This document shows positions 1 through 64,000 of a stretch of 64,000 bases of DNA, one piece after another; position 1 is the first letter of the stretch, and each line of letters begins with the position of its first letter. The stretch is from positions 1-64,000 of the forward strand of contig DASXVO010000030.1 of the NCBI GenBank assembly GCA_036504215.1, in the 5' to 3' direction. The notes beneath the pieces are model-generated. The model had not been told where the DNA came from, made no database searches, and saw nothing but the letters and a program-made list of their open reading frames with translations. The DNA is from Vicinamibacterales bacterium (GTDB lineage: Bacteria > Acidobacteriota > Vicinamibacteria > Vicinamibacterales > Fen-181). Both the position numbers and the translations under genes were made by a program.

Positions 1-1
1 C

Positions 2-205
<204 letters not shown>

Positions 206-209
206 CCGA

Positions 210-653
210 ATGGCCAAGACTGATCCGACCGAGGGTGCGGGACCAAAGCCGGAATCCGGCAAGAAGCCTGCGAAGAAGACGTTCAAGAAGCGTGGTGAGA
301 AGCGCATCGTCCACCACGGTATCGCCCACATCCAGGCGTCGTTCAACAACACGGTGATCACCCTCACCGACACCGAGGGGAACGTCGTGTCGTGGTCGTC
401 GGCCGGGGGCATCGGGTTCAAGGGATCGCGCAAGGGCACGCCGTTCGCGGCGACGCAGGCGGCGATCAACGCGGCCAACGCGGCCAAGACCTTCGGCATG
501 CGCTCGGTGGAAGTGCGTGTCAAGGGACCTGGCGCCGGCCGCGAGTCGGCCATCCGCGCGCTGCAGACCGTCGGTATCGAGGTGAAGCTGATCCGCGACG
601 TCACTCCGATTCCGCACAACGGCTGCCGTCCGCCCAAGCGGCGACGGGTCTAA
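210..653 (+). CDS. rpsK: 30S ribosomal protein S11
   Basis: 147 residues. From about residue 30 the sequence is a canonical S11: [21 protein letters not shown], then [20 protein letters not shown], and the C-terminal [19 protein letters not shown]11 sits on the platform of the 30S subunit next to S18 and 16S rRNA. The first ~28 residues form a Lys/Pro-rich extension, somewhat longer than in E. coli. The ATG lies four bases after the rpsM stop, so the two genes are tightly coupled. The following gap before rpsD is unusually long and holds repeats. Confidence 0.97.
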
Positions 654-696
654 CGGGGACTGGGAGTCAGGATTCACTCCTCGACACGGCTCGGGG

Positions 697-722
697 TGAC
701 CCTGAGCGAAGTCGAAGGGTCA
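697..722. repeat. Imperfect palindrome inside the ribosomal operon
   Basis: Arms TGACCCT and AGGGTCA flank the core GAGCGAAGTCGA between rpsK and rpsD. The core resembles a short palindromic motif (CCTGAGCGAAGTCGAAGG) that I recall as dispersed in many bacterial genomes; that recognition is from memory. It could form a hairpin in the polycistronic mRNA. Confidence 0.55.
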
Positions 723-742
723 GGAGTCAGGAGTCGGGAGTC
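720..742. repeat. GGAGTC simple direct repeat
   Basis: Three GGAGTC units in CAGGAGTC-type context occur in tandem directly upstream of the rpsD ribosome binding site. The same short unit recurs at 11238-11250 and 14083-14096 in this window and, as GGGAGTCAGGA, at 662-672. It looks like a dispersed low-complexity intergenic repeat family, not a regulatory operator. Confidence 0.5.
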
Positions 743-769
743 GTCCCGAGTCCTGGAGGAATACCGAGA

Positions 770-1399
770 ATGGCCAGATACAGTGGTCCGGTGTGTCGCC
801 TGTGCCGGCGTGAAGGCATGAAGCTGTTCCTCAAGGGGGAGCGGTGCTACACGGAGAAGTGCGCCATCGAGAAGCGCAACTTCCCCCCGGGACAGCACGG
901 CAAGCGGCGCGCGCAGAAGCTGGCCGGCTACGGCCTCCAGCTCCGCGAGAAGCAGCGCGTCAAGCGGATCTACGGCGTGCTCGAGGATCAGTTCCGCCTG
1001 TACTTCGAGTCGGCCGAGCGGCAGCGCGGGATCACCGGCGAGGTGCTCCTCCAGTTGCTGGAGCGGCGGCTCGACAACGTGGTCTACAGGCTCGGCCTGG
1101 CGACCTCGCGGCCGCAGGCGCGCGAACTGGTCCGTCACGGCCACTTCGCCGTCAACGGCAAGAAGGTCGACATCCCATCGTTCCTGGTCAAGGCCGGAGA
1201 CACGGTCATCGTCAAGGCGCGCAGCCAGAAGAACGTCGGGATCCAGCACGCCATGGAAGAAGTGAAGGGCCGCGGGATCCCCGAGTGGCTGCAGCTCGCG
1301 CCCGAGAAGTTCGAGGGGCGGATCGTGTCGCTGCCCACCAGGGCCCAGATCAACCTGCCCATTCAGGAGCAGTTGATCGTCGAGCTCTACTCGAAGTAG
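770..1399 (+). CDS. rpsD: 30S ribosomal protein S4
   Basis: 209 residues, the usual length. The ATG at 770 is preceded by TGGAGG with good spacing and begins [20 protein letters not shown]; longer in-frame extensions upstream are not part of the gene. The N-terminal domain has the zinc-binding form, with cysteines in a CxxC-x13-C-x4-C pattern. An S4 RNA-binding domain follows ([41 protein letters not shown]), and the C-terminus [14 protein letters not shown] is typical. S4 is a primary 16S rRNA-binding assembly protein and often an autoregulator of this operon. Confidence 0.97.
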
Positions 1400-1522
1400 C
1401 GGACGGTCGGCCGAGCCCGTGTCGGCCGGGATGCGATAGGCTATGGGCAGGCGGCGACCAACGCCTTCCTGTCCGATCATGTAGCTGAAACGCGGCCGTA
1501 GGTGCAAGAAAGGACTGACTCG

Positions 1523-2512
<990 letters not shown>

Positions 2513-2549
2513 AGACGCGATCGACAGCGTCGTGTACTGAGGATCATCA

Positions 2550-3155
2550 ATGCGTCACCGAGTAGCTCACCGTAAGCTTGGACGGGTCACCGAGCACCGC
2601 ATCGCGCTCCTCCGCAACCAGGCGGAAGCGCTCCTGCGCTACGGCCATATCGAGACGACCGTGCCGAAGGCCAAGGAACTGCGCCCCTTCGTCGAGCGCC
2701 TGATCACGATCGCCAAGCGCGGCATCGCCGACGGCAGCAGCCTGAAGGTGCTGAACGCGCGCCGCGAGGTGCTCGTGGACATCCAGGACCGCGACGTGGT
2801 GGCCAGGCTGTTCACCGACATCGCGCCGTTGTACGCGTCGCGCCCGGGCGGCTACACCCGGCTCCTGCGCGTCGGATTCCGGCAGGGCGACGCGGCCGAG
2901 ATGGCCCTGGTCGAGCTGCTCGGGTTCGAGTACGACCCGAAGGCGAAGGCCGAGAAGGACGCCAAGGAAGACGCGAAGCCGAAGCCGAAGTCGGTGGGCG
3001 GGCGCCTGAAGGCGGCGGCCGACCGGTTGCGCGGCAAGCGCAAGGCCGAAGAGGCCGAGGGCGACGTCGCGGCCAAGGAAACCAAGAGCCAGGCGCGCGC
3101 CGCGGCCCGCAAGGGATCGAGCGGCGGCCGGCGTGGTCCGAGCGGCAGCAAGTAG
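2550..3155 (+). CDS. rplQ: 50S ribosomal protein L17 with long basic/acidic tail
   Basis: 201 residues. Residues 1 to about 115 are a normal L17 ([57 protein letters not shown]). After that comes an ~80-residue low-complexity tail rich in Lys, Ala, Glu, Arg and Ser, ending [10 protein letters not shown]. Bacterial L17 is usually about 120-130 residues, so the tail is an extension of the kind seen in several phyla; its role is unknown. This is the last gene of the alpha operon, followed by a hairpin. Confidence 0.96.
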
Positions 3156-3204
3156 AGACCATCCCGGCGCGGGTCTGCCGACCGGCGGACCAACGACAGT
3201 CGGA

Positions 3205-3239
3205 CGAAGGGCCGCGTGGCACGACCGCGCGGCCCTTCG
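3205..3239. terminator. Hairpin between convergent rplQ and proline dehydrogenase
   Basis: A 15-bp stem with one mismatch (3205-3219 with 3225-3239) and a five-base loop lies 50 bases after rplQ. It also lies shortly downstream of the convergent minus-strand gene. There is no long U-run on either strand, so it may be a bidirectional weak terminator or an mRNA-stabilising hairpin. Confidence 0.6.
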
Positions 3240-3266
3240 TACGTACGCCGCAGGCCGAGTGACCCG

Positions 3267-4178
3267 TCACGGCTGGGACATCGATTTCCTGAACAGATTC
3301 TTCATCACGTACGCCCCCATCATCGGGTTGGCCGCCATCCGTCGCTTGCAGTACGCAATGGCGTACTTCCACTCTTCCGCGAACGGGACGTAGAGGCGCA
3401 CGACGCGACCGTCGTTCACGATCTGCGCCTGGATGCCGGCCCGCGGCACACCCAGCAGCATCTGGAACTCGTACGTGTCTCTCGGGCATCCACGCCTGTC
3501 GAGATAATCGAGGCAGCGGTGGATGAGCGGTTCGTCGTGCGTGGCGATCTCCGGGAAGTGGCCCTTGTCGAGCAGGAGCTGCACGTACTCGAACAACTTC
3601 TCCTTCATCGCCGGCTTGTCGGTGTACGCGATGGCCTTCGGCTCCTTGTAGATGCCGATGCAGATGCGCACCTTGCAGGGCTTGGTGTGCAGCGCCAGGA
3701 TGTCGTCCTTCGTCCTGAACAGGCGTGACTGCAGCACGGTGCCGACGTTGTCGAAGTCGCTGCGGAGGGCCTTGAACAGGCGCAGGGTGACGTCCGTGAA
3801 GTCGTGGTCCTCCATGTCGACCGTGATCTGGAGGTGGTGGGACGCCGCATAGGCCACCACCCTTCGGATGTTCTCCAGGCAATACGCCTCGCTCTCGTGG
3901 ATGCCCAACTGCGTGGGCTTGAGCGAGATGCTCGTGTAGCTCCGGCCGTTGAGCTGATCGATCATCCGAAAGTACAGCGCCACGGTGGCTTCGACGTCCT
4001 CGCGCTCGAAGACCTCCTCACCGAGCAGATCGACGGTTGCATGCAGCTTGTGCGCGTGCCACATCTCGTCCGCCTTGCGAACCCCGCTCTCCACGCCCTT
4101 GCCTGCCACGTACGGCGCCGCGAAGATCCTGACGATTGGCGCCGGCGCCAGATCGACGATTGCCCGCTTGATGTCCAC
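3267..4178 (-). CDS. Proline dehydrogenase (monofunctional)
   Basis: 303 residues. It should oxidise L-proline to pyrroline-5-carboxylate using FAD, feeding electrons to the membrane quinone pool. The barrel motifs are clear: TVDLLGEEV, SISLKPTQLG, ITVDMEDHDFTD, GTVLQSRLFRT, RICIGIYKEP, IATHDEPLI, YEFQMLLGV and the C-terminal RLYVPFAEEWKYAIAYCKRRMAAN. The GTG at 4178 is chosen because AAGGGAG precedes it; the open frame runs further upstream without homology. There is no P5C dehydrogenase domain or neighbouring gene for one, so that step must be encoded elsewhere. Confidence 0.93.
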   Translation of the reverse strand: MDIKRAIVDLAPAPIVRIFAAPYVAGKGVESGVRKADEMWHAHKLHATVDLLGEEVFEREDVEATVALYFRMIDQLNGRSYTSISLKPTQLGIHESEAYCLENIRRVVAYAASHHLQITVDMEDHDFTDVTLRLFKALRSDFDNVGTVLQSRLFRTKDDILALHTKPCKVRICIGIYKEPKAIAYTDKPAMKEKLFEYVQLLLDKGHFPEIATHDEPLIHRCLDYLDRRGCPRDTYEFQMLLGVPRAGIQAQIVNDGRVVRLYVPFAEEWKYAIAYCKRRMAANPMMGAYVMKNLFRKSMSQP

Positions 4179-4246
4179 ACGCTCTCCCTTGCCATGCACG
4201 ATGGCGGCGCCCAGGTCTGGCCGCGCGCCCCGGACGCGATGCTTCC

Positions 4247-4275
4247 ATCTTAGCGCGTGAGTGCCGGCGACGGAA
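4247..4275 (-). promoter_or_regulatory. Candidate sigma-70 promoter for proline dehydrogenase
   Basis: On the minus strand, TTCCGT (4275-4270) and TAAGAT (4252-4247) are separated by 17 bp, placing the transcript start about 60 bases before the GTG. The -35 match is modest. Confidence 0.35.
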
Positions 4276-4392
4276 CGTCCGGCGCGATGCGTCGTCGACG
4301 GTCGATCCCGCCGTGATGTGGCACAATGCACCTGTTCGATTCTCGCCGATGCCGGCCAGGGGCCGCGCGACAACGATCGGCCAGGGGGATTC

Positions 4393-6570
4393 ATGAAGAG
4401 ACTCGCGCTCATTCTCGCAGTCGTCTGTGCCGCACTCACGCTGCAGGCCCAGGCCGCTCCGGACGACGAGGTCGGTGCCTGGGAACGACGGGCACAGAAC
4501 ATCAGTATCATCCGCGACACCTGGGGCATTCCGCACATCTATGGGAAGACGGACGCCGACACGGTGTTCGGCGCCGTGTACGCGCAGGCCGAAGACGATT
4601 TCAACCGGGTCGAGACGAACTACCTCAATGCGATGGGGCGCCTGGCCGAAGCCGAAGGGGAGTCGGCTATCTACCGGGACCTTCGCATGAAACTCTTCAT
4701 CGATCCCGACGCGCTCAAGGTCCAGTATCAGGCCAGCCCGGCGTGGCTGAAAGCCCTGATGGACGCGTACGCGGACGGCCTGAACTACTACCTCTACACG
4801 CACCCCGCGGTGAAGCCGCGGGCAATCAAGCGGTTCGAGCCCTGGATGGCATTGAGCTTCACCGAGGGCAGCATCGGCGGCGACATCGAGCGGGTCAATG
4901 TGGCTCAACTCGAGGCGTTCTACGGAGGCGGCCCGAAGCCCGGCGCGGCGACGGAAGAGGAGACCGAGTACGCGGAACCATCGGGGTCGAACGGCATTGC
5001 GATCGCGCCATCGAACACGGCCGACCGCCACGCGCTGCTGCTGATCAACCCGCACACATCGTTCTTCTTCCGCGCCGAACTGCAGATGGTCAGCGACGAA
5101 GGGCTGAACGCCTACGGGGCGGTCACATGGGGCCAGTTCTTCGTGTACCAGGGGTTCAACGAGCGCGCGGGCTGGATGCACACGACGAGCGCGGTTGACG
5201 ACATGGACGAGTACCTCGAAACGGTGGCGAAGCGGGGCGACGCGTGGTACTACCGCTACGGATCCGAGGAGCGTCCGATCCGGGCCCAGACCATCGTCGT
5301 GCCCTACGCCACGGCCAACGGCATGGCCCGAAAAGAATTCACGGTCTATCGGACCCACCACGGTCCAATCGTCCGGGAGTCCGGCGGCAAGTGGGTGAGC
5401 GTCAAGCTGATGCAGGAGCCCCTGAAGGCCCTCATGCAGTCCTACCGCCGGACGAAGGCGAGAACCTACAAGGCGTTCCGGGACACGATGGAACTGCACA
5501 CCAACTCGTCGAACAACACGATCTACGCCGACGCCGACGGAACCATCGCCTACTTCCACGGCAACTTCATCCCGAAGCGCGACCCCAGGTTCGACTGGAC
5601 ACACCCGGTGGACGGCAGTGACCCGGCAACCGAGTGGCGCGGGTTGCTCTCGATCGACGAGGCGCCGCACCTGCTCAACCCGGCGAGCGGCTGGCTCTAC
5701 AACACCAACAACTGGCCGTGGACCGCGGCCGGTTCGAGCAGTCCGAAAAGGGCAGACTACCCCCTGTACGTGGACAGCGGCAGCGAGAACCCGCGCGGCA
5801 CCCATGCGATCCGGGTCTTGAAGGACAAGACGGACTTCACGCTCGATTCGCTGATTGCGGCGGCATACGATAGCCAGCTTCCGGCGTTCCAGGAGCAGAT
5901 TCCTGCGCTGCTGAAGGCCTGGGACCGCCTGCCGGCCGAACACGCATTGAAGACGAAGGTTGCGGAGCCAATCGCGCTCTTGCGATCCTGGGACCTCCGG
6001 TGGTCGGCGGACTCGGTTCCGACGACTCTGGCGGTCTATTGGGGAGAGGAGATTGCGCGTCGGGTGGGTGGCGAGGCCCGCAAGGCTGGCGTGTCGACGG
6101 AAGCCTACATCGTGACCAACACCACGTCCGAGCAGTTGATCGAGGCCCTGTCGGCGACCACCGACAGGTTGGCGACCGACTTCGGGACCTGGAAGACCCC
6201 CTGGGGTGATGTCAACCGCTACCAGCGCCTGACCGGCGACATCGTTCAGCCCTTCAACGACTCTGCACCCAGCGTCGCCGTGGGCTTCACCTCGTCGCGA
6301 TGGGGCTCGCTGGCGGCGTTCGGCGCGCGGGTCTACACGGGCACGAAGAAGATGTACGGCACCTCCGGGAACAGCTTCGTGGCCGTTGTGGAATTCGGCG
6401 AACGCGTCCGGGCCAGGGCCGTGACAGCCGGGGGCGAGAGCGGTGACCCCACGTCGCCACACTTCAACGACCAGGCCACGCGGTACGCCACCGGCAACCT
6501 GAGGGAGGTCTACTTCTATCGCCCGCAGCTCGAGGGGCACATAGAGAGGCAGTACAGGCCGGGGCGGTAG
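4393..6570 (+). CDS. Secreted penicillin acylase-family (peptidase S45) amidohydrolase
   Basis: 725 residues, starting at the ATG preceded by AGGGGGAT. Residues 1-24 are a signal peptide (MKRLALILAVVCAALTLQAQA). The alpha-chain region has WGIPHIYGKTDADTVFGAVYAQAEDDF. The Ntn-hydrolase nucleophile is the Ser of GSN at about residue 199, followed by the beta-chain motif LLLINPH. Proteins of this family mature by autocatalytic cleavage before that Ser and hydrolyse amides such as acyl-homoserine lactones, penicillins or other acyl-amino compounds. The substrate cannot be told from sequence. It probably acts in the periplasm. Confidence 0.88.
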   Translation: MKRLALILAVVCAALTLQAQAAPDDEVGAWERRAQNISIIRDTWGIPHIYGKTDADTVFGAVYAQAEDDFNRVETNYLNAMGRLAEAEGESAIYRDLRMKLFIDPDALKVQYQASPAWLKALMDAYADGLNYYLYTHPAVKPRAIKRFEPWMALSFTEGSIGGDIERVNVAQLEAFYGGGPKPGAATEEETEYAEPSGSNGIAIAPSNTADRHALLLINPHTSFFFRAELQMVSDEGLNAYGAVTWGQFFVYQGFNERAGWMHTTSAVDDMDEYLETVAKRGDAWYYRYGSEERPIRAQTIVVPYATANGMARKEFTVYRTHHGPIVRESGGKWVSVKLMQEPLKALMQSYRRTKARTYKAFRDTMELHTNSSNNTIYADADGTIAYFHGNFIPKRDPRFDWTHPVDGSDPATEWRGLLSIDEAPHLLNPASGWLYNTNNWPWTAAGSSSPKRADYPLYVDSGSENPRGTHAIRVLKDKTDFTLDSLIAAAYDSQLPAFQEQIPALLKAWDRLPAEHALKTKVAEPIALLRSWDLRWSADSVPTTLAVYWGEEIARRVGGEARKAGVSTEAYIVTNTTSEQLIEALSATTDRLATDFGTWKTPWGDVNRYQRLTGDIVQPFNDSAPSVAVGFTSSRWGSLAAFGARVYTGTKKMYGTSGNSFVAVVEFGERVRARAVTAGGESGDPTSPHFNDQATRYATGNLREVYFYRPQLEGHIERQYRPGR

Positions 6571-6582
6571 ACTGGACGAAAG

Positions 6583-6618
6583 GTGCTGGAGGTGCCACGG
6601 CTGCTGGAGGTGCTACGG
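6583..6618. repeat. 18-bp direct repeat at the 3' junction of convergent genes
   Basis: Two adjacent 18-bp copies (6583-6600 and 6601-6618) differ at two positions and share the core TGCTGGAGGTGC. They overlap the stop codon of the minus-strand molybdenum hydroxylase gene. No terminator-like hairpin is visible here. Confidence 0.5.
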
Positions 6619-8919
6619 GTGCCTCCCACCCGTCACCATCCGCATCGGGTTCATCGGCGTATCGGTCAGGCGCACGCCGGTGGCGTTGAAGATTGCATTT
6701 GCGATGGCCGCCGCAGTCGGGATCGTGGCCGGCTCGCCGAGGCCCTTCGCGCCCACCGTGTTGCACTCGGTGTCGTGCGGATCGATCGGGAGGCACGTCA
6801 TGTCCGCGGGCACATCCATCGCGGTTGGCAGCTTGTAGTCGTGCAGGTTCGCGGTCAGCACCTGACCCGTCTGCGCGTCCATCACCCGCTGCTCGGTCAA
6901 CCCGAACCCCAGCCCCATCGTCATGCCGCCGAAGACCTGGTTCTCGTAGGTCAGCAGGTTCATCGGGCGGCCGCTGTCGTGCGCGGCCAGCAGGCGAAGC
7001 ACGCGGACTTCGCCCGTTCGCGTGTTCACCTCGACCTCGGCAAACTGCGCACCGAAGGGAAGCGCGACCTTTCCGGCCGGATGCGGGTGGCGCGTCCCAA
7101 CGGCGACAATCGCCTGCTGCTGCTGGAGGGCCTTCAGGTCGCCGAGTGGGAGTTTCGTCTCGGGGTGACCGGAACGCGTGATCGCGCCGTCCGACAAGGA
7201 CAACTCCGCCTGGGGTGCCTTCAACTGATCCGCGGCCATCTGCAGGATCTGTCGTCGGAGTTCGACAGCTGCCTGGCGAACGGCGGGGGCGTTGACGAGA
7301 ACCGTCTGGCTGCCGCCCGATCCGACGGCGTACGGCGAGGTGCCGGAGTCGGCATGTTCGATCCGGATTCGCTCGAGCGGAATGCCGAGTTCCTCCGACG
7401 CCACCATCGCCATCACCGTCTTCGTCCCGGTGCCGATGTCCACGGCGCCGAAGTTGAGCGTCAAGCTGCCGTCCGCGGAGAGCCGTGCGATGGCGGTCGA
7501 CACCGGCTCGCCAGGATAACCCCACATGCACGCGGCCACACCAACCCCGCGGCGGAGCGTGCCCGACGGGCGCGGCCGCTTCCGCGCCTCCGCCCAGCCG
7601 AATGCCTGCGCGCCTTCCGACAGGCAGCGCGACAGGCCATTCGACGTGTACGGCACGTTCTTGTATGGCTGCAGGCCGGTCGCCGTGTTCTTCAGACGGA
7701 ACCCGACGGGGTCGATGACGAGGCGGTCGGCAAGCGCGTCCATCATCTGTTCCAGCGCCCACGCGGATTGCGGGAAACCCGGCGCACGGAACGCCCGCTC
7801 CTGTCCGGCATTCACGTAGACCGCCAGGTCCTCCGTCTTGACGTTCGGACACAGATAGAGGGACTGCGCGAGAAAGCTGGCGTCGGCCCAGCTCGCGTAC
7901 GCGCCGACCACGCCACGGTTCACCATCTGGATCGCGGTCAGCGTGCCGTCCTTCGTCACGCCCGCCTTGATCGTCATCGTGTTGGCAGGTCGGTTGCCCA
8001 CGCAGGTGAACGTGTCCTCGCGCGGGACGACGACCTTCACGGGCCGTCCGGTCCTGCGCGCGAGCAGCGCAGCCAGCACGGTGTGCTTGTTCAGCCCCAG
8101 CTTGCTGCCGAAGCCCCCGCCCATGTAGTGGCTGATGACGCGGACACGGTTGAGCGGAAGGTGCAGCACCTTGGCGAGAGCGCGCTGGACGTCGAACACG
8201 CTCTGGGTGGTATCCCACACGGTGAGTTGGCCGCCCTCCCACTGCGCCACCGATCCGTACGTCTCCATGGGAGAGTGGATTTCCACGCTCGTCCGGTAGG
8301 TGTCTTCCAGGACGATGTCCGCCTCGGCGAACCCCTTGGCGACGTCGCCACGCCCGTACGTCGACGGCGGCCTCACCGCATTGCCGCCCTCGTGCACGAG
8401 TGGCGCCCCAGGCTTCAGGGCCTCGTCCATGTCCACGACGAAGGGGCGGACGTCGTACTGCACCGTGATGGCGCGGAGCGCGTCGAACGCCTGGTACGGG
8501 GTCTCGGCCGCCACTGCGGCCACCTCTTCGCCCGCATAGCGGCAGTGCGGATCGAGCAGCCGGCTTTGGGCGCCCTTGTCCGCCTCGTCGTACCAGGGGA
8601 TGCCGGCGTCCTCCTGGTCCGGGGTGATGACCGCGTGGACGCCGCGCACGTTCAGCGCCGCCGAAGCGTCCACGCTCTTCACCATCGCATGCCCGTGCGG
8701 GCAGCGAAGGATGGCGGCGTGCAGCATGCCGGGCAGGCTGACATCGAGCGTGAATTCCGCAGACCCGCTGGCGCGGGCGTAGGCATCGATGCGCGGCTGT
8801 CTGGTTCCGACGATCCTCGTCTTCTCCCAGGGCGGGAGCGGAAGCCCCGCCTGCTCCTGCGCGGGTGCCGGCGGCTGCGGGTCGTGGTCGCGGTACGGGT
8901 TCGAGCTGTCGTGAGCCAT
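6613..8919 (-). CDS. Xanthine dehydrogenase/aldehyde oxidase-family molybdopterin-binding subunit
   Basis: 768 residues, the molybdenum cofactor-binding large subunit of a molybdenum hydroxylase. The start is the ATG at 8919, with CGGAGGGGAG just before it. Motifs include the N-terminal a/b-hammerhead (DAYARASGSAEFTLDVSLPGMLHA), GGGFGSKLG, ERAFRAPGFPQ, GSGGSQTV and the catalytic glutamate in GAKGLGEPAT. No signal peptide is apparent. Partner 2Fe-2S and FAD subunit genes, normally adjacent, are absent on both sides, so this is an orphan subunit. The substrate (aldehyde, purine or N-heterocycle) is unknown. Confidence 0.9.
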   Translation of the reverse strand: MAHDSSNPYRDHDPQPPAPAQEQAGLPLPPWEKTRIVGTRQPRIDAYARASGSAEFTLDVSLPGMLHAAILRCPHGHAMVKSVDASAALNVRGVHAVITPDQEDAGIPWYDEADKGAQSRLLDPHCRYAGEEVAAVAAETPYQAFDALRAITVQYDVRPFVVDMDEALKPGAPLVHEGGNAVRPPSTYGRGDVAKGFAEADIVLEDTYRTSVEIHSPMETYGSVAQWEGGQLTVWDTTQSVFDVQRALAKVLHLPLNRVRVISHYMGGGFGSKLGLNKHTVLAALLARRTGRPVKVVVPREDTFTCVGNRPANTMTIKAGVTKDGTLTAIQMVNRGVVGAYASWADASFLAQSLYLCPNVKTEDLAVYVNAGQERAFRAPGFPQSAWALEQMMDALADRLVIDPVGFRLKNTATGLQPYKNVPYTSNGLSRCLSEGAQAFGWAEARKRPRPSGTLRRGVGVAACMWGYPGEPVSTAIARLSADGSLTLNFGAVDIGTGTKTVMAMVASEELGIPLERIRIEHADSGTSPYAVGSGGSQTVLVNAPAVRQAAVELRRQILQMAADQLKAPQAELSLSDGAITRSGHPETKLPLGDLKALQQQQAIVAVGTRHPHPAGKVALPFGAQFAEVEVNTRTGEVRVLRLLAAHDSGRPMNLLTYENQVFGGMTMGLGFGLTEQRVMDAQTGQVLTANLHDYKLPTAMDVPADMTCLPIDPHDTECNTVGAKGLGEPATIPTAAAIANAIFNATGVRLTDTPMNPMRMVTGGRHP

Positions 8920-9026
8920 CTCTCCCCTCCGGTGCGCCAATCTTACAGTTTGCCGCCCCCCTTCCGCCAGTTACGTACAAAGAAACGGGCCGCGAGATCG
9001 TCACAATCTCCCGGCCCGGCCGTCCA

Positions 9027-9078
9027 CGTCGACTGACGCGTCACCTCGACTGACGTTCGACCCCGACTGACACGGATC
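9027..9078. repeat. 17-bp-period tandem repeat with core CGACTGAC
   Basis: Three units at 17-bp spacing (9027, 9044, 9061) each carry CGACTGAC, and a fourth decayed unit starts at 9078. A second array of the same period and core occurs at 40452-40485. It lies between two same-strand genes and has no coding explanation. Confidence 0.6.
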
Positions 9079-9089
9079 CCCGACTATCC

Positions 9090-11180
9090 CTATTCTTCCT
9101 CTTCCGCCGCCTCGCCCTTCTCGGCCTTGTAGGCAGCGATGATCTTCGACTGGATGTGGCTCGGCACGTCCTCGTAGTGCGAGTACTCCATGTGATACGA
9201 GCCGCGGCCGCCGGTTGCCGACGTGAGTTGCTGCTCGTAGGTCAGCATCTCCGACATCGGAACCTGCGCCTTGATGACCGTCATGCCGCCGCGCGTGTCC
9301 ATGCCTGCGATGCGACCGCGCCGCCCGTTGAGATCGCCCATCAGGTCGCCGGCGAAGTCGGACGGCGCGTAGACCTCGACGTTCATGATCGGCTCGAGGA
9401 TCGTCGGCCGGCAGCGCGTCATGGCGTCCTTGAACGCGAGTCGGCCGGCCATCTTGAACGAGAGTTCGTTCGAGTCCACGTCGTGGTACTTCCCGTCCAC
9501 GAGCGTGACCTTGAAGTCGACGACCGGGTAGCCCGCCAGGTAGCCGCGCAACCGGGTCTCCTGGATGCCCTTCTCGACCGCCGGCCTGAACGTCTGCGGA
9601 ATGGCGCCGCCGAAGATGTCGTCCACGAACTGGAAGTCGCTGCCGCGGGGCAGCGGCTCCATTCGGATGCTGCAGTCGCCGAACTGACCGTGTCCGCCCG
9701 TCTGCTTCTTGTGGCGGCCGTGCGCGTCGGTCGCCGCGGTGATCGTCTCACGATACGGGATCTTCGGTGGCTTGAGGTTCACTTCGACGCCGAACCGCCG
9801 CTTCATCTTCGCGACCGTGACCTCGATGTGGAGCTGGCCCTGGCCCGACAGCAGCAGTTCCTTCGTCTGCGGATCGCGGCTCGAGCGGATCGTCGGATCC
9901 TCCTCCTGCAACCGCTGCAGCGCGCCGCTGATCTTGTCCTCGTCGCCGCGGCTCTTCGGCTCGACGGCGTACGACAACACCGGTTCGGGGAACTTCATCG
10001 GCTTGAACGCGACGCCGCCCTTGTCGGCGAGCGTGTCGTTGGTCACCGTCTCCTTGAGCTTCGCGACCGCGCCGATGTCGCCCGCCTTGATCTCGGGCAC
10101 GTCGGCCTGCGTCTTGCCCTGCAGCAGTACGAGGTGGCCGAGGCGCTCGGTCGTCTCCTTCGTCAGGTTGTGGACCGTGCTGTCGGCCTTGAGCGATCCG
10201 CTCATCACCCGGAACATCGTGATCCGGCCGGCGAACGGGTCGGCGACGGTTTTCCAGACGAACGCGGCGTACGGGCCGGATTCGGACGCGGTGACGCTGA
10301 CTTCCTCGCCACCTCTCGTGCCCTTCACGGCGCGCTCGGACGGCGCGGGCACGTAGGCGATGACGGCGTCGAGCAGTGGCTGCACGCCGACGTTCAGGAT
10401 GGAGGAGGTGCAGAACAGCGGGAAGATACGGCGTCCGAGCACTGCGCTCCGCAGGCCGCCGACCAATTCTTCCTGCGTCAGCGTGCCGGCCTCGAAGAAC
10501 TTCTCCATCAGCTTGTCGTCAGCCTCGGCCACCATCTCGATGAGCGCGTCGCGCGCCGCCTGCGCGTCACCCTCGAGAGCCGCCGGGACCGCTTCTTCCT
10601 TGAACTTGCCGCTGCCGTCCGTGTCGTAGACGTAGGCCTTCATGCCGACGAGATCGACCACGCCCTTGAACGACTTCTCCTCGCCAATCGGCATCTGCAC
10701 CGGGATGATCGTGCGGCCGAATGCAGCCTGCAGCGAGTCGAGCGTCCGGCTCAGGCTCGCGCGCTCACGGTCGAGCCGATTGACGACGACCAGACGGGGC
10801 AGTTCGAATTCCTCGGCTGCTTCCCAGACCTTCTCGGTCTGCACCTCGACGCCCGACACGGCATCGACGACCAGCAGCGCGGCGTCGCACACACGCATCG
10901 CGGCCAGCGTGTCGCTGAGGAAGTTGCCGAACCCAGGCGTGTCGATCAGGTTGATCTTGTGCTTGTTCCATTCGGCGTAGGCCTGGCTGGCGGCGAGCGT
11001 GTGCTTGCGCGCGACTTCTTCTTCGTCGAAGTCCGTCAGCGTCGTCCCGTCGTCAACCTTGCCGAACCGGTTCATCATGCCGGTGTCGAACAGGACGGCC
11101 GCGGCGAGTTGCGTTTTGCCGGCGCCCGAGTGGCCGGCGAGTGTGACGTTACGAATGGTGGCGGCGTCATAGACCTTCAT
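9090..11180 (-). CDS. Elongation factor G-like protein (EF-G paralogue)
   Basis: 696 residues, full length for EF-G. The ATG at 11180 is chosen because AGGAGG lies upstream. The G domain shows GHSGAGKT (P-loop), DTPGFGNF (switch II) and NRLD in place of the usual NKxD. The remaining EF-G domains follow, with RETI, GGHGQFGDCSIRMEPLPRG and GGRGSYHMEYSHYEDVP. GHSGAGKT and NRLD point to the divergent EF-G-2/FusA-like group, not the main translocase. The gene is not beside rpsL/rpsG. Such paralogues are GTPases that bind ribosomes; their role is usually not established. The C-terminus is acidic (EEEE). Confidence 0.9.
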   Translation of the reverse strand: MKVYDAATIRNVTLAGHSGAGKTQLAAAVLFDTGMMNRFGKVDDGTTLTDFDEEEVARKHTLAASQAYAEWNKHKINLIDTPGFGNFLSDTLAAMRVCDAALLVVDAVSGVEVQTEKVWEAAEEFELPRLVVVNRLDRERASLSRTLDSLQAAFGRTIIPVQMPIGEEKSFKGVVDLVGMKAYVYDTDGSGKFKEEAVPAALEGDAQAARDALIEMVAEADDKLMEKFFEAGTLTQEELVGGLRSAVLGRRIFPLFCTSSILNVGVQPLLDAVIAYVPAPSERAVKGTRGGEEVSVTASESGPYAAFVWKTVADPFAGRITMFRVMSGSLKADSTVHNLTKETTERLGHLVLLQGKTQADVPEIKAGDIGAVAKLKETVTNDTLADKGGVAFKPMKFPEPVLSYAVEPKSRGDEDKISGALQRLQEEDPTIRSSRDPQTKELLLSGQGQLHIEVTVAKMKRRFGVEVNLKPPKIPYRETITAATDAHGRHKKQTGGHGQFGDCSIRMEPLPRGSDFQFVDDIFGGAIPQTFRPAVEKGIQETRLRGYLAGYPVVDFKVTLVDGKYHDVDSNELSFKMAGRLAFKDAMTRCRPTILEPIMNVEVYAPSDFAGDLMGDLNGRRGRIAGMDTRGGMTVIKAQVPMSEMLTYEQQLTSATGGRGSYHMEYSHYEDVPSHIQSKIIAAYKAEKGEAAEEEE

Positions 11181-11358
11181 AGACGGGAATCCTCCTGCTC
11201 CGGCGCGAGGGGCATAAACCCCAATCATATCAGGGGATCAGGAGTCGGGACGATTTTTCAGGGATGCTGACAAAACCGTCAGACGGCACCAAATTCTCCA
11301 GGAAAGTCAGTCCGGCCGCGACCGGTCACATTACGGCTGTTTCGGGAATACGAGGGGG

Positions 11359-11364
11359 TACAAT
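11359..11364 (+). promoter_or_regulatory. Candidate -10 element before the VWFA gene
   Basis: TACAAT lies 50 bases upstream of the GTG start. No convincing -35 hexamer is seen at 16-18 bp. The divergent spacer (11181-11414) also carries a GGAGTC-type repeat near 11238-11250. Confidence 0.3.
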
Positions 11365-11414
11365 CAAGTCCTGGCATCGCCTTTCACAATGCGTTTCGTG
11401 AGAAGGGAGAACGT

Positions 11415-12746
11415 GTGCGCCACGCGAGCCGGCTTCTCTTCGGTCTACTGCTCGTCGGGCTTGCTTCCGTCGTTGCCGACCGTGCCTTGTATGCGATCGG
11501 GCCGGACCAAGCTGCGCAGACGCAGGCTCCCTCGTTCCGGAGCGGTACGACGCTCGTCCAGGTGGACGTGATCGTGCGAGGGCGTGGGCGCCACTTCGTG
11601 ACCGACCTCCGCAAGGCGGACTTCCAGGTCCTGGAGGACGGCGTGCCGCAGCGGATCGACCAGTTCTACCTGGTCGCCGACCAGGAGATGGATGCCGAGT
11701 TCCCGTGGACCCAGGATTCCCCAAAGGACGGCGCCAAGGCGGAGCCCGTGCCGGTCTCGTCACCCGAGCAACGGGTCTTCGTGCTGGCCTTCGATCAACC
11801 GCACCTCGCCTTCGGGAACGGACGCCGCGCCAGGGAGGCGGCGTTGACGTTCTTGCGCGGCCAACTGCGGCCGGGCGACCTGGCGGGTGTGGTGGTGGGC
11901 AACCGCATGACGAACCGGCGTCTCACCAGTGATCGATCCGAGCTGGTCTCCGCGGTGAACGGCGTCGAGATGAACCCCGATGCGATGGCGTTGTACTCGG
12001 AGTACTTCCGGGAATGGCCTCGCTTCCGCGACCTCGCCGAGTTGTGGGACGTCTGGCGTGGCGACGCGTCGATCAAGCAGGGGGTGGTGGCCCGCGCGTT
12101 GTCCGAGGGCGGCCTGGCCTCGAGCCAGGACCTCGGGAAGGCGGCGGACGTGGTCACGACGACGGGCGACAACGAGGCCAGGGAGGCGACCGACCAGCGT
12201 GTGAGCGCCAAGGCGCAGCGGGGTGTGGACGAGTTCCGCCGCGCGACGAATGAGACGATCACGATGCTGAGCACGTTGACCCGGGGGTTGGCGCGAATGC
12301 CGGGACGCAAGACCGTCATCCTCCTCTCGGACGGGTTCGTCGTCGAAGAGGCCTGGGCGCCGCTGCGGGACGTGGAGGCGGCTGCGGCACGGGCGGACGT
12401 CCGCATCTATGCGATCGACACGCGAGGGCTGAACAACGAGACGCTCGACGGGGACATCGTCACGAAGACCCAGCCGGAGGCGATCGGCACCATGCGCTCG
12501 CCCGACATCGCGTACGACGGATTGGCCGAGCTGACGACCGCAACCGGCGGGTACGCCGTCATGCGCCGGAACGACATGGCCGACGTGCTGTCGGACATCG
12601 ATCGCGACACGAGCAGCTACTACGTGATCGGGTACCGGCCGACCCAGTCCACGGCCGACGGGAAGTTCCGGAAGATCGAGGTGAAGGTGGCCCGCAAGGG
12701 CGTCGAGGTTCGCGCGCGCAAGGGATACGTGGCGGGTTATCAATAG
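11415..12746 (+). CDS. Secreted VWFA-related domain protein
   Basis: 443 residues, starting at a GTG with GAAGGGAG upstream. An N-terminal signal peptide (HASRLLFGLLLVGLASVVADRALYA) is followed by a beta-rich segment, TTLVQVDVIVRGRGRHFVTDLRKADFQVLEDG, characteristic of the acidobacterial VWFA-related family (TIGR03436-like). A von Willebrand A fold follows (RVFVLAFDQPHLAFG, RKTVILLSDG, RIYAIDTRGL), and the C-terminal SSYYVIGYRPT segment is typical. The first metal-site motif is DQPHL, not DxSxS, so metal binding may be altered. Family function is unknown; these proteins are exported and often numerous in Acidobacteriota. Confidence 0.85.
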   Translation: MRHASRLLFGLLLVGLASVVADRALYAIGPDQAAQTQAPSFRSGTTLVQVDVIVRGRGRHFVTDLRKADFQVLEDGVPQRIDQFYLVADQEMDAEFPWTQDSPKDGAKAEPVPVSSPEQRVFVLAFDQPHLAFGNGRRAREAALTFLRGQLRPGDLAGVVVGNRMTNRRLTSDRSELVSAVNGVEMNPDAMALYSEYFREWPRFRDLAELWDVWRGDASIKQGVVARALSEGGLASSQDLGKAADVVTTTGDNEAREATDQRVSAKAQRGVDEFRRATNETITMLSTLTRGLARMPGRKTVILLSDGFVVEEAWAPLRDVEAAAARADVRIYAIDTRGLNNETLDGDIVTKTQPEAIGTMRSPDIAYDGLAELTTATGGYAVMRRNDMADVLSDIDRDTSSYYVIGYRPTQSTADGKFRKIEVKVARKGVEVRARKGYVAGYQ

Positions 12747-12750
12747 GCAG

Positions 12751-12766
12751 CCAGGCGGACAGGCGG
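12751..12766. repeat. Dispersed 16-bp repeat (first copy)
   Basis: CCAGGCGGACAGGCGG occurs here just after the VWFA gene and again, identically, at 25745-25760 upstream of the first pilA. A partial inverted copy (TATCCGCCTA) lies at 12790-12799. Confidence 0.45.
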
Positions 12767-12798
12767 AGAGGCGTGGAGGCCGCCTTCCCCCTATCCGC

Positions 12799-14070
12799 CT
12801 ATTCGTATCGCAGTGCCTCGATCGGGTCGAGGCGAGAGGCTCGGAACGCGGGGAACAGTCCGAAGAAGATGCCGACCGAGGCCGAGAATGCGAACCCGAT
12901 GGCGAAGGACCACCAGGGCATGGAGACGGGGAGCGGCGTGAACGTGCGAACCGACACGCCAACGGCCGCGCCGATGATGACGCCCAGGATCCCGCCGACC
13001 GACGTGAGGACGACGGCCTCCAGCAGGAACTGCCAGAGGATCTCGCGGCGGCGTGCGCCAAGCGCCTTGCGCACGCCGATTTCCCGCGTGCGCTCGGTGA
13101 CCGAGATCATCATGATCGCCATCACGCCGATGCCGCCCACCATGAGCGCGATCGACGAGATGACGACGAGCGCCAGGTAGATCGCGCCGGTCGCCTGGTC
13201 GAAGAACTTCAGGGCCATGTCCTGCGTCGCCACGTCGAAGTCGTTCGGCTGGTTCAGCTTCAGCTTGTGGCGGATGCGCATGACCGTCTCGACCTCGCGC
13301 ATCGCCGCCTCGCGCGAGACGCCCTCCTTCGGCACGCAGAAGATCTGTGCCGAGCGTCCGGTCCGGCGGCGACCGCCCGTCGCGACCGTGCCGAACAGCT
13401 TGGCGAATGTCGTGTACGGGATGACGGCGAGCGCGTCCTGCTGATTGCCGAGGCCGCCGATGCTCGGACGCGGTGCGGCCACGCCCACCACGGTGTACTG
13501 CGTGCTGCCGATCCGGATCACCTTGCCGAGCGCGTCGGTGTTGCCGAAGAAGGCCTTGAACGGCACCTGCCCGATCACGACCACGTTGCGGCGGTGCGTC
13601 ACCTCGTTCTCGGTGAAGAAGCGGCCCTGCTCGATCTTCAGGAAGTTGATGTCGGTGAACTTCTCGCTCGCGCCGAGGATGCTGATCGACTGGGTCTTCT
13701 CGCTCCGATAGAACATCCGCTCCTGCCCCTGGACCCAGGCATCCACGGCTTGCAGCGAGGGGATCTCCGCCTGGAGGACCCGCGCATCCTCGATCGTCAG
13801 ATTCGGCCGCTTCATCAGCTCCTTGCGGTCGATCCCCGATCCGGCGCTCGCAAAGCTCACGCGGGCGACGATGATCGTGCTCGGGCCGAGTTCCCGGATG
13901 AGATCGCGGAAGGAATTGTCGAAGCCACGGATGATCGAGCTCATCCCGACGATCGCGGTGATACCGATGACCACGCCGAGCACCGTGAGGCCCGAACGCA
14001 TCTTGTTGGCCCTGATGGTGCCCAGGGCCATCCCAATCGTGTCGGCGAACAGCGCGAGACGAACCGCCAT
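12799..14070 (-). CDS. MacB-type ABC transporter permease (FtsX superfamily)
   Basis: 423 residues. An N-terminal transmembrane helix (MRSGLTVLGVVIGITAIVGM) is followed by a large periplasmic MacB-PCD domain (about residues 45-290). Three C-terminal helices follow, the FtsX domain, with the loop RTREIGVRKALGARRREILWQFLLEAV. The protein ends SRLDPIEALRYE, the typical MacB-permease terminus. It has no nucleotide-binding domain. The ATG at 14070 is chosen; a GTG three codons earlier is possible. It is the last gene of a minus-strand operon with a paralogous permease and an adaptor, so a heterodimeric mechanotransmitter or efflux system is likely. Confidence 0.9.
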   Translation of the reverse strand: MAVRLALFADTIGMALGTIRANKMRSGLTVLGVVIGITAIVGMSSIIRGFDNSFRDLIRELGPSTIIVARVSFASAGSGIDRKELMKRPNLTIEDARVLQAEIPSLQAVDAWVQGQERMFYRSEKTQSISILGASEKFTDINFLKIEQGRFFTENEVTHRRNVVVIGQVPFKAFFGNTDALGKVIRIGSTQYTVVGVAAPRPSIGGLGNQQDALAVIPYTTFAKLFGTVATGGRRRTGRSAQIFCVPKEGVSREAAMREVETVMRIRHKLKLNQPNDFDVATQDMALKFFDQATGAIYLALVVISSIALMVGGIGVMAIMMISVTERTREIGVRKALGARRREILWQFLLEAVVLTSVGGILGVIIGAAVGVSVRTFTPLPVSMPWWSFAIGFAFSASVGIFFGLFPAFRASRLDPIEALRYE

Positions 14071-14082
14071 GGGTAACACTCG

Positions 14083-14096
14083 TCAGGAGTCAGGAG
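14083..14096. repeat. GGAGTC-type repeat between the two permease genes
   Basis: TCAGGAGTCAGGAG lies in the 78-bp gap between the permeases. The rest of the gap also reads as degenerate repeats (two copies of GAGAATCC). It is the same family as at 720-742. Confidence 0.45.
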
Positions 14097-14148
14097 CGAG
14101 ACATCAAAACCGAGATCTAGAACAGAGAATCCAGGATCGAGAATCCGG

Positions 14149-15372
14149 CTACTCGCGACGCAACGCCTCGATCGGATCGAGCTTGGCCGCCTTGACAGAC
14201 GGGTAGAGCCCGAAGAACAGCCCCACCACGGCCGTCATCCCGATGCCGATGACGACGGCCCACAAGTGAACTGACGCCGGCATTGGCGTGAACTTGGTCA
14301 CCAGCCACGCGGCGAAGAACCCGAGCCCGGTCCCGACGACGCCGCCCATCGTGGACAGCGTCACCGACTCGACCAGGAACTGGAAGATGATGTCGCGCTT
14401 GCGGGCGCCGAGCGCCTTCCTGAGGCCGATCTCGGCGGTTCGCTCGCTGACCACCATCAGCATGATGTTCATGATCACGATGCCGCCGACGACCAGCGAC
14501 AGCGCGACGACGCCAATCAGGACGCCGAAGATGCCGCTCGTGATCTGCTTGAACATGCCCAGGAACGTGTCGGACGTGAACAGGCCGAAATTGTCCTTCT
14601 GTTTCGGCTTCAGCCGGCGCTCGATGCGCAGCGCCGCCGTCGCGGTGTCCATCGCCCTGACGGTGTCCTGCGCGTCGAACGGCTTGGCGGTCAACTGGAT
14701 GTACTGCCGCGCGCCGAACAGCTTCTGGCTGACCGCGATCGGAATCATCGCGAACTGATCCTGCGAGTTGCCGAACACCGACCCCTTCTTCTCGTGCACG
14801 CCTACCACGCGCATGTGCATCCCGGCAACCGTGATCATCTTGTCCAGCGGGTCTTCGTCGAGGAAGAGCTTGTCCGCGACGTCCCACCCGATGAGCGTCA
14901 CGGGCCGCTTCCGTTCGATCTCCATCGGCGTGACCAGCCGGCCGCGCTCCACCTTGTACGCACCGAACTGCACGTAGTCGCGGCTGACGCCCTGGATCTG
15001 CACCGAGTCGATGACGCGATCCCTGTAACGCACCTCGCCCCGGGACTCCGACTGGCTCATCACGGCCTGGATCGGCACGCCCGCCAGCCGGACGGCCGTC
15101 GCGTCCCGCTCGGTGATCGGCGGATTGCCCGCGACCTTGTCGAACTCCTCTTCGCTCGTGATGGCGCCGTACCGATCGATGGTGAACGTCCCCACGCCGA
15201 GCTCGGTGACGATGGCGTCGGTCACGTAGTCGTTGATGCCCTGGACCAGCGACACGACGGCGATGATCGAGGTGACGGCCACGATGTTCCCGAGCACGGT
15301 CAGGAACGACCGGAGCTTGCTTCCCCAGATCGCGCGGAGCGCAATCGTGATGGACTCGAAGAGCTGGTTCAT
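14149..15372 (-). CDS. MacB-type ABC transporter permease (FtsX superfamily), second copy
   Basis: 407 residues with the same architecture as the downstream permease: TM1 (LRSFLTVLGNIVAVTSIIAVVS), a periplasmic domain of about 230 residues, then three C-terminal helices with ERTAEIGLRKALGARKRDIIFQFLVESV and the ending KLDPIEALRRE. It begins with ATG eight bases after the adaptor gene and shares its transcript. The pair is paralogous but clearly diverged in the periplasmic domain. No ATPase gene is adjacent, so a separately encoded MacB/LolD-like ATPase must energise the system if it is an active transporter. Confidence 0.9.
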   Translation of the reverse strand: MNQLFESITIALRAIWGSKLRSFLTVLGNIVAVTSIIAVVSLVQGINDYVTDAIVTELGVGTFTIDRYGAITSEEEFDKVAGNPPITERDATAVRLAGVPIQAVMSQSESRGEVRYRDRVIDSVQIQGVSRDYVQFGAYKVERGRLVTPMEIERKRPVTLIGWDVADKLFLDEDPLDKMITVAGMHMRVVGVHEKKGSVFGNSQDQFAMIPIAVSQKLFGARQYIQLTAKPFDAQDTVRAMDTATAALRIERRLKPKQKDNFGLFTSDTFLGMFKQITSGIFGVLIGVVALSLVVGGIVIMNIMLMVVSERTAEIGLRKALGARKRDIIFQFLVESVTLSTMGGVVGTGLGFFAAWLVTKFTPMPASVHLWAVVIGIGMTAVVGLFFGLYPSVKAAKLDPIEALRRE

Positions 15373-15379
15373 GGCGCCG

Positions 15380-16717
15380 CTACTTCTTGGCGTCCTCGAT
15401 CTTCACCTGCCCGCCATCGGCCAGATTGCGCACCGAGGTGAACGGGCCGGTGATGACGCGATCCTTCGCCTTCAGGCCGCTCAGGACCTCGAAGTACTTG
15501 TCGCCGGCAATGCCGGTCTTGACCGGAACGAAGGTCACCTTGTTGTCCTTGTCGACGACGAAGACGCCCTCGGTCTCCTTCTTCGTCTGTCCCGGTTTGA
15601 GCTCCGCGGCTTCGACCGTGGTCGCAGTCGAAGGACGGCGGCCTTTTTCCGGCGCCGGCTGTCTCACGACGTTGCCCTTTGCGTCGTACGTCAGCTCGCG
15701 GACGGTCAGCGCCTGGATCGGCACGGAGATCGCCCCGCTGCGCGTCGCGGTGGTGATGTCCGCCGTGCAGGTGAATCCGGGACGCACGTCAGGAATCTGG
15801 CCTTCGATCGTCACCACCACCTTGAAGTTCGTCGCCTGTCGGACGCCGCCGACGCTGGCCGACGTGGCGTTGATCGGGCTGTTGCCGATCTCGGTCACCT
15901 TCGCCGCGAACGACCGATCCGGCAGCGCGTCGATCGTGACCTTCGTCTTCTGACCAAGCTGCACGGTCGGGATGTCCGTCTCGTCCACCTCGATCTCGGC
16001 CTCGATCACGGACATGTCGGCCACGGTGAGCAGCACGACGCTCGGGTTGTTGGTGAACCCGACAACCGCCGTCTCGCCCTCTTCCACGTTGCGCTTGATG
16101 ACGAGACCGTCGATCGGCGACTCAATCGTCACTCGGCTCAAATCGTGCTGCGCCGACTCGAGGTCGGCCTGTTGGCTTCGGATCCGCTGGTCGGCGGTGG
16201 ACACGGCCTGTTCCGCGTTCTTGACCTCGCCCCGCCGGATTGCCACGGCGTTCTCCGCCTGTTCCAGCGCCTGCTTGGTGGCCAGGCTGTCCTTGTCCAG
16301 CCGCTGCTGCCGCTGGAGTTCCTCGGTGGCCTGTTTCAGGTTCACCCGGGCGTTCTCGAGCTGGGTCCGCGCCTGCTGCAGCGAAATCCGCTGCTGTTCG
16401 AGCGACGCCTGGCTGACCTGGAGCCGGCTGCGCACGTTGCGGGGGTCGACCTGCAACAGGAACTGGCCGGTCTTCACCCGGTCGCCTTCTTCCACGGCCA
16501 GCTTCATCACCTTGCCCGACACCTCGGAGGTGATGTTGACCGTGCGCCGCGCGCGGATCTTGCCGGAGGCCGAGACGACCGACTCGAGGTCGCGCTGCTT
16601 GATGGCCTCGACGGTGACCGTCGGGCCTTCGGTCTTCTTGAACGCAAAGTTGGCCCAGATCATGGCGCCGACGAGGATGACGATACCCAACCCGATGAAG
16701 ACTTTCTTGCGCGTCAT
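15380..16717 (-). CDS. HlyD/MacA-family periplasmic adaptor
   Basis: 445 residues. An N-terminal membrane anchor (VFIGLGIVILVGAMIWANF) is followed by a barrel-sandwich half (VVSASGKIRARRTVNITSEVSGKVMKLAVEEGDRV). A long alpha-helical hairpin covers about residues 105-205, rich in Gln, Leu and Arg. The second lipoyl half follows (ESPIDGLVIKRNVEEGETAV), then beta-barrel and membrane-proximal domains. MacA-type proteins link an FtsX permease to an outer membrane channel or substrate. It begins four bases after the Yip1-family gene and precedes two permeases, forming one operon. Confidence 0.9.
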   Translation of the reverse strand: MTRKKVFIGLGIVILVGAMIWANFAFKKTEGPTVTVEAIKQRDLESVVSASGKIRARRTVNITSEVSGKVMKLAVEEGDRVKTGQFLLQVDPRNVRSRLQVSQASLEQQRISLQQARTQLENARVNLKQATEELQRQQRLDKDSLATKQALEQAENAVAIRRGEVKNAEQAVSTADQRIRSQQADLESAQHDLSRVTIESPIDGLVIKRNVEEGETAVVGFTNNPSVVLLTVADMSVIEAEIEVDETDIPTVQLGQKTKVTIDALPDRSFAAKVTEIGNSPINATSASVGGVRQATNFKVVVTIEGQIPDVRPGFTCTADITTATRSGAISVPIQALTVRELTYDAKGNVVRQPAPEKGRRPSTATTVEAAELKPGQTKKETEGVFVVDKDNKVTFVPVKTGIAGDKYFEVLSGLKAKDRVITGPFTSVRNLADGGQVKIEDAKK

Positions 16718-16720
16718 GAA

Positions 16721-17494
16721 CTAGCTCCGGGCGGCCATGAAAGCCGCAAAGCCGATCGCGATCACTGCGTAGATCCCGAACAAGACGAAGGCCACCGTCC
16801 TTGTCTTCTTCTGGAACGCCATGCCGATGCCGATCGCCAGCACCGCCACCCACCAAATACGGAAGATGTCCGCCATGCCGAGAAGCCGCGCGAGGAAACT
16901 GCCCTCCGGCAGGAACGGCATGAGGACCGCGAGGTTGGTCGCGCTCGTGAGCGACTCGCGCAGGTAGTTCACCGGGGTGAGCACGAGCGCTCCGATGACG
17001 CCAATCGCGCTGGAGTGGACGACCACCGCGAACGCTTGCTTGAACGACCCCTTGCCGCCCATCAGCGCGCCGAACACCAACATCGCCAGGCCGGCGATGA
17101 CGGCCCAGACGATCGGCGGCATGATCGCCATCATCGCGATCGAGAACACTTGACGGCCCAGCGAAGGATCCATGATGCCCTTGCGCATCTCCGCTTCCAT
17201 CGGGCCGCTGACCGTCATGCCGAAGGCTTCGACCTGGCGTATGGCCTCGTCCAGCGTCGCCTGCTTGCCGACCTCGGTCGACTGGAACCAGGCGCCGGAC
17301 CCGGCGGTCACGAGGATGACCAGTAGCGCCATCCCAATCCATTGCGGGTGGGCGACAACCGCCGCAAACGTGTCGCGCGGCGAGGTGATCACGCCAACCA
17401 ACCTGGTGACGAGCCCCTTCGGGGGCACGGACGACACAGTCACCGTGGTGTCAGCCTGGGGCACAGCGTCGGGCGGAACGGTGGTCTGGCTCAT
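16721..17494 (-). CDS. Yip1-family membrane protein
   Basis: 257 residues, starting at the ATG at 17494 with GAAGGAAAGG upstream. After a hydrophilic N-terminus comes GLVTRLVGVITSPRDTFAAVVAHPQWIGMALLVIL, the usual opening of bacterial Yip1-domain proteins. About five transmembrane helices follow, with FGALMGGKGSFKQAFAVVVHSSAI in the middle. Bacterial members have no established function. It heads the operon with the adaptor and two FtsX permeases, which suggests a role with that envelope system. Confidence 0.82.
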   Translation of the reverse strand: MSQTTVPPDAVPQADTTVTVSSVPPKGLVTRLVGVITSPRDTFAAVVAHPQWIGMALLVILVTAGSGAWFQSTEVGKQATLDEAIRQVEAFGMTVSGPMEAEMRKGIMDPSLGRQVFSIAMMAIMPPIVWAVIAGLAMLVFGALMGGKGSFKQAFAVVVHSSAIGVIGALVLTPVNYLRESLTSATNLAVLMPFLPEGSFLARLLGMADIFRIWWVAVLAIGIGMAFQKKTRTVAFVLFGIYAVIAIGFAAFMAARS

Positions 17495-17903
17495 ATCGCG
17501 GCGCCTTTCCTTCGGGGGCAAACGCACAATTCTACCCCGTCTCACGAATATACGAGGGGAAGCGTCGGGATGTTTCCCCGATGTTTTCCGAACAGCGCAC
17601 AAATGGTTGACGGCGTTACGGCTTCTGCGCCCACGCGGAATTGCCGGGGGAACCCGTTGCGGCCGCCTCTCCGTTGTCGTATCCCAATCTTGCCCGCTGA
17701 GTTCATGATTTTTGGCGGCGTGCCGTATGGTACAGAGGGAGTAGCGTGTGCGCTGGGGACGTGTGGCCGGCCGGCGCGGTGAGGCTGCCGCGGGCAGTCC
17801 AGTATGTCGCTGTGTTTCCAATAGGTTGCGGGCACCGGGATGCGGAATGCCGCAAGCTCCGCTCCATGGTGACCGTTCGTCGTTCAGATCTGTGGGCGTC
17901 CAA
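17495..17903. other. Long non-coding spacer upstream of the pil operon
   Basis: About 400 bases of the 595-bp divergent spacer show no convincing gene: the open frames here are short and without family features. The end nearest the pilus genes carries a sigma-54 site (next entry). A single TGTC half-site lies at 17805-17808, about 100 bp upstream of it, but there is no full inverted repeat. Confidence 0.5.
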
Positions 17904-17919
17904 TGGCCTGCGCGTTGCC
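17904..17919 (+). promoter_or_regulatory. Sigma-54 promoter for pilB
   Basis: TGGCCTGCGCGTTGCC carries the invariant GG and GC with exactly ten bases between them, and TTGC at -12. The transcript would start near 17930, giving a ~160-nt leader before pilB. An NtrC-family regulator (pilR) in the same operon fits. Confidence 0.65.
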
Positions 17920-18089
17920 TCTACAGTAAGAGGGCCGGACGACCGACAAGATCACGGAACGCGGGACGTGTGACCGAAGTCCCTCGCGGCGCGCGGCGGC
18001 CGGTCAGGCGTGGGATCAGACGGGTGCTCTCGGGGTGTCGTTGCCAGTGGTTAGTGTGTCAACAGCAGTCTCTCAGCGTGTAGCCGATC

Positions 18090-19850
18090 ATGCCCGTTCG
18101 GATTGGTGAGCTCCTGCTCAAGGAGAAGCGGATTTCCCCCGACCAACTCCAGGAGGCCTTGAACTACCAGAAGGCCAACGGGGGCAAGCTGGGGTTGAAC
18201 CTCGTCAAGCTCGGGTTCGTGAAGGACGAGGAGATCACCGCCTTGCTCAGCCGGCAGTACGGTGTGCCGTCGATCGACCTCGCCGAATTCGAGATCGACG
18301 GGTCGGTGATCAAGCTCGTGCCGGCCGAAACCGCCCAGAAATACCAGATCCTTCCCCTCAGCCGCGCGGGCGCGACGCTCACGATCGCGATGACCGATCC
18401 GACGAACGTCTTCGCCATGGACGACATCAAGTTCATGACGGGGTACAACGTCGAGCCGGTCGTGGCCTCCGAAGCCGCCGTGATGGACGCCATTCAGCGC
18501 TACTACAAACTGGCGGCCAAGGGGAGTGGGGGCAACGGCAACGGTGTCGGCGGGCAGAGCGCGCTCGATTTCGCGACGGCGGCGCTGCAGGACCTGCCTC
18601 AGATGGACGCCTCCGAAGTGGAGGTGCTCGAGGAACTCGAGGAGATCAGCGTCGAGGCGCTGGCCAGGCAGGGCGAGGAGGCGCCGGTCATCCGGCTCGT
18701 CAACGTGATGCTGATGTCGGCCATCCAGAAGGGCGCGAGCGACATCCACATCGAGCCGTACGAGAAGGAGTTGCGCATCCGGTACCGCATCGACGGTGTG
18801 CTGTACAACATCATGGCGCCGCCGATGAAGTTCCGCGATCCAATCGCCTCGCGCGTCAAGATCATGTCGAAGCTCGACATCGCGGAGAAGCGCCTCCCGC
18901 AGGACGGACGGATCAAGATCCGGTTCAACGAATCGGGCCGCAACAAGGAGATCGACTTCCGAGTTTCCTGCCTCCCGACGCTCTTTGGCGAGAAGATCGT
19001 CCTCCGTCTCCTCGACCGCGACAAGCTGATGCTCGACATGACGAAGCTCGGGTTCGAACCCGAGTCGCTGGCGCGGTACGAGGAAGCGATTGGCCGCCCG
19101 TGGGGCATGGTGCTCGTCACGGGCCCGACCGGCAGCGGCAAGACGAACACTCTCTACTCGTCGATCGCCAAGCTGAACACCCCGGACACGAACATCATGA
19201 CCGCGGAGGATCCTGTCGAATTCAACCTCCCCGGCATCAACCAGGTGCAGATCAGGGATGGCATCGGCCTGAACTTCGCGGCGGCGCTCCGCGCGTTCCT
19301 CCGCCAGGACCCGAACATCATCCTGGTCGGCGAGATCCGCGATTTCGAAACGGCGGAAATCGGCGTCAAGGCGGCGCTCACGGGGCACCTCGTGCTGTCG
19401 ACGCTCCACACCAACGACGCGCCGAGCACGATCAACCGGCTGATGAACATGGGGATCGAGCCGTTTCTGGTGGCCAGCTCGGTCAATCTCATCTGCGCAC
19501 AGCGTCTCGTTCGCCGGGTGTGCAAGGCGTGTGGCGAGCCCGTGCCGGTGCCCGCCCCGGCGCTCACGAAGATCGGCTTCGGGCCAGAGGACGCCGCCTC
19601 GGTCACCCCGCTCAAAGGGCGGGGCTGCGAGAAGTGCAACAACACCGGGTTCAAGGGCCGCCTCGGCCTCTACGAGGTCATGGAGGTCGACGACGAGATC
19701 AAGGAGCTCATCCTGGTCGGCGCGTCGGGCCTCGAACTCAGGCGGAAGGCCGTCGAGCGCGGCATGATCACGCTGCGCCAGAGCGGCCTGCGCAAGATCA
19801 AGGACGGCGTGACGACGGTCGAGGAAGTACTGCGCGAGACGGTGAACTAG
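18090..19850 (+). CDS. pilB: Type IV pilus assembly ATPase PilB
   Basis: 586 residues. It is the cytoplasmic hexameric motor that drives pilus extension. The N-terminal MshEN-type domain (about 1-75: RIGELLLKEKRIS...LQEALNYQ...KLGLNLVKLGFV) resembles the c-di-GMP-binding repeat of MshE. The ATPase core has GPTGSGKT (Walker A), TAEDPVEF (Asp box), ILVGEIRDFET (Walker B) and STLHTNDAPSTINRL (His box). A tetracysteine zinc site follows: CKAC ... CEKC. It is the first gene of pilB-pilT-pilC-pilS-pilR, behind a sigma-54 promoter, with pilT 19 bases downstream. Confidence 0.96.
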   Translation: MPVRIGELLLKEKRISPDQLQEALNYQKANGGKLGLNLVKLGFVKDEEITALLSRQYGVPSIDLAEFEIDGSVIKLVPAETAQKYQILPLSRAGATLTIAMTDPTNVFAMDDIKFMTGYNVEPVVASEAAVMDAIQRYYKLAAKGSGGNGNGVGGQSALDFATAALQDLPQMDASEVEVLEELEEISVEALARQGEEAPVIRLVNVMLMSAIQKGASDIHIEPYEKELRIRYRIDGVLYNIMAPPMKFRDPIASRVKIMSKLDIAEKRLPQDGRIKIRFNESGRNKEIDFRVSCLPTLFGEKIVLRLLDRDKLMLDMTKLGFEPESLARYEEAIGRPWGMVLVTGPTGSGKTNTLYSSIAKLNTPDTNIMTAEDPVEFNLPGINQVQIRDGIGLNFAAALRAFLRQDPNIILVGEIRDFETAEIGVKAALTGHLVLSTLHTNDAPSTINRLMNMGIEPFLVASSVNLICAQRLVRRVCKACGEPVPVPAPALTKIGFGPEDAASVTPLKGRGCEKCNNTGFKGRLGLYEVMEVDDEIKELILVGASGLELRRKAVERGMITLRQSGLRKIKDGVTTVEEVLRETVN

Positions 19851-19869
19851 CCTCAAGGACGAATCATCG

Positions 19870-21003
19870 ATGGCCACACTGCCGGAGCTGCTGAAGAAGA
19901 CCGTGGAAATGGACGGTTCGGACCTCCACATCACGACGAACACGCCGCCGCAGGTTCGCGTGAACGGGAAGCTCCAGCGTCTTCCGATGCCCGAGCTCAC
20001 GGCCGCCGACACCAAGCAGCTCATCTACAGCGTCCTCACCGACGCGCAGAAGAAGCGTTTCGAAGAGACGATGGAGCTGGACTTCTCGTTCGGCATCCGC
20101 GGCATCGCGCGCTTCCGGTGCAACGTCTTCAACCAGCGCGGCGCCGTCGGCGGCGTCTACCGGCTCATTCCCGAGAAGATTCGCGGCTTTCAGGAACTCG
20201 GGCTGCCGTCGGTCATTGCCAGGCTGTGCGAGAAGCCCCGCGGCCTCGTGCTCGTCACCGGCCCGACGGGCAGCGGCAAGTCGACCACGCTGGCGGCGAT
20301 GCTCGACAAGATCAACGGCGAACGTCAGGAGCACATCCTGACCGTCGAAGACCCCATCGAGTACATCCACAACCACAAGGGGTGTCTCGTCAACCAGCGC
20401 GAAGTACACAGCGACACCGCCGGCTTCGGGGCGGCGCTGCGGGCCGCGCTCCGCGAGGACCCGGACATCGTGCTTGTCGGCGAGATGCGTGACCTCGAGA
20501 CGGTGGAAGCCGCGCTGCGGATCGCGGAAACCGGCCACCTCACGTTCGCCACCCTGCACACGAATTCCGCCGCGCAGACGATCAACCGCATCATCGATAT
20601 CTTCCCGGCGCACCAGCAGGGGCAGATCCGCACGCAGCTCTCGCTCGTGCTCGAGGGCATCATCTGCCAGACGCTGCTGCCCCGGGCGTCCCAGCCGGGA
20701 CGCGTCGTCGCGCTCGAGATCCTCATCCCGACCTCGGCCATCCGAAACCTGATCCGCGAGGACAAGGTCCACCAGATCTACTCGTCGATGCAGGCGGGGC
20801 AGGAGAAGGTCGGCATGCAGACGCTCAACCAGTCTCTCGCGACGCTGTACCTGCGACGGCAGATCACGATGGACGTCGCGCTTCAGGCTTCCTCGCACAA
20901 GGACGAATTGGTGGACATGATCAACCGCGGGGTCGGCGTGGTCGAAGGCGCCGGGCTCGGGCGGTCGGCGGGCGTCGTGCCGCCGCCGGTTCGCAAGCGG
21001 TAG
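19870..21003 (+). CDS. pilT: Type IV pilus retraction ATPase PilT
   Basis: 377 residues. It powers pilus depolymerisation for twitching motility. Seen are GPTGSGKS (Walker A), TVEDPIEYIHNHK, IVLVGEMRDLET (Walker B), TFATLHTNSAAQTINRI, and the retraction-specific AIRNLIREDKVHQIYSSMQ motif near residue 295. The N-terminal PAS-like domain begins LPELLKKTVEMDGSDLHITTNTPPQVRVNGKL. Length and motifs are normal. The ATG at 19870 lies 19 bases after pilB. Confidence 0.97.
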   Translation: MATLPELLKKTVEMDGSDLHITTNTPPQVRVNGKLQRLPMPELTAADTKQLIYSVLTDAQKKRFEETMELDFSFGIRGIARFRCNVFNQRGAVGGVYRLIPEKIRGFQELGLPSVIARLCEKPRGLVLVTGPTGSGKSTTLAAMLDKINGERQEHILTVEDPIEYIHNHKGCLVNQREVHSDTAGFGAALRAALREDPDIVLVGEMRDLETVEAALRIAETGHLTFATLHTNSAAQTINRIIDIFPAHQQGQIRTQLSLVLEGIICQTLLPRASQPGRVVALEILIPTSAIRNLIREDKVHQIYSSMQAGQEKVGMQTLNQSLATLYLRRQITMDVALQASSHKDELVDMINRGVGVVEGAGLGRSAGVVPPPVRKR

Positions 21004-21043
21004 GCCTCAGCGGGACGGTCGTTGCACACGGGGAGCACGTGCC

Positions 21044-22255
21044 ATGGCGACGTTTGCATACACGGGACGGAGACGCGGCGGCGAGACGGTGACGGGCGAG
21101 CGCGCGGCCGAGACCATCGAGGCCGCCACCGCCGCACTGCGCCGCGAGCAGATCCTCGTCACGAAGATCGCCCCGGTCAGGGCGAAGGCCGAGACGCCCG
21201 CGAAGGGGTCGAAGGGCCGGGCGGTCGCCGCCAAGAACCTCGCGGTCTTCACGCGCCAGTTCTCGGTCATGATCGACGCCGGCCTTCCGCTCGTGCAGTG
21301 CCTCGACATCCTGGGGAGCCAGGAGGAGGACAAGCACTTCGCGAAGACCATCCACGACACGCGGACCGACGTCGAGGGCGGGTCGTCGCTCGCCGACGCG
21401 ATGAAGAAGCACCCGAAGACGTTCGACCCGCTCTTCACCAACATGATTGCCGCCGGCGAAGCAGGCGGTATCCTCGACACCATCCTCAAACGTCTCGCGG
21501 TCTACATCGAGAAGAACGTCAAGCTGAAGGGGCAAGTGAAGTCGGCCATGATCTACCCGGTCGCGGTCCTCGTGATCGCCTTCGGGGTTGTCGCCATCAT
21601 CCTGTGGAAGGTCATCCCGACTTTCGCGACGATGTTCGCCGGCCTCGGCGCCGATCTCCCGCTGCCGACCCGCGTCGTCATCGCCCTGAGCAACGGGCTG
21701 GTGCGGTTCGCGCCGTTCATCATCGTCGGCATGGTGGCCGCCGTGTTTGGCGTTCGGCAGTACTACACGACCGCCGGGGGGCGCCGCGCCATCGATCGGC
21801 TGATGCTGAACCTGCCGGTGCTCGGGATGATCCTCCGCAAGATTGCCGTGGCCCGGTTCTGCCGCACGCTATCCACGCTCATCAGCTCGGGCGTGCCGAT
21901 CCTCGACGGCCTCGAGATCACCGCCAAGACCGCGGGTAACGCGGTCATCGAGGACGGCATCATGAGCACGCGCAAGAGCATCGAGCGCGGCGAGACGGTG
22001 TCGGCGCCGCTCAAGGAAACCGGGGTGTTCCCGGCGATGGTCACGCAGATGATCGGCGTCGGCGAGGCCACGGGTGCGCTCGACACGATGCTGTCGAAGA
22101 TCGCGGACTTCTACGAGGAGGAAGTGGACACCGCCGTCGCCGGCCTGCTGACGCTGCTCGAACCGATCATGATTGCCTTCCTCGGCATCATCGTCGGCGG
22201 CATCGTCATCGCGATGTACATGCCGATCTTCTCGATGATCTCGAAGCTGACGTAA
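21044..22255 (+). CDS. pilC: Type IV pilus inner-membrane platform protein PilC
   Basis: 403 residues. Two GspF/PilC domains are visible: VFTRQFSVMIDAGLPLVQCLDIL and CRTLSTLISSGVPILDGLEITAKTAGN. Three membrane helices lie near 170-200, 220-245 and 375-400. The first residues MATFAYTGRRRGGETVTGERAAET are the usual PilC opening. The protein couples PilB/PilT to pilin insertion and removal. It lies 40 bases after pilT. Confidence 0.96.
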   Translation: MATFAYTGRRRGGETVTGERAAETIEAATAALRREQILVTKIAPVRAKAETPAKGSKGRAVAAKNLAVFTRQFSVMIDAGLPLVQCLDILGSQEEDKHFAKTIHDTRTDVEGGSSLADAMKKHPKTFDPLFTNMIAAGEAGGILDTILKRLAVYIEKNVKLKGQVKSAMIYPVAVLVIAFGVVAIILWKVIPTFATMFAGLGADLPLPTRVVIALSNGLVRFAPFIIVGMVAAVFGVRQYYTTAGGRRAIDRLMLNLPVLGMILRKIAVARFCRTLSTLISSGVPILDGLEITAKTAGNAVIEDGIMSTRKSIERGETVSAPLKETGVFPAMVTQMIGVGEATGALDTMLSKIADFYEEEVDTAVAGLLTLLEPIMIAFLGIIVGGIVIAMYMPIFSMISKLT

Positions 22256-22317
22256 GGGCAGTCGCCACGGCTGACCCACACCCGGCCACGAGCCGCTTAC
22301 AGCGTGCCACTGTGCTC

Positions 22318-24006
22318 ATGGAACCCTCCGATAGGCGCCGCCGGCTCGCCTGGCTGATCGCCATCCGGGCGGCGATCAGTGCGGTCCTGCTCGGGTCGGG
22401 CGTGCTGATTGAAATCAACGCGCCGGGCGTCCTGCCGCTCACGCCGTTCTACCTGCTGATCGGCCTCACCTTCGGTTTCACGGCGCTCTACGCCTTCGCG
22501 TTGCCGTACGCGGATCACTGGCTCTGGATGGCCGACGCGCAGTTGGTGGGCGATGCCTTCGTCGTCTCGGGATTCATCGCCGTCACGGGCGGGGTGACGA
22601 GCTACTTCTCGCTGCTCTACGTGCTGCCGATCATTGCCGCCAGCACCGTGCAGGGACGGCGCGGCGCCGTGACGATCAGCGTGCTGTCCTCGCTGATCTA
22701 TGTCGGCCTCGTCGCCGCACAGTACCATGGCGGGTTCAACGCGATGTCCGCGTGGTTTCCGCAGCCGCCCGAGCTGCCGCCGACGCGTGTCGCCGAGTAC
22801 ACGGTGGCCATCAACGTCTTCGCCTTCGTGGCGGTCGCGAGTCTGTCCGGCTCGCTGGCCGAGCGGCTCAAACGGGCCGGGGCGCGCCTCGAGCGCGCGT
22901 CCACCGAGATTGCGAACCTCCAGGCGTTCAACCAGGACGTCATCGACAGCCTGATGAGCGGCCTCGTCAGCATCGATGTTGCGGGCCGAATCCTGTCGTT
23001 CAACCACGCGGCCGAGAAGATTACCGGGCAGTCGTACGAGTCGGTCGTCGGCCGCGCTGCCGCCGATGTCCTCCATCTTCCCGACGCTGTGAGGAGCGCG
23101 TTGACGAACGACCTCGACGGGGAGCGGACGCGGCGCGCCGAATTTCCCTATCCGATGCCGACCGGAGGGACGATCGAGATCGGCCTCGTGGTCGCTCACC
23201 TTCTCGCGCCAGGCGGCCGAATGGGCTACCTGCTCACCTTCCAGGACATCACCGACGTGAGGCGGCTGGAGCGAGATGCGCGGGTCAAGCAGCGGCTCGC
23301 GGCGGTTGGCGAGATGGCCGCCGGCATTGCCCACGAGATTCGCAACCCGCTCGCGTCGATGGCCGGATCCATCCAGGTCCTGCGTGAGGAGTTGTCGCTG
23401 AACGAGGACCAGGCACAGTTGATGGACATCGTGCTCCGGGAGTCGAAGCGGCTCAACGAGACGATCCGGAGTTTCCTCGCCTACGCGCGGCCGCAGCGCG
23501 CCGCGGTCGAGCGTCTCGACCTGCGAAAGACCGTGGCCGACACGGCCCTGCTGCTCAGGAACAGCACCGAAGTGTTGGCGTGCCACGCGATCGACGTGGA
23601 CGTGGCGGCCGACCCGGTCTGGTTCGACGCGGACGAAGGGCAGATACGACAGATCGTCTGGAACCTGGCCACCAATGGCCTGCGCGCGATGCCGTCCGGC
23701 GGCCGACTCCGCCTCGCGGTGCTGGCCGCCCTCCCGCCTTCGGCTACCAGTTCGTCGCCCGCCGACCGGTACGGAGCCGCCGTCCTGGAGATCGAGGATG
23801 AGGGGGTCGGCATCCCTCCCGAGGAGCTCGACGGAATCTTCCAGCCGTTTCACGGCACCTTCGGCCGCGGCAGCGGCCTTGGCCTCGCCATCGTCTATCG
23901 CATCGTCACCGACTACAACGGCGAGATCGATGTCACCTCGACCGTGGGGCGTGGGACGAGGTTCAGGGTGGTGCTGGGGGCTCCCGCAGCCGGGCTCGGC
24001 GGATAG
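22318..24006 (+). CDS. pilS: Sensor histidine kinase PilS
   Basis: 562 residues from the ATG at 22318 (a GTG two codons earlier is possible). About six hydrophobic helices occupy residues 15-190, followed by a PAS domain (FNQDVIDSLMSGLVSIDVAGRILSFNHAAEKITG). The HisKA domain has GEMAAGIAHEIRNPLASMAGSIQVL, with the phospho-accepting His at about residue 339. The HATPase_c domain has NLATNGLRAMP, EIEDEGVGIP and GSGLGLAIVYRIV. In other species PilS senses membrane pilin and controls PilR phosphorylation. Its place directly before pilR supports that role. Confidence 0.93.
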   Translation: MEPSDRRRRLAWLIAIRAAISAVLLGSGVLIEINAPGVLPLTPFYLLIGLTFGFTALYAFALPYADHWLWMADAQLVGDAFVVSGFIAVTGGVTSYFSLLYVLPIIAASTVQGRRGAVTISVLSSLIYVGLVAAQYHGGFNAMSAWFPQPPELPPTRVAEYTVAINVFAFVAVASLSGSLAERLKRAGARLERASTEIANLQAFNQDVIDSLMSGLVSIDVAGRILSFNHAAEKITGQSYESVVGRAAADVLHLPDAVRSALTNDLDGERTRRAEFPYPMPTGGTIEIGLVVAHLLAPGGRMGYLLTFQDITDVRRLERDARVKQRLAAVGEMAAGIAHEIRNPLASMAGSIQVLREELSLNEDQAQLMDIVLRESKRLNETIRSFLAYARPQRAAVERLDLRKTVADTALLLRNSTEVLACHAIDVDVAADPVWFDADEGQIRQIVWNLATNGLRAMPSGGRLRLAVLAALPPSATSSSPADRYGAAVLEIEDEGVGIPPEELDGIFQPFHGTFGRGSGLGLAIVYRIVTDYNGEIDVTSTVGRGTRFRVVLGAPAAGLGG

Positions 24007-24056
24007 GTGCCAGCGAATGGTCGTCAGTGGATCACGCCGACAGGCCTCGTGGCAGC

Positions 24057-24207
24057 GTGGTCAATTCCAATCGGGGGCTGCGCGCGTGGCAGAAGGCGGT
24101 GCGACTGGCCGCCGCCGCCTGCCGGTAGAGAGCAGATTGAGGCATGATCTCGTGGTATTGTCGCAGCGTGCGGCGGGAGTCGCGCGGGGAGCGACAGGCT
24201 GGCACTG
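24057..24207 (+). pseudogene. Possible remnant of a four-helix-bundle (S23-like) protein gene
   Basis: Between pilS and pilR the first frame reads VVNSNRGLRAWQKAVRLAAA then a stop. A shifted frame continues HDLVVLSQRAAGVARGATGW. These two pieces resemble the start (LxAWQKAxxL) and the middle (LxxQxRRAAVSVPxNIAEG) of four-helix-bundle/avd-like proteins. If so, this is a short decayed insertion; it could also be chance. No intact frame exists. Confidence 0.3.
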
Positions 24208-24253
24208 AACCACCGGCGGCTGGCAACTGAGGGAGGAAGGCACTGATCCGTCC

Positions 24254-25654
<1,401 letters not shown>

Positions 25655-25723
25655 GCCGGGCGGGTTCTGGGCTCGGGTTCGGCTCCTCCACGACCGCCGC
25701 AATTGAGATCGTAACTGGCGATC

Positions 25724-25735
25724 GACACAGTTGTC
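25724..25735. promoter_or_regulatory. PilR-like upstream activating site, pilA copy 1
   Basis: GACACAGTTGTC is an inverted repeat of GACA/TGTC half-sites. Its centre lies about 104 bp upstream of the -24 GG. Published PilR sites in Pseudomonas contain (C/G)TGTC repeats; assignment to PilR here is inference. Confidence 0.5.
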
Positions 25736-25744
25736 ATCGGTTGC

Positions 25745-25760
25745 CCAGGCGGACAGGCGG
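25745..25760. repeat. Dispersed 16-bp repeat (second copy)
   Basis: CCAGGCGGACAGGCGG, identical to the copy at 12751-12766, lies between the activator site and the pilA promoter. Confidence 0.45.
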
Positions 25761-25807
25761 CTGCTCTCGGGCGATTGTCGCAAGTACCTGCCGAACGAGG
25801 CATTGAC

Positions 25808-25827
25808 GCCCCGAGTGCCCTCGGGGC
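25808..25827. other. Perfect 8-bp hairpin just upstream of the pilA1 promoter
   Basis: GCCCCGAG and CTCGGGGC flank a four-base loop, five bases before the sigma-54 site. There is no T-run after it. It may insulate pilA from pilR read-through or be a protein site. Confidence 0.4.
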
Positions 25828-25832
25828 TCCAG

Positions 25833-25848
25833 TGGCATCAGTCATGCT
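25833..25848 (+). promoter_or_regulatory. Sigma-54 promoter of pilA copy 1
   Basis: TGGCATCAGTCATGCT has GG and GC ten bases apart and TGGCA at -24. The predicted start is near 25859, exactly where the conserved leader block begins. Confidence 0.7.
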
Positions 25849-25859
25849 CTTTGGGGACT

Positions 25860-25933
25860 GGGACACGGAGCAGGCGCTGGCCGGGTTCGCGGCAAAGGCC
25901 AACCGCCCTTACTGGTCGCCGGCAAGGCCCGGC
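25860..25933 (+). promoter_or_regulatory. Conserved structured pilA leader element, copy 1
   Basis: 74 nt begin at the predicted transcript start and match 26777-26850 with a single mismatch; the last 65 nt are identical. It can fold into a three-way junction. P1 pairs 25880-25885 with 25928-25933. P2 pairs 25889-25892 with 25903-25906, with loop CAAAGGCCAA. P3 pairs 25907-25910 with 25924-25927. Only three junction bases stay unpaired. It ends 31 nt before the pilA start codon. It matches no riboswitch class I can recognise. Confidence 0.55.
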
Positions 25934-25964
25934 GGGCCGCCATCAAACGAGCGGGGAGAACACC

Positions 25965-26489
25965 ATGAAGACACGCAGGAACGAAGGCTTCACCCTCATC
26001 GAGCTGCTGATCGTCGTCGCGATCATCGGTATCATCGCAGCCATCGCTGTGCCGGGCCTGATGCGCGCACGCATGTCGGGCAACGAGGCGTCGGCAATCG
26101 GGTCGCTGCGCGCCATCAACAGCGCCCAGTCCACGTTCTCCTCCTCGTGCGCGCAGGGCAACTTCGCGGTCGATCTGGCGACGCTCGTCCTCGGGGCTGG
26201 CGGTTCGGGTGCCGGCTTCATCAGTCCTGACCTGAATGCGAACGGCGTCCTGAAGAGCGGCTACCTGATCACCGTCGGCGCGGGCGGCGCGGCGACGAGC
26301 ACGGCGACGGCGTGCAACGGCACCGCGGGCAACGCGGCCGGCTACGCGGCGTGGGCGGATGCGCAGAGCACCTCGACCGGCACGCGGTACTTCGGCACCA
26401 ACACCACCGGCACGATTTGGCAGGGCACGGCGTCGCTGAGCGGCATCCAGGCGTCGACGGCTCCGTCGGGCGGCGTGCCGATTCAGTAG
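25965..26489 (+). CDS. pilA: Major pilin PilA, copy 1
   Basis: 174 residues. A short positive leader (MKTRRNEG) is cleaved by PilD before Phe, giving mature FTLIELLIVVAIIGIIAAIAVPGL with the conserved Glu5. The C-terminal part is Gly/Ala/Ser/Thr-rich and has exactly two cysteines (SSSCAQ and ATACNG), probably a disulphide. The ribosome binding site is GGGGAGAA. A strong intrinsic terminator follows, so the gene is its own transcript from a sigma-54 promoter. It differs from copy 2 at eight residues. Confidence 0.95.
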   Translation: MKTRRNEGFTLIELLIVVAIIGIIAAIAVPGLMRARMSGNEASAIGSLRAINSAQSTFSSSCAQGNFAVDLATLVLGAGGSGAGFISPDLNANGVLKSGYLITVGAGGAATSTATACNGTAGNAAGYAAWADAQSTSTGTRYFGTNTTGTIWQGTASLSGIQASTAPSGGVPIQ

Positions 26490-26520
26490 ATCCTCGAGCG
26501 GCGGCCGCGAGACAGTAAGG

Positions 26521-26578
26521 AAGGTGACACTCGCCTCTCCGTGCACGGCACGGGAGAAGGTCAGTGTCACCTTTTTTC
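26521..26578 (+). terminator. Intrinsic terminator of pilA copy 1
   Basis: AAGGTGACACT (26521-26531) pairs with AGTGTCACCTT (26563-26573), and the second arm runs into CTTTTTTCTT. A smaller hairpin can form inside the loop. Confidence 0.88.
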
Positions 26579-26637
26579 TTGTGTCGGCACCCCTGGCTGG
26601 CACCAACTGCATCGGTGACGAAGTTTGTCAGTCTCGA

Positions 26638-26654
26638 GTGACATCAATTGTCAC
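26638..26654. promoter_or_regulatory. PilR-like upstream activating site, pilA copy 2
   Basis: GTGACATCAATTGTCAC has perfect 6-bp arms. Its centre lies 103 bp upstream of the -24 GG. An extra TGTCA half-site lies at 26626-26630. The spacing matches that at copy 1. Confidence 0.55.
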
Positions 26655-26709
26655 TCTTCCCCGTGCCCGCCCGCCGCCGTCGTTCGCAACGTCAGCATAA
26701 GTTATTATG

Positions 26710-26722
26710 TGTCAATATCTTA
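26710..26722 (+). promoter_or_regulatory. IHF-like site between activator site and promoter
   Basis: TGTCAATATCTTA fits the IHF core WATCAANNNNTTR at all but one position and lies in the only AT-rich stretch of the spacer. IHF bending between enhancer and sigma-54 promoter is a common arrangement. The equivalent place at pilA copy 1 is GC-rich. Confidence 0.35.
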
Positions 26723-26747
26723 TGGCGTGACCATCTCGCGTTTTGCG

Positions 26748-26764
26748 TTGGCATCAGGGTTGCT
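26748..26764 (+). promoter_or_regulatory. Sigma-54 promoter of pilA copy 2
   Basis: TTGGCATCAGGGTTGCT is a strong match: TTGGCA at -24, TTGCT at -12 and GG-N10-GC spacing. The predicted start is near 26775, two bases before the conserved leader block. Confidence 0.78.
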
Positions 26765-26776
26765 CCTCTGTTGGCC

Positions 26777-26850
26777 GGGACACGAAGCAGGCGCTGGCCG
26801 GGTTCGCGGCAAAGGCCAACCGCCCTTACTGGTCGCCGGCAAGGCCCGGC
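26777..26850 (+). promoter_or_regulatory. Conserved structured pilA leader element, copy 2
   Basis: This is the second copy of the 74-nt block, with the same predicted three-way junction. The 31 nt between the block and the start codon differ from copy 1 at roughly a third of positions, and the promoter side differs as well. The identity of the block therefore stands out from its flanks. Confidence 0.55.
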
Positions 26851-26881
26851 AAGCCGCGATTAATCAGCGAGGAGAGACACC

Positions 26882-27406
26882 ATGAGAACCCGCAGGAACG
26901 AAGGCTTCACACTCATCGAGCTGCTGATCGTCGTCGCGATCATCGGTATCATCGCAGCCATCGCAGTGCCGGGCCTGATGCGCGCGCGCATGTCGGGCAA
27001 CGAGGCGTCGGCGATCGGGTCGCTTCGCGCGATCAACAGCGCGCAGTCCACGTTCTCCTCCTCGTGCGCGCAGGGCAACTACGCCGTCAATCTGTCGACG
27101 CTGGTGCTCGGTGCGGGCGGCTCGGGCGCTGGCTTCATCAGCCCTGACCTGAACACGAACGGCGTGGTCAAGAGCGGCTACCTGATCACCGTCGGCGCGG
27201 GCGGCGCGGCGACGAGCACGGCGACGGCGTGCAACGGCACCGCGGGCAACGCGGCCGGCTACGCGGCGTGGGCGGATGCGCAGAGCAGCTCGACCGGCAC
27301 GCGGTACTTCGGCACCAACACCACCGGCACGATTTGGCAGGGCACGGCGTCGCTGAGCGGGATCCAGGCGTCGACGGCTCCGTCGGGCGGCACGCCGATT
27401 CAGTAG
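26882..27406 (+). CDS. pilA: Major pilin PilA, copy 2
   Basis: 174 residues, about 95% identical to copy 1 (differences include K2R and F to Y near residue 66). It has the same prepilin cleavage site (NEG|FTLIE), N-terminal helix and two cysteines. GAGGAGAG precedes the ATG. By hand count about 26 of the first 288 nucleotides differ from copy 1 but only 4 of the last 237, so the 3' half looks recently homogenised. It has its own promoter and terminator. Confidence 0.95.
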   Translation: MRTRRNEGFTLIELLIVVAIIGIIAAIAVPGLMRARMSGNEASAIGSLRAINSAQSTFSSSCAQGNYAVNLSTLVLGAGGSGAGFISPDLNTNGVVKSGYLITVGAGGAATSTATACNGTAGNAAGYAAWADAQSSSTGTRYFGTNTTGTIWQGTASLSGIQASTAPSGGTPIQ

Positions 27407-27433
27407 GCCCACGGTTCGTTCCCGGGTAATATG

Positions 27434-27472
27434 CAGGACGGCTGCCGACAACCGGCAGCCGTCCTGTTTCGT
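27434..27472 (+). terminator. Intrinsic terminator of pilA copy 2
   Basis: A perfect 14-bp stem (27434-27447 with 27453-27466) has a five-base loop and is followed by TTTCGTTGTT. The YfhO-like gene begins immediately after it. Confidence 0.87.
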
Positions 27473-27486
27473 TGTTCGGCCTCCCG

Positions 27487-29985
27487 ATGCCGATGGCCTC
27501 ACCACCCGTCCGCACGCCCCCCCCCGCGGTGTCGGACCGGTCCGCGCCGGCGGCGCCAGCGCACCGCCTGCGGGGCTGGTGGGCGATGCTCGCAGTGGCC
27601 GTCGCCACGGTGCCCGTGGCGGGCGTCTTCTCCCTGCACCGCGTCTTTCACGTCCGCGACCTCTGCCTCTTCTTCTGGGGTCGCCACATCTGGTTCCGGC
27701 GCAGTCTGCTGTCTGGCGAATGGCCCCTGTGGGATCCCTACATGGGGGCAGGGCAGTCGGCGGTTGCAGACGCGCTCAACCAGATGTTCCTCCTGCCCGT
27801 GCTGGCTCTGCGGCTGATCGGCAGCGAAATCGTGGGCTTCAATCTGTGGGTGGCGCTGCCGTTTCCGATCGCGGCGCTTGGAGCGTACGTCTTCCTCCGT
27901 TGGCGGTTCTCGGCGCAGGCTTCGGCGCTTGGCGCCATCGCGTTCTCGGTGTGCGGTCCGGTGATCTCGACGGGGAATTTTCCGAACCTGTCGTGGTCCG
28001 TCGCGGCGATGCCGTGGGTCTTCTGGGCAGCGGACCGTGTGCTGGCGGGCGGCGGGATGCGGGCCGTCGCGGGGCTGGCCGTCACCCTGGCCTTCCAGGC
28101 GCTGGCTGGCGAGCCGGTATCACTGACGGCCACGGGCGGCCTGGTCCTGTTGTACGCGCTCTGGGTGGGATCGGGCGAAGGTGATCGATCCATGGCCGTG
28201 CGGTTCCGCGGTCTGGCTGGTGTGACGGCGGGGCTGGCGCTCGGACTGATGGGCGCGGCGATCCAGTTGCTGCCGCTGTCGGCCGCCGTCCGTGACTCGT
28301 GGCGGGTCTACGGGGCCGGCAAGGACTTCTGGGCGCTGCATCCGCTCGCGCTGGCGGAAATGGTCTCGCCGCACCTGTTCGGCGACTACTTCACGAGCTC
28401 GTACTTCGCGGTGCTGCCCTGGATGCCGCCGCTCAACAGTGGTCGCGATCCGTTCTTCTTCTCGATCTACTTCGGCACGGCGTTGATCGCGCTCGCGGTG
28501 TTCGGGGCCGTGGCCGGCTGGCGCCGCTCCTGGTCCGGCTTCTGGGTGACGATGAGCGTCGTCGCGGTGTTTGCGGCGTTCGGGCCCCACACGCCGTTCT
28601 ACCCGTTCGTGCGCGAGCACGTGCCCGTGGTCGCGTCGTTCCGCTTCCCGGTCAAGTATCTCCTCGTCGTGGCGCTCGCGCTGGCGGCGCTTGCCGCGTC
28701 GGGCTGGGACGCCCTGCGCGGGGAGGAGCGCCGGACGGCGGCCCCGCGCCGCTACCGATGTGCGCAGATCAGCGGTGTTGTGGTTGCGGTGATCCTGGCC
28801 GGCGCGGCGTACGTCCTCTCGGGTGCGTGCGTGTACTTCCCGGAGGCCGCCGGTCGTGCCTTCCTGCGCCTGGCCGCGTACGTCGGTGTGTTCGACGCCG
28901 TCGATGGCGCGGACTACCTGCTCAAGACACTGCCGGCAGCCGCGAGTCGTGTGATGCTGTTCTCGCTCGGCGCGGCGCTCTTCCTCGGCGTCGCGTCCAC
29001 CCGTCGCCGCGAAGCCCGCTTCTCGCAGGTGACGCTGTTCGCCCTCATCGGCGTCGAGTTGGTCGCCGCTGCGTGGGGCATCAACCCGACGTTCGACGCC
29101 GTCCACTATCGCCAGCCCGATTGGATCACCGCGACGCGCGGGAACGAGCAGAGCCGCTTCTACTTCGGCGGCAAGGTGGACGGCACCGTGGACATGCGGG
29201 ATCTGGATGCACCCCAGAACTTCGTTCGGCCGTTCGACATGTCGCCGCTCGACGGCCGCGGCGCGCTGTCGGTGCAGACGGTCTTCGTGCCCGCGGCCTG
29301 GCGTGCGCGCGAGATGCTGTCCTACGACCTCGCCGTTCTCTGGCCGCGCCCGTTCGAGTTGGTGGTGTCCCGTTTCCGTCAATCGGACCGCGCGACCCGA
29401 GACCGGTTTCTGTGGCGGTCGGGCGTGCGGTACCGCATCGTGCCCACGCGGATTGGCGGTAGCCGGCCAGCGGTGCCAATCAAGTACTTCAACGACCTGA
29501 GGCTGTTCGACTGGGGGCCCGTGTTCCCTCGCGTCAGCGTCGTACCGACGGCGACCGTCGTGCCGGACGTGCGCGAGCAGGTCGCGCAGTTGTTCAGCCC
29601 GACGTTCGATCCCGCGCACACCGTGGCCCTCACCACGCCCGCACAGGAGCTCTGGGGACGGCCGGGGCCGCCCGTCGAGGCCTCCGCTCGCGTCGTTGGC
29701 GAGTCAGCCAACGAAGTCACGGTCGAAGCTGGTGTGCCTGCGGCTGGCGGGTATCTGCTGATGCTCGATTCGTTCTCGCCCGGCTGGCGGGTCACGGTGG
29801 ATGGTGCATCCGGGACGCTCTACCGCGCGAACGCGCTCTTCCGCTCGGTCCGCCTCGCGCCCGGGCGGCACATCGTCCACTTCCGGTATCTGCCGGAATC
29901 GTTCGTCGTCGGGGCCGCGGTGTCGGCGGTCGCGCTGATCGTTGTGGTTCTGCTGCTACGCGTCGGTCGCCGACGCGTGATGTGA
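27487..29985 (+). CDS. YfhO-family multispanning membrane protein
   Basis: 832 residues from the ATG at 27487; another ATG lies two codons on, and neither has a clear ribosome binding site. About 12 membrane helices fill residues 30-530. The start has WPLWDPYMGAGQS, and the C-terminal soluble domain ends YLLMLDSFSPGWRVTVDG...YRANALFRSVRLAPGRHIVHFRYLP, the hallmark of YfhO proteins. YfhO has been linked to glycosylation of lipoteichoic acid and other surface polymers. Next to pilA and four glycan genes, it may act in glycosylation of a surface polymer or pilin. Confidence 0.82.
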   Translation: MPMASPPVRTPPPAVSDRSAPAAPAHRLRGWWAMLAVAVATVPVAGVFSLHRVFHVRDLCLFFWGRHIWFRRSLLSGEWPLWDPYMGAGQSAVADALNQMFLLPVLALRLIGSEIVGFNLWVALPFPIAALGAYVFLRWRFSAQASALGAIAFSVCGPVISTGNFPNLSWSVAAMPWVFWAADRVLAGGGMRAVAGLAVTLAFQALAGEPVSLTATGGLVLLYALWVGSGEGDRSMAVRFRGLAGVTAGLALGLMGAAIQLLPLSAAVRDSWRVYGAGKDFWALHPLALAEMVSPHLFGDYFTSSYFAVLPWMPPLNSGRDPFFFSIYFGTALIALAVFGAVAGWRRSWSGFWVTMSVVAVFAAFGPHTPFYPFVREHVPVVASFRFPVKYLLVVALALAALAASGWDALRGEERRTAAPRRYRCAQISGVVVAVILAGAAYVLSGACVYFPEAAGRAFLRLAAYVGVFDAVDGADYLLKTLPAAASRVMLFSLGAALFLGVASTRRREARFSQVTLFALIGVELVAAAWGINPTFDAVHYRQPDWITATRGNEQSRFYFGGKVDGTVDMRDLDAPQNFVRPFDMSPLDGRGALSVQTVFVPAAWRAREMLSYDLAVLWPRPFELVVSRFRQSDRATRDRFLWRSGVRYRIVPTRIGGSRPAVPIKYFNDLRLFDWGPVFPRVSVVPTATVVPDVREQVAQLFSPTFDPAHTVALTTPAQELWGRPGPPVEASARVVGESANEVTVEAGVPAAGGYLLMLDSFSPGWRVTVDGASGTLYRANALFRSVRLAPGRHIVHFRYLPESFVVGAAVSAVALIVVVLLLRVGRRRVM

Positions 29986-30030
29986 GAGAGAATACTCGGG
30001 CCCCGACTTGGAACGGACGAGAGGACTGAC

Positions 30031-31815
30031 ATGGGCGGACGCTGGCTATCGGTACCCCTGCTGAGTGCCCTGTGGCCGATCGCGGCGTGCGTAGTCGCGC
30101 TGGCCGCGTTCAACGCCATTGGCGACACGTTCCTGGCTTCCTACGTTCTTGACTTGGGGTCCTTGGGGCTCCCCAACATCAGGCATACCTGCTTCTTGTT
30201 CTATTGGACCCTCCTCGGTTCGCTCGCGGCATTCTTTCTGATCGTGGGCCTGAAGCGGCTCCTCGCCCTGGCGCCCGCTGGCGCCGCAGCGACCGGCGAT
30301 GAGCGGGCCGCGAGCCGGTGGACCTGGATCGGGATCACCATGGCGGCTGCGTTTGCGATCGCGTGGGCTGTCCGGACATTCGTGCTTCGCGGCGCCGCCC
30401 TGACCGACGACGAGAGTGCATACCGGTTCACGGCGCAACTCCTGGCAACGGGACGGCTGTGGACCCCGTCGCACCCGTTGAAGGCCTTCTTCGACCGCGC
30501 GTTCATGATCAACGACGGCAAGTTCTACGGTCAGTACTTCGTCGGTTGGTCGGCGCTGATGGTCCCCGGGGTGTACGTGGGTGCGACGGGCTACATGAAC
30601 GCCGTGTACTCGGCGTTGACCGTGCCCGCGCTGTACTCGGTCGTGCGACGCCTGGCCGGGTCGGCTGCCGGCCGCGTGGCCACGCTCCTGTATCTCGCCT
30701 CCCCGATGCTCATGGTCGGCGCCGCCACGGAAATGGCGCACCAGTCGTGCATGATGGCCCTGGCGTGGTCGATCTACTTCCTGCTGCGCGCACAGGAAGA
30801 GCCCGCTGCCTGGTGGACGCACGCGGGCGTCGCCTTCTTCTTCAGCCTCGCATTCATGGTGCGCCCCATCTCGGCGCTCGGCGTCGGACTGCCGGTCGTC
30901 ATCTGGTGGCTCGTCGCGCTCACGCGATGGCCCGCCAACACGCGGCGCGTGGCGCTCCTGTCCTTCGCCGCCCCGACACTGGTCATGGCCGCGCTGTTCC
31001 TCGGCGTCAACGTGGCGCAGAACGGCTCACCCTTCGTGGCCTCCTACGCGCGGTTGCAGGACTACATGCGAGAAGTCAACTATCGAAATGTCGGCTGGTC
31101 GCCTCAGAGTCCGCCGCTCGCGCTGCGAGACTACATCCTCCCGAACCGTGAGGTCGGGCGGGCACTGGCGGCGACGACGGTCGCGCTGGTGCGGCTGGTG
31201 TTCGACCTGTTCGGGTCGCCCCTGTGCGTGGTGCTCGTTGGCCTCGCATGGGCGGTGCGATCGGCACGGCTGGCGTGGCTGTCCGCGCTGAGCTACGTCC
31301 TCGTCCACTTCTTCCTCAGCGAAGCCGGTATCGACAGCTACGGGCCGGTCCACTTCTACGAGATGTCGCTGCCGCTGCTGCTGCTCTGCGGGATCGGGTT
31401 CGCGCGGCTGGTCGTGCTCGTGGGCGAGTGGCGCCCGGCCGCCCCGGCGTCGTGGCCGCTGGCCATCGTGGCCTCGCTGGTGCTCGTGTCGCTCGTCGGG
31501 TTCGCTCCCGTCCGGCTGGACGCGCTGAAGCGGATCGCGTCCAATGTCAACGCACCGGCCGACGCCGTCCGCGAGGCGAGGATCTCGAACGCGGTCATCT
31601 TCACGACCGGCTTCTTCGCGCCCCAGGAATGCATCACGCCGACGCGACACTTCGTCCTCTTCCGCCCGAACAACGATCCGGACCTGAAGAACGACGTGCT
31701 CTGGGTGAACCACCTCGGGTGGGAGCAGGATCACCAGCTGATGCGGTATTTCCCCGACCGGGTGGGATACCTTCTGACGTGGAGCGGATGCCGGGCTCAG
31801 CTGATGAAACTGTAA
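30031..31815 (+). CDS. ArnT/PMT-like membrane glycosyltransferase
   Basis: 594 residues with about 11 membrane helices. The first periplasmic loop has the acidic motif TDDESAYRFTAQLLATGRLWTP, typical of the GT-C fold (GT39/GT83 families), where the Asp/Glu pair takes part in catalysis with polyprenyl-phosphate sugars. A soluble C-terminal part follows the last helix. The substrate is unknown. It starts with ATG 45 bases after the YfhO-like gene. Transfer of sugar to pilin or lipid in the periplasm is possible. Confidence 0.75.
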   Translation: MGGRWLSVPLLSALWPIAACVVALAAFNAIGDTFLASYVLDLGSLGLPNIRHTCFLFYWTLLGSLAAFFLIVGLKRLLALAPAGAAATGDERAASRWTWIGITMAAAFAIAWAVRTFVLRGAALTDDESAYRFTAQLLATGRLWTPSHPLKAFFDRAFMINDGKFYGQYFVGWSALMVPGVYVGATGYMNAVYSALTVPALYSVVRRLAGSAAGRVATLLYLASPMLMVGAATEMAHQSCMMALAWSIYFLLRAQEEPAAWWTHAGVAFFFSLAFMVRPISALGVGLPVVIWWLVALTRWPANTRRVALLSFAAPTLVMAALFLGVNVAQNGSPFVASYARLQDYMREVNYRNVGWSPQSPPLALRDYILPNREVGRALAATTVALVRLVFDLFGSPLCVVLVGLAWAVRSARLAWLSALSYVLVHFFLSEAGIDSYGPVHFYEMSLPLLLLCGIGFARLVVLVGEWRPAAPASWPLAIVASLVLVSLVGFAPVRLDALKRIASNVNAPADAVREARISNAVIFTTGFFAPQECITPTRHFVLFRPNNDPDLKNDVLWVNHLGWEQDHQLMRYFPDRVGYLLTWSGCRAQLMKL

Positions 31816-31880
31816 CGCGGCCGGTGGACTGGCCTGTGGGCTCTCCGCTGGCTGGAGTCGAGTGGGGGACGAAGTCGACG

Positions 31881-33002
31881 ATGCGTATCGCCCTGGTCAC
31901 GAGTTACATGCCGCCCCATTTGGGCGGCATCGAGACAATCGCGCAGCACCTGTTCGACGGCTACACTGCACGCGGGCACCAGGTCCGGTGGTTGACGAGC
32001 CGCGTGCCGCGCGGCCTGCCGGAGCGCGAGGGCACGATCGTTCGCACAGCCTGTCTCAACTTCGCCGAGGACTGGTTCGGGATCCCGGTGCCCATCTGGG
32101 GACCGGGAGCCATCCGGGAGTTGCGGGCGCTCGTCGAGTGGGCCGACGGCGTTCACGTGCTCGAGTGCCTGTACGTGACCAGCGCGCTCGCGGTGGCCGC
32201 CTCGCGGGCGAGGCGCCGGCCGGTCCTGCTCTCGCAGAACATCGGGTTCATTCCGTACAAGCGCGCGTGGGTTCGCGCGCTCGAACAGATCGCCTACCAG
32301 ACGATTGGCCGTGCGGTCCTGCGCGGGGCGTCGCACGTGGTGCTCGCGACGCCAACGGCGGAGGCGTGGGTGCGAGGGATGTTCGGCGGGCAGGCGCCTC
32401 GGTGGACGTCGAGTTTTCCAATCGGGATCGACACCGAAGACCTGCGACCGCCGACGGCGTCGGCGCGCGCGGCCGCGCGCGCCGCGCTCGGCGTGGCTGG
32501 CGACAGGCCTGTCGCGTTGTTCGCGGGCCGGCTGGTGGAGAAGAAGTCCGTGCCGCTCGTGATAGCAGCTGCATCACTGGCGACCGAGTTCGATGTCCTT
32601 GTCGCCGGCGACGGCCCGCTGCGCGGCCTGCTTCGTCACGTCAGCCCGAATCTGAGGTGGCTCGGATCCGTGGACGCTCGCGCCATGCGTGACTTGTATG
32701 CGGCCGCCGACCTGGTGCTGCTGCCTTCTCGTGGCGAAGGCCTGCCCCTGGTCGTCCAGGAGGCCATGAGCTGCGCGCTTCCGTGCGTGGTTTCAGACGA
32801 CGAGGTGTACGTCGAACCGCTCCGGATCGCTGGCGCGTGCGTCACGTCCGCCCGCACGCCGACCGCACTTCACGCCGCGATGCGGCACGCGCTCGACTGT
32901 CGTGCGACGCTCGGTGCCGCTGCACGTGTGTTCGCCGAGGCGAACTGGACCCGAGACGTGATGATCGCACGCTGTGAGGCCCTCTTCGAGACACTCGGCT
33001 GA
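31881..33002 (+). CDS. Glycosyltransferase family 4 protein
   Basis: 373 residues. The GT-B N-terminal domain opens MRIALVTSYMPPHLGGIETIAQHLFDGY. The C-terminal domain has VALFAGRLVEKKSVPLVIAA and the nucleotide-sugar site LPSRGEGLPLVVQEAMSCALPCVVSD, with the E-x7-E glutamates. It would use a nucleotide sugar in the cytoplasm. The longer open frame upstream is a shadow of the preceding gene; the ATG at 31881 is the sensible start. It is the last plus-strand gene of the glycan module. Confidence 0.88.
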   Translation: MRIALVTSYMPPHLGGIETIAQHLFDGYTARGHQVRWLTSRVPRGLPEREGTIVRTACLNFAEDWFGIPVPIWGPGAIRELRALVEWADGVHVLECLYVTSALAVAASRARRRPVLLSQNIGFIPYKRAWVRALEQIAYQTIGRAVLRGASHVVLATPTAEAWVRGMFGGQAPRWTSSFPIGIDTEDLRPPTASARAAARAALGVAGDRPVALFAGRLVEKKSVPLVIAAASLATEFDVLVAGDGPLRGLLRHVSPNLRWLGSVDARAMRDLYAAADLVLLPSRGEGLPLVVQEAMSCALPCVVSDDEVYVEPLRIAGACVTSARTPTALHAAMRHALDCRATLGAAARVFAEANWTRDVMIARCEALFETLG

Positions 33003-33027
33003 CAGGCGATCGGCAGCCAGCCCTCGT

Positions 33028-33768
33028 TCAGTTCTTCCTGGCCACCACGATGTGATTGACCGCAAACGCGCCTGCGCCCGCGCCGCGCCCGACCCAGCCG
33101 TCGAGCACGGCGAAGGCGAGGTTGTGCAGGGCCAGCGGCCACCGGAGCACGTTCGCCAGCCACGAGCGTGGCTCGTTCTCCGCAGGCAGGCTGTCGCGAC
33201 CGAGGGTCTTGGCCCCGACGAACATCAGGATCGAAAGCCCGAGCAGCGCGCCGAATCCGCCCTGCGGCCGCACGTCCACGACCTCGAGGCCGGAGCGAGC
33301 GCAGAGGGCCGTCAGCCCGTATCGTGTGAATCTGAAGTAGTCGTGGGGGGCCTCGTGGAGATTCCACGCCTGCGGCGCCGTGAGCACGAGATGGCCACCG
33401 GTCGCGAGTACCCGCGCCATCTCGGCCACGCACTCCTCAGGATTTGGGAGGTGCTCGAGCACCTGTGTGCACAGCACGAGCGTAGCGGTGGCGTCCGCGA
33501 CCGGGAGGGCGTCGGCGCGCGCCCAGCAATCGGGGCGACTCCCGAGGGTCGGGGTCAGGTCGAGCCCGACATAGCGGCCGTCAGGAGGGACGAACGCCTC
33601 GTACGGGCGTCCGCCGCAGCCGACGTCGACGACAACCCCGTGACCGTGCGCCGCGAGCTCGCGGGCGACGTCGGCATTGAGGTGGCGCTCGATGAGCCAG
33701 GCCGGATCGAGCGGCGTGGACCGCCCGTGCGCGAGGCGACGGCGACCCTGCTGCGCTGGAGGCCTCAC
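33028..33768 (-). CDS. Class I SAM-dependent methyltransferase
   Basis: 246 residues. SAM-binding motif I is VVVDVGCGGRPYEAF (about residue 46), followed by GRYVGLDLTP, LCTQVLEHLPNPEECVAEMARVLATGGHLVLTAP and HEAPHDYFRFTRYGL, typical of the Methyltransf_11 group found in polysaccharide clusters. It starts with a GTG overlapping the GT2 stop (GTGA), so the two are translationally coupled. The substrate is unknown; a sugar or lipid-linked intermediate is likely. Confidence 0.85.
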   Translation of the reverse strand: MRPPAQQGRRRLAHGRSTPLDPAWLIERHLNADVARELAAHGHGVVVDVGCGGRPYEAFVPPDGRYVGLDLTPTLGSRPDCWARADALPVADATATLVLCTQVLEHLPNPEECVAEMARVLATGGHLVLTAPQAWNLHEAPHDYFRFTRYGLTALCARSGLEVVDVRPQGGFGALLGLSILMFVGAKTLGRDSLPAENEPRSWLANVLRWPLALHNLAFAVLDGWVGRGAGAGAFAVNHIVVARKN

Positions 33769-34739
33769 GACGAACGATCCCTGCCGTCGTTGGCGAGGCC
33801 GCCGGACGGTTCGGTCGCCGACTGAATGCGGTCGAGCCGGCAGTCGAGCTCGCGGAACCGTCGGCTGAGTGCACCCAGCACGATACCGGTCAGTGCGAAG
33901 GTGAAGCCGACGATTTCGAGGCCCGTCGCGAGCACCGCGGTGGGAATGCGAACGGTGCCGCGTTCGACGAATTCGATCGTTACGGCGATGCCCGGCGCAA
34001 GCCCCGTCAGCATCGACAGCACCCCGAGCGTGCCGAAAAACGTCAGCGGCCGGTAGTCCCTGAAGAGCGTCAAGATCGCGTTCAGGATGCGGAAGCCGTC
34101 TCGCCAGATCCGGATCTTCGATCTGCTTCCCTCCGGCCTCGACGCCAGCCGAATCGGGACCTCGACTGTGCGGAACCCTCTCTCCAAGGCGAGGATGCTC
34201 AGTTCGGTCTCCACCTCGAATCCGACGGAGAGCACCGGCACCTGCCGTACGAACTCACGCGTCATGACGCGGTAGCCCGACAGCAGGTCGGTGATATGGG
34301 CGGCGAACACCGTATTGACCACCCTCAGGAGGAGGCGGTTTCCGAACCGATTGACCGTCCGAAATTCGCTGCGGGAGTCGGCGTCGAGCCGCGCGCCGAC
34401 CACGACGTCCGCCCGATCGTCGAGCACGGGGGCGATCACGTCACGGACGCGCTCGGCCGGATAGGTTGCATCGCCGTCCACCAGCACGTAGATGTCGGCG
34501 TCGATCTCGCGGAACGCCCGCCGAACGGCGTTGCCCTTGCCGCGGCGGCTCTCACGGAGCACGGTGGCGCCGTGCCGGTCCGCAACCGCCGCCGTTCCAT
34601 CGTCCGACCCGTTGTCGATGACGAACACCTCCGCGTCGGGCAGCGCCAGCCGGAAGGCGTCGATGACGCCGCCAACGGTCGACTCCTCATTGAGGCAGGG
34701 AACGATCACGACCACGCGCGGGTTGGGACGGATGCCCAT
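33765..34739 (-). CDS. Glycosyltransferase family 2 (polyprenyl-phosphate sugar synthase-like)
   Basis: 324 residues. The GT-A domain has VVVIVPCLNEESTVGGVI, DNGSDDGT, RGKGNAVRRAF, YVLVDGDATYP (DxD-type) and DLLSGYRVMTR, the dolichyl/undecaprenyl-phosphate mannose synthase signature. Two C-terminal membrane helices follow near 240-295. Such enzymes make polyprenyl-phosphate sugars, the donors of GT-C transferases like the one at 30031. That pairing makes functional sense here. Confidence 0.88.
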   Translation of the reverse strand: MGIRPNPRVVVIVPCLNEESTVGGVIDAFRLALPDAEVFVIDNGSDDGTAAVADRHGATVLRESRRGKGNAVRRAFREIDADIYVLVDGDATYPAERVRDVIAPVLDDRADVVVGARLDADSRSEFRTVNRFGNRLLLRVVNTVFAAHITDLLSGYRVMTREFVRQVPVLSVGFEVETELSILALERGFRTVEVPIRLASRPEGSRSKIRIWRDGFRILNAILTLFRDYRPLTFFGTLGVLSMLTGLAPGIAVTIEFVERGTVRIPTAVLATGLEIVGFTFALTGIVLGALSRRFRELDCRLDRIQSATEPSGGLANDGRDRSS

Positions 34740-34938
34740 GCGCGGGTAGTATAACCGACGAATTCCGCCCGCCGGCTCACCGATCGCCTGCCGCCCGGTT
34801 GACGGCGCGCTGATTGCGGGGGGTGGTGCTCGGGGCTGTCGTGCGGCGTCGGTAGAACCGAGAAACTACACGACGGATTTCTGACGCGGCTTCGGCCGGC
34901 CTGGCTCCGGTCGAGAGGGCACCGTCGCGGGTTTCCTG

Positions 34939-34957
34939 GCTGACACAATTTGTCAGC
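34939..34957. promoter_or_regulatory. Distal GACA/TGTC inverted repeat upstream of pilin 3
   Basis: GCTGACACAATTTGTCAGC has perfect 7-bp arms, centred 139 bp upstream of the candidate -24 element. It may be a second PilR-type site. The rest of the spacer from 34740 to 34938 shows nothing recognisable. Confidence 0.45.
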
Positions 34958-34975
34958 TTGCACGGGCCGGTCGCC

Positions 34976-34988
34976 GACACATATTGTC
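34976..34988. promoter_or_regulatory. Proximal GACA/TGTC inverted repeat upstream of pilin 3
   Basis: GACACATATTGTC is centred 105 bp upstream of the candidate -24 GG, the same spacing as at both pilA genes. Confidence 0.5.
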
Positions 34989-35085
34989 AAGCAGGCGATG
35001 TCTCAGATAGTTCGAGCGCGGGGCAAACGGCGGAACTTGTTGGTATGAAGCGACTTGGAGTGTCACTGCGGACAGGATGCCGCCG

Positions 35086-35101
35086 CGGCGCCAGTTTTGC
35101 T
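35086..35101 (+). promoter_or_regulatory. Candidate sigma-54 promoter of pilin 3
   Basis: CGGCGCCAGTTTTGCT keeps GG-N10-GC spacing and a good TTTTGCT at -12; the -24 side is weaker (CGGCG). The start would be near 35112, giving a ~45-nt leader without the conserved block. Confidence 0.5.
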
Positions 35102-35155
35102 ACGGAGTTCCACCGAACACCGTGCGTCACCGGACGCCGCGCTCTTGGATATGGC

Positions 35156-35692
35156 ATGATGAACAGCACCCGACGCCCCGACGGCTTCACGCTGATCGAA
35201 TTGATGATGGTGGTGTCGATCATCGCGTTGCTGGCCGCTATCGCCTTTCCCAAGCTGGGGCAGGCGCGGCTGGCCGGCAATGAGTCCTCGACCATCGGGT
35301 CGATCCGCACCATCAACAGCGGCCAGCAAGTGTTCTGGAGTAGCTGCGGGTACGGGATGTACTCGCCCTCGCTCGAGAATCTCGCCGCACCGGTGGCAGG
35401 CGCGCCAGGATATGTGAGCATGGACCTCGGCGGTCCGCCGCCGGTGGTGAAGAGCGGGTACGAACTCGAAATGTCGAGCGATTTCCCGCCCGGGACGGCG
35501 TTCAGCTGCAACGGGGGCGGCGTCGTGATCAGCTATCACGTAACCGCCGACCCGCGCCCGGGCCAGGGCGTTCGGTTCTTCGCGTCGAATACGACAGGTG
35601 CGATCTATCAGTCCACCGAGACGATGTACAGCGTGACGCCCGACGCGGCGCCGCCGGCCGCGCCGGCGATCCCGCTGTCTTCGGCGCGTTGA
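35156..35692 (+). CDS. Type IV pilin (third, divergent copy)
   Basis: 178 residues from the first of two adjacent ATG codons. The leader MMNSTRRPDG is cut before FTLIELMMVVSIIALLAAIAFPKL, with Glu5 present. The layout matches the pilA products: SIRTINSGQQVFWSSCGYG, a two-cysteine pattern (SSC ... FSCNGGG) and the C-terminal ASNTTGAIYQS, ending in a Pro/Ala-rich tail. It is clearly homologous but diverged, so it is perhaps an alternative or minor pilin. It has its own candidate sigma-54 promoter and PilR-like sites and is isolated from the pilA pair by the glycan module. Confidence 0.88.
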   Translation: MMNSTRRPDGFTLIELMMVVSIIALLAAIAFPKLGQARLAGNESSTIGSIRTINSGQQVFWSSCGYGMYSPSLENLAAPVAGAPGYVSMDLGGPPPVVKSGYELEMSSDFPPGTAFSCNGGGVVISYHVTADPRPGQGVRFFASNTTGAIYQSTETMYSVTPDAAPPAAPAIPLSSAR

Positions 35693-35749
35693 TTTCCCTC
35701 GCGCCCGCCTTCGCGCGCTCCTTCCCGCCGGGAACGGCCGTTTCGCCCG

Positions 35750-35755
35750 TATAAT
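35750..35755 (+). promoter_or_regulatory. -10 element before the VKOR-DsbA gene
   Basis: A perfect TATAAT lies 20 bases before the ATG. No good -35 hexamer is seen at 17 bp (GCCGGG). Confidence 0.4.
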
Positions 35756-35774
35756 AGGCTTCGGAGCGAAACCG

Positions 35775-36992
35775 ATGTCTCCTCTCGCCCGTCGTCTCGT
35801 GTGGGTGCTCGCGCTCGTGGGGCTTGGTGCGTCTCTCACGTCGCTGTACGTGCACTACCAGATGCTGACGCATCCAGGGTACACGAGCTTTTGCGACATC
35901 AATCAGACCTTCAGCTGTCAGCAGGCGTATCTCAGCCGGTACGGCACCTTCCTGGGCGTGCCGGTCGCGCTTCTCGGCGCGATCTGGTTCGGTGCGGTCT
36001 TCGTGATGGCGTTCGCAGCCGCGGCGGGCCCCGAGCGGCTTCGGGAGAGCGTGCCGGCCTACCTGTTCGTCTGGTGCACGATCGGCCTCGCCGTGATCCT
36101 GTATCTCGGCTACGCCGCGTTCTTCCTGCTCAATGCGGTGTGCGTCATGTGCCTGACCACGTATGCCGCAGTCATTGGGCTGTTCATCGTGTCGGGCCTT
36201 GTGAATGCCATGCCACCTATGATGAGTCTGCCCCGGCGCGTCTTCGGTGATCTGCGGTCGCTGTCCAGCCGCCCAGCCGTCCTGCTCGTCGTCCTGCTGT
36301 TCTCGGCGGGCGCGGTGTCGGCCCTCGCGTTCTTCCCGCGCGAAGAGGCGCTCAAGGCCCTGGGCGCCCGGCAGGTGGCGCAGCAGGCCCAGCAGCCAGC
36401 CACGGCCGACCAGCGTAGCGAGTTCGAGCGCTACTACGAGTCGCTGCCGAGGACCACCATCCCGGTTCCGAGCGACGGTGCGGCGGTGGTCATCGTGAAG
36501 TTCACCGACATGCAGTGTCCCTCGTGTGGTCAGTCGTTCTTCGCCAACCGCCCCATCCTGTCGAAATACCAGTCGCAGTATCCCGGCGCGGTGAAGTACG
36601 TGGTGAAGGACTACCCGTTGCAGCCGGACTGCAACTCCAACGTGCCGCGGCCGATCCATTCGGCTGCGTGCGAGGCGGCGGCGGCCGTCCGGATGGCCCG
36701 GGCGGGCAGCAAGGGCGACGTGCTCGAGGAGTGGTTCTATTCGCACCAGCCGCAGATGAGCCCGGCTTCCGTGCGCGAGGCGGCGGTGGCGGTGGGCGGA
36801 GTGCAGGATTTCGACCAGCAGTATCCGCGTGTGGTCGAGCAGATCAAGGCCGACGTGGGGCTCGGGCGGCTGCTCAACGTTCGTTCGACGCCGACCTTCT
36901 TCATCAACGGTGTGAAGATCGAGGCGCCGACGCCCCAGATGTTCGACATGGCAATCGCGCTCGAGTTGAAGAAGGCCGGACGAATCAAGTAA
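35775..36992 (+). CDS. VKOR-thioredoxin fusion (disulphide bond formation)
   Basis: 405 residues. The N-terminal VKOR domain (about 1-160, four or five helices) has the loop cysteines C40/C48 (SFCDINQTFSCQQ) and the active-site CVMC at 123-126. After another helix (about 178-196) comes a DsbA/thioredoxin-like domain with CPSC at 248-251 and the cis-Pro segment VRSTPTFFINGVKI. Such fusions oxidise secreted proteins and pass electrons to quinone. It lies next to pilins with two cysteines each, which are plausible substrates. A DsbB/DsbA pair is not seen. Confidence 0.9.
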   Translation: MSPLARRLVWVLALVGLGASLTSLYVHYQMLTHPGYTSFCDINQTFSCQQAYLSRYGTFLGVPVALLGAIWFGAVFVMAFAAAAGPERLRESVPAYLFVWCTIGLAVILYLGYAAFFLLNAVCVMCLTTYAAVIGLFIVSGLVNAMPPMMSLPRRVFGDLRSLSSRPAVLLVVLLFSAGAVSALAFFPREEALKALGARQVAQQAQQPATADQRSEFERYYESLPRTTIPVPSDGAAVVIVKFTDMQCPSCGQSFFANRPILSKYQSQYPGAVKYVVKDYPLQPDCNSNVPRPIHSAACEAAAAVRMARAGSKGDVLEEWFYSHQPQMSPASVREAAVAVGGVQDFDQQYPRVVEQIKADVGLGRLLNVRSTPTFFINGVKIEAPTPQMFDMAIALELKKAGRIK

Positions 36993-36996
36993 CCAC

Positions 36997-37947
36997 GTGT
37001 TCGCCATTGAAACCGACAACCTGACGAAGGACTACGCGCTCGGCTTCTGGCGCAAGCGTCCGTACCGCGCGCTCGACCACCTGACACTCGGGATCGAGCC
37101 TGGCGAGATCTTCGGCTTCCTCGGCCCGAACGGAGCCGGCAAGACCACCACGCTGAAACTGCTGCTGCAGTTGGTGTTTCCCACCGCTGGCCGCGCGAGC
37201 ATCCTCGGACGCCCTGTCGGTGACGTGGCGGTCCGCCGCCGGATTGGATACCTCCCGGAGAATCCGTACTTCTACGACCACCTCACCGCCGAGGAACTGC
37301 TGGTGTACTTCGGCCGGCTGTTCGGCCTGCCCGCGTCGGAGCGCGGGCCCCGCGCCGCGCGCCTCCTCGATCTCGTTGGCCTCGGGGCCGAGCGGCGCCT
37401 GCAGATGCGCCGGTACTCCAAGGGGATGTTGCAGCGGGTCGGCCTCGCGCAAGCGCTGCTGAACGACCCGGCGGTCGTCTTCCTCGACGAGCCGATGTCG
37501 GGCCTCGACCCGATCGGCCGGCGGATGGTCCGCGAGCTCATCCTCTCCCTGCGCGACCGCGGAACGACCGTGTTCTTCAGCTCGCACATCCTGGGGGATG
37601 CGGAAACCTTGTGCAGCCGCGTCGCGATCGTCGCGGGCGGCAGGCTCGTCTCGGCCGGCCGGCTCACCGAGATCCTCGCCTTCGAGGTGAAGGGGTGGGA
37701 ACTGGTGGCCGATCGCCTCGACGCGCCGATCAGGGAACGCCTGCAGCGCATGGCGACCAAGACCACGTGGATCGCCGAGGGGCGCGGGGCATTCGAGCTG
37801 CCGCCGTCGCTCATGCCGGAGTCCCTCGTGTCCGACGTCACGCAGGCCGGTGGCGTCGTGGTCTCGCTCAACCCGGTTCGCGAGACGCTCGAGGACTTCT
37901 TCGTGCGCCAGGTGGCGGCGCACGGGAACCAGCGGGTGGTGCTCTGA
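36997..37947 (+). CDS. ABC transporter ATP-binding protein, PilH-like
   Basis: 316 residues, GTG start. Motifs are GPNGAGKT (Walker A), the signature YSKGMLQRVGLAQALL, FLDEPMSGLDPIG (Walker B/D-loop) and FFSSHILGD (H-loop). The overall type is the NosF/CcmA group that pairs with NosY-like permeases. In Myxococcus xanthus pilG-pilH-pilI, an ABC locus needed for pili, lies between pilA and pilD. The position here is the same, hence the PilH-like name by synteny, not proven orthology. Confidence 0.88.
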   Translation: MFAIETDNLTKDYALGFWRKRPYRALDHLTLGIEPGEIFGFLGPNGAGKTTTLKLLLQLVFPTAGRASILGRPVGDVAVRRRIGYLPENPYFYDHLTAEELLVYFGRLFGLPASERGPRAARLLDLVGLGAERRLQMRRYSKGMLQRVGLAQALLNDPAVVFLDEPMSGLDPIGRRMVRELILSLRDRGTTVFFSSHILGDAETLCSRVAIVAGGRLVSAGRLTEILAFEVKGWELVADRLDAPIRERLQRMATKTTWIAEGRGAFELPPSLMPESLVSDVTQAGGVVVSLNPVRETLEDFFVRQVAAHGNQRVVL

Positions 37948-37948
37948 C

Positions 37949-38752
37949 ATGGTGCTTTCTGCCATCGCGCTGAGCGTGTTTCGGGAGTCGGTCCGGGACA
38001 AGGTGTTCTACAACCTGCTGCTGTTCGCCGTCCTGCTGGTGGGCGCCTCGTTCCTGATGGGGCAGATGACGGCCGGCCAGGACGTGAAGATCATCAAGGA
38101 TCTCGGCCTCGCGGCGACGTCGCTGTTCGGCTTGTTCATTGCGGTATTCGTCGGCATCGGCCTGGTCTGGAAGGAAGTCGAGCGGCGGAGCGTCTACAGC
38201 CTGATTGCCAAGCCGATTCGCCGGCCGGAGCTGGTCCTGGGGAAGTACCTGGGGCTGGCGCTCACGCTGTTGTGCAACGTGGTCGTGATGGCGGCCGTGC
38301 TCTACGCGCTGCTCGCGTACATGAACTGGGCGGCGAGCGAGGGCCTGCGCCGGTCGTGGGAGGCGCCGGCGGTCGATCCGGCGCTGCTGAAGGTCTTCCT
38401 GCTGATTTACGCGCAGTTGCTGCTCGTCACGGCTATCGCGCTCTTCTTCTCGACCTTCTCGGGCCCGATGGTCGCCGCGGTGCTGACCTTCGGGCTGTAC
38501 GTGATTGGCCATTTCAACGCCGACCTGAAACACTTCGACGCGGTGCTCACCTCCCAGCCGCTCGTGTGGCTCCTGCGGGTGATGTACTACGTGCTGCCGA
38601 ACCTCGCGCCGTTCGACATCAAGGCGCCGGTGGTGCACGGCCAGGCGGTGGCGGGCGGATACATCGCGATGACGCTCGCGTACGCCGGCGTCTACATCGC
38701 GGTGCTGCTCGTGGGCGGCGCCATCATCTTCTCGAGGCGGGACCTGAAGTGA
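37949..38752 (+). CDS. ABC transporter permease, PilI/NosY-like
   Basis: 267 residues with about six membrane helices: FYNLLLFAVLLVGASFLM, ATSLFGLFIAVFVGIGLVW, and others to the C-terminal YAGVYIAVLLVGGAIIF. The conserved VERRSVYSLIAKPIRRPELVLGKYLGL segment is typical of NosY-type ABC-2 permeases. It starts one base after the ATPase stop. The cargo is unknown. Confidence 0.85.
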   Translation: MVLSAIALSVFRESVRDKVFYNLLLFAVLLVGASFLMGQMTAGQDVKIIKDLGLAATSLFGLFIAVFVGIGLVWKEVERRSVYSLIAKPIRRPELVLGKYLGLALTLLCNVVVMAAVLYALLAYMNWAASEGLRRSWEAPAVDPALLKVFLLIYAQLLLVTAIALFFSTFSGPMVAAVLTFGLYVIGHFNADLKHFDAVLTSQPLVWLLRVMYYVLPNLAPFDIKAPVVHGQAVAGGYIAMTLAYAGVYIAVLLVGGAIIFSRRDLK

Positions 38753-39666
38753 CGCGCCGACGCCGGGTCAGATCGTTCGCGCTGGCCGTGCTGCTCCTCG
38801 CGCTGGTCGGGGCCGCGGTGGGGTTGGTCGTGTGGCGCGACCGCGTGTACGGCGAGCCCGCGCCAGGCGACACGCTGCTCTACGTCCAATCCGGTCGGAC
38901 GCTCCAGCGCCTGTCCCTCTCCTACTCCGCGGCGCTGGCCGACGTCTACTGGATCCGCACCGTGCAGTACTACGGCGGCACCCGCCTTTCCCGAGACCCG
39001 GCGAAGCGCTACGACCTGCTGTATCCGTTCCTTGAGATCACGACGACGCTCGATCCGCGATTCAACATCGCGTACCGCTTCGGGTCGATCTTCCTGGCGG
39101 AGCCGTTTCCGGGTGGCGCCGGGCGGACCGACCAGGCCGTGGCTCTGCTGAAGAAGGGGTTTCAAGCCAACCCGGATCGGTGGCAGTACCTGCAGGATAT
39201 CGGCTTCATCTACTACTGGTGGCAGAATGACTACCGCCAGGCGGCGATGTGGTTCGCGAAGGCCAGTGAGATCCCGGGGACGCCGTGGTGGCTGCGGTCG
39301 CTGGCGGCCGTCACGGCCACGCAGGGGGGCGACCGTCGGAGTTCGCGGATGCTGTGGCAGTCGCTGCGCGACACGGCCGACAACGACTGGATCCGCAATA
39401 ATGCCGTCCTTCGGCTCGGGCAACTCGACGCGCTCGATGCCATCGACGCCCTGACGCGTGTCGTGCGAGACTACGCGTCGAGAACGGGGCGGGTGCCCGA
39501 CTCGTGGGAGCCGTTGATCCGCCTTGGAGTCGTCAGGGCAACGCCGCTCGATCCGGCCGGTGTGCCGTTCGCGATCGACGCCGGCAGCGGCGCGGTCACG
39601 CTGTCGCCCCAATCGCCACTCAACCCGTTGCCCGTGGGCGCGCACGCGGATCAGCCCGCCCGCTGA
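38749..39666 (+). CDS. Membrane-anchored TPR-like protein of the pil ABC operon
   Basis: 305 residues, GTG start overlapping the permease stop (GTGA). One N-terminal helix (SFALAVLLLALVGAAVGLVVW) is followed by helical repeats: LSYSAALADVYWIRTVQYYGGTRL, TDQAVALLKKGFQANPDRWQYLQDIGFIYYWW and YRQAAMWFAKASEIPG read as TPR units. The C-terminus is Pro/Ala-rich. It may correspond functionally to PilG of Myxococcus, the third partner of PilH/PilI, but that rests on position only. Confidence 0.7.
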   Translation: MTRRRRVRSFALAVLLLALVGAAVGLVVWRDRVYGEPAPGDTLLYVQSGRTLQRLSLSYSAALADVYWIRTVQYYGGTRLSRDPAKRYDLLYPFLEITTTLDPRFNIAYRFGSIFLAEPFPGGAGRTDQAVALLKKGFQANPDRWQYLQDIGFIYYWWQNDYRQAAMWFAKASEIPGTPWWLRSLAAVTATQGGDRRSSRMLWQSLRDTADNDWIRNNAVLRLGQLDALDAIDALTRVVRDYASRTGRVPDSWEPLIRLGVVRATPLDPAGVPFAIDAGSGAVTLSPQSPLNPLPVGAHADQPAR

Positions 39667-39674
39667 AGGGGCCG

Positions 39675-40433
39675 ATGCCTGTCGCCATCGCCGCGCTGTT
39701 CGGCCTGATCATCGGCAGCTTTCTGAACGTCTGCATCTACCGGCTGCCGCGCAACCTCTCCATCGTCTGGCCCGCGTCGCGGTGCACGACCTGCAATCGC
39801 AACCTCAGCTGGTACGAGAACATCCCGGTCCTGAGCTGGACGGTCCTTGGCGGACGATGCCGGACCTGTGGTGAGCGGATCAGCGTGGTCTACCCGATCG
39901 TCGAGATTGCGACGGCGGTCGTTTTCGCGCTGACGTACGCGGCGTTCGGCGCGACGCCGCTGTTCGCCGTACGTCTCCTGTTCGGATGCGCCATGATCGT
40001 GCTGTTCGTCATCGATCTGCAGCACCAGATACTGCCCAACGAAATCACGCTGCCGGGCATCGTGGTGGGCCTCGCGGCGAGCACGTTCGTCGAGCCGGGG
40101 CTGGCTGAGGCTGTCATCGGTGCGGTGGCGGGCGGCGGGGCACTGTGGCTCGTGGCCTGGGGGTACGAGCGACTGCGGCACCGGCAGGGCATGGGATTTG
40201 GCGACGTCAAGATGCTGGCGATGATCGGCGCGTTCCTCGGCTGGAAGCTGATGCTGCTCACGCTCATGGCGGCGTCGCTCACGGGCTCGCTGGTGGCCGT
40301 TGCGCTCCTGCTGGCCGGTCGCGCCGATTCGCAGTCGAGACTCCCGCTCGGGACGTTCCTGGCGCTGGCCGCGGTGCCGGTCTGCCTGCGCGGACAGGCC
40401 ATCATCGACTGGTACGTCACGCTCTACCGTTAG
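39675..40433 (+). CDS. pilD: Prepilin peptidase / N-methyltransferase PilD
   Basis: 252 residues from the ATG at 39675. The start has the usual FGLIIGSFLNVCIYRLPR. The cytoplasmic domain carries two CxxC pairs (CTTC, CRTC), the zinc site linked to N-methylation. The aspartyl protease residues lie in VIDLQHQILPNEIT and GMGFGDVKML, among six to seven further helices. It would process the three pilins and the minor prepilins encoded here. It sits nine bases after the TPR gene, in the same operon. Confidence 0.95.
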   Translation: MPVAIAALFGLIIGSFLNVCIYRLPRNLSIVWPASRCTTCNRNLSWYENIPVLSWTVLGGRCRTCGERISVVYPIVEIATAVVFALTYAAFGATPLFAVRLLFGCAMIVLFVIDLQHQILPNEITLPGIVVGLAASTFVEPGLAEAVIGAVAGGGALWLVAWGYERLRHRQGMGFGDVKMLAMIGAFLGWKLMLLTLMAASLTGSLVAVALLLAGRADSQSRLPLGTFLALAAVPVCLRGQAIIDWYVTLYR

Positions 40434-40451
40434 CGGATCGACGACCACCCG

Positions 40452-40485
40452 GCAACATCGACTGACAAGCAACATCGACTGACAA
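40452..40485. repeat. Two 17-bp tandem units with core CGACTGAC
   Basis: GCAACATCGACTGACAA occurs twice in perfect tandem (40452-40468, 40469-40485) between pilD and the sensor kinase gene. The last base is the first base of the kinase ATG. Period and core match the array at 9027-9078. Confidence 0.7.
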
Positions 40486-41753
40486 TGAACCCATCAGCCT
40501 ATGCCCTCGTCGGATTGACCGCGCTCGTGGCCGCGCTCGTGGGGACACTCGTCTTTGCGGTCCTGCGCTTCGGTTCGGCGGTTCGCGACGTGCGTCGGCA
40601 ACTCCACGAGGGTAATGCCGAGCGTGCGTTCGTTGCCGCCGCGCTCGAGGATTCGCTCCGGAACCTCAAGAACCAGGAGCGCGCGATGGCGGCGCGCGCC
40701 GAGACGTCCGAGCGCCTCAGTGCCGAGATCATCACGAGCCTGGCCAGCGGCCTGCTCGTCGTCAGCCTCGACGGCGACGTGCGCATGCTGAACCCGGCGG
40801 GCCGGCGGATCCTGCGACTGACGACGGTCTCGCCGGCCATCGGGTTCAGGGCGCTGCTGGCCGATGCGGCACCGCTGGCGGACCTTGTGGACGAGTGCCT
40901 GACCACCGCCGGCCCAATCGTTCGACGGGCCGTGCCGTTGAGGCGGCCGGACGGCAGCGTCATGCACGTCGGCGTGACCGCCTCGCCGCTGTGCGACGAA
41001 CAGGGTTCGCTGCAAGGGGCGATCTGCCTGTTCTCGGATCTCACGGCGGTGGTCGAGCTCGAGGAACAGCTGCGGCTGAAGGAGACGCTGGCGCGGCTGG
41101 GCGAGCTGACGGCGGGGTTGGCGCACGAATTCCGCAACGGTCTGGCGACCATCCACGGCTATGCCCGGCTCATCGACCCATCGCAACTCACGCCGGCCCC
41201 CGCAACCTACGTCCAGGGGATCCGCGACGAGACCGAGGCGCTCGGGCAGGTGGTCACGAATTTCCTGAACTTCGCGAAGCCGGCGCAGTTGACGCTCGTG
41301 CCGGTGGACATCGGGCATCTGATCGCCCGCGTGACCGACGAATTCCGTGCCGAGGTCGAGGCGCGGCATGGGACGCTCGAGATGCGCGGGACGTTCTCGA
41401 CCGTGGACGGCGACGAGGTGCTGCTCCGGCAGGCCTTCGCCAACCTGCTGCGAAACGCCCTCGACGCGTGCGCCGGTACGGCCGTCGCTCCGAGACTGGT
41501 CGTGGACGGGGTGATCGATCCCGCTCAACACCTCCTGCGCGTCTCGGTCTGCGACAACGGCCCCGGTATCGACCCGGCCATGCGCGAAAAGGTGTTCCGG
41601 CCGTTCTTCACGACCAAGGGGCATGGCACCGGCCTTGGCCTCGCCCTGGTGCAGAAGATCATCGTCACCCACAACGGCCGCATCGCGGCGTCCGAGAGCG
41701 AAACGGGCGGCGCCACCTTCCAGATCGTCCTCCCGCTGTCCGGCGCCAGCTAG
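40485..41753 (+). CDS. PAS-containing sensor histidine kinase
   Basis: 422 residues. A single N-terminal membrane helix (ALVGLTALVAALVGTLVFAVL) is followed by a short coiled region and a PAS domain (ITSLASGLLVVSLDGDVRMLNPAGRRIL). HisKA has GELTAGLAHEFRNGLATIHGYARLI, with His at about residue 214. HATPase_c has NLLRNALDAC, VCDNGPGI and GTGLGLALVQKI. The NtrB/PilS-like make-up, and its place before the minor-pilin operon that ends in an NtrC-type regulator, suggest the two form a pair. There is no strong ribosome binding site, only the repeat. Confidence 0.88.
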   Translation: MNPSAYALVGLTALVAALVGTLVFAVLRFGSAVRDVRRQLHEGNAERAFVAAALEDSLRNLKNQERAMAARAETSERLSAEIITSLASGLLVVSLDGDVRMLNPAGRRILRLTTVSPAIGFRALLADAAPLADLVDECLTTAGPIVRRAVPLRRPDGSVMHVGVTASPLCDEQGSLQGAICLFSDLTAVVELEEQLRLKETLARLGELTAGLAHEFRNGLATIHGYARLIDPSQLTPAPATYVQGIRDETEALGQVVTNFLNFAKPAQLTLVPVDIGHLIARVTDEFRAEVEARHGTLEMRGTFSTVDGDEVLLRQAFANLLRNALDACAGTAVAPRLVVDGVIDPAQHLLRVSVCDNGPGIDPAMREKVFRPFFTTKGHGTGLGLALVQKIIVTHNGRIAASESETGGATFQIVLPLSGAS

Positions 41754-41932
41754 CACCGGGTTCAACTCTTGGGTGGGCGCCGGCGCGCGGGGTCCTGAAA
41801 CCGACGACGGTGCCATTTCTGCCGTTCTCCGCTGCTCCGGGTATGGCGCGGACTACGATCCGTCTCGCCACCCTCCAGCCTCGATTGCAGGATTCCTTCG
41901 GTAACTCGCCGCCCGGCCGGCCTGTCGGTTGA

Positions 41933-41948
41933 TGGAGTGCCAGTTGCA
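41933..41948 (+). promoter_or_regulatory. Possible sigma-54 promoter of the minor-pilin operon
   Basis: TGGAGTGCCAGTTGCA has perfect TTGCA at -12 and GG-N10-GC spacing. The predicted start (near 41959) is only about six bases before the chosen ATG, which argues against it or implies a nearly leaderless mRNA. No GACA/TGTC inverted repeat is found ~104 bp upstream. Confidence 0.35.
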
Positions 41949-41964
41949 CTGGGTATCGGCGAGT

Positions 41965-42534
41965 ATGGAGGCGCTTCCTCGCAGCGTCCCGCGCGACGCG
42001 GGATTCACTCTCCTCGAGGTCACGGTGGCACTCGCCGTCCTGGCCGGCGGCGTCTTCGTCGTCGCGGAGTTGTTCCTCGTGTCTGCCAACGCCGCACGGC
42101 TCGCCCGCGCGAGCGGCGTGGCGACCGCGCTGGCTTCACAAAAGTGCGAGCAGTTGCGCGCCCTGGCGTGGGGATACGACGTTGACGGCCAGGGAGCACA
42201 GGACACGACCAGTGACATCTCCGTGTGGCCCGATCGGCCAGACGGCGGGCTGGGTCTCACCGCGTCGCCGCCCGACGCGCTGTCGCGCGACACGCCGGGG
42301 TTCGTGGACTACCTCGACGCAGATGGCGGATGGATTGGTAACGGGGCCTCGCCACCATTCGGCACCGGGTTCGTCCGCCGATGGTCCATCGAGCCGCTCG
42401 CCGAGAGTCCGGCCGACACCCTCGTCCTCCGCGTGCTCGTGATCGCCTGCCGGGCATCCGGCAATCCGTGCGACACGGCCCATGCCAGCCAGACCGTGCG
42501 CGTCGTCGCGGTGCGTGCGCGGAGGACGGCCTGA
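41965..42534 (+). CDS. PilV-like minor prepilin
   Basis: 189 residues from the ATG at 41965. The leader MEALPRSVPRDAG is cleaved before FTLLEVTVALAVLAGGVFVVAEL, with Glu5. The rest resembles PilV/PulI-type minor pilins: ALASQKCEQLRALAWGYD follows the helix as usual. It heads an operon with three overlapping genes, the pilV-pilW-pilX-pilY1 order of minor pilins that prime pilus assembly. An in-frame ATG at 41932 is possible but would give an unusually long leader. Confidence 0.82.
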   Translation: MEALPRSVPRDAGFTLLEVTVALAVLAGGVFVVAELFLVSANAARLARASGVATALASQKCEQLRALAWGYDVDGQGAQDTTSDISVWPDRPDGGLGLTASPPDALSRDTPGFVDYLDADGGWIGNGASPPFGTGFVRRWSIEPLAESPADTLVLRVLVIACRASGNPCDTAHASQTVRVVAVRARRTA

Positions 42535-43667
42535 TGGTGCGAAGAACTGCCGGCTTCACGCTCGTCGAATTGCTACTGGCCGCGACGATCATGCTGCTGA
42601 TCATGGCGGGCCTCTTCGGGGTTGCCAGCGCGTCGCAGCGTGCCTTCCGGACACAGCCCACAGAGCTCGACATGCAGCAGCGCCTTCGCACGGCGGCCGA
42701 GGTGCTGATCGCAGACCTGTCACAGGCAGGCTCGGGGCCGGTCAACGGGCTCTTCGGCGCTCCTCTTGGGCACACCGTTCCGTCGGTACTGCCGTATCGG
42801 GTCGGATCTCGTGGCGATCCGGTCGGTGTCGATCGATCGGATGCCATCACCGTCATCGCCGCCCTGCCCGGCGCGGCCGCGGTTCCGTTGCGCGACCCGT
42901 TCGCCTCCGGGTCCACGTCGTGGGCGCGCCTCGACTGGGTACCCGCCTGTCCGGCGGGCGATCCAGCGTGCGGCGTGAAGGCAGGTAGTGCGGTGATACT
43001 CGTCGATGGCCACGGCCACGCCGACCTGTTCTCGGTGGCGGACGTGTCGTCCGACCGGCTGCAACTCGCGCCTCGAGGGGCCGTTTCACGGGCGGTCTTT
43101 CCCGCCGGGTCCTGGGTCGTGCCAGTTGGCATCGACGTCTATGCGTTGCGCACCGGTGGCGCGGAGGAAGGGCGGCAACTCGTGCACGGCGACGGCGAGC
43201 AGCCGGAGATGCCTCAGATCGACCACGTCGCCTGGTTGTCCTTCGAGTACTTCGGAGAGCCACAGCCCCCGCGCATGCGGGTCGCGCCGCGCGCCGGTGA
43301 GCCGGTCACGACCTACGGACCGGCGCCGCCTCCCTTCGGAGTGGACGATGACCAGGATGCCTGGCAGGCTGGCGAGAACTGCACGTTCACGGCCGCCAGC
43401 GGCGCGATCGTCCCGCGCCTTCCCCTCCTGGGAAGCGGCCGGCCGGCGCTGGTTCCGCTCTCGTCGGCGAACCTGACCGACGGCCCATGGTGCCGCGATG
43501 GGTCGACGGCCAACCGGTACGACGCCGACGTGCTGCGGATCCGGCGGATCCGCGTGTGTCTGCGCGTCGAGGCTGCCTCCAGTTCGCCGCGCGCGTCTGG
43601 CAGTCTCGTCCCCGAGCAACAGGTGGTGTTCGATGTGGTTCCGCGAACGCTGGCGACTGGAAGGTAG
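42534..43667 (+). CDS. PilW-like minor prepilin
   Basis: 377 residues. The ATG overlaps the previous stop (TGATG). The leader MVRRTAG is cut before FTLVELLLAATIMLLIMAGLF, and TELDMQQRLRTAAEVLIADLSQAGSG is the PilW-type sequence after the helix. A long C-terminal beta-rich part contains CPAGDPAC and several further cysteines that may form disulphides. It is large for a pilin, as PilW proteins are. Confidence 0.82.
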   Translation: MVRRTAGFTLVELLLAATIMLLIMAGLFGVASASQRAFRTQPTELDMQQRLRTAAEVLIADLSQAGSGPVNGLFGAPLGHTVPSVLPYRVGSRGDPVGVDRSDAITVIAALPGAAAVPLRDPFASGSTSWARLDWVPACPAGDPACGVKAGSAVILVDGHGHADLFSVADVSSDRLQLAPRGAVSRAVFPAGSWVVPVGIDVYALRTGGAEEGRQLVHGDGEQPEMPQIDHVAWLSFEYFGEPQPPRMRVAPRAGEPVTTYGPAPPPFGVDDDQDAWQAGENCTFTAASGAIVPRLPLLGSGRPALVPLSSANLTDGPWCRDGSTANRYDADVLRIRRIRVCLRVEAASSSPRASGSLVPEQQVVFDVVPRTLATGR

Positions 43668-44439
43668 CGGGTCGGCCGAGGGCAGCGCGCTCATCGTCGT
43701 CCTGATGGCGCTGTTGCTGCTGTCGGCGATGGCCCTGTCCATGCTGCTCGCGACGATGGTGGAGACGCTCTCCACGACCAACGTGCGCAGCGCCCGTGTG
43801 ACGCTGTGGGCCGCCGAGGCAGGCGTCGAACGGGTGCTGCCCGACCTGCTGCGGGCGCCGGACTGGGACGCCGTACTGTCGGGCGCCATCACATCCGGGT
43901 TCAAGGATGGCCCTTCGTCCGGCCCGCGACAGCTTTCCGACGGTCGAACGCTCGACCTGCAGTCGCTGGTCAACCTCGCGAACTGCAGCGTGGCGTCGGG
44001 CTGTTCCGAGTCGATGCTCGACATGGTCAGCGAGGACAGGCCGTGGGGGCACAACAACCCGCGATGGCAGTTGTTCGCGCATGCGCCGCTCTCGGCTCTG
44101 GGTGGCGCGGAGGACGACGGGTACCTGGTCGTGCTCGTTGCCGACGATCCGTCCGAGAACGACGACGATCCAGTGCGGGACGGACGCGGGCCTGGAAACC
44201 CGGGTGCGGGGGTGCTGATGGTTCGCGCCGAGGCCTTCGGGCCGAACCACGCACACCGCGTGGTCGAGGCCACGATTGCGCGGTTGAACCGCGATGCGCC
44301 AGAAGTCGGGTACGGAGGGCAGCGCGGCGCGGGCCGGTCGTCATCCGACGGCGCGGCCAGGCAGTCCGTTCAGGTGCCTGGCGGGACGATCAATCGGACC
44401 GAATGGGCCGTGCCGGCGGGAGGCCCCGGCGGACAATGA
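43633..44439 (+). CDS. PilX-like pilus assembly protein
   Basis: 268 residues. The gene overlaps pilW by 35 bases and pilY1 by four. The N-terminus GSALIVVLMALLLLSAMALSMLLATMVETL is the PilX-type hydrophobic helix with Gly-Ser-Ala in place of a clear GF|TLIE site. SARVTLWAAEAGVERVLPDL follows, typical of PilX (AExG). The C-terminus is Gly/Ser-rich. PilX-type proteins work with PilY1 in the pilus tip complex. Confidence 0.75.
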   Translation: MWFRERWRLEGSGSAEGSALIVVLMALLLLSAMALSMLLATMVETLSTTNVRSARVTLWAAEAGVERVLPDLLRAPDWDAVLSGAITSGFKDGPSSGPRQLSDGRTLDLQSLVNLANCSVASGCSESMLDMVSEDRPWGHNNPRWQLFAHAPLSALGGAEDDGYLVVLVADDPSENDDDPVRDGRGPGNPGAGVLMVRAEAFGPNHAHRVVEATIARLNRDAPEVGYGGQRGAGRSSSDGAARQSVQVPGGTINRTEWAVPAGGPGGQ

Positions 44440-47400
44440 CGCGACGATGCATCCGGACAACCGTCCTGCTCGTGGTGGTGGGCTGTTCGGCGCGCCCGGC
44501 GCTCGCTCAGCTCGATCCGTTGCTGTTCCTCAAGGGCACTCGGCCGAACGTGCTCATTGGTCTCGACCTGTCGAGTCGCATGCTGCGTGACGAGCACGAG
44601 CGGTACTACGACCCCGTGGTCTACCGCCGGCAGGGCGAAGCCTTCGAGGCCACACTCGGACTCAACAGCGCGATCGCCGTGTCTGCATACCGGCGGCGCT
44701 ACGTGGGGCTGCGGTGGCTTGACCCCTTCGATGGGCCGAGGGCCACCGCCGACAGCATCGAGGTCCTGGGCGACCAGGAACCTGGCTATGCCGGCTTTGA
44801 CGACCGCACCAGGTGGTCCCTTGCCCGGCGGGCCGTCATTCGGGCGATCGAGGGGAACCGCGACTCGACACGCTTCGGCCTGCTGACGACCCGGCTGCCC
44901 CTGCGGCCGGCTGGCGACGATCGTCCGCGCGTGCTCGTGGACGACCTTCGTCGCGCCAGTCCGACGGATACCGGCGAGTCCGGCGTCTGGAGCGCCGGAT
45001 TTCCGGTGGTCGCAGCCGCCGCGGCTTCAGCGCCGCCGGGTGCACCGGTCGTCCGCGCCGATGCTGCCAACGCGAACGGGGTCATCCTGGGTCTCCTTGG
45101 CAAGGACGTGCGCGATGCCGGCGGCCTCGTGCCGGCGGGGGCAGACACGCCGGCGTCGGAGGACGCTCCGTTGGGCGGGCTGCTCGACGACCTCTATGCT
45201 GAGGCCGAGCGTCTCATCAAGGCCGATACGACGTGCCGCAACACCGTGATCGTGCTGGTTGTCGGCGGGGGGAGTTGCCTCCGCCTGTCCCGGATCTGTC
45301 CAGGCGGTCCGCCAGGTTCGCACGGGTTGGCGCTCGACGCGTCCCAGTCTACGTCGTCGCCGTGGCACCCGCTGCCGATGCCGTGGAGCAATTGCGCCGG
45401 GTGGCCAGCGAGAGCGGCGGGCGGTACGTTGAGATCACACCGGGCCAGATCGACGCGGCCGGGGCGCCTCCGGTTGTTCCGGACATCGTGCGCGCGCTGA
45501 ACACCGCCGTCCAACATGCCTTCGTCACGTTCACCGACTTCAACACCGGCCCAACGCCATTGCTGCCGTTCGGACCACTCTCCGAGTACCCAACCGCAGG
45601 CCCCGTGGTCGCCACGGTCAATCTCGCGAACGCGATGGATGCACACGGGCAACTGCTTCAGGGGACGCGTATCGTGTCACCGGACGGTACGGTGCTGCTC
45701 CAGCGCTCCAACGTCGTCATCACGACCGCCCTTGGGCTGCCGGGTTTCGACGGTCGGGTCCGCGCATCCAGAGTTCATCACCCTGTGGCGGACCGGGCAT
45801 CCGCCACGGGCTATCGTTTCGTGGCCGACGGCACCTCGATCTGGACGGCCAACGCTCCTCCCGCGGATCGTCGCAACGTCTTCACCGTCCTGCCGGGCCG
45901 CGGTGTCGTGCCCTTCGCCCGTGGCAATGCGCAGGCGCTCGCGCCCTATCTCGGTGTGGACGACGTCGGCGCGCTGATTGAATTCGTCCGTGCGCTGCCG
46001 CCCGGTGCCGTGACCACCTCCACACCTGCCGTGCTCACGCCGCCGTCGTCGGGGCTGGCGGATGCCGACTATCGGGTGTTTGCCGACTCGCTGCGCGACC
46101 GCCGGGCGTTCTGTTTCGTCGGTGCCGATGACGGAATGTTGCACGCGTTCGACGCCCGAACGGGACTCGAGGTGTGGGCCGTCATTCCGTTCAACCTGCT
46201 GCCGAGGCTTGGTGCGCTCATGGGCGGCCAGCCGGTTGACGACTTCCACTTCTTCGTGGGTGGCTCGCCGCAGCTTGCCGACGTTCGGTGGTCGGACAGA
46301 TGGCACACGCTGCTGGTGTTCGGTGAGGGCCCGGGAGGGACGTTCTATCAAGCCTTCGACGTCACGCTGGAAGGTCTGCCCGCTGCCGTGCCGCCGGACG
46401 TCGATCGACCGAACGATCTGCTCGAGTGGTTCAGTAATCCGCAGCGAATACCGTTTCGGTGGAGCTTCCCGGACTACGCGCATTTCGACGCCACGCTGCC
46501 CGACCACGGCGACATCGGCTCCAACGCGAGTGACCTCGAGAAGACCGTGGGTGAAACATGGTCCACGCCGGCCATCGGCCGCGTCGGCGTTGGGCCCGAC
46601 GCCCGGTTTGTTGCCATCGTTGGTTCCGGCTTCCTCGCGCGCAGCCGTGAGCGGCAGGTCAATCGCGGCGGCACCAAGGCCGGCACTCGCCTGTATCTGC
46701 TCGACGTCGAAACGGGCGCGCCCCTCGATGTGCGCGATGTGGGTGAGGACGGTGTCGCGGAAGACCAGGATCGATGCGCGGCCTCCAGCTGTGACCGGCT
46801 CAAGAATGCCCTGCACGGCGATCCCCTGGCCGTTTCTCGCGTCGGTGGAACCTCCCTGGCGAGCACCTATCTCGGCGACCTCGATGGCCATCTGTGGCGT
46901 TTCGACCTGAAGTCAGGTGACGGCGGCGCGCCTGCGTTCGCCGGGTCGCCCCGTCTGGTCTTCGACGCCGGTGCCGACCACCCGTTCTTTGCCGCCGTTG
47001 CGCGGGTCGAGATTGGCGCGGGCGCGTCGTTCCTGTTCGTTGGGAGCGGCAGCGATCTGCTCCCGGCCACGGGGGCCACGCACGCCTACCGGATGTTCGG
47101 CCTGACCGAGTCGGATGGGGCCGGCAGGCTCGGGTTCGAGATTCCGCTCGAGACCGCGGATGTGAACGGCGTGGACGAGCGGGTGACCGCGTTGCCGGCA
47201 CTCGCGGGTGATGTGGTGTTCTTCACGACAAATGGAATTCCTCGGGGGACTCGTTGCATCGAACCGGAGGCCCGGCTGTACGCCCTCACGTATGACGGCG
47301 GTACTGCCTACGGGCGTGGGGGAAAACCGCGGACAAAGGCCGGTGACAGGCAACCAGTCGCCGTGGTTCCCCGCCGGCGAGCCACGGCTCCCGTCGTGGC

Positions 47401-47521
47401 CGACCGCCATCTGTTCCTGGCAACCGGGAACACCATCCAGGTGTTCGGCGATCCCGAGCACTACAATGAGGAGGCAGGCGTCGCGGGGCTCAGGATTCTC
47501 TCCTGGCGCGAGGTGCGGTAG
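44436..47521 (+). CDS. pilY1: PilY1/PilC-like pilus tip adhesin, interrupted by a frameshift
   Basis: The 5' part runs in one frame from the ATG at 44436 (signal peptide TTVLLVVVGCSARPALAQ; VWA-like start NVLIGLDLSSRMLRDEHERYYDP; NTVIVLVVGGG) and stops at 45500. The 3' part continues in another frame from about 45270 to 47521. It holds the PilC beta-propeller domain: FCFVGADDGMLHAFDARTGLEVWAVIPFNLLPRL, WSTPAIGRVG and YLGDLDGHLWRFDL. One extra G in the G6 run at 45267-45272 would join them into a ~1,028-residue protein. PilY1 promotes pilus assembly and adhesion. It may be an assembly error, a broken gene or a phase-variable one. Confidence 0.85.
45267..45272 (+). other. G6 homopolymer at the pilY1 frameshift
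   Basis: Six consecutive G are the point where the two halves of pilY1 change frame. Seven G would give VVGGGELPPP and restore the reading frame through VPVYVVAVAP. Confidence 0.7.
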
Positions 47522-47607
47522 GATGGGCGACGGGGGACTGCAGTATTGCCGGGATCGGCCGATACAGAATACGAGTGAGTGTCGGCAAGAGCCGGCTGGG
47601 AGTCGCC

Positions 47608-48189
47608 ATGAGGATCTCGACGCTTGCCTGGGTGTTGCTTGCCGCGCTGGGAGTGACGGAAGTGGCCCGGGCACAGACGCTTGCAGACGTTGCGCGGAAG
47701 GAAGAAGAACGGCGGAAGGCCCTCAAGACGTCGGGCAAGGTGTACACGAACGACGACTTGAAGAGGTATCCAGTCTCCACCGCGCCTGCCTCGGAGGGCG
47801 ACAAGGCGGCTGCAGGTGCGGGCAACACGACAGTGAAGCCCGAGGGCGCAGTTGACGCCAAGGCTGGGGCTGCAGCGCAGGCGAAGGAGCAGGCGGCCAC
47901 CGAAGAGAAGGGCGAAGCGTACTGGAGGAACCTGCTCTCCCAGACCCGCACCCAGCTCGAGCGCAGCCAGTCGTTCCTCGAGGCGCTGCAGAGTCGCGTC
48001 AACGGGCTCACCGCCGACTTCTACGCTCGCGACGATCCCGCACAGCGGACGCAGCTCTGGAACCAGCGCACCAAGGCGCTCGAGGAGATGGAGCGTCTCA
48101 AGAAGGACATCGCGGACTCCACCAGACAGCTGAACAAGATCCAGGATGACGCGCGCCGTGCCGGCGTGCCGCCGGGTTGGCTGCGGTAG
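47608..48189 (+). CDS. Secreted coiled-coil protein of unknown function
   Basis: 193 residues from the ATG preceded by GGGAG. A signal peptide (MRISTLAWVLLAALGVTEVARA) is followed by LADVARKEEERRKALKTSGKVYTNDDLKR, a motif I associate with uncharacterised acidobacterial proteins. Then come an Ala/Lys/Glu-rich low-complexity part and a C-terminal coiled coil (about 105-185; AYWRNLLSQTRTQLERSQ, KALEEMERLKKDIADSTRQL). It lies between pilY1 and the NtrC-type regulator in one operon, so a periplasmic pilus-related role is possible but unproven. Confidence 0.7.
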   Translation: MRISTLAWVLLAALGVTEVARAQTLADVARKEEERRKALKTSGKVYTNDDLKRYPVSTAPASEGDKAAAGAGNTTVKPEGAVDAKAGAAAQAKEQAATEEKGEAYWRNLLSQTRTQLERSQSFLEALQSRVNGLTADFYARDDPAQRTQLWNQRTKALEEMERLKKDIADSTRQLNKIQDDARRAGVPPGWLR

Positions 48190-48196
48190 GAGCGGC

Positions 48197-49618
48197 ATGG
48201 CAGTCCGTGCGGCTTCGCCTCCTGTGGCCCGCGCCCCGGTCCTGATCGTCGAGGACCGGGATTCGCTCCGCACGATGCTCCGTCGTGCGCTCGAATCCCA
48301 CGGCCATGCGGTCGTCGAGGCACGTGACGAGCCGGAGGCTGCCGAGCAGTTGCGCGCCGCAGCACCCGCCCTCGTCCTCACCGATCTGCGTCTGCCCCGC
48401 GGCGACGGATTCGCCGTCATCAAGGTCGCCAAGGCCTTCGATCCCGATCTGCCGGTCGTCGTCATGACCGCCTACGGCAGCATTCAGGACGCCGTCGCGG
48501 CCATGAAGCAGGGTGCCCTCGATTTCCTCGCCAAACCCGTCGATCCCGATCATCTTCTGCTCATTGTCGAGCGCGCGATGGCTCAGCGGCGACTCGTGGC
48601 CGAGTACCTGCTGCTGAAGGAGGAACTGGCGTCCCACCGGGGGCTGCCGCAGATCGTCGGCGATGCTCCGGCGCTCAAGCAGGTGTCGGTGGCACTTCAG
48701 CGGGCAGCCGGCACGGAGACGACGGTGCTCCTCGAGGGCGAGAGCGGGACGGGCAAGGAACTGTTCGCCCGCGCGCTCCACGCCTTGAGTCCGCGCAGCG
48801 GCGGTCCGTTCGTGGCGATCAACTGCGCGGCCATTCCCGAACAACTTCTCGAGACCGAGTTGTTCGGCCACGAAAAGGGCGCGTTCACCGGCGCCGGGGT
48901 GCGGAAGCTCGGCAAGTTCGAGTTGGCGGACGGCGGGACGCTGTTCCTCGACGAGATCGGTGACCTGCCGCTGGCGCTCCAGGGAAAGATCCTGCGTGCG
49001 CTCGAGGAGCGCGAATTCGATCGTGTGGGTGGGACCGCGACGATTCGCGTGGACGTGCGCGTCGTGGCCGCCACCAACCGTCAACTTCGGGCCGCGGTTG
49101 CGGCGCGGCAGTTCCGCCAGGACCTGTTCTTCAGGCTGTCGGTATTCCCGATATCCATCCCGCCCCTCCGCGACCGTCGCGAAGACGTCGTGCTGCTCGC
49201 GCGGCACTTCATCGACCGCTTCTGCCGCGAGATGAAGAAGCCCGGGATGTCGTTGTCCGAGCACGCGCAGGCCGCGCTGATGCAATACGGTTGGCCGGGC
49301 AACGTCAGAGAACTGCAGAACTGCATCGAACGGGCGGTCATCCTGACCGACGGCCCCGTCATCCATCCGCACCACCTCAACCTCCTGGGCGCGGAGGCCC
49401 CCGGGGCGGCGGAGGCGCGTGACCCCTGGGGCGCGATCGACCTGTCCGGTTCGCTCGCCGGCGCGATGGGGCGGGTGCTTCGTGACGCCGAGCGAGAGAA
49501 GATTGTGCGGACGCTGGCCGAGGCGAGCGGCGACGCCGGTCTCGCGTCGGAGATGCTCGGCATCGCGTACCGGACGTTGCTCGCCAAGATCAAGGAGCAT
49601 CGTCTGGGCGACGGCTGA
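48197..49618 (+). CDS. NtrC-family sigma-54 response regulator (second)
   Basis: 473 residues from the ATG with TAGGAG upstream. The receiver Asp is at about 63 (VLTDLRLPRGDG). The AAA+ domain has GESGTGKE, GAFTGA and FLDEIGDL, and RQDLFFRLSVFPI. The C-terminal Fis helix-turn-helix region is EKIVRTLAEASGDAGLASEMLGIAYRTLLAKIKEH. It closes the minor-pilin operon and probably works with the kinase at 40485. It differs from PilR in the linker and helix-turn-helix, so it likely reads other sites. It is convergent with aroB, five bases apart. Confidence 0.92.
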   Translation: MAVRAASPPVARAPVLIVEDRDSLRTMLRRALESHGHAVVEARDEPEAAEQLRAAAPALVLTDLRLPRGDGFAVIKVAKAFDPDLPVVVMTAYGSIQDAVAAMKQGALDFLAKPVDPDHLLLIVERAMAQRRLVAEYLLLKEELASHRGLPQIVGDAPALKQVSVALQRAAGTETTVLLEGESGTGKELFARALHALSPRSGGPFVAINCAAIPEQLLETELFGHEKGAFTGAGVRKLGKFELADGGTLFLDEIGDLPLALQGKILRALEEREFDRVGGTATIRVDVRVVAATNRQLRAAVAARQFRQDLFFRLSVFPISIPPLRDRREDVVLLARHFIDRFCREMKKPGMSLSEHAQAALMQYGWPGNVRELQNCIERAVILTDGPVIHPHHLNLLGAEAPGAAEARDPWGAIDLSGSLAGAMGRVLRDAEREKIVRTLAEASGDAGLASEMLGIAYRTLLAKIKEHRLGDG

Positions 49619-49623
49619 TCGAA

Positions 49624-50709
49624 TCAGGCCCGGAATCCCACCCGCCGCAACGCCGCGGTCAACTCTTCGACCCTGACGTCGGTCACGACCGACGCCCTGC
49701 CGATTCCGGTGGGCAGCACGAAGTGCAGCGCGCCGTCGGTGACCTTCTTGTCGCGCTGCATCGCGTCCAGGATGTCGCCGATCGCGAGGTCCGTTACCTG
49801 CGGTAGCGGGCCGAGTTGCATGATGAGCGTGCTCAGTTGCGCCCGCTCGTCGTCCGCGAGCAGCGCGCGTGCGACGGCGACGTCGGCCGCGACCAGCATG
49901 CCCCAGGCCACGGCTTCTCCGTGCCTGAACCGCCGGTACCCGGTGACCGATTCGATCGCGTGTCCGGCCGTGTGGCCGAAGTTCAGCACGCGACGGAGGC
50001 CCGACTCGCGCTCGTCGGCGGACACGATGGCGGCCTTGATCGACCCGCATTCCGCGACCAGTGGTCCGAGCGTCTCGGAGGCTGCGTCCCTCAGACTGCG
50101 GCGGTCGCGCTGCAACCGTGTGAAGAGCGTCTCGCTGCACGCCATCCCGTACTTGACGACCTCGTACATGCCGGCCCGGAACTCCCGTCGCGGGAGAGTG
50201 CCGAGGAACCGGGGATCGGCGACGACGAGCAGTGGAGGGTAGAAGGCGCCGACGAGGTTCTTCCCGGCCGCGAGGTTGACGCCGACCTTTCCGCCGATGG
50301 AGGCATCGACCTGCGCAAGCAGCGTCGTTGGCACGTGCACGAGACCGATGCCGCGCATGAATGTGGCGGCCACGAATCCGGCGAGATCGCCAATCACGCC
50401 GCCCCCAACCGTCACGATGACGCTGCCGCGATCGGCTTGCGCCTTGACGAGCAGGTCGTAGACGCGGCCGACCGTCTGCAGGTGCTTGTGTCGTTCGCCG
50501 TCCGGGATCTGGATGACCTCCGCACCTGGCAGCGCCGCGGCAATCGGTTCGCCGTGCAGGCGCCAGACGAGCGGGTTGGTCACGACGAACCGGCGGCGGC
50601 CGATGCGCCGTTCGTCGAGCAGTGAACCGATCTGCGACGCGAGACCAGGGCCGACCAGCACGGCGTACGCCCCGCTGGCCGTGGTGACATCGATTCGAAC
50701 GGGGTGCAT
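49624..50709 (-). CDS. aroB: 3-dehydroquinate synthase
   Basis: 361 residues. It catalyses the second step of the shikimate pathway, DAHP to 3-dehydroquinate, using NAD and a divalent metal. Seen are IPDGERHKHLQTVGRVYDLL, the NAD-binding GGGVIGDLAGFVAATFMRGI, VPTTLLAQVDASIGGKVGVN, the metal-binding NFGHTAGHAIE and FRHGEAVAWGM. The ATG at 50709 has GAGAGG upstream. It is divergent from proS, with a 116-bp spacer. Confidence 0.95.
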   Translation of the reverse strand: MHPVRIDVTTASGAYAVLVGPGLASQIGSLLDERRIGRRRFVVTNPLVWRLHGEPIAAALPGAEVIQIPDGERHKHLQTVGRVYDLLVKAQADRGSVIVTVGGGVIGDLAGFVAATFMRGIGLVHVPTTLLAQVDASIGGKVGVNLAAGKNLVGAFYPPLLVVADPRFLGTLPRREFRAGMYEVVKYGMACSETLFTRLQRDRRSLRDAASETLGPLVAECGSIKAAIVSADERESGLRRVLNFGHTAGHAIESVTGYRRFRHGEAVAWGMLVAADVAVARALLADDERAQLSTLIMQLGPLPQVTDLAIGDILDAMQRDKKVTDGALHFVLPTGIGRASVVTDVRVEELTAALRRVGFRA

Positions 50710-50730
50710 GGGTCCTCTCGAGCCCGGCCT

Positions 50731-50761
50731 TTGGACTTCCGCGGGCGAAGCCAGGTAGGAT
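50731..50761 (+). promoter_or_regulatory. Weak sigma-70 candidate for proS
   Basis: TTGGAC (50731-50736) and TAGGAT (50756-50761) are 19 bp apart, longer than ideal. They lie 65 bases before the proS ATG in the aroB/proS spacer. Confidence 0.25.
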
Positions 50762-50825
50762 AGCTTACACTGTTTGATTCTCGCGCGGTTCCTGGGGAAC
50801 GGCGCACGCATGCGAAGGAACGACG

Positions 50826-52313
50826 ATGACGAACACCGGCGACGGCAAGAAGGGCGGCGGCGACAAGAAGGGTGGCGGCGAGGCACAGGTGACCGAGATT
50901 ACGCCTCGATCGGAGGACTTCTCGCGGTGGTACACCGATGTGATCCGGCGGGCCGAACTGGCGGACTACTCGCCGGTCAAGGGCTGCATGGTCATCCGGC
51001 CGTACGGCTACGCGATCTGGGAGCTGATTCAACAAGGACTCGACCGTCGCATCAAGGCGACCGGGCACGTCAACGCCTACTTCCCGCTGCTGATCCCGAA
51101 GAGCCTGCTGACCAAGGAAGCCGACCACGTCGAGGGCTTCGCGCCGCAGGTCGCGTGGGTGACCAAGGGCGGCGACGAGGAACTCGAGGAGCCGCTCGTC
51201 ATCCGGCCGACGTCCGAGGCGATCATCGGGACGATGTACGCGAAGTGGATCCAGTCGTGGCGCGACCTGCCGGTGCTCATCAACCAGTGGGCGAACATCG
51301 TCCGGTGGGAGAAGGTGACGCGGCTGTTTCTGCGGACGACCGAGTTCCTCTGGCAGGAAGGCCACACGGCGCACGAGACCGCCGAGGAGGCCGAGGCAGA
51401 GACGCTGAAGATCCTCGGCCTCTACAAGGAGTTCTGCGAGACCGAGCTGGCGATGCCGGTCATCGCGGGGCGCAAGAGCGAGAGCGAGAAGTTCGCGGGC
51501 GCATCGCGCACCTACTCGATCGAGGCGCTCATGGGGGACGGCCGCGCCCTGCAGGCGGGGACATCGCACAACCTCGGCCAGAACTTCGCGAAGGCATTCG
51601 GGATCCAGTTCCAGGCGCGCGACAAGTCGCTGCAGCACATCTGGGGCACGTCATGGGGCATCACCACACGCCTCATCGGCGGCGTGATCATGACGCACGG
51701 CGACGACAACGGGCTGGTGTTTCCGCCGCGGATCGCGCCGCACCAGGTCGTCATCGTGCCGATCCCGCGCGGCAACTGGCGCGAGACGGTCCTGCCGCAC
51801 GCCAAGGCGATCTTCGACGAGTTGACGGCGCAGGGTGTGCGCGTGATGCTCGACGACCGCGACGCCTACACGCCCGGCTGGAAGTTCGCCGAATGGGAGA
51901 TGCGCGGCGTGCCGGTTCGGCTCGAGATCGGGCCGAAGGACATCGAGAAGGGCCAGGTGATGCTGGCGCGTCGCGACACGCGCGAGAAGCTGCCGGCCTC
52001 ACGCGACGGGCTCGCCGGGCGCATCGTGGATCTGCTGGCGGACATCCAGCGTGTGCTGTTCGAGCGCGCGATCCAGTTCCGCGCGGACCATACGACCGAG
52101 ACGACGTCGTACGACGAGTTCAAGCAGACCCTGGAAGGCCGCCCCGGTTTCGTCATCGCGCCGTGGTGTGGCAGCGGCGAGTGCGAGACACGGATCAAGG
52201 CCGAGACCCAGGCGACGATCCGCAACCTGCCGATTGAGGACAGCGCGGGAGGCGAGTGTATCTGCTGCGGGAAGCCCGGGATCGCCCGCGCGCACTTCGC
52301 GAAGTCGTACTAG
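50826..52313 (+). CDS. proS: Prolyl-tRNA synthetase, archaeal/eukaryotic type
   Basis: 495 residues. A Lys/Gly-rich N-terminal tip (about 20 residues) precedes the class II core: VIRPYGYAIWELIQQGLDRRIKATGHVNAYFPLLIP (motif 1), RPTSEAIIGTMYAKWI, RTTEFLWQEGHTAHET (motif 2) and GTSWGITTRLIGGVIMTHGDDNGLVFPPRIAP (motif 3). The anticodon-binding domain and a C-terminal zinc-type domain follow (APWCGSGECE, CICCGK). There is no bacterial editing insertion (INS), so it is the shorter ProS type. The last residue is Tyr, as is usual for this type. Confidence 0.95.
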   Translation: MTNTGDGKKGGGDKKGGGEAQVTEITPRSEDFSRWYTDVIRRAELADYSPVKGCMVIRPYGYAIWELIQQGLDRRIKATGHVNAYFPLLIPKSLLTKEADHVEGFAPQVAWVTKGGDEELEEPLVIRPTSEAIIGTMYAKWIQSWRDLPVLINQWANIVRWEKVTRLFLRTTEFLWQEGHTAHETAEEAEAETLKILGLYKEFCETELAMPVIAGRKSESEKFAGASRTYSIEALMGDGRALQAGTSHNLGQNFAKAFGIQFQARDKSLQHIWGTSWGITTRLIGGVIMTHGDDNGLVFPPRIAPHQVVIVPIPRGNWRETVLPHAKAIFDELTAQGVRVMLDDRDAYTPGWKFAEWEMRGVPVRLEIGPKDIEKGQVMLARRDTREKLPASRDGLAGRIVDLLADIQRVLFERAIQFRADHTTETTSYDEFKQTLEGRPGFVIAPWCGSGECETRIKAETQATIRNLPIEDSAGGECICCGKPGIARAHFAKSY

Positions 52314-52381
52314 ACATCTTCCAGGGGCGGAAGCGAGTTCGGTGGTGTGAGGCGAAGCTTCGCCAGCAGCCTGCCCGACAG

Positions 52382-53467
52382 CTACCGTTTCGGTGGGCCG
52401 AGCAGCTCGGCCGCCGTGTCGGGCCACCGCGCCCTGATGCGGCGCGTGAGGGCGTGGCGTTCGGTGAGGCGCTCCCGCTCCGCGATGGCGCGGAACGCCG
52501 CGATGAGATGGTCGCGCCACCAGTTCGTCGATCCGCGCTGTGCCATGGTCGGCAGGGCGTTGGAGGAGTCGCGGCGGGCGTCGGGGGGATGCGCGGGTGC
52601 CATCCGCGCACAGGCGGCGGCAATCGCCTCGAGGCACGACTTGTCGCCGATCGCCCCTACTGCCGCGAGCATTTCGACGGGTGCCTGGTCGGTCTGCTCG
52701 ATGGTTTCGCGCAGATCGTAGAGCGCGACGGTGCTGCCTTGCGCCGCGAGCGCCTGGTGGACGGATGCGCGAGCCAGCATCCACTCGCCGCGACGCGTGG
52801 GATCGCCGGTCCGCGATTCCATTTCGCGCAGTCGTTCGATCAGCCGGTGCAGCGTAGGCAGGGACGCACGCTCACCATCCGCCGCGAGCCACCGCTTCAA
52901 CCGCGCGGGATCGTCCGGCAAGCCGGCCGCAGCCGCCTGGTCCAGCGCTTCCAGGGGGGGCTGCGCGGCTGGGGTTCCCCCCTCCTCGGCCCCGGCTGCG
53001 CGCATGCCCTCGTCCGGATCCTCTCGGAGGCGGTTCCTGAGCGGTTCGAGCGTCGGAGCCGGGAGGTTCCGCAGCGCGTCGAGCGCAGCCAGCCGAACGG
53101 CGGCTGGCCGTCGCGTGTCCAGGACCACCGCCGTCAACCGGTCGAGGACGGCCGTCCCCTGCGGCGAGTCGAGAAGCCGGCGAAGCAGGCCGGCCGCTGG
53201 TCCTCGCAGCAGGTCGTCCGGACCTTCGAGACACGCCTGGGCCGGTTCAATGGCCCGATGGTCGCCGATGGCTTCGAGCGCGGCGAGCGCCGCAACCCGG
53301 GCGGCCTGCACCCTGGTGGAGGTCAGCAGCGCGAGGAGGCCCTCGACCGCCCGTGTTCCGATGACCGACAGCCTCGCGACGGCGGCCTCGCGCGCGACGT
53401 CAGGGCCCGCCTCGATGTCCTGCAGCAGGCCCGACACCTCCCGGGCGGACGATCGCTTGATGACCAC
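52382..53467 (-). CDS. HEAT-repeat protein
   Basis: 361 residues, GTG start. At least four HEAT-like units cover residues 10-150 (REAAVARLSVIGTRAVEGLLALL, ARVAALAALEAIGDHRAIEPA, AAVRLAALDALRNLPAPTLEPL), and more degenerate helices follow to the end. There is no signal peptide or catalytic motif. It is probably a cytoplasmic scaffold; no partner can be inferred from the neighbours (proS convergent, tatC upstream on the same strand). Confidence 0.65.
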   Translation of the reverse strand: MVIKRSSAREVSGLLQDIEAGPDVAREAAVARLSVIGTRAVEGLLALLTSTRVQAARVAALAALEAIGDHRAIEPAQACLEGPDDLLRGPAAGLLRRLLDSPQGTAVLDRLTAVVLDTRRPAAVRLAALDALRNLPAPTLEPLRNRLREDPDEGMRAAGAEEGGTPAAQPPLEALDQAAAAGLPDDPARLKRWLAADGERASLPTLHRLIERLREMESRTGDPTRRGEWMLARASVHQALAAQGSTVALYDLRETIEQTDQAPVEMLAAVGAIGDKSCLEAIAAACARMAPAHPPDARRDSSNALPTMAQRGSTNWWRDHLIAAFRAIAERERLTERHALTRRIRARWPDTAAELLGPPKR

Positions 53468-53519
53468 GGCTGTAGCTTACCGCAAACGGCATGAACGAGG
53501 GCAGCGACCCCCGCGAGTG

Positions 53520-54347
53520 TCAGGCCTCCTCTTCAGCAGGCGCGGATTTGCGCTTCTTGCCGAAGAGCCAGGCAATCAGGATGCTGAGCAAGTACAGGCC
53601 GATCATCGGCGCCGCGAACAGCGTTTGCGTCAGCATGTCGCCGCTCGGGGTGACGACTGCGGCGACGATGAAGATGATGAGTATCGCGTATTTGAAGTTC
53701 TTGATCAGAAAGCGTGCCGTGACCAGCCCCATCCTCGCCATGAAGTAGATGACGGCAGGCATCTGGAACACCAGACCCATGCCGAGGATCATCTTCACGT
53801 ACAGTTCGAAGACCGGCTCGATCTTCGGCGCGAAGAGGAGTTTGTCGGTGGCGAAGCTCGCGAAAAACGTCCACATCCACGGGAAGAGCAGGTAGTGGGT
53901 GAACGCTGCGCCGCCGATGAAGCCGACGCTGGCCAGGAAGACGAACGGGAAGGCGAGCCGTTTCTCCTTCTGGTACAGACCAGGCGCGATGAAGAGCCAC
54001 GCCTGCCACATCACGACGGGGATCGCGATGATGATGCCGGCCAGCAGCGCCATCTTGACGTAGAGGATGAACGCTTCGGTCGGCTCGGTGAAGATGAACG
54101 TGCTTCCCTTCGGCAGCAGCCGTGACAGCGGATCCATCACGAACTGGTAGATCCGGTCGACGAACCCGAAGGAGATCAGGCACGCGACACCGATGGCCGC
54201 CACCGCGACCATGATCCGTTTCCGGAGTTCGTCGAGGTGCTCGAGAAACGTCATCTTGGCGCCAACGCCATCCTCGGGGTCGGACTCGGGGTCCTGTCCA
54301 CCGGGCGCCGGAACGCCGCCATGGCCGAAGAACGGAACGAGCGCCAT
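53520..54347 (-). CDS. tatC: Sec-independent translocase protein TatC
   Basis: 275 residues, six helices. The conserved N-terminal MTFLEHLDELRKRIMVAV contains the Glu/Leu/Arg residues that bind twin-arginine signal peptides. FTEPTEAFILYVKMAL and FPFVFLASVGFIGGAAFTHYLLFP are typical TatC loops. The Lys/Glu-rich tail is cytoplasmic. About 30 residues precede the conserved start; the ATG overlaps the tatA stop by one base, so that start is likely. Confidence 0.96.
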   Translation of the reverse strand: MALVPFFGHGGVPAPGGQDPESDPEDGVGAKMTFLEHLDELRKRIMVAVAAIGVACLISFGFVDRIYQFVMDPLSRLLPKGSTFIFTEPTEAFILYVKMALLAGIIIAIPVVMWQAWLFIAPGLYQKEKRLAFPFVFLASVGFIGGAAFTHYLLFPWMWTFFASFATDKLLFAPKIEPVFELYVKMILGMGLVFQMPAVIYFMARMGLVTARFLIKNFKYAILIIFIVAAVVTPSGDMLTQTLFAAPMIGLYLLSILIAWLFGKKRKSAPAEEEA

Positions 54348-54667
54348 TAGCTGTGCTGCGTCGGACCGTCACTCGGCGCGACGGGAGTTGTGGGCTGAAC
54401 GGGCGCCGCGGCGGGCTCCGTCGTGGAGGCCTGTACGGTCTGCTCAGGGGCCGGCGCCGGCGCCTGGGCGGCGGGCCGCGGCTGACGCTGCTCATCCACG
54501 CGGATTTCTTCCTCGAGCGTGTTGCGCAACTCGTTCGACGCGCGCTTGAACTCGGCGATGCTCTTGCCCAGCGACTTGCCAAGTTCTGGTAGCTTGCGCG
54601 GTCCGAAGATGATCAGCGCAATCACGAAGATGATGATCAGTTCCTGCATGCCGATTGAGCCAAACAT
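54347..54667 (-). CDS. tatA: Twin-arginine translocase subunit TatA/TatB
   Basis: 106 residues from the ATG at 54667 with GGAGCAGG upstream. One helix (QELIIIFVIALIIF) is followed by the FGPRKLPELGKSLGKSIAEFK hinge and amphipathic helix. A Pro/Ala/Gln-rich cytoplasmic tail completes it. TatA oligomers form the translocation pore with TatC. TatA and TatB are hard to separate by sequence; FGPxKLPELG favours TatA. Confidence 0.93.
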   Translation of the reverse strand: MFGSIGMQELIIIFVIALIIFGPRKLPELGKSLGKSIAEFKRASNELRNTLEEEIRVDEQRQPRPAAQAPAPAPEQTVQASTTEPAAAPVQPTTPVAPSDGPTQHS

Positions 54668-54795
54668 CGAACCTGCTCCTTCACCTTCCACGCGCCGCGC
54701 TGATGGACCGTGACGCGAAAGGAACACCGCCCGGTCAGGCGGCACACTGTCATGCTTCGACGGGTCTCATGGTGTCGGGGAAACCTCTTCTTCGG

Positions 54796-54824
54796 ATTAT
54801 AGGGGTCGCCTCCCGCACGGTCAA
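54796..54824 (-). promoter_or_regulatory. Strong sigma-70 promoter for tatA-tatC
   Basis: On the minus strand, TTGACC (54824-54819) and TATAAT (54801-54796) are 17 bp apart. The transcript would start near 54789, about 120 bases before tatA. Confidence 0.72.
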
Positions 54825-54856
54825 GGCAGGGGCGCCCAGCCGCGCGCCCGAACTCA

Positions 54857-54885
54857 TTGCGGCACCATGGTTTATCTGCTAGCAT
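54857..54885 (+). promoter_or_regulatory. Sigma-70 promoter for the S41 protease gene
   Basis: TTGCGG and TAGCAT are separated by 17 bp and end eight bases before the ATG at 54893, implying a leaderless or nearly leaderless mRNA. Confidence 0.45.
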
Positions 54886-54892
54886 CGAATTC

Positions 54893-56509
54893 ATGCGCAG
54901 GTACGGAGTCTTTTCGGCCGCCCTCTTCGCGATCGTCGTCTCGGCGCTGGTCGGCGGCCTGTTCGGCCGCAAGGCACTCGCCACCGACGACCGCCTCCAG
55001 GATTACCGCGCGTACGCCGCGGCGCTCGGCGCGGTCGAAGCGAACTACATCGACAAGGTCGACTCGGCGCGGCTCGTCTACCGCTCAATCGACGGGATGC
55101 TGCAGACGCTCGACCCGCATTCGAGCTTCATGGATCCGGCGACCTACGCGCGGATGCGCGAGCGTCAGGAAGGCCACTACTACGGCCTGGGTATCACCAT
55201 CGTGGTCGTGGACGGGGACATCACCGTCGTCTCTCTCTTCGAAGGGACCCCCGCCTACAAGAAGGGTATCCGTCGCGGCGACATCATCGCGCGAATCGCC
55301 GGCGAGGACGCGAAGGGCTGGACGAGCGATCAGGCCGTCAAGAAACTGCGCGGACCCAAAGGAACGTTGGTCCAGGTGTCGCTCCGGCGGCCCGGCTATG
55401 ACCAGTTGATCGATGTCGAGGTCCCACGCGACGACATCAACATCCCGTCGATCCCGGCGGCGTTCATGGTGGACGGCCAGACCGGCTACGTGCGGCTTCA
55501 GGATTTCGCGGAGAACACCGACCGCGACCTGTCGACGACGCTCCACGAACTGCGGGGCAACGGGATGAAGAGGCTCCTGCTCGACCTGCGAAGCAATCCG
55601 GGCGGCCCGCTCGACCAGGCGATCAAGGTCTCCAACAGGTTCCTGCCCCAGGGCGCACTTATCGTCTACACGCGAGGGCGCGTGCCAAACTCCGAGCAGG
55701 ACTACGTGGCGACCGACCGGAGCGAGTTCACCGACATGCCGCTCATCGTCCTGGTGAATCGCAACAGCGCGAGCGCTTCGGAGATCGTCAGCGGCGCGCT
55801 GCAGGATCACGACCGCGCGCTCATCGTCGGTGAGACGACGTTTGGCAAGGCGCTGGTGCAGTCGGTGTACCGCATCCACGAGGACGCGGGACTTGCCCTG
55901 ACGACCGCGCGATACTACACGCCGAGCAAGCGGCTGATCCAGCGCCCGTGGGACGGCACCTTCGACGAGTACCTGAACTACACGTTGCGCGATCAGACGC
56001 CGAAGACCCACCCGGCGACCGACCTGCGGTACACCGAGGGCGGGCGGAAAGTGTTCAGCGGCGGCGGCATCGAGCCGGACCGCCGGCTCGACGGCCCGGT
56101 CGAGGGCTTCAACCCGACCAGGTTCGGTCGCATCTTGTATGCGCGCCAGGTGTTCGGCGTATTCGCGGAGCGGTACGTGGCCGATGGCGACACGCGGATC
56201 GCGCCACGCCCCGACCAGAAGAAGGTTGCGCGCGGCTTCGTCGTCGACGACCCGACAGTGCAGGAGTTCAAGGATTTCCTGAAAACGCAACGGGTCAAGG
56301 TCGACGACGTGGCGTTCGCACAGGATCGCGAATTCATCCGGGCGATGATCCACTACGACATCGACATGGCGCTGTTCGGCCTGTCCGAGGCCCGGCGCAA
56401 CCTGATTGCGAAGGATCCCCAGGCGCAGTTTGCACTGCAACTGTTCCCTGACGCCGAGCGGCTGGCCGAACTCCGCCGGTCGAAGCCGGCGAAGCCGGGT
56501 GTCGAGTAG
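54893..56509 (+). CDS. Carboxy-terminal processing protease (S41 family)
   Basis: 538 residues. A signal anchor (VFSAALFAIVVSALVGGLFG) precedes the CTP N-terminal region (YRSIDGMLQTLDPHSSFMDP), then a PDZ domain (about 95-180; YGLGITIVVVDGDITVVSLFEGTPAYKKGIRRGDIIARI). The protease core has LLLDLRSNPGGPLDQAI, the nucleophile Ser in NRNSASASEIVSGAL and the catalytic Lys in GETTFGKALVQ. A C-terminal extension of about 130 residues follows. Such enzymes trim or degrade periplasmic proteins. No ribosome binding site is seen, in keeping with the promoter lying just upstream. Confidence 0.92.
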   Translation: MRRYGVFSAALFAIVVSALVGGLFGRKALATDDRLQDYRAYAAALGAVEANYIDKVDSARLVYRSIDGMLQTLDPHSSFMDPATYARMRERQEGHYYGLGITIVVVDGDITVVSLFEGTPAYKKGIRRGDIIARIAGEDAKGWTSDQAVKKLRGPKGTLVQVSLRRPGYDQLIDVEVPRDDINIPSIPAAFMVDGQTGYVRLQDFAENTDRDLSTTLHELRGNGMKRLLLDLRSNPGGPLDQAIKVSNRFLPQGALIVYTRGRVPNSEQDYVATDRSEFTDMPLIVLVNRNSASASEIVSGALQDHDRALIVGETTFGKALVQSVYRIHEDAGLALTTARYYTPSKRLIQRPWDGTFDEYLNYTLRDQTPKTHPATDLRYTEGGRKVFSGGGIEPDRRLDGPVEGFNPTRFGRILYARQVFGVFAERYVADGDTRIAPRPDQKKVARGFVVDDPTVQEFKDFLKTQRVKVDDVAFAQDREFIRAMIHYDIDMALFGLSEARRNLIAKDPQAQFALQLFPDAERLAELRRSKPAKPGVE

Positions 56510-56543
56510 GCATTCCCCCTAGGTATGGTGTTCTTTCGGGTGC

Positions 56544-56572
56544 TTGCCACAAGAGCTTGTACTTGCTAGACT
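56544..56572 (+). promoter_or_regulatory. Sigma-70 promoter candidate upstream of smc
   Basis: TTGCCA (56544-56549) and TAGACT (56567-56572) are 17 bp apart. The spacer holds an inverted repeat ACAAG-AG-CTTGT (56549-56560). The start would be near 56579, directly before a GC-rich hairpin. Confidence 0.5.
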
Positions 56573-56581
56573 GACGAACCG

Positions 56582-56620
56582 ACGGTGGACAGCCGCCCTT
56601 CCTGGCGGCTGTCGCCGTTT
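56582..56620 (+). terminator. Hairpin with T-run between the S41 protease and smc
   Basis: GACAGCCGCC (56588-56597) pairs perfectly with GGCGGCTGTC (56604-56613). The stem extends by ACGG/CCGT with a small bulge, and TTTT follows. It can terminate the protease mRNA, but a promoter just before it would place it at the 5' end of the smc transcript. Confidence 0.7.
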
Positions 56621-56722
56621 TCGGCGCCGATGACGGGTTCCCGGAGCGGCGCCAATTGCGGGCGCCTCGTCCCTCCGGGGCGGTGCCCATGGCGTGGCGT
56701 GCTGTCGTTCAGGTCACTTCCG

Positions 56723-59700
56723 ATGCGTTTGCAGAAGTTGCAGATTTCCGGGTTCAAGTCCTTTTCCGATCGGTCGGAGCTCGCCTTCGATCGCGGTGTC
56801 ACGGCGATCGTCGGACCGAACGGGTGCGGCAAGAGCAACGTCGCCGACGCGATCGTGTGGGTTCTCGGTGAACAGAGCGCCAAGAGCTTGCGCGGCGACC
56901 AGATGCAGGACGTGATCTTCAACGGCAGCGAGGCGCGCAAGGCGACCGGCGCTGCGGAAGTGCGTCTGATGCTGTCCGGGGTGACGTCGAGCACGAAGAC
57001 GCCCGCGGAGACGGACAGCGAGGATTCGGACGCGGTCATCGCGCGCGATGTCGAGGTGACGCGGCGGTTGTACCGGTCGGGCGAGAGCGAGTACCTGATC
57101 AACGGTGAGATCGTACGCCTGAAGGATGTCCACGAACTCCTCATGGACACCGGGCTCGGCGCCAAGGCCTACGCGATCATCGAGCAGGGAAAGATCGGGC
57201 AGATCCTCAGTTCGCGCCCTGGCGACCGTCGTCAACTGATCGAGGAGGCTGCTGGCGTCACGAAGTACAAGGCACGCCGGCGCGCCGCCGAACTCAAGCT
57301 CGAGGCCTCCGAACAGAACCTCACGCGCATCGACGACATCATCTTCGAGGTCGAGAAGCAGCGTGCGGCGCTCAAGCGCCAGGCTGCCAAGGCGCGTCGC
57401 TACAAGCGACTGCGTGAGGAATTGCGGCGGTGGGAGAAGGTGCTGTTCGCGCGCCGCTACCGCGTGCTGGCCGCGTCGATCGAGTCGACGCGCCAGCGAC
57501 TGGCCGAGCGCAGAGCCGAGGAGGCCGCAGCCGCCGGCCGGCTGTCCGCGGCGGAGGAATCCCTCGCGCGTACCCGTCTGGATCTCGCGCAGGCCGAGTC
57601 GCACGCCAACGCCCTGCGTGAGGAGGCGCACGCGCGCGAACTGGAGATCGATCGCCGACAGAATCACGTCAGCTTCAGCGAGCAGCAGTTGGTGGGACTG
57701 GAGGCCCGGAGCACCGAGATCGCCGACGAACTCAAGGCCCTCGAGGCGAGGCACGAACCTGCCACCGCCGCGTTGGCCGACCGCCGCCTGTCGGCGGCGC
57801 GCGCCGCAGAGGATCGGGACCAGGCTGCGGCCGTGCTGGCGGCGGAACAGGCTGCGTACGAGGCGGCCCACCAAGGCCTCCAGGTTCTCGAGTCTGAAGT
57901 CGAAGAGCGACGACAGGAAGTCTACCAGGCGTTGAGCACCATCAACTCCCTGCAGCATGCCATCGACAACGCCGTGGCGGCCCGCGAGCGCGTGGTCGAT
58001 GAACTGGCGCGACTCGACGCCGAGAAGGCGGACGTCGAGGTCGAGGACGGCCGTGTGCAGGCGGAGCGGGCAGCAGCCAGCGCGCAGTTGTCCGAGGCGC
58101 AGATCGCACTCGAGCGCACGCGGGCCGACGGCGAGGCCAGGCAGGCCGAACTGTCCGACGCCCGCGAGCAGCACGAACAGCGGCGCCTCGAGATCCGCGC
58201 GAACGAGCAGGAACTGGCGAGCGTCGAAGCGCGCCTCGGTTCGCTCGAGGAACTCGAGGCGGCGCGTGCGCAGTACGGCGACGCCGCACGGTTCATCTTG
58301 GCCGACCAGACGGCCGGCATTCGCCAGATGGGATCGGTGGCCGACTACCTCGAGGTCGAACGCGGCCACGAACGCGCCGTCGAGACATTCCTGGCGGACC
58401 TCCTGCAGCACGTTGTCGTGGCCGATCACCAGGAAGCGGAGCGCGGACTGGCGCTCGTGCGGGAACACAACGCGGGACGTTGCGGTTTCCTGGTCGCGAG
58501 TGGGACGGTGGCGGCCGCGTCACCGGTGGCCGGGCCTCCCGTACCGGGCCTGGTGTCGCTCGCCTCGGTCGTGCGGATCGCCGGCGACCACGCCGCGCAG
58601 ATCCAGCGCGCGATCGGCCACGCGTGGATTGCGCCGTCGTTCGCGCTGGCCACGACAGCTGCGCCGCTCACCGACGCCCCGGTCGTGACACCCGAAGGTG
58701 ACGTCCTGCACGGGGCGCATCTCGTCTACGGCGGTGCGCGCGAGGAGTCACGCGGCATCCTCTCGACCAAGCGCGAGATCAAGGAACTGCGCGACCGCAC
58801 GGCGGCTCTTCGCGAGACGCTCGAACGGCTGGCCGGCGAGACTGCGGCGGTGGCCGCGACCATCGAGCACCTGTCGCAGCAGATCGCGGGCCTGACGGCA
58901 GAGGCCCACGGGCGGGAGAAAGCGATCGTCGGGTTCGAAGGGCTGCTGGCGAAGGCCACCGAGAACCGCGAACGCCTGATGCGCAAGGCCGAGGTGCTGG
59001 CGACCGAGAGCGCACGTGCCGACGAGGAGAGACGGTCGCTGGAATCCCGCGAGGCCGAAGCGCGCGCGTCGATTGCCCGCCAGCACGAGACGTGGCAGGC
59101 GGCCGACGAGCGCCTGGCGCAGGCGCAGCGACAGTACCAGGACGCGCGAGACGCGGCCGAGGTGAGCAGCCGGCGGGCGGCCGATGCCCGGGCGTCGCAC
59201 GCGGGCCTGGTCGAGCGCGCGACCGCCCTGCTCGTCGAAGTCGCGCGCCAGGAGGAAGTGCTCGCGGAACTCGAGGCGCGGGCCGGCGCACGCCACGAAG
59301 AGGCGCGACAGAACACGTCACGGCAGGAAGACCTTCGGCAGGCCATCGCCGACGGCAAGCGCCAGCTCGACCTCGACCTTCAGGATCTCGAACGGCTGCG
59401 CGGAGAGGTCCACCAGGCCGACGACCGACTGTCGGCGTTGCGCGAGGGGGCCGACGGCCAGGAGGCGGCCATCCGCGACGCCAGGCACCAGGTTGACGCG
59501 GTCCGGACGGAGGTGGGCGAACTCGACGTGGTACGGGTGACGGCTGAATCCGACCTGGCGCACCTCGCGTCCACATGCGTCGAGGCGGTGCAGGCGACGC
59601 TCGACCAGGTCCTCGCGGAGGTCGAAGAGGCGGAACGTGCCGGACAGGTGGCGCCAGGCCGGGCAATGGCCGACGAGCCGGACGAAGAGGCGGGCGACGA

Positions 59701-60454
59701 GGAAGGCGAGTTCCCGTCCGCGCCCGCCGTCGAAGGAGCGGAGGGCGGCGCCGAGGCGGTCGGCGAACTGCCACCGCTCATGGCTGCCGCCGCCGCTGCC
59801 AAGCAGCCGCCGGCGACGCCCGAGGAGGCGATCACCGACCTCAAGACCAAGATCGACAGACTCGGTCCGGTCAACATGATGGCGATCGAGCAGTTCGACG
59901 AACTCGAGACCCGCCACGGCTTCCTCACGGTGCAGCGCAAGGATCTCCGCGAGTCGATTGCCGCGACCGGCGAGGCCATCCGCCGCATCGACGAAACCAG
60001 CAAGGAACGCTTCCGCGACGCGTTCGCGGTGATCAACCAGAATTTCCAGGAAACGTTTGCCGTCCTGTTCGGTGGCGGCAGTGCCGGCCTGTCGTTGCTC
60101 GACGAGACCGACGTCCTGGAGAGCGGGATCGAGATCGTCGCGCAGCCCCCGGGCAAGCGCCTGCAGAGCGTGCAGTTGCTGTCGGGCGGCGAGAAGGCGC
60201 TCACGGCCATCGCGCTGATGTTCGGGATCTTCCGCTACAAGCCGAGCCCGTTCTGCGTGCTCGACGAGATTGACGCGCCGCTCGACGACGCCAACATCGG
60301 GCGGTTCATCGAGATCCTCAAGCAGATGCAGGAGCAGACGCAGTTCATCATCATCACGCACAGCCGGAAGACGATGGAGATCGCCGACCGGCTCTACGGG
60401 GTGACGATGGAGGAGCCCGGCGTCTCCAAACTGATCTCCGTGAAACTCAACTGA
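56723..60454 (+). CDS. smc: Chromosome segregation protein SMC
   Basis: 1,243 residues from the ATG at 56723. The N-terminal head starts MRLQKLQISGFKSFSDRSEL, with Walker A GPNGCGKS at 31-38. Long coiled coils flank a hinge near residues 520-670 (MGSVADYLEVERGHERAVETFLADLLQHVVV). The C-terminal head has LLSGGEKALTAIALMFGIF (signature) and FCVLDEIDAPLDDANIGRF (Walker B). SMC dimers with ScpA/ScpB organise chromosomes. A low-complexity acidic then Ala/Pro-rich insert occupies about residues 970-1040, just before the C-terminal head (DLKTKIDRLGPVNMMAIEQF). The scp genes are not adjacent. Confidence 0.96.
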   Translation: MRLQKLQISGFKSFSDRSELAFDRGVTAIVGPNGCGKSNVADAIVWVLGEQSAKSLRGDQMQDVIFNGSEARKATGAAEVRLMLSGVTSSTKTPAETDSEDSDAVIARDVEVTRRLYRSGESEYLINGEIVRLKDVHELLMDTGLGAKAYAIIEQGKIGQILSSRPGDRRQLIEEAAGVTKYKARRRAAELKLEASEQNLTRIDDIIFEVEKQRAALKRQAAKARRYKRLREELRRWEKVLFARRYRVLAASIESTRQRLAERRAEEAAAAGRLSAAEESLARTRLDLAQAESHANALREEAHARELEIDRRQNHVSFSEQQLVGLEARSTEIADELKALEARHEPATAALADRRLSAARAAEDRDQAAAVLAAEQAAYEAAHQGLQVLESEVEERRQEVYQALSTINSLQHAIDNAVAARERVVDELARLDAEKADVEVEDGRVQAERAAASAQLSEAQIALERTRADGEARQAELSDAREQHEQRRLEIRANEQELASVEARLGSLEELEAARAQYGDAARFILADQTAGIRQMGSVADYLEVERGHERAVETFLADLLQHVVVADHQEAERGLALVREHNAGRCGFLVASGTVAAASPVAGPPVPGLVSLASVVRIAGDHAAQIQRAIGHAWIAPSFALATTAAPLTDAPVVTPEGDVLHGAHLVYGGAREESRGILSTKREIKELRDRTAALRETLERLAGETAAVAATIEHLSQQIAGLTAEAHGREKAIVGFEGLLAKATENRERLMRKAEVLATESARADEERRSLESREAEARASIARQHETWQAADERLAQAQRQYQDARDAAEVSSRRAADARASHAGLVERATALLVEVARQEEVLAELEARAGARHEEARQNTSRQEDLRQAIADGKRQLDLDLQDLERLRGEVHQADDRLSALREGADGQEAAIRDARHQVDAVRTEVGELDVVRVTAESDLAHLASTCVEAVQATLDQVLAEVEEAERAGQVAPGRAMADEPDEEAGDEEGEFPSAPAVEGAEGGAEAVGELPPLMAAAAAAKQPPATPEEAITDLKTKIDRLGPVNMMAIEQFDELETRHGFLTVQRKDLRESIAATGEAIRRIDETSKERFRDAFAVINQNFQETFAVLFGGGSAGLSLLDETDVLESGIEIVAQPPGKRLQSVQLLSGGEKALTAIALMFGIFRYKPSPFCVLDEIDAPLDDANIGRFIEILKQMQEQTQFIIITHSRKTMEIADRLYGVTMEEPGVSKLISVKLN

Positions 60455-60558
60455 GGCCTGTGCCGGCTCGCGAAAAGCGGCAAGTATCCCCTTTTCCGGG
60501 CGGCGGCGAACCGTCACGCCTGCTCCGCCGTATACTCCCAGCAGGAGGGACTTTTGCT

Positions 60559-61359
60559 ATGCGTGCAACGCGGAGTCTGGCGCTTGGCGCCCGTGTGGTG
60601 ATGTTGGTGGTGGCCTCAGCCGCCCTGACGGCCTGCGACGTGGTGGTGACGAGCCTCAACGCCAAGGGCAAGGCCGAGGATACCTGGTCCCGAACCTATC
60701 CCATCACCGCCAATGGCCAGGTGGAGATCGTCAACCTCAACGGAGGGATCGACGTCGTCGGCGGTGAGGGCACGCAGGTCGAGGTCGTTGCCGAACGAAC
60801 GGCTCGGGCGGCCACCGACGATGTTGCGCGCGAGTTCCTGAAACAGGTCGAGATCCGGGAAGAGGTGAACGCTGACCGCGTCCGCCTCGAGACGAAGGTG
60901 CCGTCGAATCCCGAGGGGAAGCGCGCCGAGATTCGGTATAGGGTGAAAGTGCCCGCCACGGTGTCGGTGCGCGTCACCGACGTCAACGGGGCCGTGGAGG
61001 TGACCGGGATCAAGGGGGCGCTCAAAGCGGAGACGACCAATGGCGGGGTGCGCGGCCGCGACCTGAGCGGAGCCGTCGAGGCGACCACGACGAATGGCGG
61101 CATCAAGCTCGCTTTCGCTTCCCTTGCGAGTGGCGGCATCCGCGCCGAGACGACCAACGGTGGCGTCGACGTGACGATTCCCGCGAGCGCGAAGGCGGAT
61201 GTGAAGCTGTCCTGCACGAACGGGGGCATCTCGGTGGACGGACTCAAGCTCGAAGGCGGAGAATCGAGCCGTCGCCGGGTCGAGGGACGTCTGAACGGCG
61301 GCGGACCGAGCGTCTCGCTGGAGACCGTCAACGGCGGGATCCGGTTCAGCGGCAAGTGA
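60559..61359 (+). CDS. DUF4097-family (auto-adhesin-like) lipoprotein
   Basis: 266 residues, with GGAGGGA before the ATG. The signal peptide ends in a lipobox, LTAC, so the protein is likely lipid-anchored. The mature part is a right-handed beta-helix-like repeat: short units built on TNGG (VEIVNLNGGIDV, ETTNGGVRG, TTTNGGIKL, ETTNGGVDV, SCTNGGISV, ETVNGGIRF) every 15-30 residues. This is the DUF4097 pattern. Function is unknown; surface or periplasmic localisation is expected. It overlaps the downstream protease by four bases. Confidence 0.83.
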   Translation: MRATRSLALGARVVMLVVASAALTACDVVVTSLNAKGKAEDTWSRTYPITANGQVEIVNLNGGIDVVGGEGTQVEVVAERTARAATDDVAREFLKQVEIREEVNADRVRLETKVPSNPEGKRAEIRYRVKVPATVSVRVTDVNGAVEVTGIKGALKAETTNGGVRGRDLSGAVEATTTNGGIKLAFASLASGGIRAETTNGGVDVTIPASAKADVKLSCTNGGISVDGLKLEGGESSRRRVEGRLNGGGPSVSLETVNGGIRFSGK

Positions 61360-62489
61360 ACGAGGACAGGTCCGCCCGGTACCACAAACTGAGGCGCCGG
61401 GCGGCCGCCGTTTCAACGGCCTGGAGCGTCGCGTTGCTGCTGGCGTTTGCAGCGACGCCGCTGTCGGCCTGGTTGCGTGATTTGTCCGACGCGCTGGTGG
61501 TGCGCTTCGGGTTTCCATCCTGGCTTCGCCCGTCCGCCGTCGTCATCGCCTACGTGGCCTGCCTCGGTACCCTTCACGAACTCGGCTCGCTGCCCATCGC
61601 GTTCTATCACGGCTTCCTGCTCGAACGCCGCTACGGGCTCTCGACCGAGCGCCTGCGCAGTTGGTTGTTCGACCATGTAAAGGGCGGCCTGATCGGCGCC
61701 GCCTTGTCGCTGACCGGGTTCTGCCTGCTGTATCTCGTGATGCGGCAGTGGCCGGCCGCGTGGTGGGCGATCGCCGGCACAGGCTTCGCCATCATCGTCG
61801 TCTTGATGGTCCAACTGGCCCCGGTCGTGCTCATGCCGATCTTCTTCACGTTCCGTCCGCTCGAACGCCAGGATCTTCGTGCACGCCTCCTCGCGCTGTC
61901 GCAGCGCGCCGGCGTGGCGGTCGTCGATGCGTGTGAGTGGCAGATGAGCGACCGAACGAAGAAGGCGAATGCGGCGCTGGCGGGTATCGGTCGAACGCGC
62001 CGGATCCTCGTGTCCGACACCCTGCTCGCCACGCACACCGACGACGAGATCGAAGTCATCCTCGCGCACGAACTGGGTCACCACGTGCGCCACGACATCT
62101 GGCGGGGCATTGCGTTCCAGACTCTGGTGATGTTGGCAGGGTTCTACCTGGCAGGGCGGGTGCTCGTGGTGCTGGCGCGGCCGCTTGGACTCGCCGGCAT
62201 CGCGGATGTTGCAGGCCTCCCGGTACTCCTGCTGGCGGCTGGCCTGCTGTCACTGGTGCTGGTGCCGCTGGCCAACGCCCTCTCACGCCGGATGGAGCGA
62301 GCCGCCGACCAGTTCGCGTTTGGCCTGACCGGACGCGCGATGGAATTCGCGAGCGCCATGCAGCGACTGGGCGCGCAGAACCTGGCCGAGGAGAACCCAT
62401 CGCGTGTCAGCCGCTGGCTCTTCCACACGCATCCGACGATAGCGGAACGAATCGCCGCTGCGAGGGAATGGGCCGCGAAGCACTCGTAG
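61356..62489 (+). CDS. M48 (Ste24-type) membrane zinc metalloprotease
   Basis: 377 residues, GTG start overlapping the lipoprotein stop (GTGA). Helices lie near 20-40, 58-80, 105-130 and 138-165. The conserved FHGFLLERRYGLSTE-like segment reads FYHGFLLERRYGLST. The zinc site is HELGHH near 234-239, with the third ligand in MERAADQFAF. The C-terminus has RWLFHTHPTIAERIAAA. Bacterial Ste24 homologues take part in membrane protein quality control. Coupling to the lipoprotein suggests a joint envelope function. Confidence 0.9.
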   Translation: MNEDRSARYHKLRRRAAAVSTAWSVALLLAFAATPLSAWLRDLSDALVVRFGFPSWLRPSAVVIAYVACLGTLHELGSLPIAFYHGFLLERRYGLSTERLRSWLFDHVKGGLIGAALSLTGFCLLYLVMRQWPAAWWAIAGTGFAIIVVLMVQLAPVVLMPIFFTFRPLERQDLRARLLALSQRAGVAVVDACEWQMSDRTKKANAALAGIGRTRRILVSDTLLATHTDDEIEVILAHELGHHVRHDIWRGIAFQTLVMLAGFYLAGRVLVVLARPLGLAGIADVAGLPVLLLAAGLLSLVLVPLANALSRRMERAADQFAFGLTGRAMEFASAMQRLGAQNLAEENPSRVSRWLFHTHPTIAERIAAAREWAAKHS

Positions 62490-62584
62490 CAGATTCGAAT
62501 CGGGCCACACCTGCCTGGTCACCTCATCCCCGGGGCCACGGAGACCGCCGGCCGTCTGGTGCGGACGCGCATTCGGCGATGTGC

Positions 62585-63031
62585 CTACCGCTCGTACGCC
62601 AAGAGCCCTGTGTGGTAGATGAGAAGCCAGCCCGAGCCGACCTTCGTATAGCCCTTGCACGCCCGTCCCTTCCAGTGAAACGGCGCCCGGTCTGCCCTGT
62701 TGCACCAGAGGGTGTCGACGTCCACCACCGCAAAGCCCCCGTCGCGTTCGGCTGAGACGGCGATACGGACCGTCGTCCTTCTGTTGTGGACGAGTTCGTA
62801 GGCGCGAAACAGCTCGTGCCACCCTGCCTTCCAACGATCGCGGTTGTAGCGACCCTGTGGGAACACCCAGCTGGCAGGGTCGTGTGAACTGGCGTCCGGT
62901 GGCCACGGCCACACCATGTCGGGGTGGAAGAGAGACACGAGAGCCTCGGCATCCTGGTGGTCCCAGGCCCAGGTTTCTCGGTCGACCATCGCCTGGATCT
63001 CGTCCTCTTCGCTCACGTCGGCTTCCTCCAT
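62585..63031 (-). CDS. SnoaL/NTF2-like domain protein
   Basis: 148 residues from the ATG at 63031; a GTG ten codons upstream is an alternative. EIQAMVDRETWAWDHQDAEALVSLFHPDMVWPWP is the usual start of SnoaL-like alpha+beta cone proteins, and VDVDTLWCNR plus KVGSGWLLIYHTGLLAYER complete the fold. Members are small enzymes or binding proteins; nothing here shows which. It is convergent with the protease gene. Confidence 0.72.
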   Translation of the reverse strand: MEEADVSEEDEIQAMVDRETWAWDHQDAEALVSLFHPDMVWPWPPDASSHDPASWVFPQGRYNRDRWKAGWHELFRAYELVHNRRTTVRIAVSAERDGGFAVVDVDTLWCNRADRAPFHWKGRACKGYTKVGSGWLLIYHTGLLAYER

Positions 63032-63151
63032 GCATTCGCCGTGCTGTTCTCGACTGGTCACCGGGCAATCAGCGGATGGACGCGTGAGGAAACCCGCGAA
63101 GGCGAGTCCGTGATGAGTCCGGCGAACCTGCCGCAGCCGCCTCCTGACTGC

Positions 63152-63592
63152 CTACTTCTTGGCCTTGACGACGAGTTCGCCCCGCATCTTCCGGCACCCG
63201 TCATCTGCCGTGAGGTTGCAGTAGAACGGGAATGCCCCGACCTTGTCGGCGCGGAACTCGAACACGGTCGTATGGCCGGCGGTTGTGCGCTTCGCGATCC
63301 GGTACGGCTCGTCGATGATGAAGCTGTGCGGGATATCGTCGGTCTCGAGCGTGATCTTCACGAGGTCGTCCTGCTGGACCTCGATGCGCTGGGGATTGAA
63401 GGAGTACTTGCGAGCGACGATCCGCCAGGCGTGGCGTTCAGGCGTCGCATCCTGCGCCCCAAGCGCGGCACTCGTGGGCTGCGGAGTGGTGTTCGTTGTC
63501 TGTGGGGCTGACGCCTGCGCGCGCGACCAGACGGTCAGGCCGACCAGAATGCCGGCACACGCGATGAGCAGGGCGCGATTCCTGTGGTCCAT
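63152..63592 (-). CDS. Secreted cupredoxin-domain protein
   Basis: 146 residues from the ATG at 63592. A signal peptide or anchor (ALLIACAGILVGLTVWSRAQA) and a Thr/Pro-rich linker precede a cupredoxin domain: RIVARKYSFNPQRIEVQQDDLVKITLETDDIPHSFIIDEPY and GAFPFYCNLTADDGCRKMRGELVV. Candidate copper ligands are His (PHSF), the two Cys and Met (CRKM). The usual second His after the Cys is missing, so it is not a standard blue-copper or CuA site. Its role may be copper handling or electron transfer. Confidence 0.78.
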   Translation of the reverse strand: MDHRNRALLIACAGILVGLTVWSRAQASAPQTTNTTPQPTSAALGAQDATPERHAWRIVARKYSFNPQRIEVQQDDLVKITLETDDIPHSFIIDEPYRIAKRTTAGHTTVFEFRADKVGAFPFYCNLTADDGCRKMRGELVVKAKK

Positions 63593-63661
63593 GGTGACTA
63601 GGTTACAGGTTATAGGTCGTTGGTGGTAGGGAAGAGCGCTCCCTGTCACCGAATCCCTACA

Positions 63662-63691
63662 ACCTGTCCCCCAATGACCTGTCCCCCGGTG
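63662..63691. repeat. 15-bp direct repeat with core CCTGTCCCCC
   Basis: Two adjacent 15-bp units (63662-63676 and 63677-63691) differ at two bases (AA to GG) and abut the pnp stop codon. A short GGTTACAGGTTATAGGT stretch lies just upstream at 63601-63617. Confidence 0.5.
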
Positions 63692-64000
63692 TCAGTGTCG
63701 CCGGTCGCCGCGACCGCGGGGTCCGCCGGGGCCGCCGCCGCGCTCGCGGCCACCACCGTGCTCGTGACCACCGCCGCTCGGCGGCTGTCCGTCCGGAGCC
63801 GGCCCGCCACCTGCCGGCGCGCCTTCATCGGCGCCCTCGAGCAGCGCCTTGCGGCTCAGCCTGATCTTGCCACTCGGGTCGATGTTGATGACCTTGACCA
63901 TCAACTGTTCGCCCTCCTTGAGCTCGTCCCGCACGTCCTTCACGCGATGCTTCGCGATTTCCGAGACGTGCAGCAGGCCGTCCACGTTCGGCATGATTTC
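63692..64000 (-). CDS. pnp: Polyribonucleotide nucleotidyltransferase, C-terminal part
   Basis: The last 102 codons are visible; the gene continues beyond the window edge. They encode the end of the S1 RNA-binding domain ([41 protein letters not shown]...[11 protein letters not shown]), a match to PNPase. A Gly/His/Arg-rich low-complexity tail with [17 protein letters not shown] follows and may add RNA binding. PNPase is the phosphorolytic 3'-5' exoribonuclease of the degradosome. Confidence 0.92.

Follow-up and report, generated by a model that had tools for sequence, protein, structure and literature searches.

The locus analysed here raises the question of why two tandem pilin genes should each be preceded by almost the same 74 nucleotides, and whether that sequence is kept for what it does as RNA. 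In the window (the whole 64,000-nucleotide stretch of Vicinamibacterales DNA under study), the blocks at 25860-25933 and 26777-26850 have a single mismatch among their 74 positions (at offset 9) and match at 65 of 65 on the 3′ side, and the 31 nt between block and ATG carry 14 mismatches between the pilA1 and pilA2 copies. The first-pass annotation had noted both the near-identity and the divergence ahead of the start codons, and direct comparison bears it out on each; it had also described the promoter side as diverged, which holds for the DNA 5′ of both promoters but not for the σ54 boxes themselves, which are kept. The locus contains the following features.

22312-24006, + strand: PilS-like sensor kinase (Pfam 6TM_PilS E 1.4e-11, HisKA, HATPase_c)
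24254-25654, + strand: PilR-like σ54-activating response regulator (Response_reg, Sigma54_activat E 1.2e-70, HTH_8)
25833-25848, + strand: σ54 box of pilA1, TGGCATCAGTCATGCT, with ATGC where TTGC is expected
25860-25933, + strand: leader block copy 1 (pilA1), from copy comparison; covariance model R1 gives 90.4 bits at 25856-25963, a training sequence of R1
25965-26489, + strand: pilA1, type IV pilin (N_methyl E 2.5e-9; TIGR02532 above cut-off)
26512-26582, + strand: strong hairpin and T run in the pilA1-pilA2 interval, probably a terminator (fold z -6.66, 0/200 shuffles as good)
26749-26764, + strand: σ54 box of pilA2, TGGCATCAGGGTTGCT
26777-26850, + strand: leader block copy 2 (pilA2), from copy comparison and orthologue alignment; R1 gives 98.6 bits at 26773-26880, a training sequence of R1
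26882-27406, + strand: pilA2, type IV pilin (N_methyl E 2.6e-9)
27433-27467, + strand: terminator-like hairpin 3′ of pilA2 (terminator scan; fold z -6.66)

The σ54 boxes were identified by a weighted match to the GG-N10-GC spacing of the -24/-12 elements; those upstream of pilA score 26 (copy 1) and 28 (copy 2) out of a maximum of 30, and they place the predicted +1 at about 25859 and 26775, that is, 1-2 nt 5′ of each block, in agreement with the earlier placement of both mRNA starts at the block. The PilS-like and PilR-like genes lie directly upstream of pilA1; a PilR homologue also stands upstream of pilA in the relatives G003, G004, and G006, and none was found within 1.9 kb 5′ of the pilA of G005. 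From the box and the linked genes, pilA is predicted to be driven by σ54/PilSR. The locus resembles known PilSR/σ54 pilA promoters in its GG-N10-GC box, its PilS/PilR-like neighbours, and the downstream pilA, and σ54 boxes ahead of pilA recur in the order. It differs in that pilA is present twice in tandem, with a separate box, leader, and terminator-like hairpin for each copy. Because strong hairpins stand between the genes and after pilA2, pilA1 and pilA2 are probably transcribed as two separate mRNAs; the consensus terminator scan, with its loop limit of 8, omits the hairpin at 26512-26582. The pilA1 copy combines the ATGC-type box with a degraded 5′ arm of helix H1, described below (25833-25889), so that it may be the weaker or a differently controlled copy. 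A third pilin-like open reading frame in the window (35159-35689; N_methyl; 45% identity to PilA2 over residues 3-170) has a weaker σ54-like box, CGGCGCCAGTTTTGCT (score 25), and a leader of 47 nt. DNA search of the own genome (90 contigs) found no third copy of the block, the best match beyond the two copies being 25 bases long (E 0.0027).

The first-pass annotation had read constraint from the identity of the two copies. Constraint is supported, by orthologues, but the argument from copy identity is weak. When the pilA1 and pilA2 coding regions are aligned end to end, they contain identical stretches of 118 and 72 nt, each exceeding the 65 of the leader, and their 31 differences are clustered (when the differences were placed at random 20,000 times, a run of at least 118 arose in 0.8% of cases). 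The pattern in the tandem copies resembles a mosaic produced by gene conversion, in which the leader may sit in one tract, and the near-identity of the window copies is probably due to sequence exchange between the tandem genes. Since the coding runs exceed that of the leader, gene conversion or recent duplication can account for the copy identity, which is thus weak and confounded evidence of constraint.

Comparison between species was made by locating orthologues through the PilA protein (present in 58 of 60 genomes at E 1e-25) and anchoring them on the σ54 box; the sequence from the best σ54-like box to the ATG was compared in 60 regions around PilA matches and in 20 later ones (one of them filler). 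A BLASTN search of the 60 relatives with the block found nothing beyond the own genome except partial matches with E 0.001 or worse, and did not detect the leaders of G003, G004, and G005. By the anchored comparison, homologous leaders are recognisable in these three genomes, G004 and G003 belonging to the window's genus and G005 to its family. Over four species (window copy 2, hereafter W2, with G003, G004, and G005), the mean identity of the leader is 0.57, where 150 dinucleotide-shuffled leader sets give 0.336 ± 0.037 (maximum 0.409), and 29 of its columns are invariant, where they give 7.7 ± 2.7 (maximum 14). The fourfold sites of pilA are at chance in all six pairs, with observed/expected values of 44/41.5, 32/32.0, 32/35.3, 33/28.9, 32/31.0, and 24/23.6 (for W2/G003, 32 against 32.0). 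The pre-promoter control (85 bases) has an identity of 0.36 with 6 invariant columns, and the region 3′ of the stop codon, which includes the terminator-like hairpins, 0.43 with 10. Conservation begins close to the predicted +1, and the motifs GGCG, GCGGCA, and GCCGC are invariant in the family's leaders. Because the leader keeps this identity and these 29 columns while fourfold sites are at chance and pre-promoter DNA is at 0.36, it is, judged from four species, under selection; the earlier reading had been staked on homologous leaders being conserved, and the three orthologous ones have remained so.

The distribution of the leader was determined with covariance model R1, built from five leaders and run with an E cut-off of 0.05 on 162 genomes of the order, with Infernal's stricter filters and 24 candidates scored per genome, settings under which weak true matches may be lost. 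Strong matches occur in 4 of the 162 genomes, at pilA leaders, and are the five model sequences themselves (75-99 bits). Six weak matches (26-33 bits) in six other genomes were taken as chance because their loci, scanned on both strands, have no pilin motif. R1 has no match in G001, G002, and G006, three of the seven genomes analysed from the family; the two σ54 pilA genes of G006 are preceded by leaders unlike this one, and for the pilin found in G001 the predicted leader is 27 nt long. Within these 162 genomes and this search, the leader is, as far as the matches show, restricted to part of one family.

Two sets of helices compete in the leader: those of the five-leader alignment consensus, namely, H1 (GGCCAGC/GCUGGCC, at the 5′ end), H2 (GCGGC/GCCGC), and H3 (GCCGG/CCGGC), and the helix P1 of the first-pass annotation, which excludes H1 and H3. 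In the window they are placed as follows.

25880-25933, + strand: P1 copy 1, GCCGGG 25880-25885 with CCCGGC 25928-25933
26797-26850, + strand: P1 copy 2, GCCGGG 26797-26802 with CCCGGC 26845-26850 (probability 0 to 0.91, depending on start and end)
26773-26799, + strand: H1 copy 2, at the predicted 5′ end of the transcript, GGCCGGG 26773-26779 with GCTGGCC 26793-26799 (6/7 pairs)
25889-25893, + strand: H2 5′ arm GCGGC, copy 1 (3′ arm GCCGC 25936-25940), from the alignment consensus; predicted probability about 0
26806-26810, + strand: H2 5′ arm GCGGC, copy 2 (3′ arm GCCGC 26853-26857), invariant in 5/5 rows; probability 0 to 0.98
25918-25933, + strand: H3 GCCGG/CCGGC, copy 1 (excludes P1), from the alignment; probability at most 0.01 in longer context
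26835-26850, + strand: H3 GCCGG/CCGGC, copy 2, from the alignment consensus and pair probabilities

The consensus fold has an energy of -17.2 against -10.15 ± 2.51 for column shuffles, 4/500 of which are as good (alignment A1, columns 13-104); 1/300 are as good when window copy 1 (W1) is left out, and 30/300, a weaker result, when W2 is. H1, H2, and H3 together are paired in 88.8% of 80 cells over the five leaders. The annotation had proposed a covariance-model search for compensatory changes in P1-P3: the search does recover leaders at pilA, those of the model's own four genomes, but covariation in the own family is not significant (score reached by 121/500 shuffles; two pairs changed on both sides), since there are only five sequences and H2 never varies. 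P1 is paired in 75% of 24 cells of the alignment and its score is reached by 250/500 shuffles, a test that is handicapped because the MAFFT register shifts G003 by one column; its 3′ arm is absent in G004, and G005 has a partly mismatched helix. H1 has 7 bp in G003 and G004 and is degraded in copy 1 and G005; its local fold compared with shuffles gives z -2.88 in G004, z -2.19 in G003, and z -0.19 in copy 2, where it requires a start at or before 26773 and has a probability of 0 to 0.83 depending on start and end.

Folded individually, the leaders do not settle on one structure. In copy 1, P1 has a mean pair probability of 0.95-0.99 over four starts and two ends, and the H1/H2/H3 fold is not predicted from any start tried. 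In copy 2, the fold depends on the assumed start within a few bases: from 26773 to 26863, H1 (0.83) and H2 (0.98) are predicted; from 26777 to 26863, P1 (0.91). Neither H1/H2 nor P1 is predicted in the RNA that runs from 26770 to the ATG. G003 prefers a P1-type helix, GGCCGG/CCGGCC (probability 0.99), G004 prefers H1 (0.99-1.0), and G005 forms a partial structure of H2 (0.40) and H3 (0.72-0.74). A three-way junction with P1 GCCGGG/CCCGGC had been suggested; P1 is strong in copy 1 but uncertain in copy 2, and none of the predicted folds shows the junction; in them, P1 closes an unbranched rod. The 74-mers of the window fold slightly worse than their dinucleotide shuffles (z +1.21 and +1.32), so they are foldable, not beyond chance. 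On these models, RNA structure in the leader is moderately supported and pairing within it is likely.

The arrangement of σ54 box, leader, and pilA recurs across the order. In 75 non-redundant σ54-box pilin leaders, most of them from the order (box score at least 26, leader 45-140 nt, protein at least 100 aa), the first 40 nt have more structure than their shuffles (mean z -0.79, se 0.18; 19 below -1.5, 1 above +1.5), and the last 40 nt have no excess structure (mean z +0.20, se 0.11); the pre-promoter control gives a mean z of 0.01 (se 0.13, n=74; 9 below -1.5, 4 above +1.5). In the sister family f2, a 5′ hairpin is common to eight leaders (-17.1 against -1.28 ± 1.57, 0/500 shuffles as good, a test biased because the eight rows were chosen by eye for the hairpin). 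The corresponding covariance model, R2, has matches in 74/162 genomes at E 0.05; among 30 loci inspected, 14 have a pilin motif 3′ on the match strand and 16 have none on either strand. The 14 pilin loci are the 8 model members plus G104, G102, G099, G134, and G132 (E 1e-12 to 9e-5) and G108 (E 0.003), the last with 24.1 bits only, inside the range of chance matches. Over these 14 species, the hairpin is paired in 92.9% of 140 cells and its covariation score is 0.242 against 0.128 ± 0.023 (0/500), by a shuffle that related sequences can exceed without structure; slid-helix controls score at most 0.087, and the three pairs changed on both sides are a number reached by 67/500 shuffles. The hairpin is absent from the f2 leaders of G007, G056, and G110, and the consensus fold of the f4 leaders fails the column-shuffle control (238/500). 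Like the window leader, the f2 hairpin is 5′-proximal, downstream of a σ54 box and before pilA in the same order; it differs in sequence, in its simpler fold, and in its covariation. A search of the window's genome with R2 gives no match at E 0.05, and neither R1 nor R2 matches the pilA leaders of the other's family at that threshold. By eye, the f15 leaders L116 and L212 can form switch-like stems, GTCGGCC/GGCCGAC or, exclusively, GGCCGCT/AGCGGCC, and in L094, L227, and L234 of f9 the sequence GCCGA(A)...(T)TCGGC, just 5′ of the pilA ribosome site, may form a hairpin.

The reading that we favour, tentatively and at somewhat less than an even chance, is that the block is a structured 5′ leader of a σ54/PilSR-driven pilA that stabilises the mRNA or tunes its translation; among these roles, mRNA stability is the preferred reading. 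We infer that the constraint acts at the RNA level, and the leader is probably a lineage-specific structured leader rather than a known riboswitch. Transcription would start at the first bases of the block, as the σ54 box suggests, and pairing would take up much of the first 75 nt of the leader RNA, in one of two mutually exclusive forms: an H1 hairpin at the very 5′ end with H2 enclosing H3, or a longer rod that P1 closes; the ribosome-binding region would follow this paired leader. Because the paired 5′ sequence would hinder decay from the 5′ end and the ribosome site would stay usable, the abundant pilin mRNA would be long-lived and well translated. The ompA mRNA of Escherichia coli is stabilised by a stem-loop in its 5′ UTR. 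According to passages of PMC7509114, 5′ UTR stem-loops stabilise several bacterial mRNAs, those of recA in Acinetobacter and vacA in Helicobacter among them. The window leader is like these stabilisers in having a structured 5′ UTR, a gene that is likely highly expressed, and pairing enriched in the first 40 nt; it differs in its conserved primary sequence and inner helices, and its folds are predicted ones. If this reading is right, the major pilin would be controlled after transcription as well as by PilSR/σ54, in a group that has been little studied, and the leader is small enough for reporter testing. The pilA leaders of the order, one family of which has a covarying hairpin, also form a natural series on the replacement of leader RNAs in evolution.

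A doubtful but serious alternative is that a trans-acting protein or small RNA binds the leader and thereby represses or activates translation of pilA, perhaps in feedback from the pilin level. The motifs kept besides the pairing (GGCG, GCGGCA, GCCGC) exceed what a plain stem-loop needs, and the lack of cross-matches between the models of the two families at E 0.05 is as would be seen with co-evolving partners; on the other side, the leader matches no described RNA family.

It is rather improbable that the block acts as DNA, as a regulator site or through an effect on promoter escape, with the helices being halves of an inverted-repeat operator. The invariance of H2, the near invariance of H3, and the start of conservation near the predicted +1 would fit such an element, and with so little variation in the two helices, constraints on RNA and on DNA look alike within the window's family. 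The consensus RNA energy, however, is better than that of nearly all column shuffles (all but 4/500), and the hairpin of the sister family varies by compensatory and G-U changes.

Bolder, and improbable as it stands, is the proposal that the pilA leaders of Vicinamibacterales are fast-turnover, lineage-specific structured RNA regulators, with families having σ54-started leader RNAs of their own under selection. The window leader, whose two exclusive folds (H1/H2/H3 and P1) are nearly balanced in copy 2, would then be a novel RNA switch, sensing a signal or partner to set the output of the major pilin.

A metabolite or second-messenger riboswitch for c-di-GMP, cGAMP, or a new ligand that controls pilin synthesis, as the first-pass annotation had suggested, is unlikely, and markedly so. 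GEMM riboswitches precede pilA in other bacteria, and the two exclusive folds have nearly equal weight in copy 2. The GEMM-I/GEMM-Ib RNAs (c-di-GMP, cGAMP; Geobacter) are likewise leader RNAs with a link to pilin, but the window leader has no Rfam match and its strong matches are confined to part of one family. Geobacter sulfurreducens has 17 GEMM-I riboswitches, according to a passage of PMC8835794. The comparison with GEMM-I (RF01051) and c-di-GMP-II (RF01786) that had been proposed was run, and neither covariance model has a match in the window at gathering or in the leaders at E up to 5. At gathering thresholds, no Rfam family matches the whole window or the loci of 20 relatives; at E up to 5, the region 25500-27600 yields four weak matches, all to other families and all outside the leaders. 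The terminator scan finds no terminator-like site in the leader. Mean pairing in the five leaders is 0.31-0.57 at the Shine-Dalgarno sequence and 0.19-0.83 at the AUG, and consistent Shine-Dalgarno sequestration was not found among them. Because there is no Rfam match, no leader terminator, no consistent Shine-Dalgarno sequestration, and no strong model match beyond one family (4/162 genomes), a riboswitch is not supported. A leader peptide was also considered and rejected: indels in the family are not divisible by three, and the window copies have no frames of at least 8 codons starting inside the leader; such frames do start in the leaders of G003, G004, and G005, with no mutual agreement by eye. 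Among the matches listed for literature on pilA regulation, structured RNA, and Acidobacteria, titles and abstract openings do not describe this leader, and the main text of a σ54 regulon paper (PMC12316311) has no word beginning with Acidobacteri.

Least probable of all is that the block has no function and owes its identity to recent duplication or gene conversion between the tandem pilA genes, an explanation that suits the longer identical coding runs (118 and 72 nt) and the clustered differences but not the leaders of three other species, which stay alike with fourfold sites at chance identity. Other genomes of the order also carry tandem pilins, at L074, L071, L077, L270, L271, and L106, and in L074, L071, L270, and L271 each of the two pilin copies has a σ54-like box.

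Follow-up and report, generated by a model that had tools for sequence, protein, structure and literature searches.

The PilY1/PilC proteins are the tip adhesins of type IVa pili. In Myxococcus xanthus, the C-terminal domain of PilY1 carries the interaction with the minor pilins (PMC7541494), and the last eight residues of PilY1 have been predicted to add a strand to the PilX sheet, a PilX-PilY1 strand addition that is so far a modelling prediction (PMC11046646, PMC13190605). In Neisseria, the homologous gene pilC switches via a poly-G tract (PMC5953494, PMC13190605); in a published screen for such switches at least nine G were required, and the pilC tracts themselves are G9-20 (PMC5953494). 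In this study we focus on a pilY1 gene interrupted by a frame break, located in a type IV pilus cluster of an acidobacterial genome of 5.92 Mb in 90 contigs. The stretch analysed, hereafter the window, comprises positions 1-64000 of contig C30 and has 67% GC.

The broken pilY1 gene and its neighbours

The cluster of the window comprises pilB, pilT, pilC, a PilS-like kinase, an NtrC-type regulator and two pilins, and further pilD, a PAS kinase, pilV-, pilW- and pilX-like genes, pilY1, a coiled-coil-type protein and a second NtrC-type regulator. The intact motor and platform genes pilB, pilT and pilC are found at 18090-22255 (+). On the same strand, the prepilin peptidase PilD (39504-40433) and the PAS histidine kinase used as upstream syntenic marker (40485-41753) are followed by a PilV-like minor pilin (41929-42534), a PilW-like minor pilin (42534-43667) and PilX, a minor pilin here of the kind that lacks the tail and goes with PilY1 (43633-44439, start approximate). 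Beyond pilY1, the downstream syntenic markers are the coiled-coil-type protein (47575-48189, +), which has no Pfam match, and the NtrC-type response regulator (48146-49618, +). Apart from pilY1, the pilus genes examined are intact and the pilus operon of the window contains no further broken gene; both pilY1 and pilX exist as one copy in the source genome. Between pilY1 and the next gene, a conserved motif, CGGCCGATA, is found at about 47546-47570; it is also present upstream of the next gene in four other genomes (G001-G004, with one mismatch in G001), where pilX precedes, and is possibly a promoter element.

The pilY1 gene (44436-47521, +) consists of two overlapping open reading frames, one frame apart. 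ORF1 starts with the ATG at 44436 and ends at a stop at 45500; it encodes the signal peptide and the N-terminal part of a VWA domain up to 45272, the remainder (45273-45500) being an out-of-frame run-on. ORF2, in the frame one base back from that of ORF1, is open from 45203 to a stop at 47521, with a GTG at 45233; homologous from about 45272, it encodes the rest of the VWA domain, the PF05567 beta-propeller and the C-terminus, and has no signal peptide of its own. The G tract at 45267-45272 (+), exactly six G, comes after GGC. According to codon statistics, coding potential follows the first frame as far as about 45295 and the other frame from about 45340 onwards.

The overlap of ORF1 and ORF2 alone is not significant at 67% GC; what is significant is that the protein is conserved to either side of the break and that the junction matches. 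When translation is carried across the tract, ORF1 and ORF2 together yield a protein of 1028 aa that aligns end-to-end and in a single frame with most relatives of the order; its identity to full-length relatives is 33-51%. At the junction, the first frame of the window ends in VLVVGGG and the second continues with E, where the relatives have VLVVGGGE, VLIVGGGE and similar forms. Because the relatives spanning the site are single-frame (all but one in the order) with VVGGGE, the window pilY1 is one base short at the G6 tract relative to them.

The propeller scores 46-47 bits against PF05567 (T4P_PilY1), above the gathering cut-off of 28.1, and a profile built from the relatives matches 3hx6 at 7.9e-27. 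For the VWA domain at the break, the Pfam match is weak and sub-threshold and the fold match is clear: the closest PDB matches of a model of a relative's N-terminal part (mean pLDDT 78) are mostly VWA domains, and its strand at residues 262-268 ends just before the break site. On this model, the break falls inside the VWA domain, just after the predicted strand matching those residues. A preliminary description of the window had proposed that two PilY1-like halves overlap in different frames and that one added G at 45267-45272 joins them at a VWA strand. Both points are borne out, the first by the ORF coordinates, the codon statistics and the single-frame relatives, the second by the VVGGGE match and by the strand that ends just before. 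The window protein retains conserved positions at close to normal rates: 29/30 for the N part, 10/10 for the second half of the VWA domain and 139/154 for the C part, of which relatives keep from 134/154 to 143/145 (134/154 in the same-family copy of G006).

Origin of the frame break

A pilY1 match was found in 30 of the 162 genomes of the order. The gene is not detectable in four congeners, which have pilV-pilW-pilX and the flanking genes in the same order, the next gene coming directly after pilX. The window genome falls outside these four in a tree of nine shared proteins (bootstrap 100), and intact pilY1 is present at the same place in same-family genomes of other genera. This genus can thus do without pilY1, and loss of the gene in the window is plausible for that reason. 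Two other copies in the order are broken elsewhere in the gene. In G056 (C319, 2102-4968), pilY1 lacks about 100 residues and changes frame, inside the VWA domain; this deletion led us to reject it as an instance of the same break. In G033 (C556, 6258-8473), pilY1 is spread over three frames, apparently decaying, beside a module with a tailed PilX. Degradation downstream of the tract in relatives had been put forward as a sign of decay, a test that is not simply applicable here: the gene is intact in most relatives, broken at some other place in one or two, and missing from the congeners.

We favour a recent loss-of-function frameshift at the G run in the VWA domain of the sole pilY1, at a probability of about 0.48. 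The break would be recent because both halves of pilY1 are otherwise intact. The one-base frameshift would leave a truncated N-terminal PilY1 fragment, and the propeller half, devoid of a signal peptide, would probably not be exported; the tip adhesin would be lost, including the strand at its C-terminus that is predicted to complete PilX. On this reading, the cells themselves would carry the deletion, it would have become fixed, and PilY1 would no longer function. Against loss, the other pilus genes examined are intact and PilX has no strand of its own, so that a cell without a working pilY1 would be expected to lose its pili; this is easier to reconcile with an error, or with an event of very recent date, than with an old pseudogene.

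A local consensus error, in which pilY1 is unbroken in the cells but one base of a G-rich stretch was dropped from the assembly, is a serious rival; we rank it second and hold it somewhat less probable than the recent frameshift. The site is indeed a homopolymer after GGC, and such an error would agree with the conservation of both pilY1 halves and with the intact pilus genes. A two-strand coding model was applied in pieces to 19% of the genome (1.15 Mb), in place of a single-strand scan whose roughly 80 candidates were mostly spurious opposite-strand shadows. The two-strand model returned eleven candidate same-strand frame changes, most of them judged ordinary gene overlaps from start codons. 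Three were judged broken genes. Besides pilY1, they are a cas4-cas1-like gene whose Cas1 part changes frame, not at a homopolymer (C16, about 177997, -), and an aminotransferase-like gene whose middle part is apparently gone, with a frame change (C28, about 134699, +), both identified by eye. Only pilY1 among the candidates adjoins a homopolymer of at least five. The same 1.15 Mb contain 207 G/C runs of at least six, about one per 5.5 kb, and pilY1 is the only strong break at one of them, which counts against a consensus error. When one-base losses were simulated in G/C runs of at least five, the detector recovered 60 out of 103 (about 58%); a systematic homopolymer error would still show despite the missed 40% or so, and is disfavoured. 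Also against an error, G-run lengths drop smoothly with no truncation at long runs, and the contig set, in which many contigs measure 1.5-2.5 kb, suggests short-read binning; since the assembly looks short-read, a systematic long-read error is unlikely.

The preliminary description had left error, decay and phase switch side by side; decay and local error remain, while the third has lost ground. In a reversible switch, the tract would gain and lose G in the population and thereby switch the tip adhesin between two states, on and off, in the manner of Neisseria pilC. The break does lie exactly at a G tract in a homologue of that gene. However, six G are fewer than the nine of the Neisseria screen (PMC5953494), in keeping with the earlier remark that the tract is short for strong slippage. 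It is not conserved either: in the relatives the longest nearby G/C run is of 3-6 bases, nearly all copies being in frame. Runs of this length being as common as they are, the tract is ordinary for this genome, and we consider a switch improbable. Still less credit can be given to programmed -1 frameshifting or transcriptional slippage that would yield full-length PilY1 from the DNA of the window. The shift is -1 and at a G run, but the in-frame heptamer is C GGG GGG and not X XXY YYZ, downstream RNA structure is no more than in shuffled sequence (z = +0.67), and no relative keeps the shift; ribosomal frameshifting was rejected on the last two grounds. Finally, a stable arrangement of the halves as separate genes, for which the GTG at 45233 could speak, is very improbable, as it would split the VWA domain just after a strand, leave ORF2 without a signal peptide, and is seen in no relative.

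The predicted C-terminal strand of PilX and PilY1

Taken alone, the frameshift adds little, being a further case of gene inactivation or mis-assembly; what follows is of more interest. The window PilY1 ends in GLRILSWREVR and a stop (47486-47521, +), a putative strand completing PilX, and its relatives end in GVRILSWRE(I/V)R or close variants. In the congeners, it is PilX that ends in PRVLAWKEVR, PRVISWRAVR or PRVLSWTEVR, a tail resembling the PilY1 C-terminus (RVLSWREVR-type). This tail is absent from the PilX of the window (43633-44439).

We surveyed 70 PilX loci of the order (L168-L237). At 21 of them PilY1 follows and PilX has no tail; of the 49 without a following PilY1, 45 are tailed by a simple pattern and four carry weaker look-alikes. 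Tail and PilY1 together occur at none of the 70 loci and are thus mutually exclusive. With a scoring matrix derived solely from PilY1 ends, the best match falls at the C-terminus of PilX, above the 99.9% quantile of PilX body windows, in 44 of the 49 loci without PilY1 and in 0 of the 21 with it. The tail tryptophan is invariant in 31 aligned PilX proteins. In the AlphaFold model of a congener PilX, the tail forms the last strand (207-218), after a strand at 191-204, with a pLDDT of about 93 at 211-219. This model fits the published strand-addition prediction (PMC11046646, PMC13190605) as well as the M. xanthus data on the PilY1 C-terminal domain (PMC7541494), and we infer that the strands of PilX and PilY1 occupy the same position.

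It is rather probable that the strand completing the top minor pilin is movable in this order, being the last of PilX or of PilY1, never of both and apparently never of neither, with PilY1 as an optional tip module that donates the missing strand of PilX. Since its PilX is tail-less and its PilY1 frame-broken, the window operon has no in-frame strand; if the pattern is true, the window genome would be an exception that should not make pili, the model predicting from the tail-less PilX that the genome as written cannot complete the pilus tip.

Two genomes bear on how the tail may have moved. In G047 (C312), a minor-pilin module whose PilX is tailed lies in tandem, at the same locus, with a module that has PilY1 and a PilX lacking the tail; in G033, both module types are in tandem, as inferred across two contigs. 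With these tandem modules, and with the tail present in PilX of many families, the idea that the congeners' tail is the scar of a single deletion fusing PilX to the PilY1 end was downgraded, and differential retention of tandem modules is equally possible as deletion-fusion. A PilX tree, weakly resolved, needs six state changes.

Comparison with known pilus systems

The frame break shares with Neisseria pilC phase variation a homologous gene and a frame break at a G run. It differs in having six G, the length in the single genome available, instead of 9-20, and in lying inside the VWA domain. In its architecture, the window gene shares with the tip adhesins of type IVa pili (PF05567; 3HX6; M. 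xanthus PilY1.3, with VWA) the propeller, the N-terminal VWA fold, the signal peptide and the place after pilV-pilW-pilX, and is set apart by the frame broken in the VWA domain and by its own C-terminal tail.

The strand pattern bears on an open question, the attachment of PilY1 at the pilus tip and the priming of pili without PilY1, and we did not find it described in a limited literature search. The mutual exclusion over 70 loci is independent evolutionary support for PilX-PilY1 strand addition. As in the system described by Treuner-Lange and colleagues in 2024 (PMC11046646; see also PMC13190605), the PilY1 C-terminus is the predicted donor strand of PilX, whereas in this acidobacterial order the equivalent strand appears to be part of PilX itself when PilY1 is absent.
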